Shown piece by piece: positions 1-64,000 of a stretch of DNA of 64,000 bases. The DNA lies in the NCBI RefSeq assembly GCF_000013005.1, contig NC_007722.1, positions 1,617,501 through 1,681,500 on the forward strand, in the 5' to 3' direction. The first letter of the stretch is position 1, and each line of letters starts with the position of its first letter. The position numbers and the translations under genes are program-made. Source of the stretch: Erythrobacter litoralis HTCC2594 (GTDB taxonomy: Bacteria; Pseudomonadota; Alphaproteobacteria; Sphingomonadales; Sphingomonadaceae). The notes under the pieces were generated by a model. That model had not been told where the DNA came from and ran no database searches. It saw only the letters and a list, made by a program, of their open reading frames with translations.

Positions 1-317
1 CAGTGATCGAAGTGACCCAACCGCGCCAGCCGTGCGCGACGATCGAGCAGCATCTCGAAGCCAAGGGCATCGTCAAGGCGCTGGTGGCCGCGGCGCGATC
101 GGGCTGGTTCTACCGCGTGCTGGAACCGGGCGACACCGAGGTCGGCGTTCGCCTGCAGCGGATCGAACGCGGGCATACGCGCTGGAGCATCGCCCGTGCG
201 TTTCTGGCGACCTATTCCAGCGCCCGCGCCCCCGATGCGGAGCTGGAGGAACTGGCAGGACTGGGGCGGGTTTCCGACCGCCTGGTCCACGACATTGAAA
301 AGCGCCTCCGCCGCTGA
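1..317 (+). CDS. MOSC domain protein, C-terminal part (5' end outside window)
   Basis: The frame is open at the left edge and ends with TGA at 315-317, so only about the last 105 residues are present. The segment with QPRQPC followed by KALVAAARSGWFYRVLEPGD resembles the end of the beta-barrel MOSC domain and the following helical tail of YiiM-like proteins, which bind molybdenum cofactor or act on N-hydroxylated substrates. The expected N-terminal part with the sulfur-carrying cysteine is not in the window, so the exact subfamily cannot be judged. The gene converges on the permease gene with only 7 bases between stops. Confidence 0.7.
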   Translation, partial: VIEVTQPRQPCATIEQHLEAKGIVKALVAAARSGWFYRVLEPGDTEVGVRLQRIERGHTRWSIARAFLATYSSARAPDAELEELAGLGRVSDRLVHDIEKRLRR

Positions 318-324
318 AGCGCCG

Positions 325-1569
325 TCAACCGCTCCCGATACCGGTGGTCCACAGCACGATCTGGCCGATCACCGTGAGGGTGCAGAACACGGTCCCCAGA
401 ATTGGCACTATCATCCACATATTCGGCACATCATCCGGCTGGTCCTGCCGCTTGAGCTTCCACAACGCCGCATTGACCGTGATGAATACCAGCAGGATCG
501 CCAGGCTCGTACCGCTCGCCAGGGTCCCCAGCGGCACGAACAATGCCAGCACCAGAACCACCGCAAGCGTCACCAGCGTCGCGATTATCGGTGTGTTGGT
601 GGTCTCGTTCGTCCGGCCCAGCCACTCGGGCGTCCCCGACCGCGCGTCGCGGCCCATATCCATCAGCAGCCGGCTGGCGGCGATGACCTGGGTGAGCGCG
701 CCGTTGACGATCACGAACAGGCTGGCAATGGCGAGCGGCAGCGCAGGAAAGCCGCTGTCCCGGGTCGCCGCATAGACCAGCGGCGCGTCGGCACCGGCGA
801 TGCGGTCGATATCATCGCGACCACCCAATGCCGCAGACACGGCGAGGTAGAACAGGAAGACGATAATGAGCACGATCCACATGGCGCGCGGCAAGGTCTT
901 TTTCACATCCTCTACCTCCTCCGCGGTCTGCGCGACATCGCCGAAACCGATGAAGGAATAGATGGCGAGGAAAGCGCCGGCGAATATCGCGCTTAGGGCC
1001 CCGGCGTTGCCGATCCCGCCCCCCTCCTCGCCGAGGCTGGCAGCAAAATCGCCGGGCCACGCCATCAGACTGTCACGGGTGAGCCACAGGATGACAAGCA
1101 GGGTCACGATGCCGACCCCGGTCGTCAGCGTCATGAACCAAGCGCTTTGCTTCATGCCGGCGATGGAAATCACGCCCAGCAGGACGACCAGCCCGCTCGT
1201 CGCCATCCAGCCCGGAACGTTTACGAAGCTGTCGAGATAGCTGACAAAGCCGGTCGTGATCGTCGCTCCGGAAACGATGTTGGCAACGATCAGCATCCAG
1301 CCAGCGGTCGTCGGCAATTTCCATGTCGTGCCGAATGCCTTCTCGACGTAATCGATCGCCCCTCCAGCCGTGGGAACGCGAGCCGCGATCTCGGCAAAGG
1401 ATAATGCAGTGAAAACGGCGACCAGGCCGGCCGCGGCATAGGCAAGCGGTGCCAGGGGGCCTGCCTTGCCCATGACCTCCCCGATAACGACGAATATTCC
1501 GGCGCCGAGGATCGTACCGGTGCCATAGAATATCAGATTGGAAAGCCCCATCGAGCGCTTGAGCGACAT
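325..1569 (-). CDS. APC-family amino acid permease
   Basis: A 414-residue, strongly hydrophobic protein with about 12 predicted membrane segments. The first segment carries the glycine-rich consensus GTGTILGAGIFVVIGE typical of the amino acid-polyamine-organocation superfamily, where this broken helix forms the substrate site. The loop with GFGDVAQTAEEV (about residues 213-224) is the conserved family motif GFD.V...AEE. The protein therefore probably imports an amino acid with cations across the inner membrane; the substrate cannot be read from sequence. ATG at 1569 is the natural start, directly before MSLKRSMGLSNL. It stands alone on the minus strand. Confidence 0.85.
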   Translation of the reverse strand: MSLKRSMGLSNLIFYGTGTILGAGIFVVIGEVMGKAGPLAPLAYAAAGLVAVFTALSFAEIAARVPTAGGAIDYVEKAFGTTWKLPTTAGWMLIVANIVSGATITTGFVSYLDSFVNVPGWMATSGLVVLLGVISIAGMKQSAWFMTLTTGVGIVTLLVILWLTRDSLMAWPGDFAASLGEEGGGIGNAGALSAIFAGAFLAIYSFIGFGDVAQTAEEVEDVKKTLPRAMWIVLIIVFLFYLAVSAALGGRDDIDRIAGADAPLVYAATRDSGFPALPLAIASLFVIVNGALTQVIAASRLLMDMGRDARSGTPEWLGRTNETTNTPIIATLVTLAVVLVLALFVPLGTLASGTSLAILLVFITVNAALWKLKRQDQPDDVPNMWMIVPILGTVFCTLTVIGQIVLWTTGIGSG

Positions 1570-1788
1570 CGCGTTTCCCCTGCCTGCGTTGCGAGATCAA
1601 TGGATTCAGCACCGGACTCGTTCCGGGAAAACAAGCGCAAAGGGGCGTCGCCTTCGCCAACCGGTTGACCGGAACTGCTGCACATTTCGCCGAACGCTTC
1701 CGGCGATGGATCGGTCGTTCATCCGAGGTTGGGGACCCCATCGCGACGACCCGCGTTGATGACCCGATACTTTCGAAGGAGCAATCAG

Positions 1789-2166
1789 ATGAAAAAGTTT
1801 GCCATCGCATTCGCCGCAGCCAGCGTGACGCTACCCATGGCAGTGCCGGCGCAGGCCGATCCGCCGCGCCACGCCAAGGCTTATGGCAAGCGCGCAAAGG
1901 ATGCGCAAATCTACGACAGCCGCGGCTACTATCGCGAACCGCGCCGTATCACCCGCAGTTCGCAGGTCTGGCGCGGCGACGACGGTCGCTATTATTGCAA
2001 GCGCGATAACGGGACGACCGGACTGATCATCGGTGCCGGTGTCGGTGCGCTCGCGGGGCGCGAATTGGCCGGACGCGGCGACCGGACCCTAGGCACGATC
2101 CTCGGCGGTGTCGTTGGCGGTGTGCTGGGCCGCGAGATCGACAAAGGTTCGCTGCGCTGCCGCTAG
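1789..2166 (+). CDS. Glycine-zipper 2TM domain secreted protein
   Basis: A 125-residue protein with a Sec signal peptide (MKKFAIAFAAASVTLPMAVPAQA) and a basic central part. The C-terminal glycine-rich segment GLIIGAGVGALAGRELAG...GTILGGVVGGVLGREID is a two-helix glycine zipper of the kind found in outer-membrane or periplasmic stress proteins (Rick_17kDa_Anti / SlyB-like). The ATG at 1789 is chosen over the upstream in-frame ATG at 1729 because it has GAAGGA at 1775-1780 and begins a clean signal sequence. A strong terminator follows directly. The precise role is unknown; a cell-envelope location is likely. Confidence 0.75.
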   Translation: MKKFAIAFAAASVTLPMAVPAQADPPRHAKAYGKRAKDAQIYDSRGYYREPRRITRSSQVWRGDDGRYYCKRDNGTTGLIIGAGVGALAGRELAGRGDRTLGTILGGVVGGVLGREIDKGSLRCR

Positions 2167-2193
2167 GCCGAACCCAAAAACATATTCTATACA

Positions 2194-2226
2194 GGGCGCG
2201 TTCCGCAGCCGGAGCGCGCCCTTTTT
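2194..2226 (+). terminator. Rho-independent terminator of the glycine-zipper gene
   Basis: An 11-bp stem (2194-2204 with 2211-2221, one G-U pair) closes a 6-base loop and is followed by TTTTT at 2222-2226, 27 bases after the stop codon. This is a textbook intrinsic terminator. Confidence 0.85.
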
Positions 2227-2340
2227 GCTGCTCCCCCTTTCCTACGTGCCTTAAACGTGGTCCATTGCGGACATGCCTTGGCGTCGCACCCTTCCCGGCC
2301 ATTTTAGCGCGTATTCGCCCGACCCGATCGCAAGCGGGGC

Positions 2341-2380
2341 GTTTTTCGCGCCTGGACAGTGGTCCATGCGGTCCATGTCT
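2341..2380 (-). repeat. 40-bp dispersed repeat, copy 1
   Basis: The reverse complement of this stretch matches 10988-11027 at 37 of 40 positions. The core is two tandem ATGGACC units followed by ACTGTCCAGG and an A-run. A degenerate third copy (GGTCCATTGCGGACATG) lies at 2259-2275, in the same orientation as this one. It sits just upstream of the SDR gene. Confidence 0.75.
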
Positions 2381-2400
2381 TCAGGCTCGGGGTCCGAAGC

Positions 2401-3165
2401 TTGAACCGGCCCGCGGTCCTGATCACGGGAGGCGCAAGGCGAATCGGGGCGGCAATGGCTCGGGCTTTCGGCGATGCGGGCTGGCATGTCGTGATCCACT
2501 ATCGTGCCAGCAAAACCGAAGCCGAAGCGCTTGCCGCTTCGCTGCCTTTCGCCGAGACCGTCGAATGCGACCTCGCCGAACCGGAAGAGGCGGAGGCGCT
2601 GATCCTGGCGCTCTCCGATCGCCTGCCGGACTGGCGCGTTCTGATCAACAATGCTTCGGTTTTCGAATACGACACTGTAACCGGCATCGAGCGCGCGGCG
2701 TATAACCGTGCAATGCAGGTCAACGCTCACTCCCCCGCTTTGATGGCACAGGCATTCTTCCGCATTGCAAAGGCGGAGGGCGGGCGACGCGTGATCCAGG
2801 TCACCGACATGAAGCTGGAGAACACCAACCCGGACTTCTTCAGTTACACGATGAGCAAGCATGCCGTCGCAGGCGCAATCGCCATGATGGCAAAGGCGCA
2901 TGCCGATCCGCGCGACCGTATCTACGGCCTCGCGCCGGGCGCCATCCTCGCCAGTCACGACCAGAGCGAGAAAGAGACCGAGCGCAGCCACCTTCTCAAC
3001 CTGCTCGAGCGCAGAACCGGTGCAAGCGAACTGGCCGAAGCGGCGCTGTTTCTGAGCCAGGGTTGGCTCGCCAGCGGCGAGACGCTCTACATCGATAGCG
3101 GCCAGCACCTGCTCGACCAGCCGCGCGACGTAATCTACCTTGCCAGGGAGGGGTCTGCACGATGA
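2401..3165 (+). CDS. SDR-family NAD(P)-dependent oxidoreductase
   Basis: A classical short-chain dehydrogenase/reductase of about 254 residues. It has the nucleotide-binding motif TGGARRIG near the N terminus, the NNAS motif (INNASVF) and the active-site pair in YTMSKHA (YxxxK). The ARRIG variant and short spacing resemble pteridine reductase/FolM-like members, but the substrate is unproven. No good ATG exists: the in-frame ATG at 2359 lies inside dispersed repeat DNA, so TTG at 2401 is preferred. The gene overlaps the cytochrome b gene by 4 nt (ATGA), so the three genes 2401-4603 are probably one translationally coupled operon. Confidence 0.8.
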   Translation: MNRPAVLITGGARRIGAAMARAFGDAGWHVVIHYRASKTEAEALAASLPFAETVECDLAEPEEAEALILALSDRLPDWRVLINNASVFEYDTVTGIERAAYNRAMQVNAHSPALMAQAFFRIAKAEGGRRVIQVTDMKLENTNPDFFSYTMSKHAVAGAIAMMAKAHADPRDRIYGLAPGAILASHDQSEKETERSHLLNLLERRTGASELAEAALFLSQGWLASGETLYIDSGQHLLDQPRDVIYLAREGSAR

Positions 3166-3839
3166 GTAAACCGCCGAAGAAACACGCGATTTCGACACGG
3201 ATCTGGCACTGGACCAACCTGGTCTGCGTCGTGATCCTGTTCATGAGCGGGCTCAACATCTCGAACGCGCACCCGCGGCTTTACTGGGGCGAATGGGGCT
3301 TCGCGCCCGAACACGCCTGGCTCGAACTGCCGCGGTTCCCGGGCTGGATCACCATACCCGATTACTACAGCCTCGCAGAGGCACGCGACTGGCATATTCT
3401 GGTGGCGTGGCCGTTTGCGGTGATCCTGCTGTTCATGTGGGTTGCGATGCTGGTGAACCGCCACTTCAAGCGCGATCTCACGACGACGCGCAGGGAGTGG
3501 AAACCGGCGGCGATCTGGGAGGACATCAAACAGCACGCCAAGCTCAAGTTCGATGCCGAGGGAGGAAAGAAGTACAACTTCCTGCAGAAGCTCTCCTACG
3601 GCATCGTGCTGGGGGTATTCCTGCCGATGATGGTCTTCACCGGCATGGCGATCAGCCCGGGCGCGGAGCCGTTCTTCGGCTGGTTCTCCGACCTCGTCGG
3701 CGGCCGCCAGAGCGCGCGCAGCCTGCATTTCATCTTCGCCTTCCTGATCGCCGGTTTCTTCGTGCTGCACGTGGCTCTGGTGGTCGTCCACAAGCCGCTC
3801 AAGCAGCTCAGGGGTATGATTACGGGAGTGGAACCATGA
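3162..3839 (+). CDS. Cytochrome b561-type membrane subunit
   Basis: A 225-residue integral membrane protein with about four to five hydrophobic segments. The start ISTRIWHWTNLVCVVILFMSG, the DWH at about residue 77 and the later RSLHFIFAFLIAGFFVLHV carry the histidines expected to bind two hemes b, as in PF01292-type cytochromes that pass electrons between the quinone pool and a partner oxidoreductase. It overlaps the upstream SDR gene by ATGA and the downstream molybdopterin oxidoreductase by ATGA (3836-3839). The latter coupling makes it very likely the membrane anchor and electron partner of that enzyme. Confidence 0.85.
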   Translation: MSKPPKKHAISTRIWHWTNLVCVVILFMSGLNISNAHPRLYWGEWGFAPEHAWLELPRFPGWITIPDYYSLAEARDWHILVAWPFAVILLFMWVAMLVNRHFKRDLTTTRREWKPAAIWEDIKQHAKLKFDAEGGKKYNFLQKLSYGIVLGVFLPMMVFTGMAISPGAEPFFGWFSDLVGGRQSARSLHFIFAFLIAGFFVLHVALVVVHKPLKQLRGMITGVEP

Positions 3840-4603
3840 GCAAGTTCGTGATCAATGCCGATGTGAAGCGCCGCGGCGTTCTCGCCGGGATGCTGGGGCT
3901 GATGGCCGCAGGGTGCCAGCGGGTGGCCGAGTCCAATGCGGGCCAATCGCTCTTCGACATGGCTGAGAAATGGCATGAAGGCGCGCACCGGCTGCTTTCG
4001 AGCCGCACCGCGCTAGCGAAGGAGTATGACAGTGACGATGTCTCGCCCTTCTTCCGCGGCAATGGCACTACCAATCCCGGCAGCGATGCGTATCAAGCAT
4101 CGCTCGCCAACAATTTCGCCGACTGGCGGCTGGAAGTACGCGGGCTGGTCGATACGCCCATGACGTTCACGCTCGACAATCTGCGTGCCCTGCCCCAGCG
4201 GACCCAGATCACGCGCCACGACTGCGTCGAAGGCTGGAGCGCGATCGGCGAATGGATGGGACCGCAGCTATCGACGCTGCTCGATGCAGCGGGCGTGCAG
4301 GACAAAGCGCGGTATATCGTCTTTCGCTGCGCCGATACGCTCTCCGGCGGCGATTATTACGAAAGCGTCGACATGGTCGATGCCTATCATCCGCAGACCA
4401 TCGTCGCCCATCTGCTCAACGGCGAGCCGCTGGAGGTGCGCAACGGTGCGCCGCTGCGGATGCGGGTCGAGCGGCAACTGGGCTACAAGCATCCGAAGTA
4501 CCTGACAGCGATCGAAGCGGTCGCCAGTCTCGACGATATCGGTGGCGGCGGTGGTGGCTATTGGGAGGACCGCGCGGGATACCAGTGGTACGCGGGAATC
4601 TAG
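3836..4603 (+). CDS. Molybdopterin-dependent oxidoreductase (sulfite oxidase-fold)
   Basis: A 255-residue protein of the sulfite-oxidase/YedY fold. The motif TRHDCVEGWSAIGEWMG contains the cysteine that would ligate molybdenum, and the region ending in GYKHPKYLTAIEAV is the family's C-terminal signature. The N terminus KRRGVLAGMLGLMAAGC combines a twin arginine with a lipobox-like cysteine, suggesting Tat export and possible lipidation. The start at 3836 is fixed by the ATGA overlap and GGAGTGG just upstream. Its partner is the cytochrome b gene. The stop codon shares CTAG with the stop of the convergent gene at 4600. The substrate is not known. Confidence 0.85.
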   Translation: MSKFVINADVKRRGVLAGMLGLMAAGCQRVAESNAGQSLFDMAEKWHEGAHRLLSSRTALAKEYDSDDVSPFFRGNGTTNPGSDAYQASLANNFADWRLEVRGLVDTPMTFTLDNLRALPQRTQITRHDCVEGWSAIGEWMGPQLSTLLDAAGVQDKARYIVFRCADTLSGGDYYESVDMVDAYHPQTIVAHLLNGEPLEVRNGAPLRMRVERQLGYKHPKYLTAIEAVASLDDIGGGGGGYWEDRAGYQWYAGI

Positions 4604-4974
4604 CGCCGCATGGCGGCGACCGCCGAAAGGACAGCAGCTACGCCTGAGAACCACACCGGGTAGAAAGCAAAGGGATCGCCCAGAGCGGCATGCGCCTTGG
4701 CGAAATGCACCGCCGTGATCCAGCCGAAGCCAGCGGCCCCGAGCCATCCGATGATGCGCCCGGCAGGCTTCCCGGCCCCCGCAGACACGAGCAGTCCGGC
4801 CGCGAGGACGAACATGAGGCCCGTCAGCGAATGCCAGACGATCTCGATCATCGCTCCCTGGGCAGGATGGGCCAGCTGGCCTGCCATGCGCGGCAGGCCG
4901 TCCTGCCCTCGCAGCATCTGCACCGCAGCGGCGGCAAGCCCGGCAATACCGGCAATGAGAGGCCAGATACGCAT
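4600..4974 (-). CDS. Small integral membrane protein of unknown function
   Basis: A 124-residue protein with four hydrophobic stretches: about residues 1-20, 42-65, 75-90 and 103-122. No motif is recognised. The C-terminal stop overlaps the stop of the molybdopterin enzyme (shared CTAG at 4600-4603). It follows the DUF1801-like gene by one base or less on the same strand, so the two are probably co-transcribed. The composition matches the surrounding genes, which supports a real gene. Confidence 0.65.
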   Translation of the reverse strand: MRIWPLIAGIAGLAAAAVQMLRGQDGLPRMAGQLAHPAQGAMIEIVWHSLTGLMFVLAAGLLVSAGAGKPAGRIIGWLGAAGFGWITAVHFAKAHAALGDPFAFYPVWFSGVAAVLSAVAAMRR

Positions 4975-5415
4975 TCAGTCCTCCGGGTAGATACGGTGCA
5001 TCGCTTCCCAATCCGCCGCAATCAACTGCTCCAGGACATCCATGTCCACATCGGCAAGCTTATTGATGTAAAGGCAGCTCTTGCCGGTCTTGTATTTGCC
5101 CAGCTTGCCAAGAAGCTCCTCGCGGCGCTTGGCCGCGATCTCGTCGCAATAGCCGCCCATAAGGTAAAGCGAATGCTTGGCTTTCCTCGGACTGAAACCC
5201 GTCCGCATCCAATGCACCTCGCGCCCGCTGGCATAGGTCGTGCGGTAGGAGCCATAGCCGATGATGGACGGGCCCCACATCGCGGGCGCTTCGCCAGTAA
5301 TCTTGTGGAACAGCGCGTGGAGCTCTCGCGCCTCTTCGCGCTTCCTTGCAGGTTCGACCTCCGCGATGAAATCCACCGGGTCGACATCGGTGATCTGCGT
5401 CTTTGCTTCCGCCAT
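4975..5415 (-). CDS. DUF1801-like (YdhG-type) protein
   Basis: A 146-residue soluble protein. The order of segments (VDFIAEVEPARKREEARELHAL, then GEAPAMWGPSIIGYGSY, then SLYLMGGY and KTGKSCLYINKLADVD) matches DUF1801/YdhG-like proteins, whose biochemical role is unclear. ATG at 5415 is preferred because relatives begin close to this point; a second in-frame ATG at 5427 would add four residues. It ends one base before the start of the small membrane protein gene. Confidence 0.7.
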   Translation of the reverse strand: MAEAKTQITDVDPVDFIAEVEPARKREEARELHALFHKITGEAPAMWGPSIIGYGSYRTTYASGREVHWMRTGFSPRKAKHSLYLMGGYCDEIAAKRREELLGKLGKYKTGKSCLYINKLADVDMDVLEQLIAADWEAMHRIYPED

Positions 5416-5475
5416 GAATGCGGCCATACCCCAAGTGCGTCACAAGCGAAATCATGCGATGAAGGGAGGCACTGC

Positions 5476-6735
5476 ATGAGCGAGCGACTTCTCAAAAAGG
5501 TGCTGGGAAGCAAGATCACCCGCGGCACGCTCGAGGTGATCGGTCACAAGGGTGACAGCGAGACCTTCGGCACGCCAACGGAAGGATACCCCGATGTCAC
5601 CGTGCGCTTCGCCGACCGCAAGACGGCACGCGACATTCTGCTCGATCCGCGACTTGGCGCAGGCGAATGCTTCATGGATGGTCGGCTGATAGTCGAGAAA
5701 GGCGGTGGGATCATGGAGATGATCCAGCTGATCCGTGCCAACACGCCATGGGAGTCAGGACAACGGCTGCAGGCGCCATCAGTCTTGAAACGGGTCAGGA
5801 ATCGCCTGTCGTTCCTCGCCAGGTCTTTCAATCGACCCGCCAGCGCCAAACGCAACATCGCCCACCACTACGACATCGGCAATGATCTGTACGCGCTGTT
5901 CCTTGATAAAGAGCACTGGCAATACAGCTGCGCCTATTGGCCCGGCTATCCCGAAGACCGCTCGATGTCGCTCGACGAAGCGCAGGAGCGCAAGCTGGCG
6001 CACATTGCCGCCAAGCTGGACCTGAAGCCCGGTATGCGCGTGGTCGAGATCGGCTGCGGCTGGGGTGGCCTGGCGATCTATCTCGCGCGCAAGTTCGACG
6101 TCCATGTCACCGGGATCACCCTGTCCGAAGAGCAGGCGAAGCTTGCCGTCGAAAGGGCGGAAGCTGCCGGCGTTGCGGACAAGGTCGACATCAAGCTGAT
6201 CGACTACCGCGCCTTCGCGGAAAGCGGAGGGAAGTTCGACCGCGTTGTCTCCATCGCCATGTTCGAGGCTGTCGGGCGCCCGCAGTTCGAGACCTATTTC
6301 CGCTGCTGCGGAAACCTGATGAAGCAGAATGGGGTATTCCTCGTCCACACTATCGGCCGCATGGGCGGGCCGGGGTCGACGGACGCTTTTACCAGCAAGT
6401 ACATCTTCCCCGGCGGCTATATACCGGCGCTGAGCGAAACCCTCGCGGCGAGCGAGAAGTTCCGCCTGATTGCGAGCGATATCGAGACGCTGCGCTTGCA
6501 CTACGCACCCACCCTGCGCGCTTGGTACGACCGCTGCATGGCCGACAAGGACGCCATCGTCGCCATGTATGACGAGCGCTTCTTCCGCATGTGGACCTTT
6601 TACCTCGCCGGTGCGACCGCGGCCTTCGAAAGTGGCGGCATGTGCAACTACCAGATCCAATACGTCCGCGACCGCCATGCATTGCCGATCACGCGCGACT
6701 ACATGGCGGAAGGGGAAAGGCAACTGCTGGCCTGA
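5476..6735 (+). CDS. Cyclopropane-fatty-acid-phospholipid synthase family methyltransferase
   Basis: A 419-residue enzyme with the CFA synthase signature AHHYDIGNDLYALFLD (about 129-144) and the SAM-binding motif VVEIGCGWGGLA (189-200). The later FDRVVSIAMFEAVG and the C-terminal YLAGATAAFESGGMCNYQIQY, which is typical of CFA synthases, complete the pattern. It would add a methylene bridge from S-adenosylmethionine to unsaturated acyl chains of membrane lipids. The ATG at 5476 has GAAGGGAGG at 5461-5469, a strong ribosome binding site; the longer upstream reading frame is antisense to two real genes and not coding. It is divergent from the DUF1801 gene. Confidence 0.9.
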   Translation: MSERLLKKVLGSKITRGTLEVIGHKGDSETFGTPTEGYPDVTVRFADRKTARDILLDPRLGAGECFMDGRLIVEKGGGIMEMIQLIRANTPWESGQRLQAPSVLKRVRNRLSFLARSFNRPASAKRNIAHHYDIGNDLYALFLDKEHWQYSCAYWPGYPEDRSMSLDEAQERKLAHIAAKLDLKPGMRVVEIGCGWGGLAIYLARKFDVHVTGITLSEEQAKLAVERAEAAGVADKVDIKLIDYRAFAESGGKFDRVVSIAMFEAVGRPQFETYFRCCGNLMKQNGVFLVHTIGRMGGPGSTDAFTSKYIFPGGYIPALSETLAASEKFRLIASDIETLRLHYAPTLRAWYDRCMADKDAIVAMYDERFFRMWTFYLAGATAAFESGGMCNYQIQYVRDRHALPITRDYMAEGERQLLA

Positions 6736-6830
6736 ACGTGCCGCCCGGTTGTGGCTTCCCAATCCAAACTTGATTGCCCCGCCCCGCCCCCGTGTGTAAC
6801 CCGCGCGCCGAACGCAGGAGCGCAAACGAA

Positions 6831-8045
6831 ATGCCAGATATCAAGCGTGTCGTCCTCGCCTATTCCGGCGGCCTCGATACTTCCGTCATTGCCAAATGGC
6901 TCGAAGTCGAGCGCGGGCTGGAAGTGGTCACCTTCACTGCCGATCTTGGACAGGGAGAAGAACTCGAGCCTGCCCGCGCGAAGGCTCAAGCGATGGGCAT
7001 CCCGGATAAGCACATTTTCATTGAAGACCTGCGAGAAGAATTCGTTCGCGATTACGTCTTCCCGATGATGCGCGCCAATGCGCGGTATGAAGGCGACTAT
7101 CTGCTCGGTACTTCGATCGCCCGCCCGCTTATCTCCAAGCGGCTGGTCGAGATTGCGCAAGAGACCGGGGCCGATGCCATCGCCCATGGCGCAACCGGTA
7201 AAGGTAATGACCAGGTCCGGTTCGAGCTCAGCGCCTATGCGCTCGACCCCGACATCAAAGTCATCGCTCCGTGGCGCGAATGGGACCTGACCAGTCGCAC
7301 TGCGCTGATCGCCTGGGCCGAAAAGCACCAGATCCAGGTGCCGAAGGACAAGCGTGGCGAAAGCCCCTTTTCCACCGATGCCAATCTCCTGCACACTTCC
7401 TCCGAAGGCAAAGTGCTGGAAGATCCATGGGAAGAGACACCCGACTACGTCTATTCGCGGACGGTCAATCCCGAGGATGCGCCGGACGAGCCGGAATTTA
7501 TCACCATCGACTTCGAGCGCGGCGATGGCATCGCCCTCAATGGCGAGGCGATGTCGCCCGCAAACCTGCTGACAGCGCTCAACGAGCTGGGCCGCAAGCA
7601 TGGCATCGGGCGACTCGATCTGGTTGAGAACCGCTTTGTCGGCATGAAATCGCGCGGCATGTACGAAACGCCGGGCGGCGAGATCTATGCGCGCGCCCAT
7701 CGCGGGATCGAGCAGATCACGCTCGACCGCGGCGCGGCGCATCTCAAGGATGAACTGATGCCCAAATATGCCGAGCTCATCTACAACGGCTTCTGGTTCA
7801 GCCCCGAACGCGAGATGCTGCAAGCCGCAATCGACCTGAGCCAGGACAAAGTCAGCGGGACCGTGCGGCTCAAGCTCTACAAGGGCAATGCCGACGTCGT
7901 CGGTCGCAAGTCGCCCAATTCGCTCTATTCGGAAGCGCATGTGACATTCGAGGATGACGCCGGTGCGTATGACCAGAGCGATGCAGAAGGATTTATCCGC
8001 TTGAATGCCTTGCGACTCAAGCTCCTCGGCAAGCGCGATCGGTGA
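6831..8045 (+). CDS. argG: Argininosuccinate synthase
   Basis: A 404-residue enzyme of normal family length. The N-terminal AYSGGLDTS (about 10-18) is the PP-loop that binds ATP, followed by [35 protein letters not shown] and [16 protein letters not shown] are further family signatures for citrulline and aspartate binding. It joins citrulline and aspartate to argininosuccinate in arginine synthesis in the cytosol. ATG at 6831 is preceded by GCAGGAG at 6813-6819; the in-frame ATG at 6774 adds a non-conserved, unlikely leader. It is a single gene with a long non-coding region behind it. Confidence 0.97.
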
Positions 8046-8349
8046 GTCGTTACGTTAATCACCAGCCTTGCTGCGGCGTAACACATGCGCTTTAGCGCTT
8101 CAGAAGCGCGCAATATTTGCACTGAATCGACGATCCGTTGAGTTATCCACTGCCCTCCACAGCGGATTCGCTTGGAAGTGGAAAAGTCGAAGGCCGCTTG
8201 CTTGCGCAAAACCGATTCGAAGCGCAGTCTCAAATCATCGAAACGGGAAGAAGACTTCGAGTTTCTCATCCTAACGGACTGAAAGACTTGAGACTTTTGG
8301 AACAGATCGATGTGGGAGCGACTGTCCACGCGGCCTGCGAGAGTTGATT
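8046..8349. other. Intergenic region after argG, no gene recognised
   Basis: No convincing reading frame: short frames here have codon use unlike the neighbours. A small hairpin (AGCGCTT-CAG-AAGCGC, near 8094-8110) follows argG without a T-run. A single near-match to a DnaA box (TTATCCACT near 8143) stands alone. The region may hold the promoter of a transcript ending at the terminator-like stem at 8710. Confidence 0.4.
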
Positions 8350-8352
8350 GAA

Positions 8353-8742
8353 GAAGGCTTCGGCCGGACGCAAGACTACTCGATGACCAGGCCACGTAAG
8401 TTCGCAACCACGACCGGAAAATCCGGTCGGGATCGAAGGGAAAGTTTGGCTTCGGCCGGACGGAACTGGAGAGATCGACCATCCAAGGATTGACCGGTCT
8501 CGGGGAAACCGAAGGAGTTCGATGTCTGCGGAATGAGGCTTCGGCCACAGGAAGCAGGAGTATTCTTCGGAAGAACCGGATGCCGGCGCGAGCGCCGGTG
8601 ACAGAACGCGGGCCTTCGGGCACGCGGAAAGACACCGGGCGCCAAGCGCTCCCGAAAGGAAAGCATCTTCGGATGTGGACCGGACGGAAGACCACGCGCC
8701 GGTGAGAGTGGGGTCGGCAGCAATGCCGGCCCCATTTGCTTT
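8353..8742 (+). ncRNA. Candidate structured non-coding transcript
   Basis: About 390 bases without a credible reading frame on either strand. The stretch GGCTTCGGCCGGACG occurs twice (near 8356 and 8451) and a shortened form occurs near 8530. Several strong hairpins follow each other: CGACCGGA/TCCGGTCG at 8411-8429, CCGGCGC/GCGCCGG at 8583-8598, and a terminal 10-bp stem at 8710-8733. I do not recognise it as RNase P RNA, tmRNA, 6S RNA or SRP RNA. The strand is inferred from the terminator-like 3' end. Decayed coding DNA remains possible. Confidence 0.3.
8710..8742 (+). terminator. Terminator-like stem-loop
   Basis: A 10-bp stem (8710-8719 with 8724-8733, one G-U pair) with a GCAA tetraloop is followed by the imperfect T-tract ATTTGCTTT. 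It could end transcription on the plus strand. The remaining bases to 9021 contain the presumed promoter region of the RlpA-like gene; nothing else is recognised there. Confidence 0.55.
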
Positions 8743-9021
8743 GCGCGAGAGACATATTTGACATTTCGGGCGACCCTAACGCTGCCGTTGTCGACCGAAA
8801 ACTCGGTCCTTGCATGATCGAATCGCAGTCGCGATGATTTTCGCCGGGTCAGAAAGGCGCAAGCGTTTCCCCTTCAGGGGCGATTTAGTAGCCTACTAGG
8901 TGTGTAGGACAGCGCAATTCATCCCGATTTCGCCTCGCCCCGGGGTGAAGCGAGCGATCCGAGCGCCCAAAAGTGGAACCCTGTCTGGTTTCTTAACTCG
9001 GAGACCTTTATTTCGCCACCC

Positions 9022-9558
9022 ATGTTCGGACGGGGTTCCAAGACGATCTGGCGCGGCTTTTCGGCCGCCGCATTCGCCCTGACGCTGGCCCTGCCCGCGC
9101 AGGCGTCGACGCCCGCGGTGTTGTCCGACGGGATCTCGGACGCCGAGTTCGAACGCAGCTTCGAGCGTTTCGACGACCTTCCCGATTTGCCGGAAGCGAC
9201 TGGCAACGTCGTCGATATCGCCGCGTTCGATCCGCCTGTCGAGGTCGAGGAGGAGCCTGCCGCTCGCTCCCTCGGCATGGGCGTCGCCTCCTATTATGGG
9301 CGCAAGTTTCACGGTCGCCGGACCGCCAATGGCGAGCGGTTCGACATGAACGGCATGACCGCCGCTCACAAGACCCTGCCGTTCGGGACGAAGGTCCGGG
9401 TCACCAATGCGAGCAACGGTCGCTCGGTTGTCGTCCGGATCAACGATCGCGGGCCTTTCGTCCGCGGGCGTACCATCGACCTGTCGCGCAAGGCCGCCGG
9501 TGATCTCGGCATCATCAGCCGCGGTCACGGCCGGGTCGAGATCGAGATCCTCGACTAA
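9022..9558 (+). CDS. RlpA-like septal ring lytic transglycosylase family protein
   Basis: A 178-residue exported protein. Residues 1-28 form a signal peptide ending PAQA. An acidic linker (about 45-80) leads to a double-psi beta-barrel domain with [36 protein letters not shown] and [20 protein letters not shown]. These are the RlpA signatures, including the catalytic-type aspartate in NDRGPF. RlpA cleaves denuded peptidoglycan glycans at the division site. No lipobox cysteine and no SPOR domain are seen, so it is a short periplasmic form. ATG at 9022 is the only start giving the signal peptide. Confidence 0.88.
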
Positions 9559-9609
9559 ACCCCACGTGCTGCGGCCCTACCCGCGACCGGCAGGTGGCCT
9601 CCTTTCGCC

Positions 9610-10062
9610 CTACTCCTCCAGCTGCCCGCGGATCGCGCCGCCGGGGAACTCCGCCGTGTGCAGATTGACGTAGTAATTGCCCGGCTTCCCGCCGATCGCC
9701 TTGGCCAGCGACAGCTGCACTGTCTCGCAAGTCTGCTCGCGCTCGTCGGTCAGCGAGAGCGTCATCACCGGCTCGCCGCTTTCGCCCGGCTTGCCCTTGT
9801 GGATGTGCGCTGCGGTCATTTCGACTCCGCCGGCGCTGAAGGAATAGCACAGCTCGCCCGTCAGCAGGTCGATCTCGGCGCTGAAATCGGCGAAGCCCTC
9901 GTCCGAGCCGCCGCCGGGCACCTGCTCGCCGTCGAGCGAGGCGAAAACGAAGGCCTTGTTGGAAGGTTCGACCTCCTGCGCCGCCGCGCCCGACATGGCG
10001 GGAGCGGCAGCAAGGCCAAACGCCGCGCAGGCAGCGGCAGCGGTACGGAAACGCGCACTCAT
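9610..10062 (-). CDS. CHRD domain exported protein
   Basis: A 150-residue protein with a signal peptide (ending AAAQ, about residues 1-30) and one CHRD domain. The motifs are FADFSAEIDLLTGELCYSFS, AAHIHKGKPGESGEPVM and NYYVNLHTAEFPGGAIRGQL, the last being the domain's most conserved end. CHRD domains occur in many secreted bacterial proteins of unknown function. The start at 10062 has GGAGGA seven to twelve bases upstream on the minus strand. Probably periplasmic or secreted; no operon partner is evident. Confidence 0.8.
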   Translation of the reverse strand: MSARFRTAAAACAAFGLAAAPAMSGAAAQEVEPSNKAFVFASLDGEQVPGGGSDEGFADFSAEIDLLTGELCYSFSAGGVEMTAAHIHKGKPGESGEPVMTLSLTDEREQTCETVQLSLAKAIGGKPGNYYVNLHTAEFPGGAIRGQLEE

Positions 10063-10309
10063 GGGACCAGTCCTCCGCGCATCCCGCCGGAGCCCCGCGG
10101 GACCGCCCAGCGTTCGGGACGGCGGGAAGCGCAGCAGAGACTGTATCGGGACCCGCCGAGTCGCGGAAACATCTTTTTGGACCCGCACACCATCCGGTGT
10201 GCGAAATCCTCGCTCATACGACCTGAAGGTCGCGTCGCTGCGGGCGGGCGGTCGCCCTTGCGGCGCAACGCGCCGTTCGCGCGACGCCGCTTGGCGTGTC
10301 CGGAGCGTG

Positions 10310-10507
10310 TCAGACCACCCCGTCGCGGCGGATAGCCTGCTTGGCCTGTTCGAACTTGGCCACAGTGTCATGCGCGCCCGGCCCCGGCTCCAGCGCGATC
10401 GCGGTCTGGCAATTGGCACAGGCGCACTTCTCGCCGCGCAGCAGGGCCGCGGTATCGACGGTGATTGCGGTATTGCACACCGGACACGGCAGCGTTCGAC
10501 CTGGCAT
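10310..10507 (-). CDS. Small zinc-ribbon protein
   Basis: A 65-residue protein with two CxxC knuckles, CPVC at residues 7-10 and CANC about 20 residues later, the spacing of a zinc ribbon. The rest is a short charged helix (AHDTVAKFEQAKQAI). The ATG at 10507 has GGAGGAAAG upstream; the longer in-frame start at 10591 has none. No catalytic domain is present, so a structural or nucleic-acid/protein-binding role is likely. It follows the HTH protein gene at 10592 on the same strand after 84 bases. Confidence 0.6.
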   Translation of the reverse strand: MPGRTLPCPVCNTAITVDTAALLRGEKCACANCQTAIALEPGPGAHDTVAKFEQAKQAIRRDGVV

Positions 10508-10591
10508 TGACTTTCCTCCGACCCGAATGCGCAGGCATTGCCACACTCTGTGCGCGCCGCATTGGACGAAAACGTCATTACTTACCGGCAT

Positions 10592-11746
10592 TTAAGCATT
10601 GTCGGGAGCGCGGTCTTCACCATCCTCCCGCGAAGTCTCCTCGCGAGCCCCGTCGGCGGCCGTTTCCGGCATCGCCGTGTCCCCCATCATGCGCGCCTCG
10701 AGCTCTTCTTCGGTGGTGACGAGCCACCATTCGTCGAGGCCGCATTCGAAAGCGTCGATGCGAACCTCGTCTATGCCGGTCTCGTGCCGTCCCACGCCGT
10801 GGGGATAGCGCTCCACCCCCTCGGGCAGCGCGGCGAGCATGCGGTCGAGCCGGTGGCCGAACCACATGCAGTCGTCCTGGGTGAGCGCGGCAACCGGCCC
10901 GTTGCACGCGCCGCCGCAGGTTGCGCAGGGTGCGGGCGGCTCGACAGGTTCGCAGTGTTGCGCGTCCTCCCCTTCTCCTTCTCCCTCAGACATGGACCGC
11001 TTGGACCACTGTCCAGGGGCGAAAAAAGTATCGTCTCCCTGCGCGTCTCCAGAACCCCGTTCGTCCCCCTCACTCCGTTCATGCTGAGCCTGTCGGACTC
11101 GCAGAGGGGGCGCAGCCCCAACCAGGGTGGCTTGGTGAGATCTGGGTGCCTGCACTTCGGAAGCGCAGCTGTCGCCCAGCGACACCGGCTCAGTGCGAAC
11201 GGATGTGGGTGCCGGGTCGCCTTCACTCTCAAGCGACACGTCGATCACCCCCTCCACCGGCACCGCCTCCAGCGCCGCGGCGCGCATGCGGCCGAGCATA
11301 TCGTCGAACCCCTCCGCGAGGCGCTCGATCCGCTCATCGGTGCGCATCCGGTCGAGCCGCCCGAGATGGGCCAGCAGCAGGCGGTCGGAGTGGCGGGTGC
11401 GGTAGCCGACCATTTCGCCGTGATACCAAACCTCCTCGCGCCGTCCGTTGAGCGCGCAGTCGGCCAGCTCCGCCTCGGCCCGCCCGCGCGCGATGACGAG
11501 CGCCGCATCCCACGCCCGCCCGAAGGCAGCGGAATTGCGCCGCGCGCGATAGCAGGTCTGGTGCGAGACCCGCGCCCGCCGCGCCGCCTGGCGCACCGAG
11601 CCGGTGGTCGCCAGCGCCTCGAGAAAGGCAATCTGCCTGTCAGGGACGAATTGAGTCTGCGGCGCGCACGGATCCTCGGCGTGGAGGTCGTTCCAGAGGA
11701 TGACGGGGTGGGTGGTGTCGGGGTCGCAATCGGGACGGGGGTCCAT
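10592..11746 (-). CDS. HTH-containing hypothetical protein with repeat DNA inside its frame
   Basis: A 384-residue protein. Residues about 35-72 (RQIAFLEALATTGSVRQAARRARVSHQTCYRARR) look like a helix-turn-helix of the type in phage terminase small subunits. Residues about 75-160 are helical and charged. The middle (about 195-265) is low-complexity and is partly encoded by two dispersed repeats, at 10988-11027 and 11072-11094. The C-terminal third has a cysteine cluster PCATCGGACNGP near 278-290, then an acidic domain. I do not recognise the full family; DNA binding is an inference from the HTH only. ATG at 11746 gives MDPRPDCDPDTTHPV. Confidence 0.6.
   Translation of the reverse strand: MDPRPDCDPDTTHPVILWNDLHAEDPCAPQTQFVPDRQIAFLEALATTGSVRQAARRARVSHQTCYRARRNSAAFGRAWDAALVIARGRAEAELADCALNGRREEVWYHGEMVGYRTRHSDRLLLAHLGRLDRMRTDERIERLAEGFDDMLGRMRAAALEAVPVEGVIDVSLESEGDPAPTSVRTEPVSLGDSCASEVQAPRSHQATLVGAAPPLRVRQAQHERSEGDERGSGDAQGDDTFFAPGQWSKRSMSEGEGEGEDAQHCEPVEPPAPCATCGGACNGPVAALTQDDCMWFGHRLDRMLAALPEGVERYPHGVGRHETGIDEVRIDAFECGLDEWWLVTTEEELEARMMGDTAMPETAADGAREETSREDGEDRAPDNA
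10988..11027 (+). repeat. 40-bp dispersed repeat, copy 2
   Basis: Inverted copy of 2341-2380 (37/40 matches). It lies inside the coding frame of the HTH protein, where it is read without a stop as PGQWSKRSM on the minus strand. A half copy of the palindromic element found complete at 43425-43517 lies close by at 11072-11094 (CCGTTC-x-GCTGAGCCTGTCG). Confidence 0.75.
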
Positions 11747-11851
11747 GGTTCACCTGTGGGGTTGAGGGTCAGGGAACCGGGCTAGGTATACAGATTGGGG
11801 GGTGTAGGACAGCTTTCTCGAACGGAGAGTTTCGACTGCGAAATTTTTCAG

Positions 11852-12139
11852 TCACAAAGCGGCGACTATCTTCACCATTGTGGAGTCTTGAGGATTGTAT
11901 CCCGGCCTCGGACCTACGAATTCCTCGGACGTAAGCTCAAGGCCACTGATTTGCTCAAGAAGGAAGCTTCTAAAGGATTGGCCTGATCCGCCACTAATCT
12001 GAAAGGCACTTAGAGCTAGATTGCCCTTAGTGTTCACTCCGACAAGATGCGGTTCCACGATCCGTAACGCTTCCTTGTACGTGAAGCTGACTATCCTTCG
12101 GTGCTCGATCGCCTCGCTGAGTATATCGACATCAGTCAT
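11852..12139 (-). CDS. Small WYL-like domain protein, partner of the OLD nuclease
   Basis: A 95-residue protein. The order IVSFTYKEALRIVEPHLVGV, then KGNLALSAFQISGGSG, then FRSFLLEQISGLE resembles the WYL domain, a ligand-sensing module common in defence-gene regulators, here without any DNA-binding domain. ATG at 12139 has GAGG at good spacing; a TTG at 12154 would add five residues. When the IS at 12173-13442 is removed, the upstream nuclease gene ends with a TGA at 12132-12134, so the two genes overlapped by 8 nt. The IS now separates it from its promoter, so it may be silent. Confidence 0.6.
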   Translation of the reverse strand: MTDVDILSEAIEHRRIVSFTYKEALRIVEPHLVGVNTKGNLALSAFQISGGSGQSFRSFLLEQISGLELTSEEFVGPRPGYNPQDSTMVKIVAAL

Positions 12140-12238
12140 TGAAAATTGCCTCAATTATTTGATCAAGGGTCTTGACGTGACCCCCTGATTTTCCTCCAAG
12201 TTGGATTAGAGTCCGGCCCTGACAGAAGGACGGACGAG

Positions 12239-12505
12239 ATGAAGAGAACGAGGTTTTCAGAAGAGCAGATCATCGGCGTGCTCAAGGAGGCGGAGGCGGG
12301 AGCGAAGACCGCCGACCTGGCCCGGCGACACGGGGTTTCGGAAGCGACGATCTACAACTGGAAGTCGAAGTATGGTGGGCTGGAGGTGTCTGATGCCCGG
12401 CGGCTCAAGGAGCTCGAGAGCGAGAACGCCAAGCTCAAGCGCCTGCTGGCCGACACGATGCTGGACAAAGCGGCGTTGAAGGATCTTCTGGCAAAAAAGT
12501 TCTGA
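12239..12505 (+). CDS. IS3-family transposase OrfA
   Basis: An 88-residue protein with an N-terminal helix-turn-helix ([17 protein letters not shown], then [15 protein letters not shown]) that binds the IS ends. A leucine-zipper-like helix ([18 protein letters not shown]) follows for multimerisation. It ends just after the heptamer AAAAAAG at 12493-12499, where ribosomes can slip by -1 to make the OrfAB transposase. Length and sequence order fit IS407-group OrfA. Confidence 0.92.
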
Positions 12506-13410
12506 CGCCCGCCGCGCAGCGGGAAGCTGTCGCTCATCTTCAGGCATGCCACGGGATGAGCGAGCGGCGGGCGTGCCGTGTCATCGATGCCGATCGCAAG
12601 AGCGTGCGTTACCGTTCCACCCGGGGCGATGACGCCGATCTGCGTGAGAAGCTGCGCGAGCTGGCCAACCAGCGACGGCGGTTCGGCTATCGCCGTCTGC
12701 ACATCCTGCTGCGCCGGGAGGGGATCATGATCAACCGGAAGAAGACCCAGAGGCTCTACAAGGAGGAAGGCTTGGCGGTGAGGCGTCGACGCAGTCGCAG
12801 GCGCGCAGTCGGCACGAGGGCACCTGCTCCGGTGCTCGCCTTACCGAACCAGCGCTGGAGCCTGGACTTCGTGCACGACCAGATGGCGTCGGGCAGGAGG
12901 TTCCGGGTGCTCAACGTGGTCGATGACGTGACAAGGGAGTGTCTGGCAGCGGTGCCGGACACGTCGATCTCTGGTCGCCGTGTCGTTCGAGAGCTGACCG
13001 AGCTGATCGCCCAGCGTGGCAAGCCCGGCATGATCGTCAGCGACAACGGAACCGAGCTCACCAGCAACGCCGTGCTGGCATGGTGCGGCGAGATCGGCGT
13101 CGAGTGGCATTATATCGCGCCCGGAAGGCCGATGCAGAATGGCTATGTCGAGAGCTTCAACGGTCGCATGCGGGACGAACTGCTCAACGAGACGCTGTTC
13201 ATGAGCATGGCCCATGCCCGTGTCGAGATCGCCGCCTGGGTGGATGATTACAACCGGGAGCGACCGCACTCATCGCTTGGCTACGCAACACCGGCGGCGT
13301 TCGCCGCCGAACTGGATAAGCAATGGCCTGCTTCGCTACGCCCTACGGGCTCCACTACGCAGCCCATTGCTTCAATCGCGCTTATGCGCAAAACAACCGC
13401 CCGGCTCTAA
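12499..13410 (+). CDS. IS3-family transposase OrfB (catalytic part, made as OrfAB by -1 frameshift)
   Basis: The frame lies -1 relative to orfA and continues without a stop from the slippery site through [20 protein letters not shown] to TAG... at 13408-13410. An HTH_21-like segment ([16 protein letters not shown]) precedes the rve integrase core. The DDE residues are seen in WSLDFVHDQ (D), VSDNGTEL (D) and [16 protein letters not shown] (E). The in-frame ATG at 12556 (MSERRAC) could allow separate OrfB. The catalytic triad and length (about 300 residues) are intact. Confidence 0.9.
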
Positions 13411-15346
13411 TCCCAGCTGGGGGAAAGCTGGGGGTCACGTCAGTCTCGCTGCGATGCCCCGCCAGATTGCAGGTCATAAGGACTTGAGTCATCGCGGCTG
13501 GCACCTTTCTGACTTGCCTACTCTCCAGACCGTAATCGTATCCGGCCTTGCCTACTGCTTCATCAAATAGATTTGCCCCTATTTCAGCCTTGAGATGCCG
13601 CCCCAACTCAGTTTCGAAGCTCGCGAATTGTGGACAAACATACGTACGAACTTCTTCTGGATTAGATTCGCCCATCAGTTTTTGAATTTGGACATTTACA
13701 TGCGCTTTCTTCTCATGATCCTTTGTTTTGTGACCATCAGAATCGAAAAGCACAAAAATTGGGATGCCTAAGCTACGAAAAATAATGAGAGGCTTGTCCA
13801 GGTTCGTCTTCCCCCCCACTTCGATCAGAGCAATTCCAGAAGCTTCGAATGACTTGTCGCTCATTCTCGCCGCTGCTCTAAGTGCTGCGACATCGCTCGT
13901 CCCTTCGACCAGCACTACCTTACTTGCGAAGAAGCCTTCTGCTACCAACGGTGTTAAAGTATGAAGCCGCACCTTTAGGGCTTCAGGATTGAGGTGCTTT
14001 TCCGGGTCTTCCGATACACCCGCGAGCTGGTCCACAACATGCTGGTATGAAACCTGACTGACGGTTGACGTGGATTTCTCATCCTCATCGAGCGAACGAT
14101 GGATTACACGGATTTCTTCGAAACGGTCTGTTGCCAGAAAGTGCGGAGAATGTGAGCAGAGGATTAGCTGAACAGACTGTGCGCCTTTATGAGCATCCAA
14201 ATCACTCAAATTACGGAGCACCTCAGCGAAATGCCTTTGCTTCGTCGGATGTTGATATAGCTCCGGTTCTTCAATCGCCAGAATGATCGAGTGGGAAGTT
14301 GGACCGTCTTCGCTTTCTTCTTCGCCGCTATCTTGTTCAGTATCATGAAGAGCAAGAGCTAAGTGCTGAAGGATAGTGAAAATAAAGGCGCGCTGAAGGC
14401 CGTGCCCTTTGCCCTCAACTGGTCCCTTGTAGCCTTGCTCGGTAAGAAGGGTCTCAGCGGAAGGCAAAGGAAGGGGAAGCGGCTCCACTTCTTTCCAATT
14501 CAGTTCGACCTCACTTTCTCCGTAGAAGTTCGTAAGAGTTGAAGTCAGAAGCCCCGAAAGCTCATCTAGTTCACCAATATTTTCCGGCGAAACCAAATCC
14601 TTGTATCGCTCATCCATCTCGGTTTGAAATTCTTTTATTTCCTTTTTTGCTTGAAGAATGGTGCGAACATACAGTTCGAGTAATTGGCCAATAACTGCCT
14701 TCTTGCTGTCGACTGCATCTATGGACGCGTCTCTGACCGCTGGGATGAATACAAAAGAAACGAAACGTTGGAGTCCACCCCGCGCGACGTTGGCAAAACC
14801 CTCAAATTGACCATCATCCATCGCCAAAACGCAATTGTCGGAATTATTCTCTTCCCACTCTGACATCGCAGTTAAGGCATCAGCGATGCGTGTACACTTT
14901 GTGAGACCAGGAAAATCTCCAGTCTCTGTAAGCGCATTGTAGGCGCTTTTTTGATCATTTGCCGTTGGTAAATTCCGAACCTCGTCGAATGCTTGGTGCC
15001 TGTAGGCAAACCCAAAGTATCTTCCATTCTCTCGACCTAGCGACGAACTGCGAAAAACGCGGACTATCCTCAGCGTTCCTCCGTGCACGCGCGCCGCATA
15101 GCGCTCCAATTCATCGGCCTGTAGTTCAGTGAATGACAATCCGATTTCGATGGGGTCGCTTACATTTCCATCGTGAAAATCCTCCAATGTGACCGCTGAG
15201 CTCTTCGAAAAGAACTTATCGATAGCCTTTAGAACGCAGGACTTTCCAACGCCGTTTGATCCGATCAGCGTCGTAACATCGTCGATGTTTATCTCCAATT
15301 CGGAGATTGCTCGAAAATTCTTTATGTAGACCGTCTCAAGTCGCAT
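13382..15346 (-). CDS. OLD-family ATP-dependent endonuclease, C-terminal end altered by IS insertion
   Basis: A 654-residue protein. The N-terminal ABC/SMC-like ATPase has Walker A GSNGVGKS (29-36) and, after a long insert, the Walker B region [14 protein letters not shown], then [18 protein letters not shown] nuclease domain follows: [19 protein letters not shown] has the metal-binding glutamate, [10 protein letters not shown] has the DxD. This is the OLD layout, known from P2 Old and GajA. Host sequence ends at 13443; the last 19 residues come from the IS. Without the IS and one GTCT copy, the frame would continue LDQIIEAIFND and stop, overlapping the WYL-like gene by 8 nt. Base composition is clearly AT-richer than its neighbours, a sign of transfer. 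Only 11 residues are lost, so activity may persist. Confidence 0.85.
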
Positions 15347-15432
15347 GGCGCAAACGTACTTGAGAATGGCGAACGCATGTAGTCCGCACTCGAATTAATC
15401 GACAGCATTCATCATACTACATCTTTAAGCAC

Positions 15433-15627
15433 CTATTCCGCCGCCTCCGCCTGCCGCTCCAGCATCGGTTTCAAATACTGCCCCGTATAACTCCCCTTCA
15501 CCGTCGCAACCTCTTCGGGGGCACCCTGCGCGACAACCTCGCCACCCCGCACACCGCCATCCGGCCCAAGATCAAGGATATGATCCGCAGTCTTGATCAC
15601 ATCCAGATTGTGCTCGATCACCACCAC
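15433..15627 (-). pseudogene. Fragment of a second uvrA 3' end
   Basis: The frame reads [19 protein letters not shown]... and ends [16 protein letters not shown], an unmistakable UvrA C terminus. It parallels the end of the complete uvrA gene next door ([18 protein letters not shown]...[16 protein letters not shown]) but differs at roughly a third of positions. It has no start and no ATPase domain of its own, so it is a remnant. It begins exactly at a palindromic repeat (15627-15645), which separates it from the intact gene. It marks a recombination boundary next to the OLD-nuclease island. Confidence 0.85.
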
Positions 15628-15645
15628 CCCGGATCAAGTCCGGGG
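15627..15645. repeat. Palindromic repeat at the uvrA duplication junction
   Basis: CCCCGGATCAAGTCCGGGG is a palindrome with 7-bp arms. It lies between the stop of uvrA (15663) and the start of the duplicated uvrA 3' fragment. I recall this palindrome as a frequent dispersed repeat in Sphingomonadales, but could not check its copy number. Confidence 0.7.
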
Positions 15646-15662
15646 CAGGCCTTCTGTCATCG

Positions 15663-18590
<2,928 letters not shown>

Positions 18591-18599
18591 GTATGGCGT

Positions 18600-18614
18600 G
18601 TTCCCGTTGTGTTC
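18600..18614. promoter_or_regulatory. LexA (SOS) box upstream of uvrA
   Basis: GTTCCCGTTGTGTTC fits the alphaproteobacterial LexA site GTTC-N7-GTTC exactly. It lies 10 bp before the uvrA start codon and in the gap to the divergent gene at 18761. Binding there would block uvrA transcription until DNA damage. Confidence 0.7.
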
Positions 18615-18760
18615 GGATATGTCAAGGACCCGCAGCGACTTGCCCGCTCCGGTGTAGTGCCAATCGAGCGAACGGGCTGGAGGGATGTTCCGACAATGTG
18701 GGTTTGGCCGGAAAATATGCAACGTCGGGAGCGGCGAGGCGCTTTGTTCGTTTCCGCGTC

Positions 18761-19750
18761 ATGGTCATCAGGAAAGCCGTTCTCACCGCTGTCTGCACTT
18801 TTGCGCTCATGGCCGCCTGCTCGGCGCCTGAGAATGTCGACGACACGGCAAGCGAAGTCGAAGCGACGATCGAGCTCGGCGAACCGGTTACATCCCTGTC
18901 TGCGATAGAAGGGTTCTGGCTGGTCGAGCGATTTGGCGAGTTCGAGCCGAGCTGGCAGAACGAGGTGCCCTGGCGGCGCGCCTATGTCGAGATCGGGCCG
19001 AGGGGGTTTACATACAGTATCGGTTGCAACCGCTCGGGAAATTCCGCGCGGATCGGCACGGGCGGCATTCTCGAGGACACAGGCAACGGCGTGCGCACGC
19101 AGACGCTGATGGGCTGCGGAAACGAAGTGGAGAAGCGAGACACCCGTTTCTCCAGCTTTTTCGGCAGCGGCCCGCAGGTTCTTCGGCTGGGCGAGCACCG
19201 GTTGCTATTGAGCAGCAAGGCCGGCGAGCTCGTGCTGGTCGATCCGGAGGCATGGCGCCTCGCCAATATCCCTGATTTCGACTTCGTCACGCAGCGATGG
19301 GTCCCGCGCATGACGCTGAGCTACGATGGCTGGCAGTCGACGGGCTTCGGAATCGGTGCAGGCGGGGACGTTGACACAGGCGTCATCACCATCGCGCCGG
19401 ACCGTATCGTCTGGTCCCGCTGTCCCGACAGCCCCGTTGCGATTGCCTGGAGTGAAAGCGGACGGCTTCGCAATACCGGCGGCGACACGGCACCGTGCAG
19501 GGCGGTGACCCGCGCCACGCGCGACGGCCCGCAACAGGTGATGGCAATGCTGGTTTCCGACCCGGCTGTTATTCGCACCGGTTCCCACGAGATCGCGCTG
19601 ATCGCCGGTACTGGCGCAAAGGGCACGGCAATCTACCTGCAGAGCGAGGAGAGCGTCCTCGATCCGGCGCCGCCGCCTCCCCTGCCGGAGGACGCGGTGA
19701 GACCAACGCCCCCACCGACGCCGCCTGCCCCGACCTCCGCGACCGACTGA
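18761..19750 (+). CDS. Lipoprotein with META/HslJ-like repeats
   Basis: A 329-residue exported protein. The start MVIRKAVLTAVCTFALMAAC is a lipoprotein signal with lipobox-like MAAC. Two related segments of about 100 residues each (IEGFWLVERFGEF...ITYSIGCN-type and GWQSTGFGIGAGGD...IVWSRCPDS) carry features of the META/HslJ fold, with paired cysteines. The C-terminal tail is proline-rich. ATG at 18761 fits the signal peptide; earlier in-frame codons lie over the uvrA promoter. Probably an outer-membrane or periplasmic lipoprotein; the function is unknown. Confidence 0.65.
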   Translation: MVIRKAVLTAVCTFALMAACSAPENVDDTASEVEATIELGEPVTSLSAIEGFWLVERFGEFEPSWQNEVPWRRAYVEIGPRGFTYSIGCNRSGNSARIGTGGILEDTGNGVRTQTLMGCGNEVEKRDTRFSSFFGSGPQVLRLGEHRLLLSSKAGELVLVDPEAWRLANIPDFDFVTQRWVPRMTLSYDGWQSTGFGIGAGGDVDTGVITIAPDRIVWSRCPDSPVAIAWSESGRLRNTGGDTAPCRAVTRATRDGPQQVMAMLVSDPAVIRTGSHEIALIAGTGAKGTAIYLQSEESVLDPAPPPPLPEDAVRPTPPPTPPAPTSATD

Positions 19751-19932
19751 TGGATCGCGTCTCCGCTGTGCGGATGTATGTCGTGATCCGTAGCGCGTTC
19801 TTGTCCGAATGCGGTCTTCGCGCCTGACCACACCTACGCGCTCCTCCTTATCACTGCGATAGCAGGGCCCTCATTCCATCGCCCTAGCGTGACTCCAATG
19901 GCGTATCGTGCGCCGATGGAGACTGACCCGCG

Positions 19933-21138
19933 ATGTCGCGTGAGGACACTTACAGTCTGCGCCAAACCGCTTCCGGCTCGACTGGAATGCGGATGGCCGC
20001 TCTCTTGCGAAGCCCGCAATCGCTTGCCGTCCGGACCGAGGTCATGCGCGCGATGGTGGAGCGCGAGGATCGCGTCGCCCCGGCCAACGTCGTTTCGCTG
20101 TGTCTCTTTGGCTTCGCTCTGTTTCTGGTCGCGCAACCTGCTCTGCTCGGTGTGGCGCTGTTGCTGCGGATCGCTTCCCTGGTCTTCGTGCGCGGCTCGA
20201 CCCGCAGGCTCGCCGCTTCGCTGGAAGCGGGGCTCCCTTCGCGATGGGGGCTGACCCGGCTTACGCTGGCGCTGGTGACGGCGGGGGCGACCTGGGCCGG
20301 CCTGATGGTATCGCTCGATCCGGTGGCCGATCCGCCGATGGCGGTGGTCGCGGTCAGCGGGATGACGCTTGTCGCCATCTCGCTGGTGATCGTTACCTAC
20401 GGCCCGATCAGGCGCGGCATGACGGCGCTGGTGGGGGCCTTCTGCGCCACGATTTTCGTAGCCAAGGCCCTCGATCCCGCACCGCTGCCGCTGTGGACCG
20501 CGCCGATCATCGCGCTGATCCTGGTCGGCTCGGTCCTGTTCAGCCGCGGCATGGTGCGCCACTCGATCGACGCGGCGCAGATGACGGTTGAGAACCGCGC
20601 GCTGACCGCTACGCTGCAAGGGGCGCTGCAAGAGGCCGAGCACAATGCGCGGCACGATGCGCTGACCGGGTTGCTCAACCGCCGCGCATTCTTCGGCGAT
20701 TATGCCGATCCCCCCGCAGCGGGCCGCGACCGGTTCCTGCTGATGATCGATCTCGACCATTTCAAACGGATCAATGATAATTTCGGGCACGATACCGGCG
20801 ATATCGTGCTGCGCGCCATGGCAGAGCAAATGCAAGCGGTGGCTGCTGATTTCCCCGAGGACACCGCAGGCTGTGTGCGGCTGGGCGGCGAGGAATTCAT
20901 CCTCGTCATCGACGGCATCGACGAGCGGCATGCCGCTTTGGCGGCGGAAAACCTGCGCCTGCGCGCGCGGCGCATCGTGACAGCGCAGAAGCTCGACCCG
21001 CAGCTGCGCGTCTCGGCCTCGATCGGCCTCGCCCGCCAGCGAGAGCACGAAAGCCTCGACGACGTGCTCCAGCGCTCCGACCTCGCACTCTACCGCGCCA
21101 AGGACCGCGGCCGCGACCAGGTGGCGCTGGCGGCCTGA
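19933..21138 (+). CDS. Membrane-bound diguanylate cyclase (GGDEF)
   Basis: A 401-residue protein. Residues about 50-210 hold five to six hydrophobic segments, forming an unclassified membrane sensor. A short coiled stretch (TVENRALTATLQGALQEAEHNARHD) links to a GGDEF domain with LTGLLNRRAF, LMIDLDHFKRINDNFGHDTGD and the active loop VRLGGEEFIL. The GGEEF form is catalytically competent in known cyclases, so it should make c-di-GMP from GTP. The arginine of the usual RxxD inhibitory site before the loop is absent (FPED), so product inhibition at that site is doubtful. It is a single gene. Confidence 0.88.
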   Translation: MSREDTYSLRQTASGSTGMRMAALLRSPQSLAVRTEVMRAMVEREDRVAPANVVSLCLFGFALFLVAQPALLGVALLLRIASLVFVRGSTRRLAASLEAGLPSRWGLTRLTLALVTAGATWAGLMVSLDPVADPPMAVVAVSGMTLVAISLVIVTYGPIRRGMTALVGAFCATIFVAKALDPAPLPLWTAPIIALILVGSVLFSRGMVRHSIDAAQMTVENRALTATLQGALQEAEHNARHDALTGLLNRRAFFGDYADPPAAGRDRFLLMIDLDHFKRINDNFGHDTGDIVLRAMAEQMQAVAADFPEDTAGCVRLGGEEFILVIDGIDERHAALAAENLRLRARRIVTAQKLDPQLRVSASIGLARQREHESLDDVLQRSDLALYRAKDRGRDQVALAA

Positions 21139-21197
21139 GGTCCGAATGGTCAAAGCAAAAGCAGTCGACGCTCAGGGGTGTCCCGGCGGGACCGTTC

Positions 21198-22223
21198 CTA
21201 CCCCATCGCCACCAAAACCCGCATCACGGACGTCTCGCCGTATTGCCGCACCATCTTGTAAAGGACGAGAAGCGCTTTCGCTTCATCGCTGAGCGGCTGG
21301 TTGGCGATCGTGCTGACGAGGCTGTTCGGATCCTCGACCAGATCGCGCTTGGCAGCGAGTTCGTTGCACATGGCCGGGAGGGTCGAAAGCACCGTTGCCG
21401 GGTCGACCTTGGCCAGTTCGTCGAGCATGGCGTCGGGCAATTGCTTGAACCCGCGCACGGTCTTTCCGAGCGAAGCGACGGCGGCGCGCAAGGTCTTTTC
21501 GCCGACGACATCGAACAGGGCGAGGCCCAGCGTCATCGACTTGGCCTCGTCGCTCATCTGCGATTCCGCCAGTTCCTTGACCTGGTTGCCGATCGCCGTC
21601 TTCTCCGCCTCGCTGACGTTCTGCATCAGGTTGAAACAGATGGCGGGCAGCGCAACGCTGGTCTCGTCGAAGGAAAGGTCGCTCATCAGCTCGGCCACGG
21701 CGGCAGAGCGGGGTGCGGCGCGCTGCCGATCGTAGTTGCGGTCGAGCGCGCTGAGGAAGATTTCGAGCACGATATTGGGTCCGATCGGCACGTCCTTGTC
21801 GCCGATCCGCGCGTTGAAAATGCCTGAGCGGAAGAACGCCATTGCCCCCAATCCGGCAGTAAGGATTTTGGCCCAGGTGCTCTCGATCGGGACGCCAGAG
21901 GCAAGGATAAGATAGTAGGCGAGCCAGGCGGCAAGCCCGTTGATCCCCACATAGAGCAGCCCGGCGATCGACTGGAACGGGCGGAACGGCGCGTCGCGAT
22001 AGCGGGCGATCAATTCGGTGGCGCCGACGAATACGCCGATCAGGCCGGAAAACCAGTAAGGCGACCAGTATTCGCGTCCGTCAGAGGTGCTGAAAATCCA
22101 GAGCAGCGCGAAAGCTACCACAACGACCGCGAGACCGGCCAGGAACCACCGCAGGTCGCGGTCTTCGCTATCGGGCTTGTTCGAAAAACCGTCGTCAGCC
22201 AGAGTATTGTCGTCGTGCGCCAA
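21198..22223 (-). CDS. Membrane protein of unknown function
   Basis: A 341-residue protein. Residues 1-24 are polar. Hydrophobic segments follow at about 25-45, 55-72, 85-108 and 117-132. The soluble C-terminal half (about 165-341) is helical, with a mild internal pattern of SLGKTVRGFKQLPDAM- and TLPAMCNELAAKRDL-type segments. No enzyme motif is recognised. ATG at 22223 gives MAHDDNTLADDGFSN. It is adjacent to the small winged-helix-like gene on the same strand, with 35 bases between. Confidence 0.55.
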   Translation of the reverse strand: MAHDDNTLADDGFSNKPDSEDRDLRWFLAGLAVVVVAFALLWIFSTSDGREYWSPYWFSGLIGVFVGATELIARYRDAPFRPFQSIAGLLYVGINGLAAWLAYYLILASGVPIESTWAKILTAGLGAMAFFRSGIFNARIGDKDVPIGPNIVLEIFLSALDRNYDRQRAAPRSAAVAELMSDLSFDETSVALPAICFNLMQNVSEAEKTAIGNQVKELAESQMSDEAKSMTLGLALFDVVGEKTLRAAVASLGKTVRGFKQLPDAMLDELAKVDPATVLSTLPAMCNELAAKRDLVEDPNSLVSTIANQPLSDEAKALLVLYKMVRQYGETSVMRVLVAMG

Positions 22224-22258
22224 AGTCCCTCCCCGACTCAGCCAGAGCGCAAACTATA

Positions 22259-22519
22259 TCAAAACCTGGCCTTTTTCATATAGCGCAACTTGCGTTCACC
22301 GGCCGGGAGGATCCTGATGATCTTTTCGCCCTCGTCGCTTTCGGCGAAGTCGATGAACCCTTCTTCGCGCAGCTCATCGATGGCCCCCGACAGCTCCGAA
22401 GAGGGCAGATCGACAGACGTTTCCAAGATTTCCGAGGTGCAATCCTTGTCGAGACGCTTGAGGAATTCGAGAATGGACGTGCGGGGATCGGGCCGTTCGG
22501 CTTCGCGCATCGCATCCAT
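22259..22519 (-). CDS. Small winged-helix-like protein
   Basis: An 86-residue charged protein. RTSILEFLKRLDKDCTSEIL, DLPSSELSGAIDELREEGFIDF and KIIRILPAGERKL read like the three helices and wing of a winged-helix DNA-binding fold. ATG at 22519 lacks a strong ribosome binding site. A TTG at 22618 would add a 33-residue N terminus (LNLAASGKYSGASPFLQ...), which may be the true start. Regulatory function is an inference from the fold only. Confidence 0.55.
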   Translation of the reverse strand: MDAMREAERPDPRTSILEFLKRLDKDCTSEILETSVDLPSSELSGAIDELREEGFIDFAESDEGEKIIRILPAGERKLRYMKKARF

Positions 22520-22865
22520 CTTCGTCTTGAATCCATTCGAACTCAGGCCCTTGATGCCTCGCGCCGACTGTAAAAACGGCGATGCGCCCGAATATTTTCC
22601 GCTGGCAGCCAAATTCAATCCTCTCGATCCTGTCCGGCGCGCCTCTATCGGCCGGTCGGCTCGCATATAAGCGCTGCTGCGGCGAAAGTCATCAGGTTGC
22701 CGAGCGCCCGTTCTTCCGCGCCGGCTTCCGCGCCGGGCGCATGACCCGTTGCCGAGGCACGATGAAGTGTGGACCGATCGGGTCCTCAAACCGTTGATTA
22801 ACTGAACCATTCCCTTTCTCGCAGACCGCGATGGGAGACGGGGCCCAGCGAAACAGGAGATTATT

Positions 22866-23660
22866 TTGCCGACAGGCACACACTCGATAGCGAACCAGTC
22901 CACTTCAGTACCCCTTGGCCAGGCACCAGATCCCGCTCGTAAAAATGCGCGCAAGCTGATTGCCCGACTGCGCGACCGGCGCCAGAACCGGCGTGCTCTC
23001 AAGCGCCAGCGCATTATCGAAGGCACGCGAAGCCCCCGTCGCAAGCGCAAGGCTGCCCTAGCGGCTTCTGCAAGTGTCATGACCGTCAGCACTGCCGCGA
23101 TCGACATCGACACCGCCGCCTCGCAATCGGGGTTCGAACAGCACATCGATGCCAGCGAGATCCGGGTCGATGCACGCACGTTGCAGCCCAGCGAAGAATT
23201 GAAGGAAGCGATGATCGAGGAGGAAGGCGTCCGGCTGACTGTATATCGCGATGTCGCGGGCTATCCCACCGTCGGCGTCGGGCACCTCGTCCTGGCTTCG
23301 GACAACCTCGCCGTCGGCGAGCGTATCAGCGAAGACCGCGCCTTGCGTTTCTTCGAACGCGATCTTGCGAAGGCCAAGCGGGTGGTGGTGGACCTCGTCG
23401 GCGACGTCAGGCTTTATCAGCACGAATTCGATGCTCTGGTCGACCTGGCCTTCAACGTCGGCGAAGGAACCTTGTCGCCCGACAAGAGCCCGCGCCTTAA
23501 TGCTGCGATCGCTGCGCGCGACCACGACAAGATGGTCGAGGAACTATCGTACCATCACGCGAAGGGGTCGGTCGCCAACGGCCTTGTGTACCGCTCCGAG
23601 CGGCGAGCCAACATCTTCGTCGATGCCGAATACGCCGATCCGCGGGCAATCGACGCCTGA
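22866..23660 (+). CDS. Phage-type lysozyme (GH24 family) with basic N-terminal region
   Basis: A 264-residue protein. The C-terminal domain from about residue 107 is a T4-type lysozyme: EEGVRLTVYRDVAGYPTVGVGH has the catalytic spacing Glu-x8-Asp-x5-Thr, followed by FDALVDLAFNVGEGTL. It would hydrolyse peptidoglycan. The first 70 residues are rich in Arg/Lys and Ala (RKLIARLRDRRQNRRALKRQR), followed by a hydrophobic stretch (AALAASASVMTVSTAAID) that may act as a signal anchor. The start is TTG at 22866 with CAGGAGA at 22854-22860. No phage genes surround it, so it is probably a chromosomal cell-wall enzyme. Confidence 0.82.
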   Translation: MPTGTHSIANQSTSVPLGQAPDPARKNARKLIARLRDRRQNRRALKRQRIIEGTRSPRRKRKAALAASASVMTVSTAAIDIDTAASQSGFEQHIDASEIRVDARTLQPSEELKEAMIEEEGVRLTVYRDVAGYPTVGVGHLVLASDNLAVGERISEDRALRFFERDLAKAKRVVVDLVGDVRLYQHEFDALVDLAFNVGEGTLSPDKSPRLNAAIAARDHDKMVEELSYHHAKGSVANGLVYRSERRANIFVDAEYADPRAIDA

Positions 23661-23788
23661 TCTCCTCTCGCATACCCGGTTGCATTTGTAATCAATCTCC
23701 GGTTCAAGCTCGACCAGCTAAGCAACATTCAACGGCGGCGTCGCTTTCATGCGCGCCGCCAGGTCGTGTTAGAACGAATGGAGAGATT

Positions 23789-26065
23789 ATGAAGGCCCAG
23801 ATCCTGGCCACCACCGCCGCCGCAGCCCTGCTCGCCGGCTGTCAGACATATAACGAGGGAGCCGCCATGGACCCGATCGCGCAAGCCGAGGCCGATGCGG
23901 CTTACAGCCCGGAAATCCCCGAGGGCAGCGGCTATTTCGCGTCCGACAGCAGCCTGCCCTTCCTCGCCCCGGACTTCACCAAAATTTCGGAAGACGACTA
24001 CATGCCGGCTTTTCAGCAGGGCATGGACATCCAGAAGGCCGAAGTGCAGGCGATTATCGACAACCCTGCCGCGCCGACCTTCGAAAACACCATCGTCGCG
24101 CTGGAAAAATCCGGTCGCATGCTCGGCCGCGTCGCGCGCATTTTCTTCGCACTGACCGGTTCCAACACCACCGACCGGCTCGACGAGATCAACCGCGAAG
24201 TCGGGCCGATGCTGTCCGCACACTCGGACTCGATCACGCTCAACCCGGCGCTCTTCGAGCGCGTCAAGGCGGTCTACGATAACCGCGCGGCCATGGCGAT
24301 GACGGTCGAAGACGCCAAGTTGCTCGAAGAAACCTACAAGCAGATGGTCCACGCGGGCGCATTGCTGACCGAGGCCGAGCGCGAGCGGGTAAAGGCAATC
24401 AATACCGAGCTTTCCACGCTGACCACCGAATTCGGTCAGGCCGTCCGTTCGGCCACCAACGACCAGCCGCTGATCGTCGATACGCGCGCCGAACTTGCGG
24501 GCCTGTCCGACAGCGATATCGAAGCCGCCGCCAAGCTCGCGGCAGAGAAGGGCCATGACGGCAAGTTCGCCATCGCGCTGCAAAACACAACGCAGCAGCC
24601 CTCGATCCCCAGCCTCGAGAACCGCGACGTGCGCGAGCGGCTGTTCAAGCTGAGCCACAACCGTGCCGACGGCACCAATCCCGAGCATGACACGCGCATG
24701 CTGTTGGCAAAGATCGCCACCCTGCGCGCGGAAAAGGCTGCCCTTTTCGGCGAAGAGGACTGGGCGAGCTACACGATGTACGATCGCATGGCGCAAAAAC
24801 CCGCGACGGCATTGAAGTTCATGACCGACATGGTCCCCGCCCTCGCCGCAACACAACGCCGCGAAGCTGCCATGCTCAACGAGCAGATCGCGTCGAAGGG
24901 CGGCAATTTCACCGTCGAACCGTGGGACTGGTATCGTTTCGCCAACCAGATCAAGGCCGAGCGTTACGAGCTGGATGAAGATGCGATGATGGAATATTTC
25001 CAGCTCGACAAGGTGCTGGAAGATGGCGTCTTCTTCATGGCCGAGAAGCTCTACGGCCTCACTTTCGAGCGGCGCACGGACCTGCCGGTCTATCACCCCG
25101 ATGTATGGACCTACACCGTATTCGATGCCGACGGCAGCGAGCTCGGCCTGTTCTATTTTGACCCGTTCCAGCGCCCGTCGAAACGCGGCGGCGCGTGGAT
25201 GAGCAATTTCGTCGACCAAAGCTATCTGTGGGGCACCAAGCCGGTGATCTACAATGTGCTCAACATCCCGAAGGCGCCCGAAGGCGAAGTGCAGCTGGTC
25301 AGCTATGACTGGGTCAACACGACGTTCCACGAATTCGGCCATGCGCTGCACGGCTTCTTCGCGGACCAGAAATATGAAAGCCTTTCCGGCACGGCGACGG
25401 CACGCGATTTCGTCGAGTATCCGAGCCAGGTCCATGAAATGTGGGCGACCTGGCCGTCGGTCCTCCAGAACTATGCCAAGCATTACGAGACCGGCGAGAC
25501 GATCCCGCAGGCGATGATCGACAAGATCGAAGCCGCATCCAAGTTCAACCAGGGCTACGACTTCGGCGAAGTCGTCGAAGCGGCGTTGCTCGACATGAAA
25601 TGGGCCGCGCTATCGCCCGAGGAAGCCGCCGCCATCGACACGCCGGAGAAGGTCTCCGCCTTCGAACGCCGCTCGCTGGAGGAACTGGGGCTCGAGATCG
25701 ACCTGGTGCCGCCGCGCTATCGCAGCACCTATTTCAACCACATCTTCAGCAGCCCAGCCGGCTATTCGGCCGGCTATTACAGCTATCTGTGGACCGAGAT
25801 GCTCGACCGCGACAGCCGCAAGTGGTTCCGCGACAATGGCGGGCTGACGCGCGCCAATGGCGATCACTATCGCAAGACCGTGCTGAGCCGTGGTGGCACA
25901 ATGGACTATTTTCAGATGTTCGAGAACTTCGCCGGTCGCCAGCCCAACGTCCAGCCGATGCTGGAAGCGCGTGGCCTGGTCGCGAGCGCCGATGGCGCGG
26001 TCGACAGCGAAGCCTCCGACGGTGCCCTGCCGCCACGCACCACTGCGAGCACGCCCGGCGAATAA
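23789..26065 (+). CDS. M3-family metallopeptidase (peptidyl-dipeptidase Dcp-like) lipoprotein
   Basis: A 758-residue protein. MKAQILATTAAAALLAGC is a lipoprotein signal with lipobox LAGC (Cys18). The body is an M3 peptidase with the zinc motif HEFGHALH at about 514-521 and the third ligand region in DFVEYPSQVHEMW. The C-terminal YRSTYFNHIFSSPAGYSAGYYSYLW is the family's substrate-binding signature. It probably removes dipeptides from oligopeptides in the periplasm. Length and order match Dcp-like enzymes. AGAGAT stands seven bases before ATG 23789. A long antisense frame here is a shadow of high-GC codon use. Confidence 0.92.
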   Translation: MKAQILATTAAAALLAGCQTYNEGAAMDPIAQAEADAAYSPEIPEGSGYFASDSSLPFLAPDFTKISEDDYMPAFQQGMDIQKAEVQAIIDNPAAPTFENTIVALEKSGRMLGRVARIFFALTGSNTTDRLDEINREVGPMLSAHSDSITLNPALFERVKAVYDNRAAMAMTVEDAKLLEETYKQMVHAGALLTEAERERVKAINTELSTLTTEFGQAVRSATNDQPLIVDTRAELAGLSDSDIEAAAKLAAEKGHDGKFAIALQNTTQQPSIPSLENRDVRERLFKLSHNRADGTNPEHDTRMLLAKIATLRAEKAALFGEEDWASYTMYDRMAQKPATALKFMTDMVPALAATQRREAAMLNEQIASKGGNFTVEPWDWYRFANQIKAERYELDEDAMMEYFQLDKVLEDGVFFMAEKLYGLTFERRTDLPVYHPDVWTYTVFDADGSELGLFYFDPFQRPSKRGGAWMSNFVDQSYLWGTKPVIYNVLNIPKAPEGEVQLVSYDWVNTTFHEFGHALHGFFADQKYESLSGTATARDFVEYPSQVHEMWATWPSVLQNYAKHYETGETIPQAMIDKIEAASKFNQGYDFGEVVEAALLDMKWAALSPEEAAAIDTPEKVSAFERRSLEELGLEIDLVPPRYRSTYFNHIFSSPAGYSAGYYSYLWTEMLDRDSRKWFRDNGGLTRANGDHYRKTVLSRGGTMDYFQMFENFAGRQPNVQPMLEARGLVASADGAVDSEASDGALPPRTTASTPGE

Positions 26066-26077
26066 CGCGTATCGGAC

Positions 26078-26377
26078 CTAGGCGCGGCGTAGCTTGCTGC
26101 GCCACGCCAGCGACTGGCGGTTGAGCGCGGACAGATCCGCCTCATCCGCCAGCGCCGCCTCTCCCAGCGCGATCGCGCGTTGTAATTGCGCGTCACTGGC
26201 GTGCCGGTAGGCCGGCGCGGCAATAGTCTCTCGCCACGGCCCGCCGACCGAATGGTCGAGCAGGATGCGCTGGAAGCAATGGTCGAAGCGCACCGGCCAG
26301 CCGCGCTCGGCGGCAGCCGCGGGCATGCATTCGTGCGTCAGGATAAACCAGCGTTTGACGAGGTCGGACGAGGCCAT
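26078..26377 (-). CDS. Conserved hypothetical protein, 99 residues
   Basis: A small soluble protein with the segment RFDHCFQRILLDHSVGGPW near the middle and a helical C terminus (SDAQLQRAIALGEAALADEADLSALNRQSLAWRSK). I recall similar short proteins in Sphingomonadales, sometimes labelled as acetyltransferase-related, but no acetyl-CoA motif is visible. It converges on the M3 peptidase gene with 12 bases between stops. Confidence 0.6.
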   Translation of the reverse strand: MASSDLVKRWFILTHECMPAAAAERGWPVRFDHCFQRILLDHSVGGPWRETIAAPAYRHASDAQLQRAIALGEAALADEADLSALNRQSLAWRSKLRRA

Positions 26378-26419
26378 GCCGGGTCAACGCCCGACTGTCG
26401 CGTGCGGTTTCCCCTCTGG

Positions 26420-27451
26420 CTACTCGCCGAGTAGCCTGGCCCAGGTATTCCGGCCCACAATGCCGTCGTCGACCAGGCCGTTCTCCTGCTGGAATTTCTT
26501 CACCCTCGCCAGCGTGGCCGGTCCGAAATCGCCATCCTCGATCAGGCCGAGCAGCTTCTGCAGGAATTTGACGTCGTCGCCCTTGTCGTGAAGCCGCAAG
26601 GGTGCGCGCGAACGCTGGGCCAGATCCTGTTTGCCTCTCTTGGTGGTCGGTTTTGCAGCCGTATCGGCCAGCAAGGCCGCCCAGGTCTGTCCGCCGACAA
26701 TCCCGTCCGGATGCAGCTTGGCCTTCTTCTGGAACTTGATCACGGCGCTCTTGGTGCCGGGGCCGAAATCGCCATCCTTGGTCAAGCCGAGCAGCTCCTG
26801 CAGATGCATCACCGATTGGCCCTTGTCGCCCATCCGGATGACGCGCTGCGGATTGTCCGTCCGCGCTCCGCCTTCGCTGAAAGTGGCGAAGGCCCGCGCC
26901 ATTTTGGTGTCGTATTTGTTCTTCCAGTATTCGGGCCCGTTGTACCCGCGCGCAAAGGCCTTCCAGTCGTGACGGCGCAATTCGTCGTCGAGCCTGCTCG
27001 CCTTGATAAAGGCCACGAAGGCATCGAGCTGGTTGCTGGAACTTGCGACCATCGCTTTCACGAAATCCTCGACATCATCGAAACCGACCATCTTGTGGTT
27101 GAAGCCCATGATCTGGAAAGCGCCCCAGCTGGCCGACTGGAGCGCCGCCGGGCGGTCGAGTGCCATCGCTTCTTCGAGCTTGTCGTACTGGATCGAACTC
27201 TTCCCGTGGCCGCCCCATTTCGGCCAGGAAATATGCGAATGCGTAGCGGTGAAGCGCCCGTTCGTCTTGCGATGGAAGATATGCCTTTCGAACAGGATCT
27301 TCGGGCGTCCATTCGACCAGTATCCGCCGCCCAGGCTCTCGACATGGGCCACCGCACGTATGGCCGGGACGCTGCATCGCAGCTCCTTGGCAGCGCGTTC
27401 GAAATCGGCATCGGTCAGTGGCGACGGGTCGCCCTTGAATTCACTCGGCAT
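26420..27451 (-). CDS. N-acetylmuramidase domain protein with two peptidoglycan-binding domains
   Basis: A 343-residue protein. Residues about 15-195 form an N-acetylmuramidase domain (DUF3380 type): AIRAVAHVESLGGGYWSNGRPKILFERHIFH has the probable catalytic Glu, and SASWGAFQIMGFNH is a family signature. Two PG_binding_1 domains follow (about 205-265 and 280-343), each with GDKGQSV..LQELLGL or GDDVKFLQKLLGL and an GIVGxxTW motif. There is no signal peptide, as in phage endolysins. It would cut peptidoglycan. No other phage gene is adjacent. Confidence 0.87.
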   Translation of the reverse strand: MPSEFKGDPSPLTDADFERAAKELRCSVPAIRAVAHVESLGGGYWSNGRPKILFERHIFHRKTNGRFTATHSHISWPKWGGHGKSSIQYDKLEEAMALDRPAALQSASWGAFQIMGFNHKMVGFDDVEDFVKAMVASSSNQLDAFVAFIKASRLDDELRRHDWKAFARGYNGPEYWKNKYDTKMARAFATFSEGGARTDNPQRVIRMGDKGQSVMHLQELLGLTKDGDFGPGTKSAVIKFQKKAKLHPDGIVGGQTWAALLADTAAKPTTKRGKQDLAQRSRAPLRLHDKGDDVKFLQKLLGLIEDGDFGPATLARVKKFQQENGLVDDGIVGRNTWARLLGE

Positions 27452-27501
27452 CGCGTATTCCTCCCCAAATCAGAGATGTCTGTGCGATCGAAAACCCGAG
27501 T

Positions 27502-28251
27502 CTATTCTGTTCTTGCTTCTGTAGGATAGCAGGAAAACGCCATCTGGCCGAGAGGGCCGATCCATTCGCCATTAACCGAGAAAACCGCGGCGATCGTGTC
27601 GGGCGACAAAGCCTCGGCAGGCGGCGCGTCGGCGACCATGCGTCCCCGGTCGAGCACCAGCACGCGGTCGGCATGGTTGCGCGCCATCGCCAGGTCATGC
27701 AGCACAAGCACTACGCCGGTGCCGCTTTCAGCAGCAAGGCGGAGGTGGCTGATCAGCGTAAACTGGTGCGCGAGGTCGAGCGCGGCGAGCGGCTCGTCGG
27801 CGAGGATCCAGCGCGGCTCCCCTGCCAGGACCCGCGCGAGCAATGCGCGCGCCTTCTCGCCGCCCGACAGCGTGCTGACGGGGCGGTCGGCGAAAGCTAC
27901 GAGATCGAGCGCAGCCAATGCCCGGTCGACGGCGTCCTCGCCGCGGTCACGGTGCGGCAGGCGGCCCAGCCTCACGAGATTGCGCACCGCAACGTCCCAT
28001 GCGATCTCGCCATCCTGCGGCAGGTAGCCGATCGCCCTGGCACGCTCGCGCGGATGGAGGGAGGAAAGGGGTTCGCCGTCGAGCATCACGTTGCCGCTCG
28101 CGTCGTCCTGCAGGCCCGCAAGCGCGGTCAGCAGCGTCGTCTTTCCCGCACCGTTGGGACCGCAGATTGCGGTCACCGTGCCCGGCTCGAGCGTGAGCGA
28201 GACATCGACCAGCCGCGTTCCGACGGCGAGGTTCTGCGCGGATAGGTTCAT
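27502..28251 (-). CDS. btuD: Vitamin B12 ABC transporter ATP-binding protein
   Basis: A 249-residue ABC ATPase. Walker A GPNGAGKTT (31-39), signature LSGGEKARALLARVL, Walker B WILADEPLAAL and the switch histidine in VLVLHDLAMA are intact. YLPQDGEIAWDVAVRNLV is a Q-loop typical of FepC/BtuD-type importers. It powers BtuC at the inner membrane. ATG at 28251 overlaps the btuC stop by 4 nt (ATGA), and GAAGGGG precedes it. It is the last gene of the riboswitch-led operon. Heme or siderophore substrates are unlikely given the riboswitch. Confidence 0.9.
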   Translation of the reverse strand: MNLSAQNLAVGTRLVDVSLTLEPGTVTAICGPNGAGKTTLLTALAGLQDDASGNVMLDGEPLSSLHPRERARAIGYLPQDGEIAWDVAVRNLVRLGRLPHRDRGEDAVDRALAALDLVAFADRPVSTLSGGEKARALLARVLAGEPRWILADEPLAALDLAHQFTLISHLRLAAESGTGVVLVLHDLAMARNHADRVLVLDRGRMVADAPPAEALSPDTIAAVFSVNGEWIGPLGQMAFSCYPTEARTE

Positions 28252-29201
28252 GCGAGGCCCCTTCTCATCCGCAGAAGCAGCCACAGGAAGAACGGCGCGC
28301 CAATAAGGCTGAGCGCGATTCCGAGGCGCAGTTCGGTGACGAGGGGAAGGATGCGCACCACACTGTCCGCCACCAGCACCAGCACCGCGCCCGCGAGCGC
28401 GCTCGGCAGCAGCAATTGCGACGGCGTGCGATCGGTCAGCGTGCGCACGAGATGCGGCACGATCAAACCGACGAAACCGATGATGCCGGCTACCGCAACG
28501 CCGCTGCCGACGGTGAGACCGATGCCGAGGATAAGCCAGAACAACAGCCGGCCCGGCTCGATCCCTAGCGAGCGCGCAGCAGCATCGCCCAGCGTGAGCG
28601 CATCGAGTGCCCTGGCCGTCCGCCACAGACACGCGATCCCGAGCAGAGTAAGCGGCGCGGCAAGGTAGACATCCTGCCAGCTGCGATCGGTCAATGCGCC
28701 CATCAACCAGGTCACGATCTGGCTCATGGCAAAGGCGTTGGGCGCAAGGCTGATGGCGAGGCTGGTCAGGGCGCCGGCAAGGCTGGCAATCATGAGTCCC
28801 GCCAGAGTGAACAGCGCGATCCCTCCCGTGCGCCCGGCGATCAGGGCCAGCAGCGCCATCGCGCCGCCTGCACCGACCAGCGCAAAAAGCGGCAGGAGGT
28901 AAGGCGAGGCAGCGTAGCCGAACCAGAAGCTCGTCACCGCGCCCAGCGCCGCGCCTGGCGCGATACCGAACAGTCCGGGATCGGCGAGCGGGTTGCGCAA
29001 ATAGCCCTGCATCGCCGCCCCCGCCGCGCCCAGCCCCGCGCCGATCGTCACCGCCAGCACCGCGCGGGGCAGGCGCAATTCGGCGAGGATGACGGCGGCG
29101 TTGGGCGTGCTCGCCGGGTCGAGCCACACGCGCCCCGCCAGCAGCGAGAGCGGGAATGCAATGACGAGGAGAGCGAGAAAGAGACGTGTGGCGCGGTTCA
29201 C
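28248..29201 (-). CDS. btuC: Vitamin B12 ABC transporter permease
   Basis: A 317-residue FecCD-family permease with about ten membrane helices. RLPRAVLAVTIGAGLGAAGAAMQGYLRNPLADPGLFG is the family's entry signature, split here at its natural break (LRNPLADPG), and GFVGLIVPHLVR is the cytoplasmic coupling-loop signature. The start is GTG at 29201, overlapping the btuF stop as GTGA, with GGAG nine bases upstream. It carries cobalamin from BtuF across the inner membrane. Confidence 0.92.
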   Translation of the reverse strand: MNRATRLFLALLVIAFPLSLLAGRVWLDPASTPNAAVILAELRLPRAVLAVTIGAGLGAAGAAMQGYLRNPLADPGLFGIAPGAALGAVTSFWFGYAASPYLLPLFALVGAGGAMALLALIAGRTGGIALFTLAGLMIASLAGALTSLAISLAPNAFAMSQIVTWLMGALTDRSWQDVYLAAPLTLLGIACLWRTARALDALTLGDAAARSLGIEPGRLLFWLILGIGLTVGSGVAVAGIIGFVGLIVPHLVRTLTDRTPSQLLLPSALAGAVLVLVADSVVRILPLVTELRLGIALSLIGAPFFLWLLLRMRRGLA

Positions 29202-30067
29202 CGGCGAAGCTCCGCCAGCCGTTCGAGCGCGCGAATTATGCTCGGCCCGCCGCAATAGAGCAGATTGGCATCGAAACGCTCGGTTCGCAGCTCGTTCAGC
29301 TGCCCCAAAGCCGGGTGCGTCTGCGCGCGTTCCTGTCCGGCGACGAGCAGCACGTCCGGCGGATCGACCAGCATCCGCTCGAGCGAAAGGTAATCCGCCT
29401 GTTGCAGCCCGCGCGCCGCGCTGTGGCTGGCGAGACCGGTATGCGCCATCAGCTCGCTCACCAGCGCGCCTTCACCCGGCACAATCCCCCCCGGCTGCCA
29501 CAGTACAGCAGGAGTGGGATCTGCATCGCTCCGGGTCTCCTCCAGAGCGCCCTTGATCCGGGCGATCATGGCCCCGCCGCGCTCCGATTGCCCAACCGCA
29601 TCGGCGAGATCGCGAACCTGCTGCAGACTGGCTTCTACCGAAGATGCCATGCCCAATTGCACGACCTCGATCCCCAGCCGATCGAATGCCGCCCGCGTGG
29701 CCGGGGCCATGAAGCTCGACCCGACCACGATATCGGGATCGAGCGCCACAACTTCCTCCACAGTGCCGCCCGTCACGGCGAACTCGCGTGCGCGATCGAG
29801 CTTCATCGAGGTGGACGCCGGGTCATGGCTGTAGTGGCTGATGGCGAGCAACTGCCCCGGCGCAGCAACCTCCGCGAGGATCGCGTCGGAGCACGGGTTG
29901 AGGCTGACGATGGTGGGTTCGCGGCCATTTCGCGCATCCGGCTGCTGCGGCGCGCACCCACCCAAGAGCGCCATTCCGGCGAGGGCGGAAACCCAGGGCG
30001 ATCTGGCGATGCCTGCAAGTCCGGGCCTCAGCATTCGCGAAGATGACGGGCGGAAAGCTCGGCTCAA
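29198..30067 (-). CDS. btuF: Cobalamin ABC transporter substrate-binding protein
   Basis: A 289-residue protein of the class III (BtuF-like) binding fold. The opening TIVSLNPCSDAILAEVAAPGQLLAISHYS is the usual first strand-helix unit, then VVALDPDIVVGSSF and LERMLVDPPDVLLV follow. A lipoprotein-type signal ends LLGGC. TTG at 30067 gives a TTGA overlap with btuB and has CGAGG at good distance; ATG at 30034 is the alternative and starts directly at the signal. It delivers cobalamin from the outer-membrane receptor to BtuCD. Confidence 0.87.
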   Translation of the reverse strand: MSRAFRPSSSRMLRPGLAGIARSPWVSALAGMALLGGCAPQQPDARNGREPTIVSLNPCSDAILAEVAAPGQLLAISHYSHDPASTSMKLDRAREFAVTGGTVEEVVALDPDIVVGSSFMAPATRAAFDRLGIEVVQLGMASSVEASLQQVRDLADAVGQSERGGAMIARIKGALEETRSDADPTPAVLWQPGGIVPGEGALVSELMAHTGLASHSAARGLQQADYLSLERMLVDPPDVLLVAGQERAQTHPALGQLNELRTERFDANLLYCGGPSIIRALERLAELRR

Positions 30068-32082
30068 AAACTGAACCTCGCGCCTGCGAACACGCCGCGC
30101 CCGGCCTGCGCATATCCGGCGGCGGTCTGGTAGTCCTCGGCGAACACGTTCTCGACGCGGGCGAACAGCACCAGCGGATGATCGCCATTCAATTGCGCCA
30201 CCGACAATTCCGCGCGCAGATCGACCACGACGTAGCTTTCAAGCGGCACCGTATTGAAAGCATCGTCGAACGCGCCCGATACATAGCGCAGGTCCGCGCC
30301 GATCTTCGGGCGCAGCAGCGATTCCAAGCCCCGCGCGCTGTCCCAGTCGAGCGAAGCACTCGCGGCATTGCGCGGACGGCGGGCGAGCCGATTGCCTTGT
30401 GTCAACGCTCCCGCGCTGCGATCTTCGGTATCGATGAAGCTGTAGGTCGCCCGCCCGCGCAGAGCGTCGGATATCGTGAACCCGGCTTCCATCTCGACAC
30501 CTTGCGCCCGCGCGCGGGCGACGTTGTCGTAGGTGCCGAAGGGTCGCCCGGTGCAGATACCGCCGACGACGCCGAAGCAACTGACGAACTGGATCAGGTC
30601 CTCGCTGTCGCGGCGGAACAGCGTGATGCCTGCGTAGGCCGGCGCGCTGCGATCCCTGAACGCAAGGCCCAAATCGAAGCTGGTGCTGGTCTCCGGGCGC
30701 AGAAGCTCGTTGCCGAAGTCGCTGAACAGCTGGAACAGGCTCGGCGCCTTGAAGCCCTCGCCGACGCTCGCCTTAACCCGCACATCGGGGGCGACCTCGT
30801 AACTGACATCGGCCCCGAAACTGGTCGCCCCGCCGAAGCGCTGGTGATCGTCCTGCCGCAATCCGATATGGCCCGAAAGCCCGCCGAATTCGATGCCCGC
30901 CTGAACATAGCCGCCCAGGATGCGCACATCCTGCCTCGGCGTGAAATTGGTTTCGAGGCTGGTCCATTCCGCATCGGCCCCGAAATTGACCAACAGCGGG
31001 CCGATCAGGCGGTATTCGCCCTTCACGTCGATCCGGTCGGAGTGGCCGTCGCTGGTGAAGCCCGGTGCCGTCCCGAAGGTGGGATCGAAATTGGCGCGTT
31101 CCGTTTCGGCGAAGCTGTAGGCCGCCTGCAAGTAAAGCGGGCCGTTGTCGTGCAGCAGGCCGAACGCGCCGGAATACTGGGTCGTTTCCTGAAACTCCGG
31201 CGTGTCGGAGAGCGTGAAGGTCGGGAACGGGAAACCGTCGATCTCAAGCTCGCCCTCGGCATAGCGACCGCGGGCGAAGACTTCGGTCGTCGCGCTCAGA
31301 AACACGCGCCCGCGCGCAGTCAGTGCGAACTGCTCGAAACCGTCCGGCTCCGTGCCGCTGGCGGCGGCGGAGAAGCCGTCGCTGGTGTAATAGCCGCCCG
31401 CAAGGCTTAGGAAGGCATCCTCGCCTTCGATGCTGCCTGCGAGATTGGCGTTGAAGCTGTCGCGCGCGCCGTATTCGGCGCTGCCTTCGATGCCGCTTTC
31501 GGAGCGGGTCTTCACCGCCAGCACACCGCCGATCGCATCGCTGCCCCAGACGGTGGAATTCGACCCGCGCAGCAGGTCGATCTGGTCGATATTGCCGGGC
31601 AGGAGATTGCCGAAGTCGAAGCCGCCCGCGGGCGAGGACGGATCGTTGACGCGTACACCGTCGATCAGCACGAGCAGTTGCTCCGCCTCAGCCCCGCGCA
31701 CGCGCACACCGGTAAAACCGCCCACGCCGCCATTGCGGCTGATCGTGACACCCGGCGCGCGGCGCAGGATGCGGGCGAGGTCCGGACCCTGGACCTGCTC
31801 GATTTCTTCGCGAGTAATGATGGTGACCGGCTGGCCGGTGTCTTCGGTCTCGATCGGCGTTCCGGTCACGGTAATGGTTCTCGGCGCATCTGACTTCTGA
31901 TACATCCAGACTGAAACATCTTCGCTGCCACATCGAACAGGATGCCCGGTGCCGACGAACTGGGGCGGTTCATCACACTCTTTATTCGGCTCCTCTAGGT
32001 CCGGGACCGAAACAACCTCATCCTGCGCCGCAACCGGCGCGGAAACGACCACACAACTCAACAAAAACAGCAATTTACGCAC
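30064..32082 (-). CDS. btuB: TonB-dependent vitamin B12 receptor
   Basis: A 672-residue outer-membrane receptor. The signal peptide ends near residue 19 (PVAAQ). The plug has ITREEIEQVQGPDLARILRR, GFTGVRVRGAEAEQLLVLIDG and IDLLRGSNSTVWGSDAIGGV, the order found in BtuB. The beta-barrel ends in ARFSF with terminal phenylalanine. It imports cobalamin using TonB. The start is GTG at 32082 with GGAGGA just upstream; that site lies in a hairpin (32087-32121) and behind a cobalamin riboswitch, which sets the substrate beyond doubt. Confidence 0.95.
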   Translation of the reverse strand: MRKLLFLLSCVVVSAPVAAQDEVVSVPDLEEPNKECDEPPQFVGTGHPVRCGSEDVSVWMYQKSDAPRTITVTGTPIETEDTGQPVTIITREEIEQVQGPDLARILRRAPGVTISRNGGVGGFTGVRVRGAEAEQLLVLIDGVRVNDPSSPAGGFDFGNLLPGNIDQIDLLRGSNSTVWGSDAIGGVLAVKTRSESGIEGSAEYGARDSFNANLAGSIEGEDAFLSLAGGYYTSDGFSAAASGTEPDGFEQFALTARGRVFLSATTEVFARGRYAEGELEIDGFPFPTFTLSDTPEFQETTQYSGAFGLLHDNGPLYLQAAYSFAETERANFDPTFGTAPGFTSDGHSDRIDVKGEYRLIGPLLVNFGADAEWTSLETNFTPRQDVRILGGYVQAGIEFGGLSGHIGLRQDDHQRFGGATSFGADVSYEVAPDVRVKASVGEGFKAPSLFQLFSDFGNELLRPETSTSFDLGLAFRDRSAPAYAGITLFRRDSEDLIQFVSCFGVVGGICTGRPFGTYDNVARARAQGVEMEAGFTISDALRGRATYSFIDTEDRSAGALTQGNRLARRPRNAASASLDWDSARGLESLLRPKIGADLRYVSGAFDDAFNTVPLESYVVVDLRAELSVAQLNGDHPLVLFARVENVFAEDYQTAAGYAQAGRGVFAGARFSF

Positions 32083-32086
32083 AATT

Positions 32087-32121
32087 CCTCCATCACAAGC
32101 TCATGTCGCTCATGACGGAGG
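32087..32121 (-). promoter_or_regulatory. Hairpin covering the btuB ribosome binding site
   Basis: On the minus strand CCTCCGTCA (32121-32113) pairs with TGATGGAGG (32095-32087), nine pairs with one G-U, closing a 17-base loop. The second arm contains the GGAGG Shine-Dalgarno of btuB. When formed, it would block translation start. It is the natural output switch for the riboswitch directly upstream. Confidence 0.7.
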
Positions 32122-32177
32122 CAGCGCGGGAGTGCGTGCCCCTTCACCCATTGCCATCGGTACACCCCGCCCGCGGC

Positions 32178-32375
32178 TCAAGCGACGGTCTCGGGCAGGT
32201 CTCCTGGCTCCCGGATCGTCGCTTCCCCGCCGCCTTCCCGGTCGAAACCAGTGGCCCTTGGCAGGGTCGCTCCCCGGTCACAGTTGCGGGGGCAGCGGGA
32301 GCATCGCACTCCCTTCCCTCTTCGGCCGGTGTTACGCGGCAACCCGTGACGTGAAGCAGCCGATACAGTCGCTTT
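32178..32375 (-). promoter_or_regulatory. Cobalamin riboswitch
   Basis: Read on the minus strand, the region holds the conserved B12-aptamer blocks in order: a GAAGAGGGAAG segment, CCCGCAACTGTGACC, the GCCACTGG element (32248-32255 on plus), GGGAAGG and finally GAGCCAGGAGACCTGCC (32194-32210). No terminator T-run follows, so control is probably at translation through the hairpin at 32087-32121. Cobalamin binding would shut off btuBFCD. From 32083 to 32521 nothing else is coded; the rest is the divergent promoter region of the cell-wall hydrolase gene. Confidence 0.93.
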
Positions 32376-32521
32376 GTGCAAGGGACAATCCCTTAACCGG
32401 TCGCCACCCCGGCCTTTAACCCGCTCTTAGCCATCGGCCTTAACCCCGCTTTGCGAGCTGTGCCGCCATAGGACGATGCGAATTCCGCCATGTTTGCCAG
32501 CCCCTTGCCAGGCTATCGGCA

Positions 32522-33685
32522 ATGCTAGCCAGAAGCCTGTCCGAGGACCGTTTGACCCAAAGCCCCGCCACTGCCGAACACCGCTTCGCCTTCCAGCGCC
32601 GCAAGCGCGGATGGGCGGGTCTCGGCATGCGCAAGAAGGCTCTGCTGGCGCTGGTCGCGGCCGTCACCGTGCCGGCTTTCGCGGCACCCGGCGAATGGCG
32701 CAATTTTTCGAGAGAGCACAAGACGACAGAGCTCGTGCCTCAGGTCGATCCGATGCCCTTCGAGCAGCCCGGCGGGAGCTTTCCGGGTTCGGCCTTCTAC
32801 TATCTCGAAGATGCGCCGCAGCTGGCCTACGATTTCGACGCCGCCATCGAGGGTGCCGATAGCGCTGGGCGGTTCTTCAATCCGCTCGAAGTGATGGGCG
32901 GCGATCCGGCGCAGGCCATCGAAACCCGTTCGGCAGGCCCCGCTGCCGGCGCCTTCCGCCTTGGCGGGACGGGCGTCGACAAGGCGCGCGCACTCCAGTG
33001 TCTGGCGACCGCCGTCTATTACGAAGCAGCATCGGAAAGCCTCGGCGGCCAGAAGGCGGTGGCGCAAGTCGTCCTCAACCGCGTGGCGCACCCGACCTAT
33101 CCGCGCAGCGTGTGCGGCGTGGTCTATCAGGGTTCGGAGCGGGTGACCGGGTGCCAATTCAGCTTTACCTGCGATGGCAGCCTGCGTCGCAAGCCCTCTG
33201 TCGGCGGCTGGGCGCGGGCGCAGCGGGTGGCGCGCGAAGCGCTGGACGGCGATGTCTATGCGCCCGTCGGTCTCGCCACGCACTATCACACCACCTGGAT
33301 CAATCCCTATTGGGCCAGCAGCCTCGACCATGTCGGCACGATCGGGGCGCACCGCTTCTATCGCTGGCGCGGATCGGCGGGCAAACCGGGCGCGTTCCGC
33401 ACAGTCTATATCGGCGGCGAGCCTCTCCCCCGCCCAAGCGCGCGCGCAGCCAGCATTGCCAGCGACACGCCCGACCCCGGCACCGATCCGGTCGCGCTTG
33501 CCCGCGCTTACGAAGAAGCGCGCCAGAAGGCCGAAAGCGAAGCGCGCGCTGCGAGCGCACCCCGCTACACGCAGAAAATCGAGCAGGCCGGCGGCGACGC
33601 ACTGTTCACCGCCGACAAACTGCCCGGCTCCGGCGCAGTGAAGGACGAATACGCCAATGCCGGGCAGTGGAAGCAGCGTCCCTGA
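32522..33685 (+). CDS. Cell wall hydrolase (SleB/CwlJ family)
   Basis: A 387-residue exported protein. After an unusual 35-residue polar leader comes a signal sequence (MRKKALLALVAAVTVPAFAA), so ATG at 32627 is an alternative start. The hydrolase domain (about 155-270) has CLATAVYYEAASESLGGQKAVAQVVLNRV, with the probable catalytic Glu in YYEA, then SVCGVVYQGS, CQFSFTCDG and GLATHYHTTWINPYWA. This is the Hydrolase_2 signature. The C-terminal 100 residues are low-complexity and charged. It likely cleaves peptidoglycan. Three TTAAC(C) sites lie upstream (32393, 32416, 32440). Confidence 0.87.
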   Translation: MLARSLSEDRLTQSPATAEHRFAFQRRKRGWAGLGMRKKALLALVAAVTVPAFAAPGEWRNFSREHKTTELVPQVDPMPFEQPGGSFPGSAFYYLEDAPQLAYDFDAAIEGADSAGRFFNPLEVMGGDPAQAIETRSAGPAAGAFRLGGTGVDKARALQCLATAVYYEAASESLGGQKAVAQVVLNRVAHPTYPRSVCGVVYQGSERVTGCQFSFTCDGSLRRKPSVGGWARAQRVAREALDGDVYAPVGLATHYHTTWINPYWASSLDHVGTIGAHRFYRWRGSAGKPGAFRTVYIGGEPLPRPSARAASIASDTPDPGTDPVALARAYEEARQKAESEARAASAPRYTQKIEQAGGDALFTADKLPGSGAVKDEYANAGQWKQRP

Positions 33686-33803
33686 GGGCGTTCACCCAGC
33701 CAATTCTTAACGGCCGCGAAACCCTGTGAGTGAGCAAAGCCTTCAAGGCTTGTCGCTAAAGGCACGGGCATCGAACAACACCCCACAAGAGGTTGCACCC
33801 CGC

Positions 33804-34115
33804 ATGACCGTCCATTTCGCCGCTGCACGTTCTGCCACGCATTCGCCGCTCGCCCGCGCCTTCGCGCGCCGGGCCATCGCACGCGCCGCCAACGATAATG
33901 GCAACCCCGACGCCGACGGTCGCAACGAAGCGCTGTTGCAGGCCTCGCTCCGCCACTTCGCCAAGCATGGCCTTGCGGCAGCCGCCGAGGCGCGCACGCG
34001 TGCGGAGGAGGCCTTCTTCGCCGGCGACCGCGAGTCCTACGACTGGTGGCTCGGAATCTGCCGCACATTGGACCGGCGGATGGCGGAGGAAATTTCCCGC
34101 AGAAAACAGGGCTGA
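33804..34115 (+). CDS. Conserved hypothetical protein, 103 residues
   Basis: A basic, alanine-rich helical protein beginning MTVHFAAARSATHSPLARAF. It has ARAANDNGNP in the middle and EEAFFAGDRESYDWWLGICRTLDRRMA near the end. I recall close relatives in many Sphingomonadales, starting at the same MTVHF, which favours ATG 33804 over the GTG at 33726. No function is known. It stands alone between the hydrolase and the GGDEF-EAL gene. Confidence 0.65.
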   Translation: MTVHFAAARSATHSPLARAFARRAIARAANDNGNPDADGRNEALLQASLRHFAKHGLAAAAEARTRAEEAFFAGDRESYDWWLGICRTLDRRMAEEISRRKQG

Positions 34116-34230
34116 AGCCCGCAAGTGCGCTCGCTCCGGCACGCGCGGCCCAGCATCACAAAATGCGCGGCGCGGTTGGTAAGTATCGCGTTAACCGGAT
34201 CGTGACCTCTTCGGCCTAGTGCGGACGTCT

Positions 34231-36195
34231 ATGCCGGGCCGTTCCCTTCTGACTGCGATCAAGCGTCGCATGGGTCGAAAAACCGAGCGCGATGCGATCA
34301 GCGATCGCGTGCGCCGCCTGCTTGTACGCACGCTTTATACCCAGCCGTCCAACCTCGCGATCGGTGCGATCATGGGGGCCGTCTGCACATCGGTGACGGC
34401 TTGGGTCACGCAAAGTACCGTCATCACGATCTGCGTCGTGCTGATGACGCTCATCGGGTTCGCTCGCGTCCTGATGGGACACATGCTTTCACCCGACAAC
34501 GAGCGAACGACCACGCGCAAGCTCGAGCTGCTCTACGAGGCGGGGGCATTCAGCTACGCCTTCCTCTATGGCCTGATCGCCGCGCTGGTGATGATCTACT
34601 ATCCCGGCAGCAGCGCGGAGTTGCTGATCGTGGCCTGCGCCCTGAGCTACGGCATTGCCGTTGCGGCGCGCAATGCCGGGTCGCGACTTATTGCCCAGGG
34701 CCAGCTGGTGCTGGCGCTCGGCCCCATCTTCACCGCCTGCCTTATCGTCGGAACGATACCGACGCTGACGCTCGCCGTGTCTATCCTGCTGGGAGGAAGC
34801 GCCACCGCGAGCATCGCCAAGAACCTTCACCGGGTGCTGCGCGCATCGATCGCATCGGCCGAAACCAGCGAACGCCTCGCCCGCAAGATGGAAATCCAGG
34901 CGCATACCGACGTCGTCACGAAACTCGCCAACCGGGCCGGCCTCAACCACCAGATGGTCGAGAAACTGATGGCCATTTCGCAGGACCAGATGCTGGCGAT
35001 GTATTGGCTCGACATCGACCGCTTCAAGGAGGTCAACGACCTGCTCGGGCACCAGACGGGCGACAAGGTGCTGGTCGAACTCGCGCAGCGGCTGAAGGAA
35101 GCCATGCCGCAAAATGCGCTGGTGGCGCGGTTCGGCGGCGACGAGTTTACCGTCGTCACCGAAGTCGGAAGCCGCCGCCATGCCGAGATGCTGGCGAGCG
35201 AAGTGCATGCCGAACTGATGCGTCCGATGCGCATCGACGGCGACCGGCTCGAAGTCGGCGCTTCGATCGGGGTCGCGCTCCTTCCCGATGACGGTGTCGA
35301 CAGCGACGAGCTCATGCAGAAAGCCGACCTCGCCCTCTATCATGCCAAGGTCAACGGCCGGAAACAGACGCAATTCTACGATGCCTCGATGAGCCGCGAC
35401 CTCGCCCGCAAACGCGAAATCGAAGCGGAGCTGCGCGCCGCCATCCTGAAAGACGAACTGTCGATCTTCTTCCAGCCGATCGTCGACCTGAAGACCGGCC
35501 GGATCAGGACCTTCGAAGCGCTGGTCCGCTGGTTCCACCCGGAAAAGGGCGAATTGCGCCCCGACGAATTCATCCCGGTGGCGGAAGACAGCGGCCTAAT
35601 CGTTACGCTCGGCAACTGGATCACCGCGCAGGCCGCCAAGGCTGCGGCGCAATGGCCGGAAGAAGTGACCCTGGCCGTCAACCTCTCGCCGCTGCAGATC
35701 AAGGCGCCGGGTGCGTCCCTGGGGGTGCTCAATGCCCTGCGCGAAGCACAATTGCCGCCGGAACGGCTCGAGCTCGAAGTGACCGAGAGCCTGTTCCTCG
35801 ATGACAGCGAGGCCACCGAACTCTTCATCAACGAACTTGCCGCCAAGGGCGTGCGCTTTGCGATGGACGATTTCGGGACCGGCTATTCCTCGCTCGGCTA
35901 CATCAACAAATATCCGTTCTCCAAGATCAAGGTCGACCGCAGCTTCGTCTCCGGCCCCGACGTCAGCAAGAAGACCGAGGCGATCATCCGCGCCGTCGCC
36001 GAAATGGGCGCGCAGCTCGACATGGACATCGTCGCCGAAGGGCTGGAAAAGATCGAGCAGGTCAAGGCCGTTCGCGAAGCCGGCTGTACGCTGGGCCAAG
36101 GCTATTATTTCAGCCGCGCCGTGCCCGATTACCTCGCCGCCATGCTGCTGGCGCAGGAGCGCGAGAGCGAAGACGGATTGCGCAAGGTCGGCTAA
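34231..36195 (+). CDS. Membrane GGDEF-EAL protein (c-di-GMP turnover)
   Basis: A 654-residue protein. Several hydrophobic segments (about 35-195) form a membrane sensor. The GGDEF domain has TKLANRAGLN, MYWLDIDRFKEVNDLLGH and an intact loop ARFGGDEFT. The EAL domain has FEALVRWFHPEKG, NLSPLQI, LELEVTES, AMDDFGTGYSSL, KVDRSF and AEGLE, so all known metal and catalytic residues are present. It may both make and break c-di-GMP; EAL proteins of this type usually act as phosphodiesterases. The start may be ATG 34231 or GTG 34219; neither has a clear ribosome binding site. Confidence 0.9.
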   Translation: MPGRSLLTAIKRRMGRKTERDAISDRVRRLLVRTLYTQPSNLAIGAIMGAVCTSVTAWVTQSTVITICVVLMTLIGFARVLMGHMLSPDNERTTTRKLELLYEAGAFSYAFLYGLIAALVMIYYPGSSAELLIVACALSYGIAVAARNAGSRLIAQGQLVLALGPIFTACLIVGTIPTLTLAVSILLGGSATASIAKNLHRVLRASIASAETSERLARKMEIQAHTDVVTKLANRAGLNHQMVEKLMAISQDQMLAMYWLDIDRFKEVNDLLGHQTGDKVLVELAQRLKEAMPQNALVARFGGDEFTVVTEVGSRRHAEMLASEVHAELMRPMRIDGDRLEVGASIGVALLPDDGVDSDELMQKADLALYHAKVNGRKQTQFYDASMSRDLARKREIEAELRAAILKDELSIFFQPIVDLKTGRIRTFEALVRWFHPEKGELRPDEFIPVAEDSGLIVTLGNWITAQAAKAAAQWPEEVTLAVNLSPLQIKAPGASLGVLNALREAQLPPERLELEVTESLFLDDSEATELFINELAAKGVRFAMDDFGTGYSSLGYINKYPFSKIKVDRSFVSGPDVSKKTEAIIRAVAEMGAQLDMDIVAEGLEKIEQVKAVREAGCTLGQGYYFSRAVPDYLAAMLLAQERESEDGLRKVG

Positions 36196-36303
36196 GCGAC
36201 GCCTGCGCAAGGACGTGCGCGGGAACAATCCGGTAGGATATCGATAGAGTAGTTGTAGCGCACGATCGCGCACCCCGCAGAATCTACCCTTATTGCAATT
36301 GCG

Positions 36304-36323
36304 AACTATTTGCATAAATAGTT
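36304..36323. repeat. Perfect 20-bp palindrome upstream of mdh
   Basis: AACTATTTGCATAAATAGTT is a perfect inverted repeat in otherwise GC-rich DNA, 151 bases before the mdh start. TTGCAATTGCGAA adjoins it. It could be an operator for the TCA cluster; a regulator cannot be named. Confidence 0.5.
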
Positions 36324-36333
36324 GGCGCCATGA

Positions 36334-37954
<1,621 letters not shown>

Positions 37955-37964
37955 GGGAAACCAT

Positions 37965-38855
37965 ATGTCCATCCTCGTAAACAAAGACACCAAGGTCATC
38001 ACCCAGGGGATGACCGGCAACACGGGCACCTTCCACACGCAGCAGGCGCTCGATTACGGGACGCAGATGGTCGCGGGTGTGACCCCCGGTAAGGGCGGCA
38101 CCGAGCATATCGGCCTGCCGCAATTCGACACCGTGCGCGAGGCCAAGGACGCGACCGGCGCGACCGCGAGCTGCATCTATGTCCCGCCACCCTTCGCCGC
38201 CGATGCGATCTGCGAAGCGATCGATGCCGGGATCGAGCTGATCATCTGCATCACCGAGGGCATTCCGGTGCTCGACATGGTCCGCGCCAAGCGCGCGCTG
38301 CAGGGCTCCAACTCGCGGCTGATCGGCCCCAACTGCCCCGGCGTGCTGACGCCGGACGAGTGCAAGATCGGCATCATGCCGGGTTCCATCTTCAAGAAGG
38401 GCAGCGTCGGCGTCGTCTCGCGCTCGGGCACATTGACCTATGAAGCCGTGCACCAGACCACCATGGTCGGCCTCGGCCAGTCGACCGCGGTCGGCATCGG
38501 CGGCGACCCGGTCAACGGCACCAACTTCATCGACGTGCTCGACCTGTTCCTCGACGATCCCGAGACCAAGAGCATGATCATGATCGGCGAGATCGGCGGC
38601 AGCGCCGAAGAAGAAGCCGCTGCCTTCCTCAAGGCCGAGGCGGCCAAGGGCCGCAGCAAGCCGACGGTCGGCTTCATCGCCGGCCGCACCGCCCCTCCGG
38701 GCCGCCGCATGGGTCACGCCGGTGCGATCGTCTCCGGCGGCAAAGGCGGCGCGGACGACAAGATCGCCGCGATGGAAGACGCGGGCATCCGCGTCAGCCC
38801 CTCGCCAAGCGAACTCGGCACGACGCTCGACGCGATGCTGAAGGAAATGGCGTGA
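37965..38855 (+). CDS. sucD: Succinyl-CoA synthetase alpha subunit
   Basis: A 296-residue subunit of normal length. [17 protein letters not shown] binds Co[13 protein letters not shown] follows, and [15 protein letters not shown] contains the histidine that is phosphorylated during catalysis. With the beta subunit it converts succinyl-CoA to succinate with nucleotide triphosphate formation. The beta gene (sucC) is not next to it; the place before sucD is taken by an unrelated secreted protein gene. ATG 37965 follows TAGGGGAAACC. Confidence 0.97.
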
Positions 38856-38926
38856 TCGCCAAGGCCCTCTATATGAGTCCCAGCGCAGGCTGGGACCTCC
38901 CTCAATCTGGCGCGAGCCCGATGGAG

Positions 38927-38946
38927 GCTCCAGCCTGCGCTGGAGC
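38927..38946. repeat. Internal palindrome of the GIY-YIG unit
   Basis: GCTCCAGC-CTGC-GCTGGAGC forms an 8-bp stem with a 4-base loop. It is an inverted copy of the left arm. Two base pairs differ from the outer arms, with both strands changed, so the stem is conserved rather than the letters. Confidence 0.7.
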
Positions 38947-38956
38947 TCACGGCTAG

Positions 38957-39244
38957 TTGAAGGGCGGTTTTGTCTACATCCTCACCAACCGAAAGGATGG
39001 AGTTCTTTATCTCGGAGTGACCAACGACCTTGCCAATCGGGTGGAGCAGCATCGAACCGGGACGGTCTCAAGCTTTACGAAGAAGTATCAATGTCATCGG
39101 CTCGTCTGGTTCGAGCCATTCGAAAATATTCACGACGCCCGCGAAACCGAAAAACGGATGAAAGCATGGAAACGCGCTTGGAAAATTCGGCTCATCGAGG
39201 AGGCCAATCCGGGTTGGAACGATCTGGCCGACACCCTCGTTTGA
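38957..39244 (+). CDS. GIY-YIG nuclease family protein
   Basis: A 95-residue single-domain protein. FVYILTNRKDGVLYLGVTNDLANRVEQH carries the GIY-YIG pair as VYI...YLG with the conserved arginine; WFEPFENIHDARETEKRMKAWKR has the metal-binding glutamate. Such UPF0213-type proteins are small DNA endonuclease-like enzymes. The start is TTG at 38957; no ATG is available. The gene is closely framed by inverted repeats, suggesting it moves with them. It is co-directional with the TCA genes. Confidence 0.82.
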   Translation: MKGGFVYILTNRKDGVLYLGVTNDLANRVEQHRTGTVSSFTKKYQCHRLVWFEPFENIHDARETEKRMKAWKRAWKIRLIEEANPGWNDLADTLV

Positions 39245-39258
39245 CAAGCGCCAAGATG

Positions 39259-39295
39259 AAGGAGGTCCCAGCCCTCGCTGGGACTCACAATCACT
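39259..39295 (+). promoter_or_regulatory. sucA ribosome binding site separated from ATG by a hairpin
   Basis: AAGGAGGT at 39259-39266 is a near-perfect Shine-Dalgarno but lies 29 bases before the sucA ATG (39296). The hairpin 39265-39284 lies between them. If it folds, AAGGAG comes to about 11 bases from the ATG. No other ribosome binding site is visible. The site belongs to the right arm of the GIY-YIG unit. Confidence 0.45.
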
Positions 39296-42148
39296 ATGGG
39301 TAACGAAACGCACGACTTCATGCCCGAAATGGGCGACCAGGGAGACCCGCAACAGGGCCCGAGCTGGGGCAACCCGCGCTGGCTGGCGGAAGTCGCGGAT
39401 GCCGATGCCGACCTGACGGCGGCGCTCGACCCGACGCAGATGAAGCTCGCGGTCGAAGCGGCGGCGAAGCAGGCGGGCAAGGCCGCCGATCCGAAAGCGA
39501 TCGAGGAAGCGGCGGCGGATTCGATCCGCGCGATGCTGCTGATCCGGCTCTATCGTGTGCGCGGGCATATGGCGGCCAATCTCGACCCGTTGGGCCTAAA
39601 CGACAGCAAGGAGCCGGCCGACCTCCAGCTCGAATGGCATGGCTTCGCCGGTCAGGAGGACAAGGAAGTCTTCGTCGGCGGTGTGCTCGGTTTCGACTGG
39701 GTGACCGTGCGCGAGCTCTACGACACCTTGCGCGCGACCTATTGCGGCAATGTCGGCCTCGAGTACATGCATATCGCCGATACCGAGGAACGGCGTTTCC
39801 TGCAGGACAAGTTCGAAAGCCCCGGCGAGACGATCCAGTTTACCGATGAAGGCAAGCAGGCGATCCTGTCTGCGGTGATCCGCGGCGAGCAATACGAAAC
39901 CTTCCTCGGCAAGAAATATGTCGGCACCAAGCGCTTCGGCCTCGATGGCGGCGAAAGCATGATCCCGGCGTTGGAAGCAGTCATCAAGCAGGGCGGCCAG
40001 GCCGGCGTGCGCGAAATCATCTACGGCATGGCCCACCGCGGGCGATTGAATGTGCTCGCCAACGTCATGGGCAAACCCTATCGCGTGATCTTCCACGAAT
40101 TCTCCGGCGGGAGCGCCAATCCCGAAGACGTCGGCGGATCGGGGGACGTGAAATATCACCTCGGCACCAGCACCGACCGCGCCTTCGACGATATCGAAGT
40201 GCACATGTCGCTGGTCCCCAATCCCAGCCACCTTGAAGCGGTCGACCCCGTGGTGCTCGGCAAGACCCGCGCGCAGCAGGCGATCCGCGACGACCTCACT
40301 AAGCACCAGCAGGTCCTGCCGGTGCTTATCCACGGCGACGCGGCTTTCGCGGGCCAGGGGGTGGTGTGGGAAAGCCTCTCGCTCTCCGGCATCCCCGGCT
40401 ACAACACCGGTGGCTGCATCCATTTCATCATCAATAACCAAATTGGTTTCACGACCAGCCCGAAATTCGCCAGATCGTCACCGTACCCCAGTGACGTTGC
40501 CAAAGGCATCCAGGCGCCGATCCTGCACGTCAACGGCGACGATCCGGAAGCGGTGACCTTCGCCTGCAAGCTCGCGATCGAATACCGCCAGACCTTCGGC
40601 CGCGACGTAGTGATCGACATGTGGTGCTATCGCCGCTTCGGACATAACGAAGGCGATGAGCCCAAGTTCACCCAGCCACTAATGTACGATGCCATTCGCG
40701 CGCACCCGAAAGTCAGCAAGATTTACGCCGAACGGCTTATCGAAGAGGGTGTGATCGACAGCGATTATGCGGCCCAGCAGGAGAAGGCGTTCACCGAGCT
40801 CCTGCAAGACGAATTCGACGCGGCGGAAAATTACGAAGCGAGCAAGGCCGACTGGTTCGGCGGGCGCTGGGCGGGGCTCAACAAGCCGGTCGATGCCGAA
40901 ACCGCGCGGCGCAATGTCGAAACCGCGATCGAGAAGAAGCTGTTCGACAGCCTCGGCCAGAAGCTGACCACCGTTCCCGACGACCTGACCCCGCACAAGA
41001 CTTTGCTGCGCGTCCTCGATGCCAAGCGCCAGATGTTCGACAGCGGCGAGGGTTTCGACTGGGCTACTGCAGAAGCGCTCGCATTCGGCAGCCTGGTGAC
41101 CGAAGGCTTCGGCGTTCGCCTATCGGGCCAGGATTCGGGCCGCGGCACCTTCAGCCAGCGCCACGCCGTCTGGGTCGACCAGAAGGATGAGCACAAATAC
41201 ATTCCGCTCGTCCACCTGCCACACGGCAAGTTCGAGGTATATGACAGCCCGCTGTCCGAATTCGGCGTGCTCGGCTTCGAATACGGCTTTGCCATGGCCG
41301 ATCCCAAGACACTGGTGTTGTGGGAAGCGCAATTCGGCGATTTCGCCAATGGCGCGCAGATCATGATCGACCAGTTTATCGCCAGCGGCGAAGCCAAGTG
41401 GCTGCGCGCAAACGGCCTGGTGATGCTATTGCCGCATGGCTACGAAGGCCAGGGGCCGGAGCACTCCAGCGCCCGTCTTGAGCGCTTCCTGCAACTGTGC
41501 GCCAACGACAATATCCAGGTCTGCAACATCACGACGCCGGCCAATTACTTCCATGTGCTGCGCCGCCAGATGCTGCGCAGTTTCCGCAAGCCGATGGTTA
41601 TCATGACGCCCAAGAGCCTGCTGCGCCACCCGATGGCGAAAAGCAGCGCCGAAGAATTCATGGGCGACCATCATTTCATGCGCATCAAGTCGGACCTCAA
41701 GGAAATCGACGACACAAAGGTCAAGCGGCTGGTGCTTTGCAGCGGCAAGGTCGCCTACGACCTCATGCAGAAACGCGACGAGGAAGGCATCGAGGACATT
41801 TCGATCGTTCGTATCGAGCAGCTCTACCCCTTCCCCGGCGAGCCGCTGACCGTCCGGCTCAAGCGCATGACCAATCTCAAGGAAATCGTCTGGTGCCAGG
41901 AAGAGCCCAAGAACAACGGCGCGTGGTTCTTCGTCGACCGGCTGATCGAACAGGCCGCTCTCGACGCGGGGCACAAGCTACGCCCGATCTATGCCGGCCG
42001 CGAGGTCGCGGCATCGCCGGCAACGGGCTTCGCCAGCCGCCACCAGGCGCAGCAGGAAAGCTTGGTGTGCATCGCTCTCGACCTCGCCAATTGCGGCGAG
42101 ACCGCCAAGGTCACCCTGAAACGCCCGCCGAACAAGCCAAAGGGCTGA
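39296..42148 (+). CDS. sucA: 2-oxoglutarate dehydrogenase E1 component
   Basis: A 950-residue E1 subunit of normal length. [19 protein letters not shown] is the N-terminal signature. [37 protein letters not shown] and NNQIGFTT form the thiamine-diphosphate site. [19 protein letters not shown] and [17 protein letters not shown] belong to the C-terminal transketolase-like part. It decarboxylates 2-oxoglutarate and passes the succinyl group to OdhB. The upstream region, including its only good ribosome binding site, is part of the mobile GIY-YIG unit. Confidence 0.97.
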
Positions 42149-42158
42149 GGAAGAACAC

Positions 42159-43409
<1,251 letters not shown>

Positions 43410-43424
43410 AGATCAACCCCCATG

Positions 43425-43517
43425 TCCGTTCGGGCTGAGCCTGTCGAAGCCCTGTCCTTCTTCTGGACCGACGGAAAAAAGGAAGTACAGCCCTTCGACA
43501 GGCTCAGGGCGAACGGA
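43425..43517. repeat. Large inverted repeat between odhB and lpdA
   Basis: Arms 43425-43460 and 43482-43517 are inverted copies of about 36 bp, containing CTGAGCCTGTCGAAG, with a 21-base spacer. A single arm of the same family occurs inside the HTH protein gene at 11072-11094. The form is that of a REP/BIME-like element or a small non-autonomous transposon. The right arm ends in GGAG (43514-43517), which is the ribosome binding site of lpdA. Confidence 0.85.
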
Positions 43518-43525
43518 GTTTGGAA

Positions 43526-44944
43526 ATGGCTGACCATTCCTTTGATTACGACGTCCTCGTTATCGGCGCTGGTCCGGGTGGCTATGTCGCCGCCATCCGC
43601 GCTGCGCAGCTGGGGCTCAAGACCGCTTGTGCCGAAGGCCGCGAAACACTCGGGGGCACCTGCCTCAATGTCGGCTGCATCCCGTCCAAGGCGATGCTGC
43701 ATGCCTCGGAATATTTCGATGCGGCCGCCAACGGCACTATGGAAAGCATGGGCATCGAGGTGAAGCCCAAGCTCAATCTCGACAAGATGCACGGCCAGCG
43801 GCTCGATGCCGTCGACGGGCTGACCAAGGGCATCGAATTCCTGTTCAAGAAGAACAAGGTCGACTGGAAAAAGGGTTACGCCACCTTCCAGGACGCCCAC
43901 ACTGTCAAAATCGGTGACGAGACCGTCACCGCGAAAGACATCGTGATCGCGACCGGCTCTTCCGTCACCCCCCTGCCCGGGGTCGAGGTCGACAATGCCA
44001 AGGGCGTGGTGGTCGATTCCACCGGCGCGCTCGAATTGGCCAAGGTGCCCAGAAAAATGGTCGTGATCGGCGGCGGCGTGATCGGGCTGGAACTCGGCTC
44101 GGTCTGGCGGCGGCTAGGCGCTGAAGTGACGTGCGTCGAGTTTCTCGATGAAATCCTGCCCGGTATGGACGGCGATATCCGCAAGGAGTCGCGCAAGATT
44201 TTCAAGAAGCAGGGGATCGAGTTCAAGCTGAAGACCAAGGTCACGGGCGTAACTGTCAAGGGCAAGAAAGCCCATCTGACGCTAGAACCTGCCGACGGAG
44301 GCGACGAAGAGACGATGGAGGCCGATTGCGTGCTCGTCTCCATCGGTCGCAGGCCCAACACCGAAGGGCTCGGCCTCGACTCTATCGGCCTCGACGTGAA
44401 CAAGCGCGGCCAGATCGAAACCGATCACGATTTCCGCACCAGTGTGGAAGGCGTCTGGGCCATCGGCGACGTCGTTCCCGGTCCGATGCTGGCCCACAAG
44501 GCGGAAGACGAAGGCATCGCGGTGGCGGAGAACATCGCCGGGCAGACCGGCATCGTGAACCACGCCGTCATCCCCAGCGTCGTCTATACCCTGCCCGAGA
44601 TCGCTGGCGTCGGCCTGACCACCGAACAAGCCATCGAAGCCGCTGGCGGCGACAAGACCAAGGTGAAAGTCGGCAAATTCCCGATGATGGCCAACAGCCG
44701 CGCCAAGACCAATCACGAGCCCGACGGCTTGGTGAAGGTCATCGCCGACGCCGAGACCGACCGCGTTCTGGGCATATGGGCCATCGCCAGCGTCGCCGGC
44801 ACGATGATAGCCGAAGCGGGCATCGCGATGGAATTCGGCGCAACGAGCGAGGACATTGCCTACACCTGCCACGCCCACCCGACCCACGCCGAAGCGATGA
44901 AGGAAGCGGCGATGGCAGTTCAGGGCAAGCCGATCCACATTTGA
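43526..44944 (+). CDS. lpdA: Dihydrolipoyl dehydrogenase (E3)
   Basis: A 472-residue flavoprotein. YDVLVIGAGPGGYVAAIRAAQ binds FAD (split at GAG), GGTCLNVGCIPSKAML holds the redox disulfide, VVIGGGVIGLELGSVW binds NAD, and HAHPTHAEAMKEAA carries the catalytic His-Glu pair. It reoxidises the lipoyl group of OdhB. ATG 43526 has GGAG at 43514-43517, provided by the arm of the inverted repeat; TTG 43520 would be an alternative start. Confidence 0.97.
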   Translation: MADHSFDYDVLVIGAGPGGYVAAIRAAQLGLKTACAEGRETLGGTCLNVGCIPSKAMLHASEYFDAAANGTMESMGIEVKPKLNLDKMHGQRLDAVDGLTKGIEFLFKKNKVDWKKGYATFQDAHTVKIGDETVTAKDIVIATGSSVTPLPGVEVDNAKGVVVDSTGALELAKVPRKMVVIGGGVIGLELGSVWRRLGAEVTCVEFLDEILPGMDGDIRKESRKIFKKQGIEFKLKTKVTGVTVKGKKAHLTLEPADGGDEETMEADCVLVSIGRRPNTEGLGLDSIGLDVNKRGQIETDHDFRTSVEGVWAIGDVVPGPMLAHKAEDEGIAVAENIAGQTGIVNHAVIPSVVYTLPEIAGVGLTTEQAIEAAGGDKTKVKVGKFPMMANSRAKTNHEPDGLVKVIADAETDRVLGIWAIASVAGTMIAEAGIAMEFGATSEDIAYTCHAHPTHAEAMKEAAMAVQGKPIHI

Positions 44945-44959
44945 TCGACTGGTCTGCCC

Positions 44960-45379
44960 ATGCCTCCCTTCCACCTCGCCTTTCCCGTCCATGACCTGAT
45001 CGCTGCGCGCGAGTTCTGGGGTGGGGTCATGGGTTGTGCGGAAGGGCGCAGCAGCGACGACTGGATCGACTTCGATTTCTACGGGCATCAGATCGTCGCG
45101 CACCAGGCGCCATCGGTGGTGGCCAAGGGCGCATCGGGTAGCAATTACGTCGACGGCCACGATGTGCCCGTACCCCACTTCGGCGTCGTGCTGCCGATGG
45201 ACGACTGGAAGGAGCTTGCGCAGCGGCTGAACGACGCGAGCGTCGCCTTCGAGATCGAACCCACCGTCCGCTTCGAAGGCGAACCCGGCGAACAGGCGAC
45301 CATGTTCTTCCGCGATCCCAGCGGCAACGCGCTGGAGATCAAGGCGATGGCGAACCCGGAAAACCTGTTCGCCAAATAG
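44960..45379 (+). CDS. VOC (glyoxalase/dioxygenase) superfamily protein
   Basis: A 139-residue protein with two betaalphabetabetabeta units. [22 protein letters not shown] is the first strand-helix with a metal-type His, and [18 protein letters not shown] is the last with the usual Glu. The middle part ([18 protein letters not shown]) supplies a second His. A metal-dependent lyase or dioxygenase role is possible; the substrate is unknown. It starts 15 bases after lpdA and may be co-transcribed with it. Confidence 0.82.
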
Positions 45380-45435
45380 ACTTTTGCGCATCGTCCCGCC
45401 GCGTGGCAGAACGCCGTGCGAGAGGGGAAATACGC

Positions 45436-46770
45436 ATGGCCTATCCGACATTGACCGACGAACCGGGCGGGATCGAAACCGCCGCGCAGATCCGGGACGG
45501 ACATATTTCGCCGCTCGAGGCGGTCGAAGCGGCAATCGGCAGGATCGAAAAGCTCGATGAGGCGATCAATGCCGTCGTGATCCGCGATTTCGACCGCGCG
45601 CGCGAGACCGCCAGGGCGATGGATGGCATGGAGATCATGCCGCACCAGCCGCTGTTCGGCGTGCCGATGACGATCAAGGAAAGCTTCGCCATTGCCGGCC
45701 TGCCGAGTTGCTGGGGGTTCAAGGAGTTCGAAGGGCAGGTCCAGGACGCGGATTCGACCGTCGTCCGGCAACTGAAGGCAGCAGGGGCGATCCTGCTCGG
45801 CAAGACCAATATCCCCCCTGCCCTCGCCGACTGGCAGAGCGCCAACCCGGTCTATGGCCGCACCGGCAATCCGCATGACACGACGCGCAGCCCCGGCGGC
45901 TCGTCCGGCGGCTCCGCCGCGGCGGTCGCGAGCGGGATGGTGCCGTTGGAGTATGGCACCGACATTGGCGGCTCGGTCCGCGTGCCGGCGCATTTCTGCG
46001 GCACCTGGGGCCACAAGACGAGCTGGGGCCTCGTCTCCAAGCAAGGTCACGATCATCCGGCCTTCAAGGGCATGGATGCGCATGACGGCGCGCTGAGCAT
46101 CGCCGGGCCGCTGACCCGCAATGCCGACGACCTCGCGCTGATGCTGGAACTGACGGCCACCTTGCCACTGCGCCGCCGCGAGAAGGACCTGAAAGCCTGC
46201 CGCTTCCTGTTGCTGCTCGATCACCCGGTCAGCGAGGTCGACGCCAGCGTGCGCGGGCCGATCGAAACTGCAGCGGAAGCGCTGCGCAAGGCAGGCGTGC
46301 ATGTCGACACGTCAGCGCCGGAGATGCCCGATCTCGAAGGCGATCATGCCGATTATATGCGCATGCTCAACATCGCGATGGCGCGCGGAGCCCCGGCAGA
46401 CGATGGCACGCGCGCGACGGCCACCGACTGGTTCGACCTGCTCGATGCCCAGACGCGCTGCGAACTTTCCTGGGCAAACCTTTTCGACAGCTACGATTTC
46501 ATCCTCGCGCCGCCGGCGCCGATCCTCGCGATGAAGCATGTCGAAGGTCAGTATTTCCAGGGCGAGACCATCATCAACGGCAACACCCATGCCGCGGCGG
46601 ACGGGCTTGCCTGGGCTGGTATCGCCACCTTCCCCAACCTGCCCTCCACCGTGCTGCCCGTCGGCGGCACCGGCGACCTCCCGTGCGGGATGCAGGTGAT
46701 AGGGCCGCGCTGGTCGGACTTCGATTGCATCGCAGCAGCCAAGGCCATAGGGGCGCTGCTGCACGACTGA
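45436..46770 (+). CDS. Amidase (amidase signature family)
   Basis: A 444-residue enzyme. The catalytic lysine is in PMTIKESFAIAG, and the amidase signature SPGGSSGGSAAAVASG with GTDIGGSVRVPA supplies the cis-Ser and nucleophile Ser. It hydrolyses a carboxamide; the substrate is unknown, and the lack of gatC/gatB neighbours argues against a tRNA amidotransferase. ATG 45436 has GAGAGGGG upstream; the longer frame from 45403 adds a non-conserved leader. Confidence 0.9.
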   Translation: MAYPTLTDEPGGIETAAQIRDGHISPLEAVEAAIGRIEKLDEAINAVVIRDFDRARETARAMDGMEIMPHQPLFGVPMTIKESFAIAGLPSCWGFKEFEGQVQDADSTVVRQLKAAGAILLGKTNIPPALADWQSANPVYGRTGNPHDTTRSPGGSSGGSAAAVASGMVPLEYGTDIGGSVRVPAHFCGTWGHKTSWGLVSKQGHDHPAFKGMDAHDGALSIAGPLTRNADDLALMLELTATLPLRRREKDLKACRFLLLLDHPVSEVDASVRGPIETAAEALRKAGVHVDTSAPEMPDLEGDHADYMRMLNIAMARGAPADDGTRATATDWFDLLDAQTRCELSWANLFDSYDFILAPPAPILAMKHVEGQYFQGETIINGNTHAAADGLAWAGIATFPNLPSTVLPVGGTGDLPCGMQVIGPRWSDFDCIAAAKAIGALLHD

Positions 46771-46792
46771 AGCGGCAAGCAGGGACGACATT

Positions 46793-47491
46793 ATGGCGCG
46801 GACGCCTATCATGCAGCGCTTTGCAAAATGGCATATCTGGCTCGGCTGGCTGGTCGGCGTTCCGATCCTGATGTGGACCGTGACCGGCCTGATCATGGTT
46901 ATCAAGCCGATCGAGGAGGTGCGCGGCAATCACCTGCGTGCCGATATCGAAGAACGCGCACTGCCACCCGAAACCAACATCGCCATCACCCTGCCGGACA
47001 CGACCGGGCGCGCCGTCAAATCGGTCGCCACCGCGATGCAGGGAGTGCGCGCGATCACGACGCTCACCTATACCGATGGCGCTATCGAGCGCTACAGCGA
47101 GGATGGCCGCAAGCTCGCACCGCTTACCGACGTCGAGGCTCGGCTGTTGGTGGCAGAGCAGATCGTCGGTGGCGACAAAGTCGCATCGGTTACTGCCTTC
47201 GACGCCGGTGCGGTGCCGTTCGATTTTCGCCGCCCGGTCGATGTCTGGCAGGTCGCGCTGGAGGATGGGACGCATGTCTATGTTGGGCAGCACACTGGCA
47301 CAATCGAAAGCGTGCGCACCCGCTGGTGGCGCGTGTTCGACTTCGTTTGGGGCCTCCACATCATGGATCTGCAGACCCGCGAAGATACCTCGCACCCGAT
47401 CCTGATCCTGTTCGCCGTCCTCGGCGTACTCGGCTCGCTGCTCGGTTGCATCCTGATGTTTCGCCGCCGCAAAGCGCGCGTGACAGCGTGA
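46793..47491 (+). CDS. PepSY domain membrane protein
   Basis: A 232-residue protein. An N-terminal membrane segment (HIWLGWLVGVPILMWTVTGLI) is of the PepSY-TM type, a periplasmic stretch of about 150 residues follows, and then GLHIMDLQTREDTSHPILIL leads into a final membrane helix ending RRRKARVTA. PepSY_TM proteins often act in iron or redox metabolism. It overlaps the next gene as GTGA. The specific role is unknown. Confidence 0.75.
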   Translation: MARTPIMQRFAKWHIWLGWLVGVPILMWTVTGLIMVIKPIEEVRGNHLRADIEERALPPETNIAITLPDTTGRAVKSVATAMQGVRAITTLTYTDGAIERYSEDGRKLAPLTDVEARLLVAEQIVGGDKVASVTAFDAGAVPFDFRRPVDVWQVALEDGTHVYVGQHTGTIESVRTRWWRVFDFVWGLHIMDLQTREDTSHPILILFAVLGVLGSLLGCILMFRRRKARVTA

Positions 47492-48282
47492 TCGCACGGC
47501 TGGCCGCATTGGCGCTTCCCGTCTTCGCGGGCATTGCGTGGATGTTGCTGGCCGGAGCGGCGACATCGCAGATAGCCCTCCAGCTTGTCGCGCTGGCGAT
47601 CGGGTGCGCGCTCATCGTTGTGGGCGCCAGACTGGCGTTCCCCGCCAAGCCCCTGGGGGTCGCGCTGGTTGTTCTCCTTTACCTCCCGCTCGCACTCGGC
47701 CCGGAGGTCGGCGGCGAGCAGCGCTGGCTGGCCCTCGGTCCCGTGACACTGACCTCGGGACTGCTTTGCGTCCCGGCCCTCTCCGTCCTTCTTGCACGCG
47801 CGCGCCGCAGCTGGTTCGTCGGTCCGCTGGCATTGATATTCGTGGCGAGCCTGGTCCAGAGCGACCCGTCGATCACGATCGCGCTCGCAATGGTTATCTT
47901 CGTTCTGGGAGGCATCAATCTGGTCGCCATTGCAGGTGGCCTGCTGATCCTCGCCATCGGCGCATATCTGGCCCTTCGCGACACATTGGAGCCGGTCCGC
48001 TTCGTCGAAGGCGTCTTTCCCGATGCTTTCGCGCAGATGCCGCTCATGACGTGGGTGCTGATCGCGGCGCTGGTCATCAGCCTGGGTCTGCTATTGTGGC
48101 GCGCCGGTGCGCCGGCGAAAGAGAAGGCAGCGCTCGTCGCATCGATGACGGGCCTCATCGGCGTGTCGTTGATCGGTCCTTTCCCGACGCCTTTGGTAGG
48201 CTATGGCGCGGCATCGATACTGGGACTATCGCTCGCGCTCGCGATTCTGGGGCGCGACCCTGAAGGAGGCCATCCGGCATGA
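47488..48282 (+). CDS. Polytopic membrane protein, partner of the PepSY protein
   Basis: A 264-residue protein that is hydrophobic almost throughout, with eight or more membrane helices. The start is GTG at 47488, overlapping the PepSY stop by 4 nt. The stop overlaps the next start by ATGA. No family motif is recognised. The double overlap makes coupled translation, and so a shared task with the PepSY protein, likely. Confidence 0.6.
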   Translation: MIARLAALALPVFAGIAWMLLAGAATSQIALQLVALAIGCALIVVGARLAFPAKPLGVALVVLLYLPLALGPEVGGEQRWLALGPVTLTSGLLCVPALSVLLARARRSWFVGPLALIFVASLVQSDPSITIALAMVIFVLGGINLVAIAGGLLILAIGAYLALRDTLEPVRFVEGVFPDAFAQMPLMTWVLIAALVISLGLLLWRAGAPAKEKAALVASMTGLIGVSLIGPFPTPLVGYGAASILGLSLALAILGRDPEGGHPA

Positions 48283-48971
48283 CGCCAGCCATCGCCGATC
48301 CGACCGTCATCCTGACACCGCTGCTCGACTGGCTCGACATCGCGGGCGTTGCGGTATTCGCGCTGTCGGGCGCGCTTATCGCCGCGAAGGAGCGACAGAC
48401 CTTCGTCACGCTGGCGTTCTTTGCACTGATCACCGGCGTCGGCGGCGGGACCGTGCGGGACCTGCTGATCGATGCGCCGGTGTTCTGGATCAAGGATCCG
48501 TGGGTCGCCGCCACCTGCCTGATTGTGGCTCTGCTGGTCTGGTACACTCCCACGCGCTGGTGGGAGGGTCGGCTGCTCGACTATGCCGACGGGATCGGCC
48601 TCACCGCCTATGCAGTGCTCGGCGCGGCCAAGGCGATGACCTATGGTATCCCCCCGGTGCCGGCGATGATGATGGGCGTGGTGACGGGCACGGTCGGCGG
48701 TGTCATCCGCGATGTTGTCGCCGGACGCCCTTCGATCCTGATGAAGCCCGAGCTTTACGTCACCGCCGCCGCGCTTTCCGCGACGCTGTGCGTGATCGGC
48801 GAGGTGCTGGAGATCCAGCGCGCCATCGCCTGGCCGCTGGCAACGGCGGCGGGCCTGGTGCTGCGGAGCGCTGCCATCCGGTTCAACCTCGCGCTGCCCA
48901 ATTACAATGAACGCCTCGCTGCCACCGACAGCGAGGCGTTCGAAAAGCCGTCTGGCGAAAAGGCGGACTAG
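48279..48971 (+). CDS. TRIC/UPF0126 family membrane protein (YadS-like)
   Basis: A 230-residue protein with two homologous three-helix halves. DIAGVAVFALSGALIAAKE with GVGGGTVRDLLID is the first, DGIGLTAYAVLGAAKA with GTVGGVIRDVVAGRPSIL the second. This is the UPF0126 domain of prokaryotic TRIC channels and glycine-transport-related proteins. Ion or amino-acid passage across the inner membrane is likely. It is the third gene of the coupled set 46793-48971. Its stop shares CTAG with the convergent gene. Confidence 0.85.
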   Translation: MTPAIADPTVILTPLLDWLDIAGVAVFALSGALIAAKERQTFVTLAFFALITGVGGGTVRDLLIDAPVFWIKDPWVAATCLIVALLVWYTPTRWWEGRLLDYADGIGLTAYAVLGAAKAMTYGIPPVPAMMMGVVTGTVGGVIRDVVAGRPSILMKPELYVTAAALSATLCVIGEVLEIQRAIAWPLATAAGLVLRSAAIRFNLALPNYNERLAATDSEAFEKPSGEKAD

Positions 48972-49657
48972 CCGCCGAGGTTGCCTTCGATCGGGCCGCC
49001 GGGATAGGCCGGCTGCGGACCGCTCGGGCTCGTCGGCACAGCCGCGCGGGGATCGCCGAGACCGTAGTTGAGCCTTGCTTCGGCATAGGCATCGTCGCTC
49101 CACTGGCCGTCGGGTGAAACTGCCGCGCCCGAGAAGGCGCCGCCACCGTAATCGATGCGATCGATCCGGCCATTGCGGCCAACGGCGCACGTGAAGTTGT
49201 CGCCGTTGTAGAGGCGACCGCTCACCTGCCAGCCGTCACCGGCGCGCCCCACGTTGTCGACGCCTTCGACCCGCACATCGCGTTCGATCTCGCGCAGGCA
49301 GGCATCGACCGCGCGGTCGATGTTGTTCGAATTGTAGGAGCTGTTGCGATAGCGATAGCGCCGGTCATCGTAGCGATCGCGCTTGTTCCTGTTCGCAGCG
49401 CTGGCGATGGCGGCAATCCCGCCGATGATGGCGATCCCGGCAATCACGTCTCCGGCATCGACACGGTTACGGTGGCGATAGCCATGGCGCCAGCCCCGAT
49501 AGCGGCGGTGACGTTCGGCCTTGTCCTGCTCCGCATCATAGGCCGGCGCGGCATAGGCGCTGCGCTGACTGGATACCGGCAGATCGGCAGCGGCCAACGG
49601 CGTCGCCAGCATGGAAACGGCGGCGCTGGCCGCAGCGATAGACTTCAAATGGATCAT
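48968..49657 (-). CDS. Secreted Arg/Tyr-rich protein with glycine-rich hydrophobic segment
   Basis: A 229-residue protein with a signal peptide (ending LAAA, about residue 24). A charged stretch (ERHRRYRGWRHGYRHRNR) precedes a short hydrophobic segment (VDAGDVIAGIAIIGGIAAIASA). A conserved-looking domain follows (IDRAVDACLREIERD...GWQVSGRLYNGDNFTCAVGRNGRIDRIDYGG, not continuous), then a Pro/Gly tail. It shares this layout with the gene at 49791, so the two are paralogues. The location is the cell envelope; the function is unknown. Confidence 0.65.
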   Translation of the reverse strand: MIHLKSIAAASAAVSMLATPLAAADLPVSSQRSAYAAPAYDAEQDKAERHRRYRGWRHGYRHRNRVDAGDVIAGIAIIGGIAAIASAANRNKRDRYDDRRYRYRNSSYNSNNIDRAVDACLREIERDVRVEGVDNVGRAGDGWQVSGRLYNGDNFTCAVGRNGRIDRIDYGGGAFSGAAVSPDGQWSDDAYAEARLNYGLGDPRAAVPTSPSGPQPAYPGGPIEGNLGG

Positions 49658-49790
49658 GGCAGCACCCCCTGTGGTCTGCAGGCGCGGTACGGTTACCGCA
49701 ATATTGGCGAAAGAGCTACGCGGCCCAGACTGTCACCAGCCTGAACCGCGAAGCCCGGGAGAACGGGTTGGATTTGTCGGTTATCGGCTA

Positions 49791-50360
49791 TCACCGCAGT
49801 CCGCGAATGCCGCTGAAATCGACTTGCGTGCGACCGCGCTCGATGTAGCAGGTAAACTTGCCCTGGTCGTAGGCGCGGCGACCGTAGCCGTAGCGACGGT
49901 CGTCATAGCGGGTCCGGCTGCGATAGCCGCGTTGGCCATCGACAACGATCCGGCCCTTCACCCGCCAGCCATAACGGGTGTCGTCGACGTCGCGGATCTG
50001 CGTCACGTCGGCGGAGCGATAGCCGCCCAAGCGACGGGCCTGGTTTTCGGCTGCGCGGATGCAACGCTCGACGGCGCGTCGCGGGTTGCCGCGGCGTTGC
50101 CAGCGGTCGCCGCGATAGCCGCGACGGTCGTCGTAGCGATAGCGATTGTCGTAGCGGTATCCGTCGCGATAGCGATCCTTTTTGCCGACAGCAGATGCGA
50201 CGGCGGCAATCCCACCGAGGATCACGGCACCGGCGATGACATCCCCGGCGTCGATCCCGCGGTCGCGGTCACGGTCGGAGGCCATGGCAGGGGTCGCGGA
50301 AGAAACCGCCATCGCACCTGCGGCGACGGTTCCGAACAGGGCTTTGGAAACGGTTTGCAT
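49791..50360 (-). CDS. Secreted Arg/Tyr-rich protein, paralogue of 48968
   Basis: A 189-residue protein. A signal peptide ends PAMA, then GIDAGDVIAGAVILGGIAAVASAVG matches the hydrophobic segment of the neighbour. A repetitive basic stretch (DGYRYDNRYRYDDRRGYRGDR) and a domain with RRAVERCIRAAENQARR, YGWRVKGRIVV and FTCYIERGR follow, parallel to the neighbour's domain. ATG 50360 is preferred, with GAGG at good spacing; 50369 is possible. Tandem duplication is the likely origin. Confidence 0.65.
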   Translation of the reverse strand: MQTVSKALFGTVAAGAMAVSSATPAMASDRDRDRGIDAGDVIAGAVILGGIAAVASAVGKKDRYRDGYRYDNRYRYDDRRGYRGDRWQRRGNPRRAVERCIRAAENQARRLGGYRSADVTQIRDVDDTRYGWRVKGRIVVDGQRGYRSRTRYDDRRYGYGRRAYDQGKFTCYIERGRTQVDFSGIRGLR

Positions 50361-50507
50361 ATCTCTCATTCCTCGTTTCGCCGGGACGGGGTTGCCCCGG
50401 TCGAGTGATGGAATAGAGGAACGGCAATGAGGTCAGACTGAATTTCGGTTACAGCCGATATTCAGATAAACAGGTGTTTTTCTGAATAGAGAGAAATTTG
50501 CGCGATT

Positions 50508-51896
50508 TCAGTTCTCCAGCGCCGCGAGCACGTCCCTTGTGAACGCAAGGATGTCGAAACGGCTGCCCGCCGGATCCTCGCCGCGCCGAACGATCACGAC
50601 ATCGCGACTGGGCACGATGACGACATATTGCCCACGGTTGCCCATGGCCGCGAAAGTGTCGGGCGGGATGCCCTCGTTCTGGTTGAACAGCCAGAGGCCG
50701 GCTCCGTAGCCAATGCCTCGCCCCTCCGGCTGCGGGCCGGAAGGTGAGGAAACGTATTCGACCCAGTCTGCGGGAAGCACGCGTTCGCCAGAAGGCAGGA
50801 CGCCGTCGTCGAGATAGAGCTCGCCCAGCACCGCCAGATCGCGGGCGGTCGACCAGACTTGCGAGGACAGGATGTAGTCGCCCGCCATATCCCGCTCCGC
50901 CACCGTGTGCGGCATCCCGACGCGCTTGAAAAATTCTGCCGGAGGCGATTGGTCTAGCACATGATCGATCATCGCCACTGCCATCAGCGTGTCGTTGTTC
51001 GCATAGCGGTACACGGTGCCCGCCGGGTGCAGGAGCGGCCAATGGGCAGCCGTCTCCGCAACCGTCGAACCGCCGAAATAAAGCGGGTCGGTGCGGTTGC
51101 CCGGCGTGTCCGAATAGCGGCCCGACGCCATTCGCAGCAAGTGATCGAGCGTGATTGCCCTGCGCGGATCGTCTGAACTCTCTCCCAAGTCGGATGGGGC
51201 GAGGACATCCACGCCCTCACTTTCAACTGCAGCGCCCACCAGCGTGGCGGCTATGCTCTTCGCGACCGACCAGGTGCGCTGGGGCGTGTTGGGTCCGAAG
51301 TCATCGTCATAGGCCTCGCCGACGGTTGCACGCCCCTGCCGGACCAGGACGGCCGTCGTCCGGCTCCCTTCGCCATAGGTTTCGGCGAAAGCCTGGCCGA
51401 CTACAGGTTCGAGGTTGCCTTGCGGCGCGACAATAGGGGCGAGACGGGGCGGCTGAGTATAGATGGTCGCGGGTCCCACAGGGTCACGGATCGCGTTCTC
51501 GAGCGATGTCAGGGTCGCGCCAACGGGCGCGGCGCGGCAGCCGTGACCAACATGATGCACGGCGACGCGTGGGGGCATGTCCTTTGCCCAATCGACAAGC
51601 ACGCCGTCGATCACACCCTCATCGTCGCGGACCACGCTTGCGGACAGTTCGGGCACGATCGCGTCGAGCGGGGCCTGGATCCCCGTCATTTCCCACCTTT
51701 CGACACTTTCCGCCGACCGGCCTGATCCATTGCGTTCGGCATTGGCAATGGCACTGCACAGGAACAGCGCCTTGTAGCCGGCCGCCAGCGCGCGGTCGTA
51801 GCGGGCATCGAGCCGCTCCTGCTGGCTCTGGGCGGTGGTGGGGGCAGCGGCGAGGAGCAGCGCGGCGCCGGCTGCGGCAATCGTGGTGCGGATCAT
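50508..51896 (-). CDS. Serine hydrolase, beta-lactamase/esterase family
   Basis: A 462-residue exported enzyme; the signal peptide ends TTAQ near residue 23. The nucleophile motif SxxK is SVAKS (in RTWSVAKSIAATL), the second motif YxN is YAN (in YRYANNDTLM), as in class C beta-lactamase-like esterases and 6-aminohexanoate-dimer hydrolase-like proteins. The N-terminal 170 residues are an extra region with paired cysteines. The substrate is unknown. ATG 51896 begins MIRTTIAAAG; 51905 would add MPA. Confidence 0.82.
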   Translation of the reverse strand: MIRTTIAAAGAALLLAAAPTTAQSQQERLDARYDRALAAGYKALFLCSAIANAERNGSGRSAESVERWEMTGIQAPLDAIVPELSASVVRDDEGVIDGVLVDWAKDMPPRVAVHHVGHGCRAAPVGATLTSLENAIRDPVGPATIYTQPPRLAPIVAPQGNLEPVVGQAFAETYGEGSRTTAVLVRQGRATVGEAYDDDFGPNTPQRTWSVAKSIAATLVGAAVESEGVDVLAPSDLGESSDDPRRAITLDHLLRMASGRYSDTPGNRTDPLYFGGSTVAETAAHWPLLHPAGTVYRYANNDTLMAVAMIDHVLDQSPPAEFFKRVGMPHTVAERDMAGDYILSSQVWSTARDLAVLGELYLDDGVLPSGERVLPADWVEYVSSPSGPQPEGRGIGYGAGLWLFNQNEGIPPDTFAAMGNRGQYVVIVPSRDVVIVRRGEDPAGSRFDILAFTRDVLAALEN

Positions 51897-51920
51897 GGCG
51901 GGCACCCTACGCCCGCCCGC

Positions 51921-51959
51921 GCAAAAGAAAAGGGCCGCCGGATTGCTCCGCGCGGCCCT
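51921..51959 (-). terminator. Terminator of the ribosomal protein operon
   Basis: Read on the minus strand, AGGGCCGCGCGG pairs with CCGGCGGCCCT (small internal bulge) around AGCAAT, followed by TTTTCTTTTG. It lies 23 bases after rplQ and before the convergent side of the serine hydrolase start. Confidence 0.8.
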
Positions 51960-51981
51960 GTTTCTCTCTCTGCGAGTCGAC

Positions 51982-52404
51982 TTACGCCTCGGCGAAATCG
52001 TCTTCGTCGACCATTACCGGGCCGCTGTCCTGGCCCTTGGCGTCTTCGTCGCGGTCGACAAGTTCGATCACCGCGAGCTGGGCGCTGTCGCTGGCGCGAT
52101 ATCCGGCCTTGACGATGCGCGTGTAGCCTCCGTCACGATCCGAATAGCGATCGGCCAGCTCGTCGAAGAGCTTCTTGAGCTGGGTCTCGTCCTGCAGACG
52201 GCCCATGGCGAGGCGGCGGTTCGACAGGCCGCCACGCTTGGCCAGCGTGATCAGCTTCTCGACGTAGGGACGCAGTTCCTTCGCCTTCGGCAGGGTGGTG
52301 ACGATCTGCTCGTGCTTGATGAGCGCGGCGCTCATGTTGCGGAACAGGGCCTTGCGGTGGCCCGACTTGCGGCTCAGCTTGCGCTGCGAAATTCCGTGAC
52401 GCAT
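51982..52404 (-). CDS. rplQ: Ribosomal protein L17
   Basis: A 140-residue bL17. [24 protein letters not shown] is the family signature (the first 20 or so residues), and [19 protein letters not shown] follows; the acidic C-terminal tail (DEDDFAEA) is an extension over the E. coli protein. It lines the peptide exit tunnel of the 50S subunit. It is the last gene of the operon, 172 bases after rpoA, with palindromic repeat DNA in between. Confidence 0.97.
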
Positions 52405-52490
52405 TTGATACTTCCTTCAGTTCGAAAAGGGCCCGTTCTAGGTAGCCCAGTGCTGGCGGCGGTTAGGGCCCGCCACCTTCGCCCTGCTGC

Positions 52491-52566
52491 GATCCCCCGC
52501 GCAGGCGGGGGTCTCAGGCCACCGGCGAAGCGCCAGCGGCGAAAGGCCCCCGCCTGCGCGGGGCCT
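52491..52566. repeat. Pair of inverted GC-rich palindromes between rpoA and rplQ
   Basis: ATCCCCCGCGCAGGCGGGGGT (52492-52512, split CCCCCGC/GCGGGGG) and AGGCCCCCGCCTGCGCGGGG (52544-52563) are inverted relatives, each able to form a strong hairpin. The type resembles REP elements. Without T-runs they are unlikely to be terminators, but may affect rplQ expression or mRNA stability. Confidence 0.65.
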
Positions 52567-52576
52567 TCCGCAGGAA

Positions 52577-53632
52577 TTACCCGAGTAATTCCTGCTCCAG
52601 CTTCTTGGCCATTTCCTCGATGTTCTCGGGCGGCCAGCCGGGGATGTCCATGCCGAGGCGCAGACCCATGCTGGAGAGAACTTCCTTGATCTCGTTGAGC
52701 GACTTGCGACCGAAATTCGGCGTGCGCAGCATCTCGGCTTCGGTCTTCTGGACCAGGTCGCCGATATAGATGATGTTGTCGTTCTTGAGGCAGTTGGCCG
52801 AGCGGACCGACAGTTCCAGCTCGTCGACCTTCTTGAGGAGGTAACGATTGAGCTGGTTGGCATCGTCCTGCTGCGGCTCGGCAGCGACGCCGATCATGGC
52901 GCTCTGCGGCTGCGGGATACCGTCTTCGAAGTGGACGAACAGCGTCAACTGGTCCTGCAGGATGCGCGCCGCATAGGCCACGGCATCTTCAGGGGTGACG
53001 GTGCCGTCGGTTTCGATGGTCAGGCTCAGCTTGTCGAAGTCGAGCTCCTGGCCGACACGGGCCTTTTCGACCTTGTAGCTGACCTGACGGATCGGCGAAT
53101 AGAGGCTGTCGACCGGGATCAGGCCGATCGGCGCATCGGCCGGACGGTTCTGGACCGCCGGGACATAGCCGCTGCCGATATCGGCAGTCAGTTCCATGTT
53201 GAGCGTCGCGCCTTCGTCGAGATGACAGATCACGAGATCCTTGTTCATCACTTCGATATCGCCCGAAACCGCGATGTCGCCGGCCTTCACTTCGGCCGGG
53301 CCGGTGGCGGAAAGCTGAAGGCGCTTGGGGCCTTCGCCTTCCATCTTCAGAGCGATCTGCTTCACATTGAGGACGATGTCGGTCACGTCTTCACGCACGC
53401 CGGCAAGCGAGCTGAATTCGTGCAGCACGTTCTCGATCTTGATCGAGGTGATGGCAGCGCCCTGGAGCGAGGCCAGGAGGACCCGGCGCAGTGCGTTGCC
53501 GAGCGTAAGGCCGTAGCCACGCTCGAGCGGCTCGGCGATGAAGGTCGCCTTGCGGGCCTTGTCGCTGCTCTCCTTGACGTCGAGCTGCGTGGGTTTCTTG
53601 AGTTCCTGCCAGTTCTTGGTGTTCACGGACAT
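52577..53632 (-). CDS. rpoA: RNA polymerase alpha subunit
   Basis: A 351-residue subunit. The N-terminal dimerisation domain has [20 protein letters not shown] and [14 protein letters not shown]; the C-terminal domain has [23 protein letters not shown] and [17 protein letters not shown], which contacts UP elements and activators. ATG 53632 is preceded by GGGGA; the frame is open further to 53767 but only over the spacer to rpsK. Confidence 0.98.
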
Positions 53633-53735
53633 GAAATTCCCCTGGGACTTGGATGCGGGCGGGACCGGAGCGCTTGTGGGCGCGTCCGGTCCGTAAGAGG
53701 TGTCGGCGACCGAATGGCCGCCGGGCAGGCACGGA

Positions 53736-54125
53736 TCAGACGCGGCGACGCTTGGACGGCCGCACACCGTTGTGCGGGATCGGCGTTACGTCGCGGATCG
53801 AAGTGATCGTGAAACCGACCGCCTGCAGGGCACGCAGCGCGCTTTCACGGCCCGAGCCCGGGCCCTTCACTTCGACTTCGAGGGTGCGTACGCCGTGTTC
53901 GGCAGCCTTGCGGCCCGCGTCGTCGGCGGCGACCTGGGCGGCATAGGGAGTCGACTTGCGGCTGCCCTTGAAGCCCATCATGCCGGCCGAAGACCAGCTG
54001 ATCGCGTTACCCTGTGCGTCGGTGATGGTGATCATGGTGTTGTTGAAGCTGGCGTTGACATGTGCAACCCCGCTGGTGATGTTCTTGCGCTCGCGGCGCC
54101 GAACGCGGCCTGGTTCGCGTGCCAT
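53736..54125 (-). CDS. rpsK: Ribosomal protein S11
   Basis: A 129-residue uS11. [41 protein letters not shown] and the end [23 protein letters not shown] are invariant landmarks (each read with a break in family alignments). It helps select mRNA on the 30S platform. It follows rpsM after 54 bases. Confidence 0.98.
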
Positions 54126-54179
54126 GGTGATATTCCCCTAATTCGTCTCTTGCGGAAGCAGCTGCGGCAGGGCCGCTGC

Positions 54180-54548
54180 TTACTTCTTCTTGCCGGCGAT
54201 CGGCTTCGCCTTGCCCTTGCGGGTGCGCGCATTGGTGTGCGTGCGCTGGCCACGAACGGGCAGGCCGTTACGATGGCGCAAACCGCGATAGGACTTGAGG
54301 TCCATCAGGCGCTTGATGTTCATGGCGGTTTCGCGGCGAAGGTCGCCTTCCACCATGAGGTCTTCGTCGATCGTTTCACGCAGACGCAGCACTTCCTCGT
54401 CGGTGAGGTCCTGCACGCGGCGGGCGTGATCGATTCCAAGCTTGTCGGCAATCTTCACGGCGGTGGTTCGACCGATCCCGTGAATGTAGGTGAGCGCGAT
54501 GATAACGCGCTTGTTGGTGGGGATGTTGACCCCGGCAATACGAGCCAC
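54180..54548 (-). CDS. rpsM: Ribosomal protein S13
   Basis: A 122-residue uS13. [26 protein letters not shown]-like [16 protein letters not shown] and [17 protein letters not shown] are the family signatures, with the basic tail ending KPIAGKKK. It contacts the 50S subunit from the 30S head. A gap of 282 bases precedes it, so a separate promoter may drive rpsM-rpsK-rpoA-rplQ. In that gap a TTGACA at 54829-54834 has TACACC 17 bases further; otherwise nothing is seen there. Confidence 0.98.
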
Positions 54549-54830
54549 TTACTTCTCCATGCTCCACAGGGATATGGGCGTGCCGCCCTTCCCTATCTCA
54601 TCGCTCAAAACACCCGGCAGTTTGCGAAATGATGCCGGACGGCAAAAAGTCCGGATGGCGCGCAATGTGTGGCTGCCGCCTGCCGGACCCGTTCGAAACT
54701 GTCGAATAAAGGCGCGCTTAGGGCGATTCGGCCCATCCGTCAACCGCCAGCGCGCGCAAAACGACGCGAGTGCCCAAGGTGGGCACTGCGTTCGCAATAT
54801 CAAGGGGTGTAACGCGGTCGATCCAGCCTG

Positions 54831-55574
54831 TCAAAACCGATTGCCGGGTCCCGCCCTCACCCCGTCGCCCGTGTCGTCGAGGAAATCTTCGCCAATAGCG
54901 CTCTCGATGACAGGTTCCGGATCGACCGTTTCGACGGCTGCCTCGGCGTCGTCTTCCCCTGCGGCGCCCTCTTCAGCGTCAAGATCGTCCGCCTGTGCGG
55001 GTTCTTCCGCCGCCTCGGGATCGTCGATCCGCCCCAGCTTGTCGGCGAGGCCAGCGAGCTGCTGGCTCATCACGCCGTCGACGGCCTTGGAAATCTCGGC
55101 GGTCTTGTAGCGCATATAGCCGCCGACGACATATTCCCACAGGATCCGGGTTCCGCCGTCGATCTCCTTGAGCGTAATCGTCAGCACGCCCTCGGCCGGC
55201 TCGCTCTGGAGAGGGCCGAGACCGCCGCGCATGCGCAGCGCCTTGCGCGGGAAAGCCTGTAATACGGTCATGTGCCGGACGCTTCCGGCAAGGCCGATCG
55301 CGCCATCCTCTTCATGGGCCGGGATGCGCTCGCAGAAACACCCACCCCCTTGCGGCGTGATCATCATGTTCGAGGCATCGCCCGACCACGTATGCGTGTC
55401 GTTCCACCAATTGCCCGGCGTGATCAATTCGAGCCACGTCGTCTGCAAGTTTGCGCCGACTGCAGCGGCATCGCGCGTGACGAAGCCGTCGTCGTCGAGC
55501 CTGAGGACATCGGCTCGCGCCGGGGCAGTCGCGGCCAACGCCAGCGCGGCGGTTGCGATAGTCATACGGAGCAT
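54831..55574 (-). CDS. Secreted SRPBCC (START-like) protein in the ribosomal operon
   Basis: A 247-residue protein. A signal peptide ends PARA (about residue 21). The middle (about 30-175) reads as an SRPBCC/polyketide-cyclase-like fold: TTWLELITPGNWWNDTHTWSG, LTITLKEIDGGTRILWEYVVGG and a long C-terminal helix AEISKAVDGVMSQQLAGL. The tail (about 185-247) is highly acidic. ATG 55574 has AAGGAGGG seven bases upstream. It lies between adk and rpsM, a place not used for such a gene in the standard operon. A lipid-like ligand in the periplasm is a guess from the fold. Confidence 0.75.
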   Translation of the reverse strand: MLRMTIATAALALAATAPARADVLRLDDDGFVTRDAAAVGANLQTTWLELITPGNWWNDTHTWSGDASNMMITPQGGGCFCERIPAHEEDGAIGLAGSVRHMTVLQAFPRKALRMRGGLGPLQSEPAEGVLTITLKEIDGGTRILWEYVVGGYMRYKTAEISKAVDGVMSQQLAGLADKLGRIDDPEAAEEPAQADDLDAEEGAAGEDDAEAAVETVDPEPVIESAIGEDFLDDTGDGVRAGPGNRF

Positions 55575-55631
55575 TGCGGTTCCCTCCTTGCTGCCTCGCC
55601 CTATTCCACGGACGAGGGCGGAGGAAAAGAC

Positions 55632-56276
55632 CTACTTCAGCAACGCATCGATTGCGGCGGTGACCTCGTCGATCCCGCCCATACCATCGACCCGTTCGAC
55701 CAGCCCGCGCTCTTCGTAGATCGGCAGGATCGGCGCCGTCTTGGCCCGATATTCCTGCATCCGTGTGCGCACGGTTTCCTCATTGTCGTCGGGGCGACGC
55801 TTGAACTCGGTCGATCCGCACACATCGCACACGCCTTCCCTGGCGGGCTGCTTGTGACGGTCATGATAACCGGTGCCGCACTTGGCGCAGGTGAAGCGCC
55901 CGGTGATACGATCGACCAGCGCTTCTTCATTGACTTCGAGCTCGATCACCTTGTCCAGCGAGCGATCATGCTTGGCGAGGATGACGTCGAGCTGCCCGGC
56001 CTGCGCCGCGGTGCGCGGATAGCCATCGAAGATCGCCCCGACATTACCGTGCATGGCTGTCAGTTCCGCATCGATCAGCTCGGAGACGATGTCGTCCGAA
56101 ACCAGTTCGCCGCGATCCATCACCGCCTTGGCCTTGAGACCGACGGGGGTCTGCGCCTTCACCGCGGCGCGGAGCATGTCGCCGGTCGACAGCTGGCGCA
56201 TGCCATGCCGCTCGACGAGCCGCTGCGATTGCGTGCCCTTGCCTGCGCCCGGAGGGCCGAGAAGGATGATATTCAC
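55632..56276 (-). CDS. adk: Adenylate kinase
   Basis: A 214-residue long-form kinase. NIILLGPPGAGKGTQSQRL is the P-loop, FDGYPRTAAQAGQL binds AMP, and the LID carries four cysteines (CAKC and CDVC), so it should bind zinc. It interconverts ATP+AMP and 2 ADP. The start is GTG at 56276 with GGGGA upstream. It follows secY by 37 bases, as usual in this operon. Confidence 0.96.
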   Translation of the reverse strand: MNIILLGPPGAGKGTQSQRLVERHGMRQLSTGDMLRAAVKAQTPVGLKAKAVMDRGELVSDDIVSELIDAELTAMHGNVGAIFDGYPRTAAQAGQLDVILAKHDRSLDKVIELEVNEEALVDRITGRFTCAKCGTGYHDRHKQPAREGVCDVCGSTEFKRRPDDNEETVRTRMQEYRAKTAPILPIYEERGLVERVDGMGGIDEVTAAIDALLK

Positions 56277-56313
56277 GTGCGCGATTCCCCTCAATCGATC
56301 CGCCAGCGTCGGC

Positions 56314-57678
56314 TCAGCGCATCCGGCCTTTCAGCTTGGCCTTCTTGATAAGATCACCGTACTGGTGAGCAAGCAAATGCGACTGGATCTGGCTGATCGT
56401 ATCCACAGTAACGTTGACGACGATCAGCAGGCTGGTGCCGCCGAGGAACAGCGGGATGCCGGTTTGCGCGATCACATATTCAGGCAACACGCAGACGACC
56501 GTCAAGTAGATCGCGCCGACTACGGTGATGCGGGTCAGGACATAGTCGAGATATTCCGCGGTCCGCTTGCCGGGGCGGATGCCCGGGATGAAACCGCCGT
56601 TCTTCTTGAGATTGTCGGCCGTGTCTTCCGGATTGAAGACCACCGCGGTGTAGAAGAAACAGAAGAAGATGATGCCGATACCGTACAGCGTCATGTAGAT
56701 CGGCTGGCCGTGCTGCAGGTATTGGTTCAGCGTCTGGATCACCGCGCCCGCGCCGGAGGTCGGATCGAGCGAATTGGCCGAAAACTGGCTAATCGTCAGC
56801 GGCAACAGCAGCAACGAACTGGCGAAGATCGGCGGGATCACGCCAGCGGTGTTGAGCTTCAGCGGCAGGTGCGAGCGGTCCGCCTGCATCATGCCGCGCT
56901 GGGTGGCACGCTTGGGATACTGGATCAGCAGGCGCCGCTGGGCACGCTCCATGAAGCAGATGACCAGGATCAGGATGACGACCATGATCAGGAACCCGAC
57001 GATCAGGAAAGCGCTGATCGAACCGGTGCGACCGCCTTCGAACATATTGCCGGCGAAGCTTGGAAACTGCGCCACGATGCCCGCCATGATGATCAGCGAA
57101 ACGCCGTTGCCGATACCGCGACTGGTGATCTGCTCGCCAAGCCACAACAGGAACATCGTCCCGCCCACCAGGCTGATGACCGCGCCGACGCGGAACATAT
57201 AGCCGGGATCGACGACCGCCTGCAGGCCTGCGGAATTGGAAAACGCCTCCAGGCCCGCAGCCAGGAACCAGCCCTGCATCATGCACAGGAACACCGTGCC
57301 GTATCGGGTGTACTGATTGAGCTTCTGCCGACCGGTCGCGCCTTCCTTCTTCAGCGCCATCAGCGTCGGATGCAGGGCTGCGGCCATCTGCACCACGATC
57401 GAGGCGGTAATGTAAGGCATGACGCCGAGAGCAATCAGGCTCATCCGCTCGAGGCTGCCGCCGGTGAACATGTTGAACATGTCGATCACGCCGCCCGACG
57501 TAAGGTCGGCCAGTTCGGCGAGCGCCAGCGGATTGATACCGGGCAGCGGCACGAAACTGAGGAAGCGGAAGACGATCAGCGCACCGATGGTGAACCAGAT
57601 GCGGTTCTGCAGCTCGGTGGCTTTCGAGAAATTGGCGAGGCTGAGATTGCTCGCAATATTATCGGCGCGTGATGCCAT
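56314..57678 (-). CDS. secY: Protein translocase subunit SecY
   Basis: A 454-residue protein with ten membrane helices. FVPLPGINPLAL is near the plug, MPYITASIVVQMAAALHP, RGIGNGVSLIIMAGIVA and GGFIPGIRPGKRTAEYLDYVL are strong SecY signatures (the last read across a loop). It is the channel of the Sec system in the inner membrane. ATG 57678, 105 bases after rplO. Confidence 0.98.
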   Translation of the reverse strand: MASRADNIASNLSLANFSKATELQNRIWFTIGALIVFRFLSFVPLPGINPLALAELADLTSGGVIDMFNMFTGGSLERMSLIALGVMPYITASIVVQMAAALHPTLMALKKEGATGRQKLNQYTRYGTVFLCMMQGWFLAAGLEAFSNSAGLQAVVDPGYMFRVGAVISLVGGTMFLLWLGEQITSRGIGNGVSLIIMAGIVAQFPSFAGNMFEGGRTGSISAFLIVGFLIMVVILILVICFMERAQRRLLIQYPKRATQRGMMQADRSHLPLKLNTAGVIPPIFASSLLLLPLTISQFSANSLDPTSGAGAVIQTLNQYLQHGQPIYMTLYGIGIIFFCFFYTAVVFNPEDTADNLKKNGGFIPGIRPGKRTAEYLDYVLTRITVVGAIYLTVVCVLPEYVIAQTGIPLFLGGTSLLIVVNVTVDTISQIQSHLLAHQYGDLIKKAKLKGRMR

Positions 57679-57783
57679 GGGAACGATGAAATCCTAGCTT
57701 GTCGCCGGTCCCTCCCGGCTTATCGGAAGGACACATAGGAAGCGACGGGCTCGATGTCGAACCCGTCGCCCCGATTTTTCCGA

Positions 57784-58314
57784 TTATTCGGCTTTGGCCT
57801 TGGCCTTCTTGTTGGCTTCGCTACGGGCAGCCTTCTTTTCGTGTTCGGGCTGCGCAGCAGGGATCACTTCGACCGAACCGCCAGCCTTTTCAACGGCTTC
57901 GACAGCGCCTTTGGAGGCACCAGCGACGATGAACTTGACCTTGGCCTTAAGTTCGCCCTTGCCGAGCAGGCGAACACCGTCCTTGCCGCCACGGACCAGG
58001 CCCGCCTCGCGCAGCGCCTCTTCGGTGATGTCCTTCTTGCCGTCGAGCTTCTTGGCGTCGATGAACTTCTGGACCATGCCGATGTTCACTTCGGCAAAAT
58101 CCTTGCCGAAGGGGTTGTTGAAGCCGCGCTTCGGCAGACGCATGTGGAGCGGCATCTGGCCGCCTTCGAAGCCCTTGATGGCGACACCCGAACGGCTCTT
58201 CTGGCCTTTCTGGCCGCGACCACCGGTCTTGCCCTTGCCCGAGCCGATGCCACGGCCGACGCGGATGCGACCCTTGCGGGCGCCTTCATTGTCACGGAGA
58301 TCGTTGAGTTTCAT
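57784..58314 (-). CDS. rplO: Ribosomal protein L15
   Basis: A 176-residue uL15. [38 protein letters not shown] and [15 protein letters not shown] are the family landmarks. The C-terminal tail of about 25 residues is Ala/Lys-rich ([17 protein letters not shown]) and longer than in E. coli. It lies 33 bases after the inserted 91-residue gene. Confidence 0.97.
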
Positions 58315-58347
58315 AGTCTTGCACTCGCTTTCGCTTTTGTTCGCGCT

Positions 58348-58623
58348 TCAATTTTCGATCTCAAAGAAAGTGAATCCACTCGGAGTATCAAGTGCCTCAC
58401 CTTCTTCGATCTCTTCGATTTCGTCCCAACTGACAGAAGAACCTATCCCGGTTCGAATGCCAGCCTCACGAAGCTCATCGCCTATCACGCCGAGCGCGCG
58501 CGATTTTGCTTCTTCAAGGTCGGTTGCATTGACCCATACGGTCTTAAACCAACCCATCGCTACTTTCTCGCCATCTTGGACCATCGGGAAATTCTCGCCA
58601 ACAGCCAAAAGGCGAAAATGCAT
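58348..58623 (-). CDS. Unknown 91-residue protein inside the spc operon, coupled to rpmD
   Basis: Begins [20 protein letters not shown] and ends GFTFFEIEN; acidic (DEIEEIEEGEALD), with an amphipathic helix DLEEAKSRALGVIGDELREAG. ATG 58623 shares its A with the TAA of rpmD (TAATG), so translation should be coupled. Codon use is less GC-rich than in the ribosomal genes. No family is recognised, and no such gene is usual between rpmD and rplO. It is a likely late insertion. Confidence 0.7.
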   Translation of the reverse strand: MHFRLLAVGENFPMVQDGEKVAMGWFKTVWVNATDLEEAKSRALGVIGDELREAGIRTGIGSSVSWDEIEEIEEGEALDTPSGFTFFEIEN

Positions 58624-58799
58624 TAGTCGACCACTTCGACAAGATGCGGGATCTTGGCGATCGCGCCGCGGACCTCGGGAGTATCTTCTAGCTCGACCAC
58701 TTTGTGCATCTTGTTGAGGCCCAGGCCGACCAGGATTTTCTTCTGGCTTTCCGGACGACGGATCGGCGAACCGGTCTGTTTGATCTTGATCTTCGCCAT
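58623..58799 (-). CDS. rpmD: Ribosomal protein L30
   Basis: A 58-residue uL30: [40 protein letters not shown] and IPHLVEVVD cover the whole family pattern. It lies between rpsE and the inserted gene; 5 bases separate it from rpsE. Confidence 0.97.
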
Positions 58800-58804
58800 G
58801 TTTC

Positions 58805-59659
58805 TTACTCCGCGATAGCTGCGGCGTCGGCTTCCGCCTCGGCTTCGCTGGCGCCACCGCGACCGAGCAGGTCGGCGACCTTCTTGCCGCGACGCTGGGC
58901 CACCGACTTCGGCGAAGTCTGGTCCTGCAACGCGTCGAAGGTGGCGCGGATCATGTTGTAGGGGTTCGAGGTGCCGACCGACTTGGTCACCACATCGGCC
59001 ACACCGAGGCTCTCGAACACGGCACGCATCGGACCACCGGCGATGATGCCGGTACCCGGAGGCGCGGTGCGGACGGTCACCTTGCCGGCACCGAAACGAC
59101 CGTTGCCGTCATGGTGCAGCGTGCGGCCTTCCTTGAGCGCGACGCGGATCATCTTCTTGCGAGCCGCGGCCGTGGCCTTCTGGATCGCTTCCGGCACTTC
59201 GCGGGCCTTGCCCTTGCCGAAGCCGACGCGGCCCTGACCGTCACCGACAACCACGAGCGCAGCGAAACCGAAGCGCTTACCGCCCTTCACCGTCTTGCTG
59301 ACGCGGTTGATGTGGACCAGCTTCTCGATGATGCCGTCGTCCTCTTCCTCGCGGCGACCGCCACGACGATTGTCGCGGCCACCACGACCGCGACCGCGGT
59401 CGTTGCCGCCGCGTCCACCGCGCCCGCCACGATCGTGGCCGCCACGCTCGCGCGGCTGGCCTTCGGCGCCTTGGGCAGCCGACTGGTTCGCAGCCGCTTC
59501 CGAGGGTGTCTCGGCCACAGCCGGGGTCTCGGCCTCGGCCTTGGCCTTCTGCGCTTCGAGCGTTTCCGTCGGCTCGGCCTTAAGGGCATCCTCGACAGCC
59601 ACTGCCGGCGTTGCGGTTTCGGCTTCGTTTTCCGGGGTTTTCTTTTCGTCAGCCATCAT
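58805..59659 (-). CDS. rpsE: Ribosomal protein S5 with long N-terminal extension
   Basis: A 284-residue uS5, against about 165 in E. coli. Residues 1-110 are an extension: first Glu/Ala-rich (to about 65), then Arg/Gly-rich ([20 protein letters not shown]), then EEEDDG. The true S5 core begins at [20 protein letters not shown], with [18 protein letters not shown] and [15 protein letters not shown]. It helps decoding accuracy. Either of two adjacent ATGs (59659, 59656) overlaps the rplR stop. Confidence 0.95.
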
Positions 59660-60003
59660 CAGAACTCCAGCCCGCCTTCGCGAGCGGCGTCGGCCAGCGC
59701 TTTCACGCGACCATGGAACAGGAACCCGCCGCGATCGAACACGACAGTCGTAACGCCGGCCTTCTTGGCGGCAGCAGCAATGTCCTTGCCGACCTTGGCG
59801 GCGGCATCGACATTCGCACCCGAGCCCTTCGCGCCCAGCGTCGAGGCAGCGGCAAGAGTCTTGCCGTCGGCATCGTCGATCACCTGCGCGTAGATGTGCT
59901 TGCCGGTGCGATGGACCGACAGACGCGGCTTGTCGCCGGAGCGCTTGCGCAGAGCGGAGCGGACCCGCTGGCGGCGACGTTCGAAGAGGGAAAGTTTCGC
60001 CAT
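59659..60003 (-). CDS. rplR: Ribosomal protein L18
   Basis: A 114-residue uL18. [22 protein letters not shown] is the N-terminal 5S-rRNA binding part, [21 protein letters not shown] and [24 protein letters not shown] complete the family pattern. ATG 60003 is right after the rplF stop (60005); its TGA overlaps the rpsE start. Confidence 0.97.
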
Positions 60004-60004
60004 C

Positions 60005-60538
60005 TTACTTCTTCTTCCCTTCCTTGCGGAAGACATATTCGCCCTGGTACTTGATGCCCTTGCCCTTGTACGGCTCGGGCTTGCGCCACTGGCGGATTTC
60101 GGCGGCAAGCTGGCCGACGGCCTGCTTGTCGATGCCGGAAATGATCACGGTCGTCTGGTCCGGGGTCTTCACTTCGAGACCTTCCGGAACAGCGATGTCG
60201 ACATCGTGGCTGTAGCCGAGCTGCAGCTTGAGCGTCTTGCCCTGCGCCTGCGCACGATAACCGACGCCCGAGATTTCCAGCGTCTTGGAAAAGCCTTCGG
60301 TCACGCCTTCGACCAGGTTGGACACCAGCGTGCGCTGCATGCCCCAATAGGAGCGCGCCTTCTGCGTGTCGTTGGCCGGGTTCACCGCGATCTCGTCACC
60401 CTCGATCTTGTAATCGATGAGATCCGAAAGACCCAGGGACAGAGTGCCCTTGGGACCTTTCACGGTCAGCGTGCCGTTGTCGATCTTGGCCTCGACCCCG
60501 CTCGGGATCGCCACGGCCCTCTTGCCGATGCGGCTCAT
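60005..60538 (-). CDS. rplF: Ribosomal protein L6
   Basis: A 177-residue uL6. [19 protein letters not shown] begins the first domain, [20 protein letters not shown] and [22 protein letters not shown] end the second. It binds near the sarcin-ricin loop. Its ATG overlaps the rpsH stop by one base (TGATG). Confidence 0.98.
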
Positions 60539-60933
60539 CAGAACACCTCCGCCAGCACTTCGCCGCCGACATTCTGGGTGCGCGCTTCGTTGTCCGAAAG
60601 CACGCCCTTGGGCGTCGAGACGATGGTGATGCCGAGGCCGTTGCGGACTGTCGGAAGTTCTTTCGAACCCGAGTAGATCCGGCGACCCGGCTTGGAGACG
60701 CGGGCGACATGCTTGATCGCAGGCTCACCCTCGAAATATTTCAGTTCGATCCGCAGCGCGGCGTGCTTGCCCGAAGCGTCTTCGCTGTAGCCACGGATGT
60801 AGCCTTCGCGCTGGAGCACTTCGAGAACGTTGGCACGCAGCTTGGAAGCGGGCGAAAGGACGCTGTCCTTCTTCGCCTGCTGGCCGTTGCGGATGCGGGT
60901 GAGCATATCACCCAGGGGATCGGTCATAGCCAT
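60538..60933 (-). CDS. rpsH: Ribosomal protein S8
   Basis: A 131-residue uS8. [32 protein letters not shown] and [20 protein letters not shown] are signatures. In E. coli S8 represses this operon by binding near rplE; no similar site was established here. Confidence 0.98.
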
Positions 60934-60944
60934 CTATCGATTCC

Positions 60945-61250
60945 TCACCAGCTCGACTTGGTCAGGCCCGGAATCAGGCCCTTGTTGCCGAGGTCGCGCA
61001 GTTCGATGCGGTTGATGCCGAACTTGCGATAATAGCCGCGCGGGCGGCCGGTGGTGGCGCAGCGGTTGCGCACGCGGGTCGGGTTCGCGTTGCGCGGGAT
61101 TTCCGCCATCTTCAGGCGCGCGATGAGACGCTCGGTTTCGTCGAGCGACTTGTCGTTCGCGATCGCCTTCAGCTTCTCGTACTTGGCAGCATATTGCTTG
61201 ACGAGCTTCTTGCGCTTTTCGTTCTTATTGATCGAACTCAGTTTCGCCAT
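60945..61250 (-). CDS. rpsN: Ribosomal protein S14 (long, zinc-free form)
   Basis: A 101-residue uS14 without CxxC motifs, so of the zinc-independent type. [13 protein letters not shown] [22 protein letters not shown] and [22 protein letters not shown] end the protein as usual. It lies 26 bases after rplE. Confidence 0.97.
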
Positions 61251-61276
61251 TGGACTTAAGTTCCTCTGTTAGCGGC

Positions 61277-61855
61277 TCACGCCGCTTCCTTCTCTGCAGA
61301 CGCTTCCGCCGGGAACGGGAAACCGAACAGGCGCAGCAATTCGCGCGCTTCTTCGTCCGTTTTGGCAGTGGTCGTCACGATGATATCCATGCCCCGGACC
61401 TTCTCGATCTTGTCGTAGGAGATTTCCGGGAAGATGATCTGTTCCTTCAGGCCCATGGCATAGTTGCCACGACCGTCGAACGACTTGGCGTTGAGACCAC
61501 GGAAGTCGCGGATACGCGGCATCGCGATGGTCACCAGGCGATCGAGGAATTCGAACATCCGGTCGCGCCGCAAGGTGACCTTGCAACCGATCGGCATGCC
61601 TTCGCGCAGCTTGAACTGTGCGATCGACTTCTTGGCCTTGGTGATAACCGGCTTCTGGCCGGCGATCAGTGCCATTTCCTCGGCAGCGGTCTGGACTTTC
61701 TTCTTGTCCTGGCTCGCTTCGCCCACACCCATATTGAGCGTGATCTTCTCGAGGCGCGGCACTTCGAGACGATTCTTGTAACCGAACTTCTCGGTCATCG
61801 CCTTGACGATTTCGTTCTCGTACCGGGCTTTCATACGAGGGGTATAATCAGCCAT
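61277..61855 (-). CDS. rplE: Ribosomal protein L5
   Basis: A 192-residue uL5. [41 protein letters not shown], and [20 protein letters not shown] with the C-terminal [20 protein letters not shown] are signatures. It links 5S rRNA to the central protuberance. ATG 61855 overlaps the rplX stop by 8 nt; the ORF upstream of it is not conserved. Confidence 0.98.
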
Positions 61856-62168
61856 CGATGGTCTCCCCACTCTTCACGGCAACGCGCACCTTCTTGCCGT
61901 CCTTCTCTTCGATCCGGACGCGGGTGGGCTTGCCATCCTTCGGGTCAGCCACGGCAACCTTGGCGATGTGCATCGGCGCTTCGTAGCGGTCGATGCCACC
62001 CTGCGGGTTTTCCTGGCTCGGCTTGCGGTGACGCGCGATCATGTTGACGCCTTCGACGACGACCTTGCCTTCTTTCGGCATGACCTTCGCGACGGTGCCG
62101 GTCTTGCCCTTGTCCTTACCGGACAGGACGACGACGCTGTCACCCTTCTTGATCTTTGCGGACGCCAT
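61848..62168 (-). CDS. rplX: Ribosomal protein L24
   Basis: A 106-residue uL24. [21 protein letters not shown] is the KOW motif, then [21 protein letters not shown] and the C-terminal [19 protein letters not shown]. It starts 50S assembly. ATG 62168 forms TGATG with the rplN stop; a GTG one codon upstream is an alternative. Confidence 0.97.
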
Positions 62169-62536
62169 CACAGCACCTCCGGAGCAAGCGAGATGATCTT
62201 CATGAAACCGCGGCCGCGCAGTTCGCGGACGACCGGGCCGAAGATACGGGTGCCGATCGGCTCTTCGTTCTTGCTGACAAGCACGGCGGCATTGCTGTCG
62301 AAGCGGATCACGCTACCGTCTGGGCGGCGGACATCCTTCTTCGTGCGCACGATGACGGCGCGATGGACATCGCCCTTCTTCACCTTGGCGCGCGGCTGGG
62401 CTTCCTTGACGGAAACCACGATCACGTCCCCGACACTCGCGGTGCGGCGCTTCGACCCGCCCAGTACCTTGATGCACTGGACGCGCTTTGCGCCGCTGTT
62501 GTCCGCGACGTCGAGATTGGATTGCATCTGGATCAT
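62168..62536 (-). CDS. rplN: Ribosomal protein L14
   Basis: A 122-residue uL14. [20 protein letters not shown] and [23 protein letters not shown] are nearly invariant in the family. It forms part of the subunit interface. It follows rpsQ after 85 bases, the largest gap in this part of the operon; nothing is seen in the gap. Confidence 0.98.
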
Positions 62537-62621
62537 CGATCCGGTTCCTTCTCTTGGCTTGCCGAGACACCCAAATCGCCACTTCTACTGTTGGCGGGGG
62601 CCCGGCAGTTCCTACGTCTGA

Positions 62622-62924
62622 TTACTCGGCACCACCGGGGGTGGCTTCGGCCACATCGAGATCCGCCTCGATCGCCTGCGTTCCGCCCGCAACGACGCGG
62701 TCTTTCACGGCCCAGGTTTTCGTCTTCGAGATCGGCTTGGTCTCTTCGATGCGGACGACGTCGCCCAGCGTGTATTCGTTCTTCTCGTCGTGAGCGTGAT
62801 ACTTCTTCGAACGACGGATGATCTTCCCGTAGAGCGGGTGCTTCACCTTGCGTTCGACCAGCACGGTCACGGTCTTGTCGGTCTTGTCGGAGGTGACAGT
62901 CCCGATCAGGATACGTTTCGGCAT
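62622..62924 (-). CDS. rpsQ: Ribosomal protein S17
   Basis: A 100-residue uS17. [18 protein letters not shown] and [18 protein letters not shown] with [18 protein letters not shown] cover the OB-fold core. The last 20 residues ([15 protein letters not shown] end) are an acidic extension beyond the E. coli protein. Confidence 0.97.
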
Positions 62925-62935
62925 TGTCTAACTCC

Positions 62936-63142
62936 TCAAGCTTTCGCCGCGGATGCGGCACGCTCGTTCTGAAGCGTCTTGATCTGGGCGATCGAGCGGC
63001 GGACTTCGCGGATGCGAGCCGGTGCTTCGAGCTGGTTCGTGGCAGCCTGGAAGCGCAGGTTGAACTGCTCTTTCTTCAGCTGGACGAGCTCTTCGGCGAG
63101 CTGGTCGTCGCTCTTCTGACGCAGGTCTTCGACTTTGGCCAT
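62936..63142 (-). CDS. rpmC: Ribosomal protein L29
   Basis: A 68-residue uL29 of two helices: [20 protein letters not shown] and [20 protein letters not shown], then [11 protein letters not shown]. It sits at the tunnel exit where trigger factor and SRP bind. Its ATG shares a base with the rplP stop (TGATG). Confidence 0.97.
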
Positions 63143-63576
63143 CAGTTGCCTCCCAGGTGCGAGGTGTCACCGAAGCGGGCGACGACCTTGGTCTTGACGG
63201 GCAGCTTCATCGCAGCACGCTCGAAAGCGGATGCGGCGAGCGGACCCGGCACACCGTCGAGTTCGAACAGGATGCGGCCCGGCTTCACGCGGGCAGCCCA
63301 ATATTCGACCGAGCCCTTGCCCTTACCCTGACGGACTTCGGCAGGCTTCTTCGATACCGGCACATCGGGAAACACGCGGATCCAGAGACGACCCTGACGC
63401 TTGATGTGGCGGGTGATGGCACGACGCGCGGCTTCGATCTGGCGCGCGGTAACGCGCTCGGGTTCGAGAGCCTTGAGGCCGTAGGAGCCGAAATTCAGCG
63501 TGGTGCCACCCTTGGCATCACCCTTGATCCGGCCCTTGAAGGCCTTGCGGTACTTGGTTTTCTTCGGTTGCAGCAT
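63142..63576 (-). CDS. rplP: Ribosomal protein L16
   Basis: A 144-residue uL16. [31 protein letters not shown] [20 protein letters not shown] and [20 protein letters not shown] are signatures. It lies near the A-site tRNA. It is 21 bases after rpsC. Confidence 0.98.
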
Positions 63577-63597
63577 TGTCTGTCTCTATCTCTGCAA

Positions 63598-64000
63598 TCA
63601 GCGAGCCGGACGCACGCCGGAAGTCTGAGCTTCCATCATGAGGCGGTCCTGTGCGGTCGGGTCATGGCCGAGGATCTCGCCCTTGAAGACCCACACCTTG
63701 ATGCCGATGATTCCGTATGCGGTCAGCGCTTCGGCTTCGGCATAGTCGATGTTGGCGCGCAGCGTGTGGAGCGGAACGCGGCCTTCGCGATACTGCTCGA
63801 CACGGGCGATTTCGGCACCGCCCAGGCGGCCGCCGCAGACGATCTTGATACCTTCGGCACCCAGACGCATGGCAGACTGCATGGCGCGCTTCATCGCACG
63901 GCGGAAAGCGACACGGCGGATCAGCTGGTCGGCAATGCCCTGGGCGACGAGCTTGGCGTCGATTTCCGGCTTGCGGATCTCGACGATGTTAAGCTTCACT
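63598..64000 (-). CDS. rpsC: Ribosomal protein S3, C-terminal part (5' end outside window)
   Basis: About 134 residues are present; the frame is open at the right edge. [21 protein letters not shown] is the end of the KH domain, [21 protein letters not shown] and [20 protein letters not shown], then ADIDYA-like [20 protein letters not shown] form the C-terminal domain. It shapes the mRNA entry tunnel of the 30S subunit. Confidence 0.97.

Follow-up and report, generated by a model that had tools for sequence, protein, structure and literature searches.

A GIY-YIG nuclease gene between inverted REPs at the sucD-sucA junction of Erythrobacter litoralis, and a candidate enzyme for CGTC-type REPs

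The CGTC-tagged REP superfamily, found chiefly in alphaproteobacteria, was described by Di Nocera, De Gregorio and Rocco in 2013 (PMC3733652). According to the available text of that survey, these REPs have a stem of 8-9 bp, a loop of 4-5 nt, an end tag and a short opposite tail, and are mostly arranged as head-to-head dimers; the Neisseria dRS3 repeats are CGTC-1 REPs. The same text associates no enzyme with CGTC REPs, does not contain the term GIY, and describes links between these REPs and transposases as only fortuitous. In the RAYT (TnpAREP) systems, excerpts of two papers describe enzyme-REP co-evolution and vertical inheritance (PMC8049555, PMC8266576), which are parallel to the nuclease-REP relation reported here. 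Inverted REPs around a dedicated enzyme gene and dispersed REPINs are features common to the RAYT systems, whose REPs are of the GTAG type, and to the system described here; RAYT belongs to the HUH tyrosine (Y1) enzymes, whereas the protein studied here is of the GIY-YIG type (PF01541) rather than Y1.

I-TevI and I-BmoI are GIY-YIG homing endonucleases. GIY-YIG enzymes cleave DNA by hydrolysis, and strand joining is not known for them; therefore, they are not transposases by themselves. Eukaryotic Slx1 is described as a structure-specific nuclease in the accessible part of PMC1564403. No paper linking GIY-YIG proteins to REPs was found among the matches listed in a search limited to an open-access library of papers, and no published link between dRS3 and a GIY-YIG gene was found among the best 15 of 512 matches. 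The term GIY is absent from the available text of PMC12306157 and PMC6006769, and the word overlap in PMC10928387 is unrelated. The link between these nucleases and REPs is likely to be new.

The window analyzed here is a stretch of 64,000 nucleotides from E. litoralis HTCC2594. The element under study and its neighbors are as follows (window positions).

37965-38855, forward strand: sucD, the upstream neighbor
38874-39287: the whole element between sucD and sucA, made of a REPIN, a GIY-YIG gene and a third REP
38874-38949, forward strand: complete REPIN of two inverted REPs, TGAG tags outward and tails inward, with hairpins at 38877-38896 and 38927-38946
38877-38896, forward strand: left REP hairpin GTCCCAGC-GCAG-GCTGGGAC, perfect 8-bp stem and 4-nt loop
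38927-38946, forward strand: second (inner) REP hairpin GCTCCAGC-CTGC-GCTGGAGC, likewise with an 8-bp stem and 4-nt loop
38957-39244, forward strand: GIY-YIG nuclease gene, 95 aa, TTG start, with Y7, Y18, R28 and E65 present
39248-39287, reverse strand: right arm, an inverted copy of 38874-38913, TGAG tag outward
39264-39287: single REP of the right arm, inverse to the first REP, with a hairpin at 39265-39284 (8-bp stem, 4-nt loop)
39296-42148, forward strand: sucA, the downstream neighbor, whose start codon is 8 nt from the element
43426-43516, forward strand: REPIN with CGTTCG-class tags and no gene, between sucB and lpd

An earlier note, made from the sequence alone, had described two outer arms of about 40 nt, each forming an 8-bp hairpin, around a single gene. 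The arms at 38874-38913 and 39248-39287 are indeed 40-nt inverted copies, 85% complementary, with 8-bp hairpins. The two-arm layout holds for the right side, which is a single REP, but the left side is a whole two-REP REPIN rather than one arm. The 95-aa GIY-YIG protein is the sole gene inside, as proposed, and no TCA gene is broken, the element lying between the end of sucD (38855) and the start of sucA (39296). In architecture and length (78 nt in the search pattern), the REPIN matches two other dispersed REPINs. The single-stranded DNA fold of the 76-nt left part reached z=-5.9, the three single hairpins folded alone reached only z=-2.1 to -2.5, and the palindrome had 59 forward matches in its own genome versus 2 for the reversed pattern at up to 2 mismatches. 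The fold of the left part and the genome matches indicate that the palindrome is beyond chance. Within the window alone, the two palindrome matches at up to 3 mismatches were reached in 11 of 100 shuffles and are compatible with chance.

The compensating base changes reported for the third hairpin are present: relative to the outer hairpins, GTCCC/GGGAC is read from the sequence as GCTCC/GGAGC. Such paired changes are real family-wide, as two free stem positions of GAG-type REPs were paired in 70/74 and 71/74 cases, with about 40 expected. However, hairpin-templated correction during replication could also create paired stem changes without selection; therefore, the claim that the structure is under selection is not supported.

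The window arms resemble the CGTC superfamily in stem (8-9 bp), loop (4-5 nt) and head-to-head dimers. They differ in reading TGA-GTCCCAGC with a G-C first pair, instead of a CGTC, TGTC or CCTC tag with A-T first pairs. Because of the TGAG tag and the G-C first stem pair, we regard the window REPs as a sister class and not as strict CGTC-1 REPs. The window element and the CGTTCG-tag REPIN at 43426-43516 represent two different REP systems in one suc gene cluster. The right REP hairpin (39264-39296 region) leaves 11 nt to the start codon of sucA, whose translation it may influence. A promoter search of 38800-39350 gave no sigma-70-like match; thus, the nuclease may be expressed by read-through from the suc genes. 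A known structured RNA at the element is unlikely, as the only two matches were to miRNAs and far below gathering scores. A defence gene is also unlikely, with one weak PADLOC match (E=0.005) over 45 residues.

The window protein matched the GIY-YIG domain (PF01541, E=5.7e-14), and the match includes the two Tyr, the Arg and the Glu of the GIY-YIG type, which places it in the GIY-YIG nuclease superfamily. Eight columns were invariant in 75 aligned proteins (Y7, Y18, G20, T22, R28, H32, E65 and N84). The AlphaFold2 model had a mean pLDDT of 95. The nearest solved structure by sequence was 1zg2 (E=4.6e-11), and the nearest folds were the UPF0213 proteins 1zg2 and 1ywl followed by Slx1-Slx4, at TM 0.48-0.57 with only 1zg2 under E=0.001. 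The domain search and the model revealed no second or extra DNA-binding domain in the 95-aa protein. It resembles the UPF0213, or bacterial Slx1-like, proteins (1zg2, 1ywl) and Slx1-Slx4 in fold and minimal single-domain layout, and differs from Slx1-Slx4 in that its 95 aa hold one domain only. The catalytic domain and the mobile-element setting are shared with the GIY-YIG homing endonucleases; in contrast to these, the window protein is single-domain and flanked by REPs, and probably not placed in an intron or intein. An Slx1-like fold, as modeled, would suit hairpin or cruciform substrates.

The genome of E. litoralis HTCC2594 (one 3.05-Mb contig, rated 100% complete) contains nine GIY-YIG loci, one UvrC-like and eight others. 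Seven of these eight non-UvrC genes lie between inverted REP arms, with at least five stem types among them; the exception is L002, with an inverted-repeat score of 21. The six arm-flanked sister elements carry a CGTC-like tag outside the hairpin, as in the CGTC superfamily (CGTCA at L001, L003, L004, L006 and L007; AGTCA at L008). A profile search for Y1/RAYT (PF01797) gave no match in this genome, which rules out a RAYT as its REP enzyme.

The association of nuclease genes with arms was then scored across genomes. For each nuclease gene, 220 nt upstream were aligned with the reverse complement of 260 nt downstream, and arms were called at an inverted-repeat score of at least 30, a threshold set after the first controls; genes over 105 bits were assigned to subfamily A, that of the window. 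The Sphingomonadales set comprised the own genome and 39 relatives, from which 77 non-UvrC places were fetched and 74 kept (L090 and L096 were dropped for absence of the domain, and L098 with a score of 16). In this set, inverted arms were present at 42/49 subfamily-A loci and 19/25 other nuclease loci, versus 3/435 shifted windows at the same loci and 0/21 UvrC-like genes, recognized by long open frames. At a stricter score of 34, the values were 58/74 nuclease loci versus 0/435 shifted windows. In Pseudomonadota, 64 of 150 genomes (own included) had a match, and 70 of the listed matches were fetched, with contig-edge, fragment and many weak matches excluded. Arms were found at 36/45 subfamily-A and 5/5 other nuclease loci (34/43 and 5/5 without L159 and L160, repeats of loci seen in the earlier set), versus 4/414 shifted windows. 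None of the 20 low-scoring small GIY-YIG genes examined had REP arms (0/20), which sets the window's nuclease apart from UPF0213/Slx1-like proteins.

In Bacteroidia, 65 of 99 genomes had a match. We give 18/29 loci with arms, the query gene left out, because 8 of 38 loci came from two genomes picked for already having such a gene; these loci are the best matches to the query at any score and not a random draw. By score, arms were present at 21/34 loci with the cut lowered to 80 bits and at 9/13 at 105 bits (two of the nine are one gene), and in 3/216 shifted windows. Among loci from named species, 8/14 had arms at the threshold, a count that includes the same sucD-sucA element three times. Records from a plasmid collection had arms at 12/14 loci, near-copies included (14 of 35 were fetched); the loci without clear arms were Rhizobium K1/93 and Photobacterium GJ3. 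In the merged set without named duplicates, arms were present in 92/114 of A, 25/28 of B, which includes truncated A genes, and 2/27 of C, where both arm-bearing cases are gene fragments (L095, L098); hence, 22/114 subfamily-A loci had no arms at the threshold.

The plasmid-collection records also yielded several observations in their own right. In Planktothrix agardhii plasmid p1 (L236, 2185-3099), the neighbors of the nuclease gene are an MmeI-type restriction gene on one side and the DISARM gene drmA on the other. In N. gonorrhoeae (L229), a GIY-YIG gene of one record lies between dRS3-like repeats of the CGTCATTCCCGC type; this 2.17-Mb record, filed as a plasmid, is chromosome-sized. The S. 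meliloti Ak57 'pSymB' record (L232, L250) is 3.7 Mb long and carries genes such as gltA, lpxB and purQ, which are usually chromosomal; based on this size and gene content, the label may be wrong.

These counts make the association between the nuclease and REP arms close to certain, and strongly support the earlier proposal that REPs are paired with a GIY-YIG enzyme in the place of a RAYT; contrary to the first refuting outcome named in that note, such arms accompany GIY-YIG genes in Sphingomonadales, Pseudomonadota and Bacteroidia. Chance or hitch-hiking would mean that REP-rich genomes place REPs beside any small intergenic gene, and REPs were common in many genomes examined. The shifted windows in all three groups, the UvrC-like genes and the other small GIY-YIG genes reject chance and REP richness, and we give this explanation hardly any credence.

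We compared arm class with nuclease descent on a tree of 134 proteins (87 columns, many forks unresolved), using arm classes defined by regular expressions of our own making. Arm class required 29 changes on the tree versus a shuffled mean of 65.4, with 0/200 shuffles as low; the classes 'oth' and 'brady' barely clustered (19/500 and 24/500 shuffles as low). One deep nuclease clade, B (15 rows), has all 12 arms with CGTTCG-type tags. Between genomes, the similarity of proteins correlated with that of arms (r=0.380), versus a mean of 0.112 and a maximum of 0.261 in shuffles within genomes (0/2000; 99 loci from 47 genomes, of which 26 had at least two). As shuffling arms inside the same genome never reached r=0.380, host descent is not behind the match. 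Of 78 comparisons with the nearest protein in another genome, 57 showed that protein to have the more similar arm, 7 were ties and 14 were opposite. That is, enzyme and REP class co-vary, as in RAYT-REPIN systems.

Next, REP abundance was compared with the presence of the nuclease clade in 40 genomes (own and 39 relatives, not independent of each other), with at least 4 REP copies as the cut. The clades per genome were our assignment from the tree; a broken copy in G001 was assigned from its arms, which its nearest proteins bore out. GAG REPs, counted with the nuclease's own arms, reached this cut in 4/4 genomes with the window's nuclease clade and in 0/36 without it (p=1.1e-5). The four are the own genome (G000, L005) with 21 matches, G001 (L030) with 31, G002 (L041) with 7 and G019 (L063) with 55; the other 36 genomes had 0-2. 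Three of the four belong to one genus, whose fellow members G003 and G004 (73% complete) lack both the REPs and the nuclease. CTGAAC REPs reached the cut in 9/10 genomes with their clade versus 2/30 without (p=1.9e-6), or 8/9 versus 3/31 with the broken G001 copy uncounted (p=1.8e-5). The CGTTCG class showed a modest association (8/11 versus 8/29, p=0.013; leaving aside the divergent copy of G008, 8/10 versus 8/30, p=0.005). For mismatched nuclease-REP pairings, p ranged from 0.02 to 0.3. Co-occurrence was thus clear in two of three REP classes and modest in one. Counts of the CGTC-1 REP pattern did not simply track the number of GIY-YIG genes; 48 CGTC-1-type REPs in G021 (85% complete) and 24 in G032 were found with only a UvrC-like match in each. 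REPs without a detected nuclease were also seen for CTGAAC (G021, G023) and were common for CGTTCG (G001, G002, G013).

Dispersed inverted REP pairs with outward tags, as in RAYT-REPIN systems, were present. In the own genome, eight REPINs of 78-82 nt, the window's included, were matched in the fetched loci. By eye, the L013 REPIN has end sequence beyond the hairpin in common with the L004 right arm; the same holds for the L017 REPIN and the right arm of the window element. The stems of GAG REPs match the arms of the resident nuclease in the own genome (CCCAGC, 10/14) and G019 (CCCCGC, 38/41); G001 is mixed (9 CCCCGC and 8 CCCAGC of 18), and G002 has one exact match. As the stem class follows the resident nuclease arms in two genomes, these sequences hint at a continuing exchange between nuclease arms and dispersed REPs.

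The same observations bear on homing, in which the nuclease gene is a parasite that cuts REPs lacking the gene and is copied by repair into the REPIN spacer, with the REPs spreading otherwise. The gene does occupy the place of a REPIN spacer, its arms resemble the dominant REPs of the genome in two of four cases (own genome and G019), and gene-less REPINs were read by eye in the sucD-sucA gap of two other genera (L127, L128). However, nuclease copies per class are very low, whereas matching REPs number up to 134, and in different genera a nuclease clade tends to stay with one arm class. In addition, GAG REPs are absent where the nuclease clade is absent, an outcome not predicted by homing into REPs that already exist. 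We therefore consider homing unlikely.

The history of the window copy was examined through its protein clade (L005, L145, L146, L149, L030, L041 and L063; SH-aLRT 97). The sucD end lies upstream in 7/7 members and sucA downstream in 6/7, the L146 stretch being too short to reach sucA; four of the seven placements were judged by reading the sequence. Because all seven members found occupy one site in seven genomes, recent mobility is ruled out and the earlier term 'mobile unit' is not supported for this copy, which, judging from these placements, is an old resident and not a recent insertion. A sucD ortholog (73-94% identical) was found in 28/29 relatives searched, with none found in G009. The nuclease gene does not sit in the same place in all relatives, the sucD-sucA site being without it in most of those examined. 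Within the same genus, the sucD-sucA gaps of G003 and G004 are short (93 and 106 bp) and contain no such REP. The sucD-sucA nuclease of Erythrobacter sp. PW10 (L149, 2501-2770) appears frameshifted, a possible sign of decay in one lineage.

Among six intact window-clade copies, dN/dS was 0.09-0.23 (10/15 pairs gave a value, with synonymous sites near saturation), indicating by codon comparison that the nuclease of this clade is under purifying selection. Purifying selection and a long stay at one site would also be expected if the nuclease served the host by trimming or resolving REP hairpins and cruciforms and were co-selected beside REPs without spreading them, and the nearest fold after UPF0213, Slx1-Slx4, is a structure-specific nuclease. 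Such house-keeping leaves unexplained both the inverted REPs on either side of the gene in most loci and the several separate nuclease-REP classes per genome; we regard it as improbable.

Filled and empty sites were seen elsewhere. In Azospirillum lipoferum 4B (L235, 2355-2971), a nuclease element flanked on both sides by a REPIN lies between sufB and sufC and breaks no gene; sufB-sufC of A. ramasamyi and A. oryzae (matches 94.8% identical) has no such REP, and B510 is without the gene. In Sphingobium, TomMM7A has the element, TomTYG72 does not, and TomTYG64/74 has a lone REP tagged at both ends; in Sinorhizobium, C101 has the element and Ak57 a lone double-tagged REP at that site. The lone double-tagged REPs (L247, L248, L250) may represent either a deletion scar or an older state. 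No movement event or target duplication was seen in the comparison of filled and empty sites, whose intergenic flanks are too diverged to fix boundaries. Filled and REP-free sites between close species, as at sufB-sufC, would suit an ordinary insertion sequence that has unusual ends and is mobilized by another palindrome-recognizing transposase, and terminal inverted repeats around an enzyme gene are present in the insertion-sequence style in the window, Sphingomonadales and Pseudomonadota. This account is highly improbable: no gene other than the nuclease lies between the arms in closely read loci, the search of the own genome for the Y1 family gave no match, and the links of CGTC REPs with transposases are only fortuitous in the available text of PMC3733652.

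We judge it somewhat probable that the window element is an autonomous member of a REP system and that the nuclease, by cutting its own REP class, drives the spread of that class. It is likely that the nuclease acts on its own REPs, and the best current explanation is that it probably spreads or maintains them. In the proposed mechanism, a small Slx1-like GIY-YIG endonuclease would recognize its own REP class, a short unpaired tag with an 8-9 bp hairpin, when exposed on single-stranded or cruciform DNA. Its cut at or near the tag would allow REPs and REPINs to be copied or moved by host repair. Dispersed REPINs that contain no gene would then be non-autonomous dependants of the nuclease, in a MITE-like relation. 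The window copy would be the resident, long-conserved nuclease of GAG-tagged REPs, kept at sucD-sucA as RAYTs are for GTAG REPs.

Beyond this locus, we lean slightly towards a second, independently evolved class of REP-propagating enzymes, in which Slx1-like GIY-YIG nucleases of many paralogous lineages, each with a tagged palindrome of its own, would serve CGTC-type REPs (Neisseria dRS3-like and GTCATTGCGAG-type included) in Pseudomonadota, Bacteroidota and perhaps Cyanobacteria, through hairpin nicking and not transposase chemistry. CGTC-type REPs occur in several phyla and have no dedicated enzyme in the available text of the 2013 survey (PMC3733652); the nuclease is the best candidate for this missing enzyme, and a concrete one in at least two phyla. 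If true, REPs would also have gained an enzyme partner that has no relation to RAYT, and proteins now vaguely annotated as 'GIY-YIG nuclease family protein' would gain a biological role.
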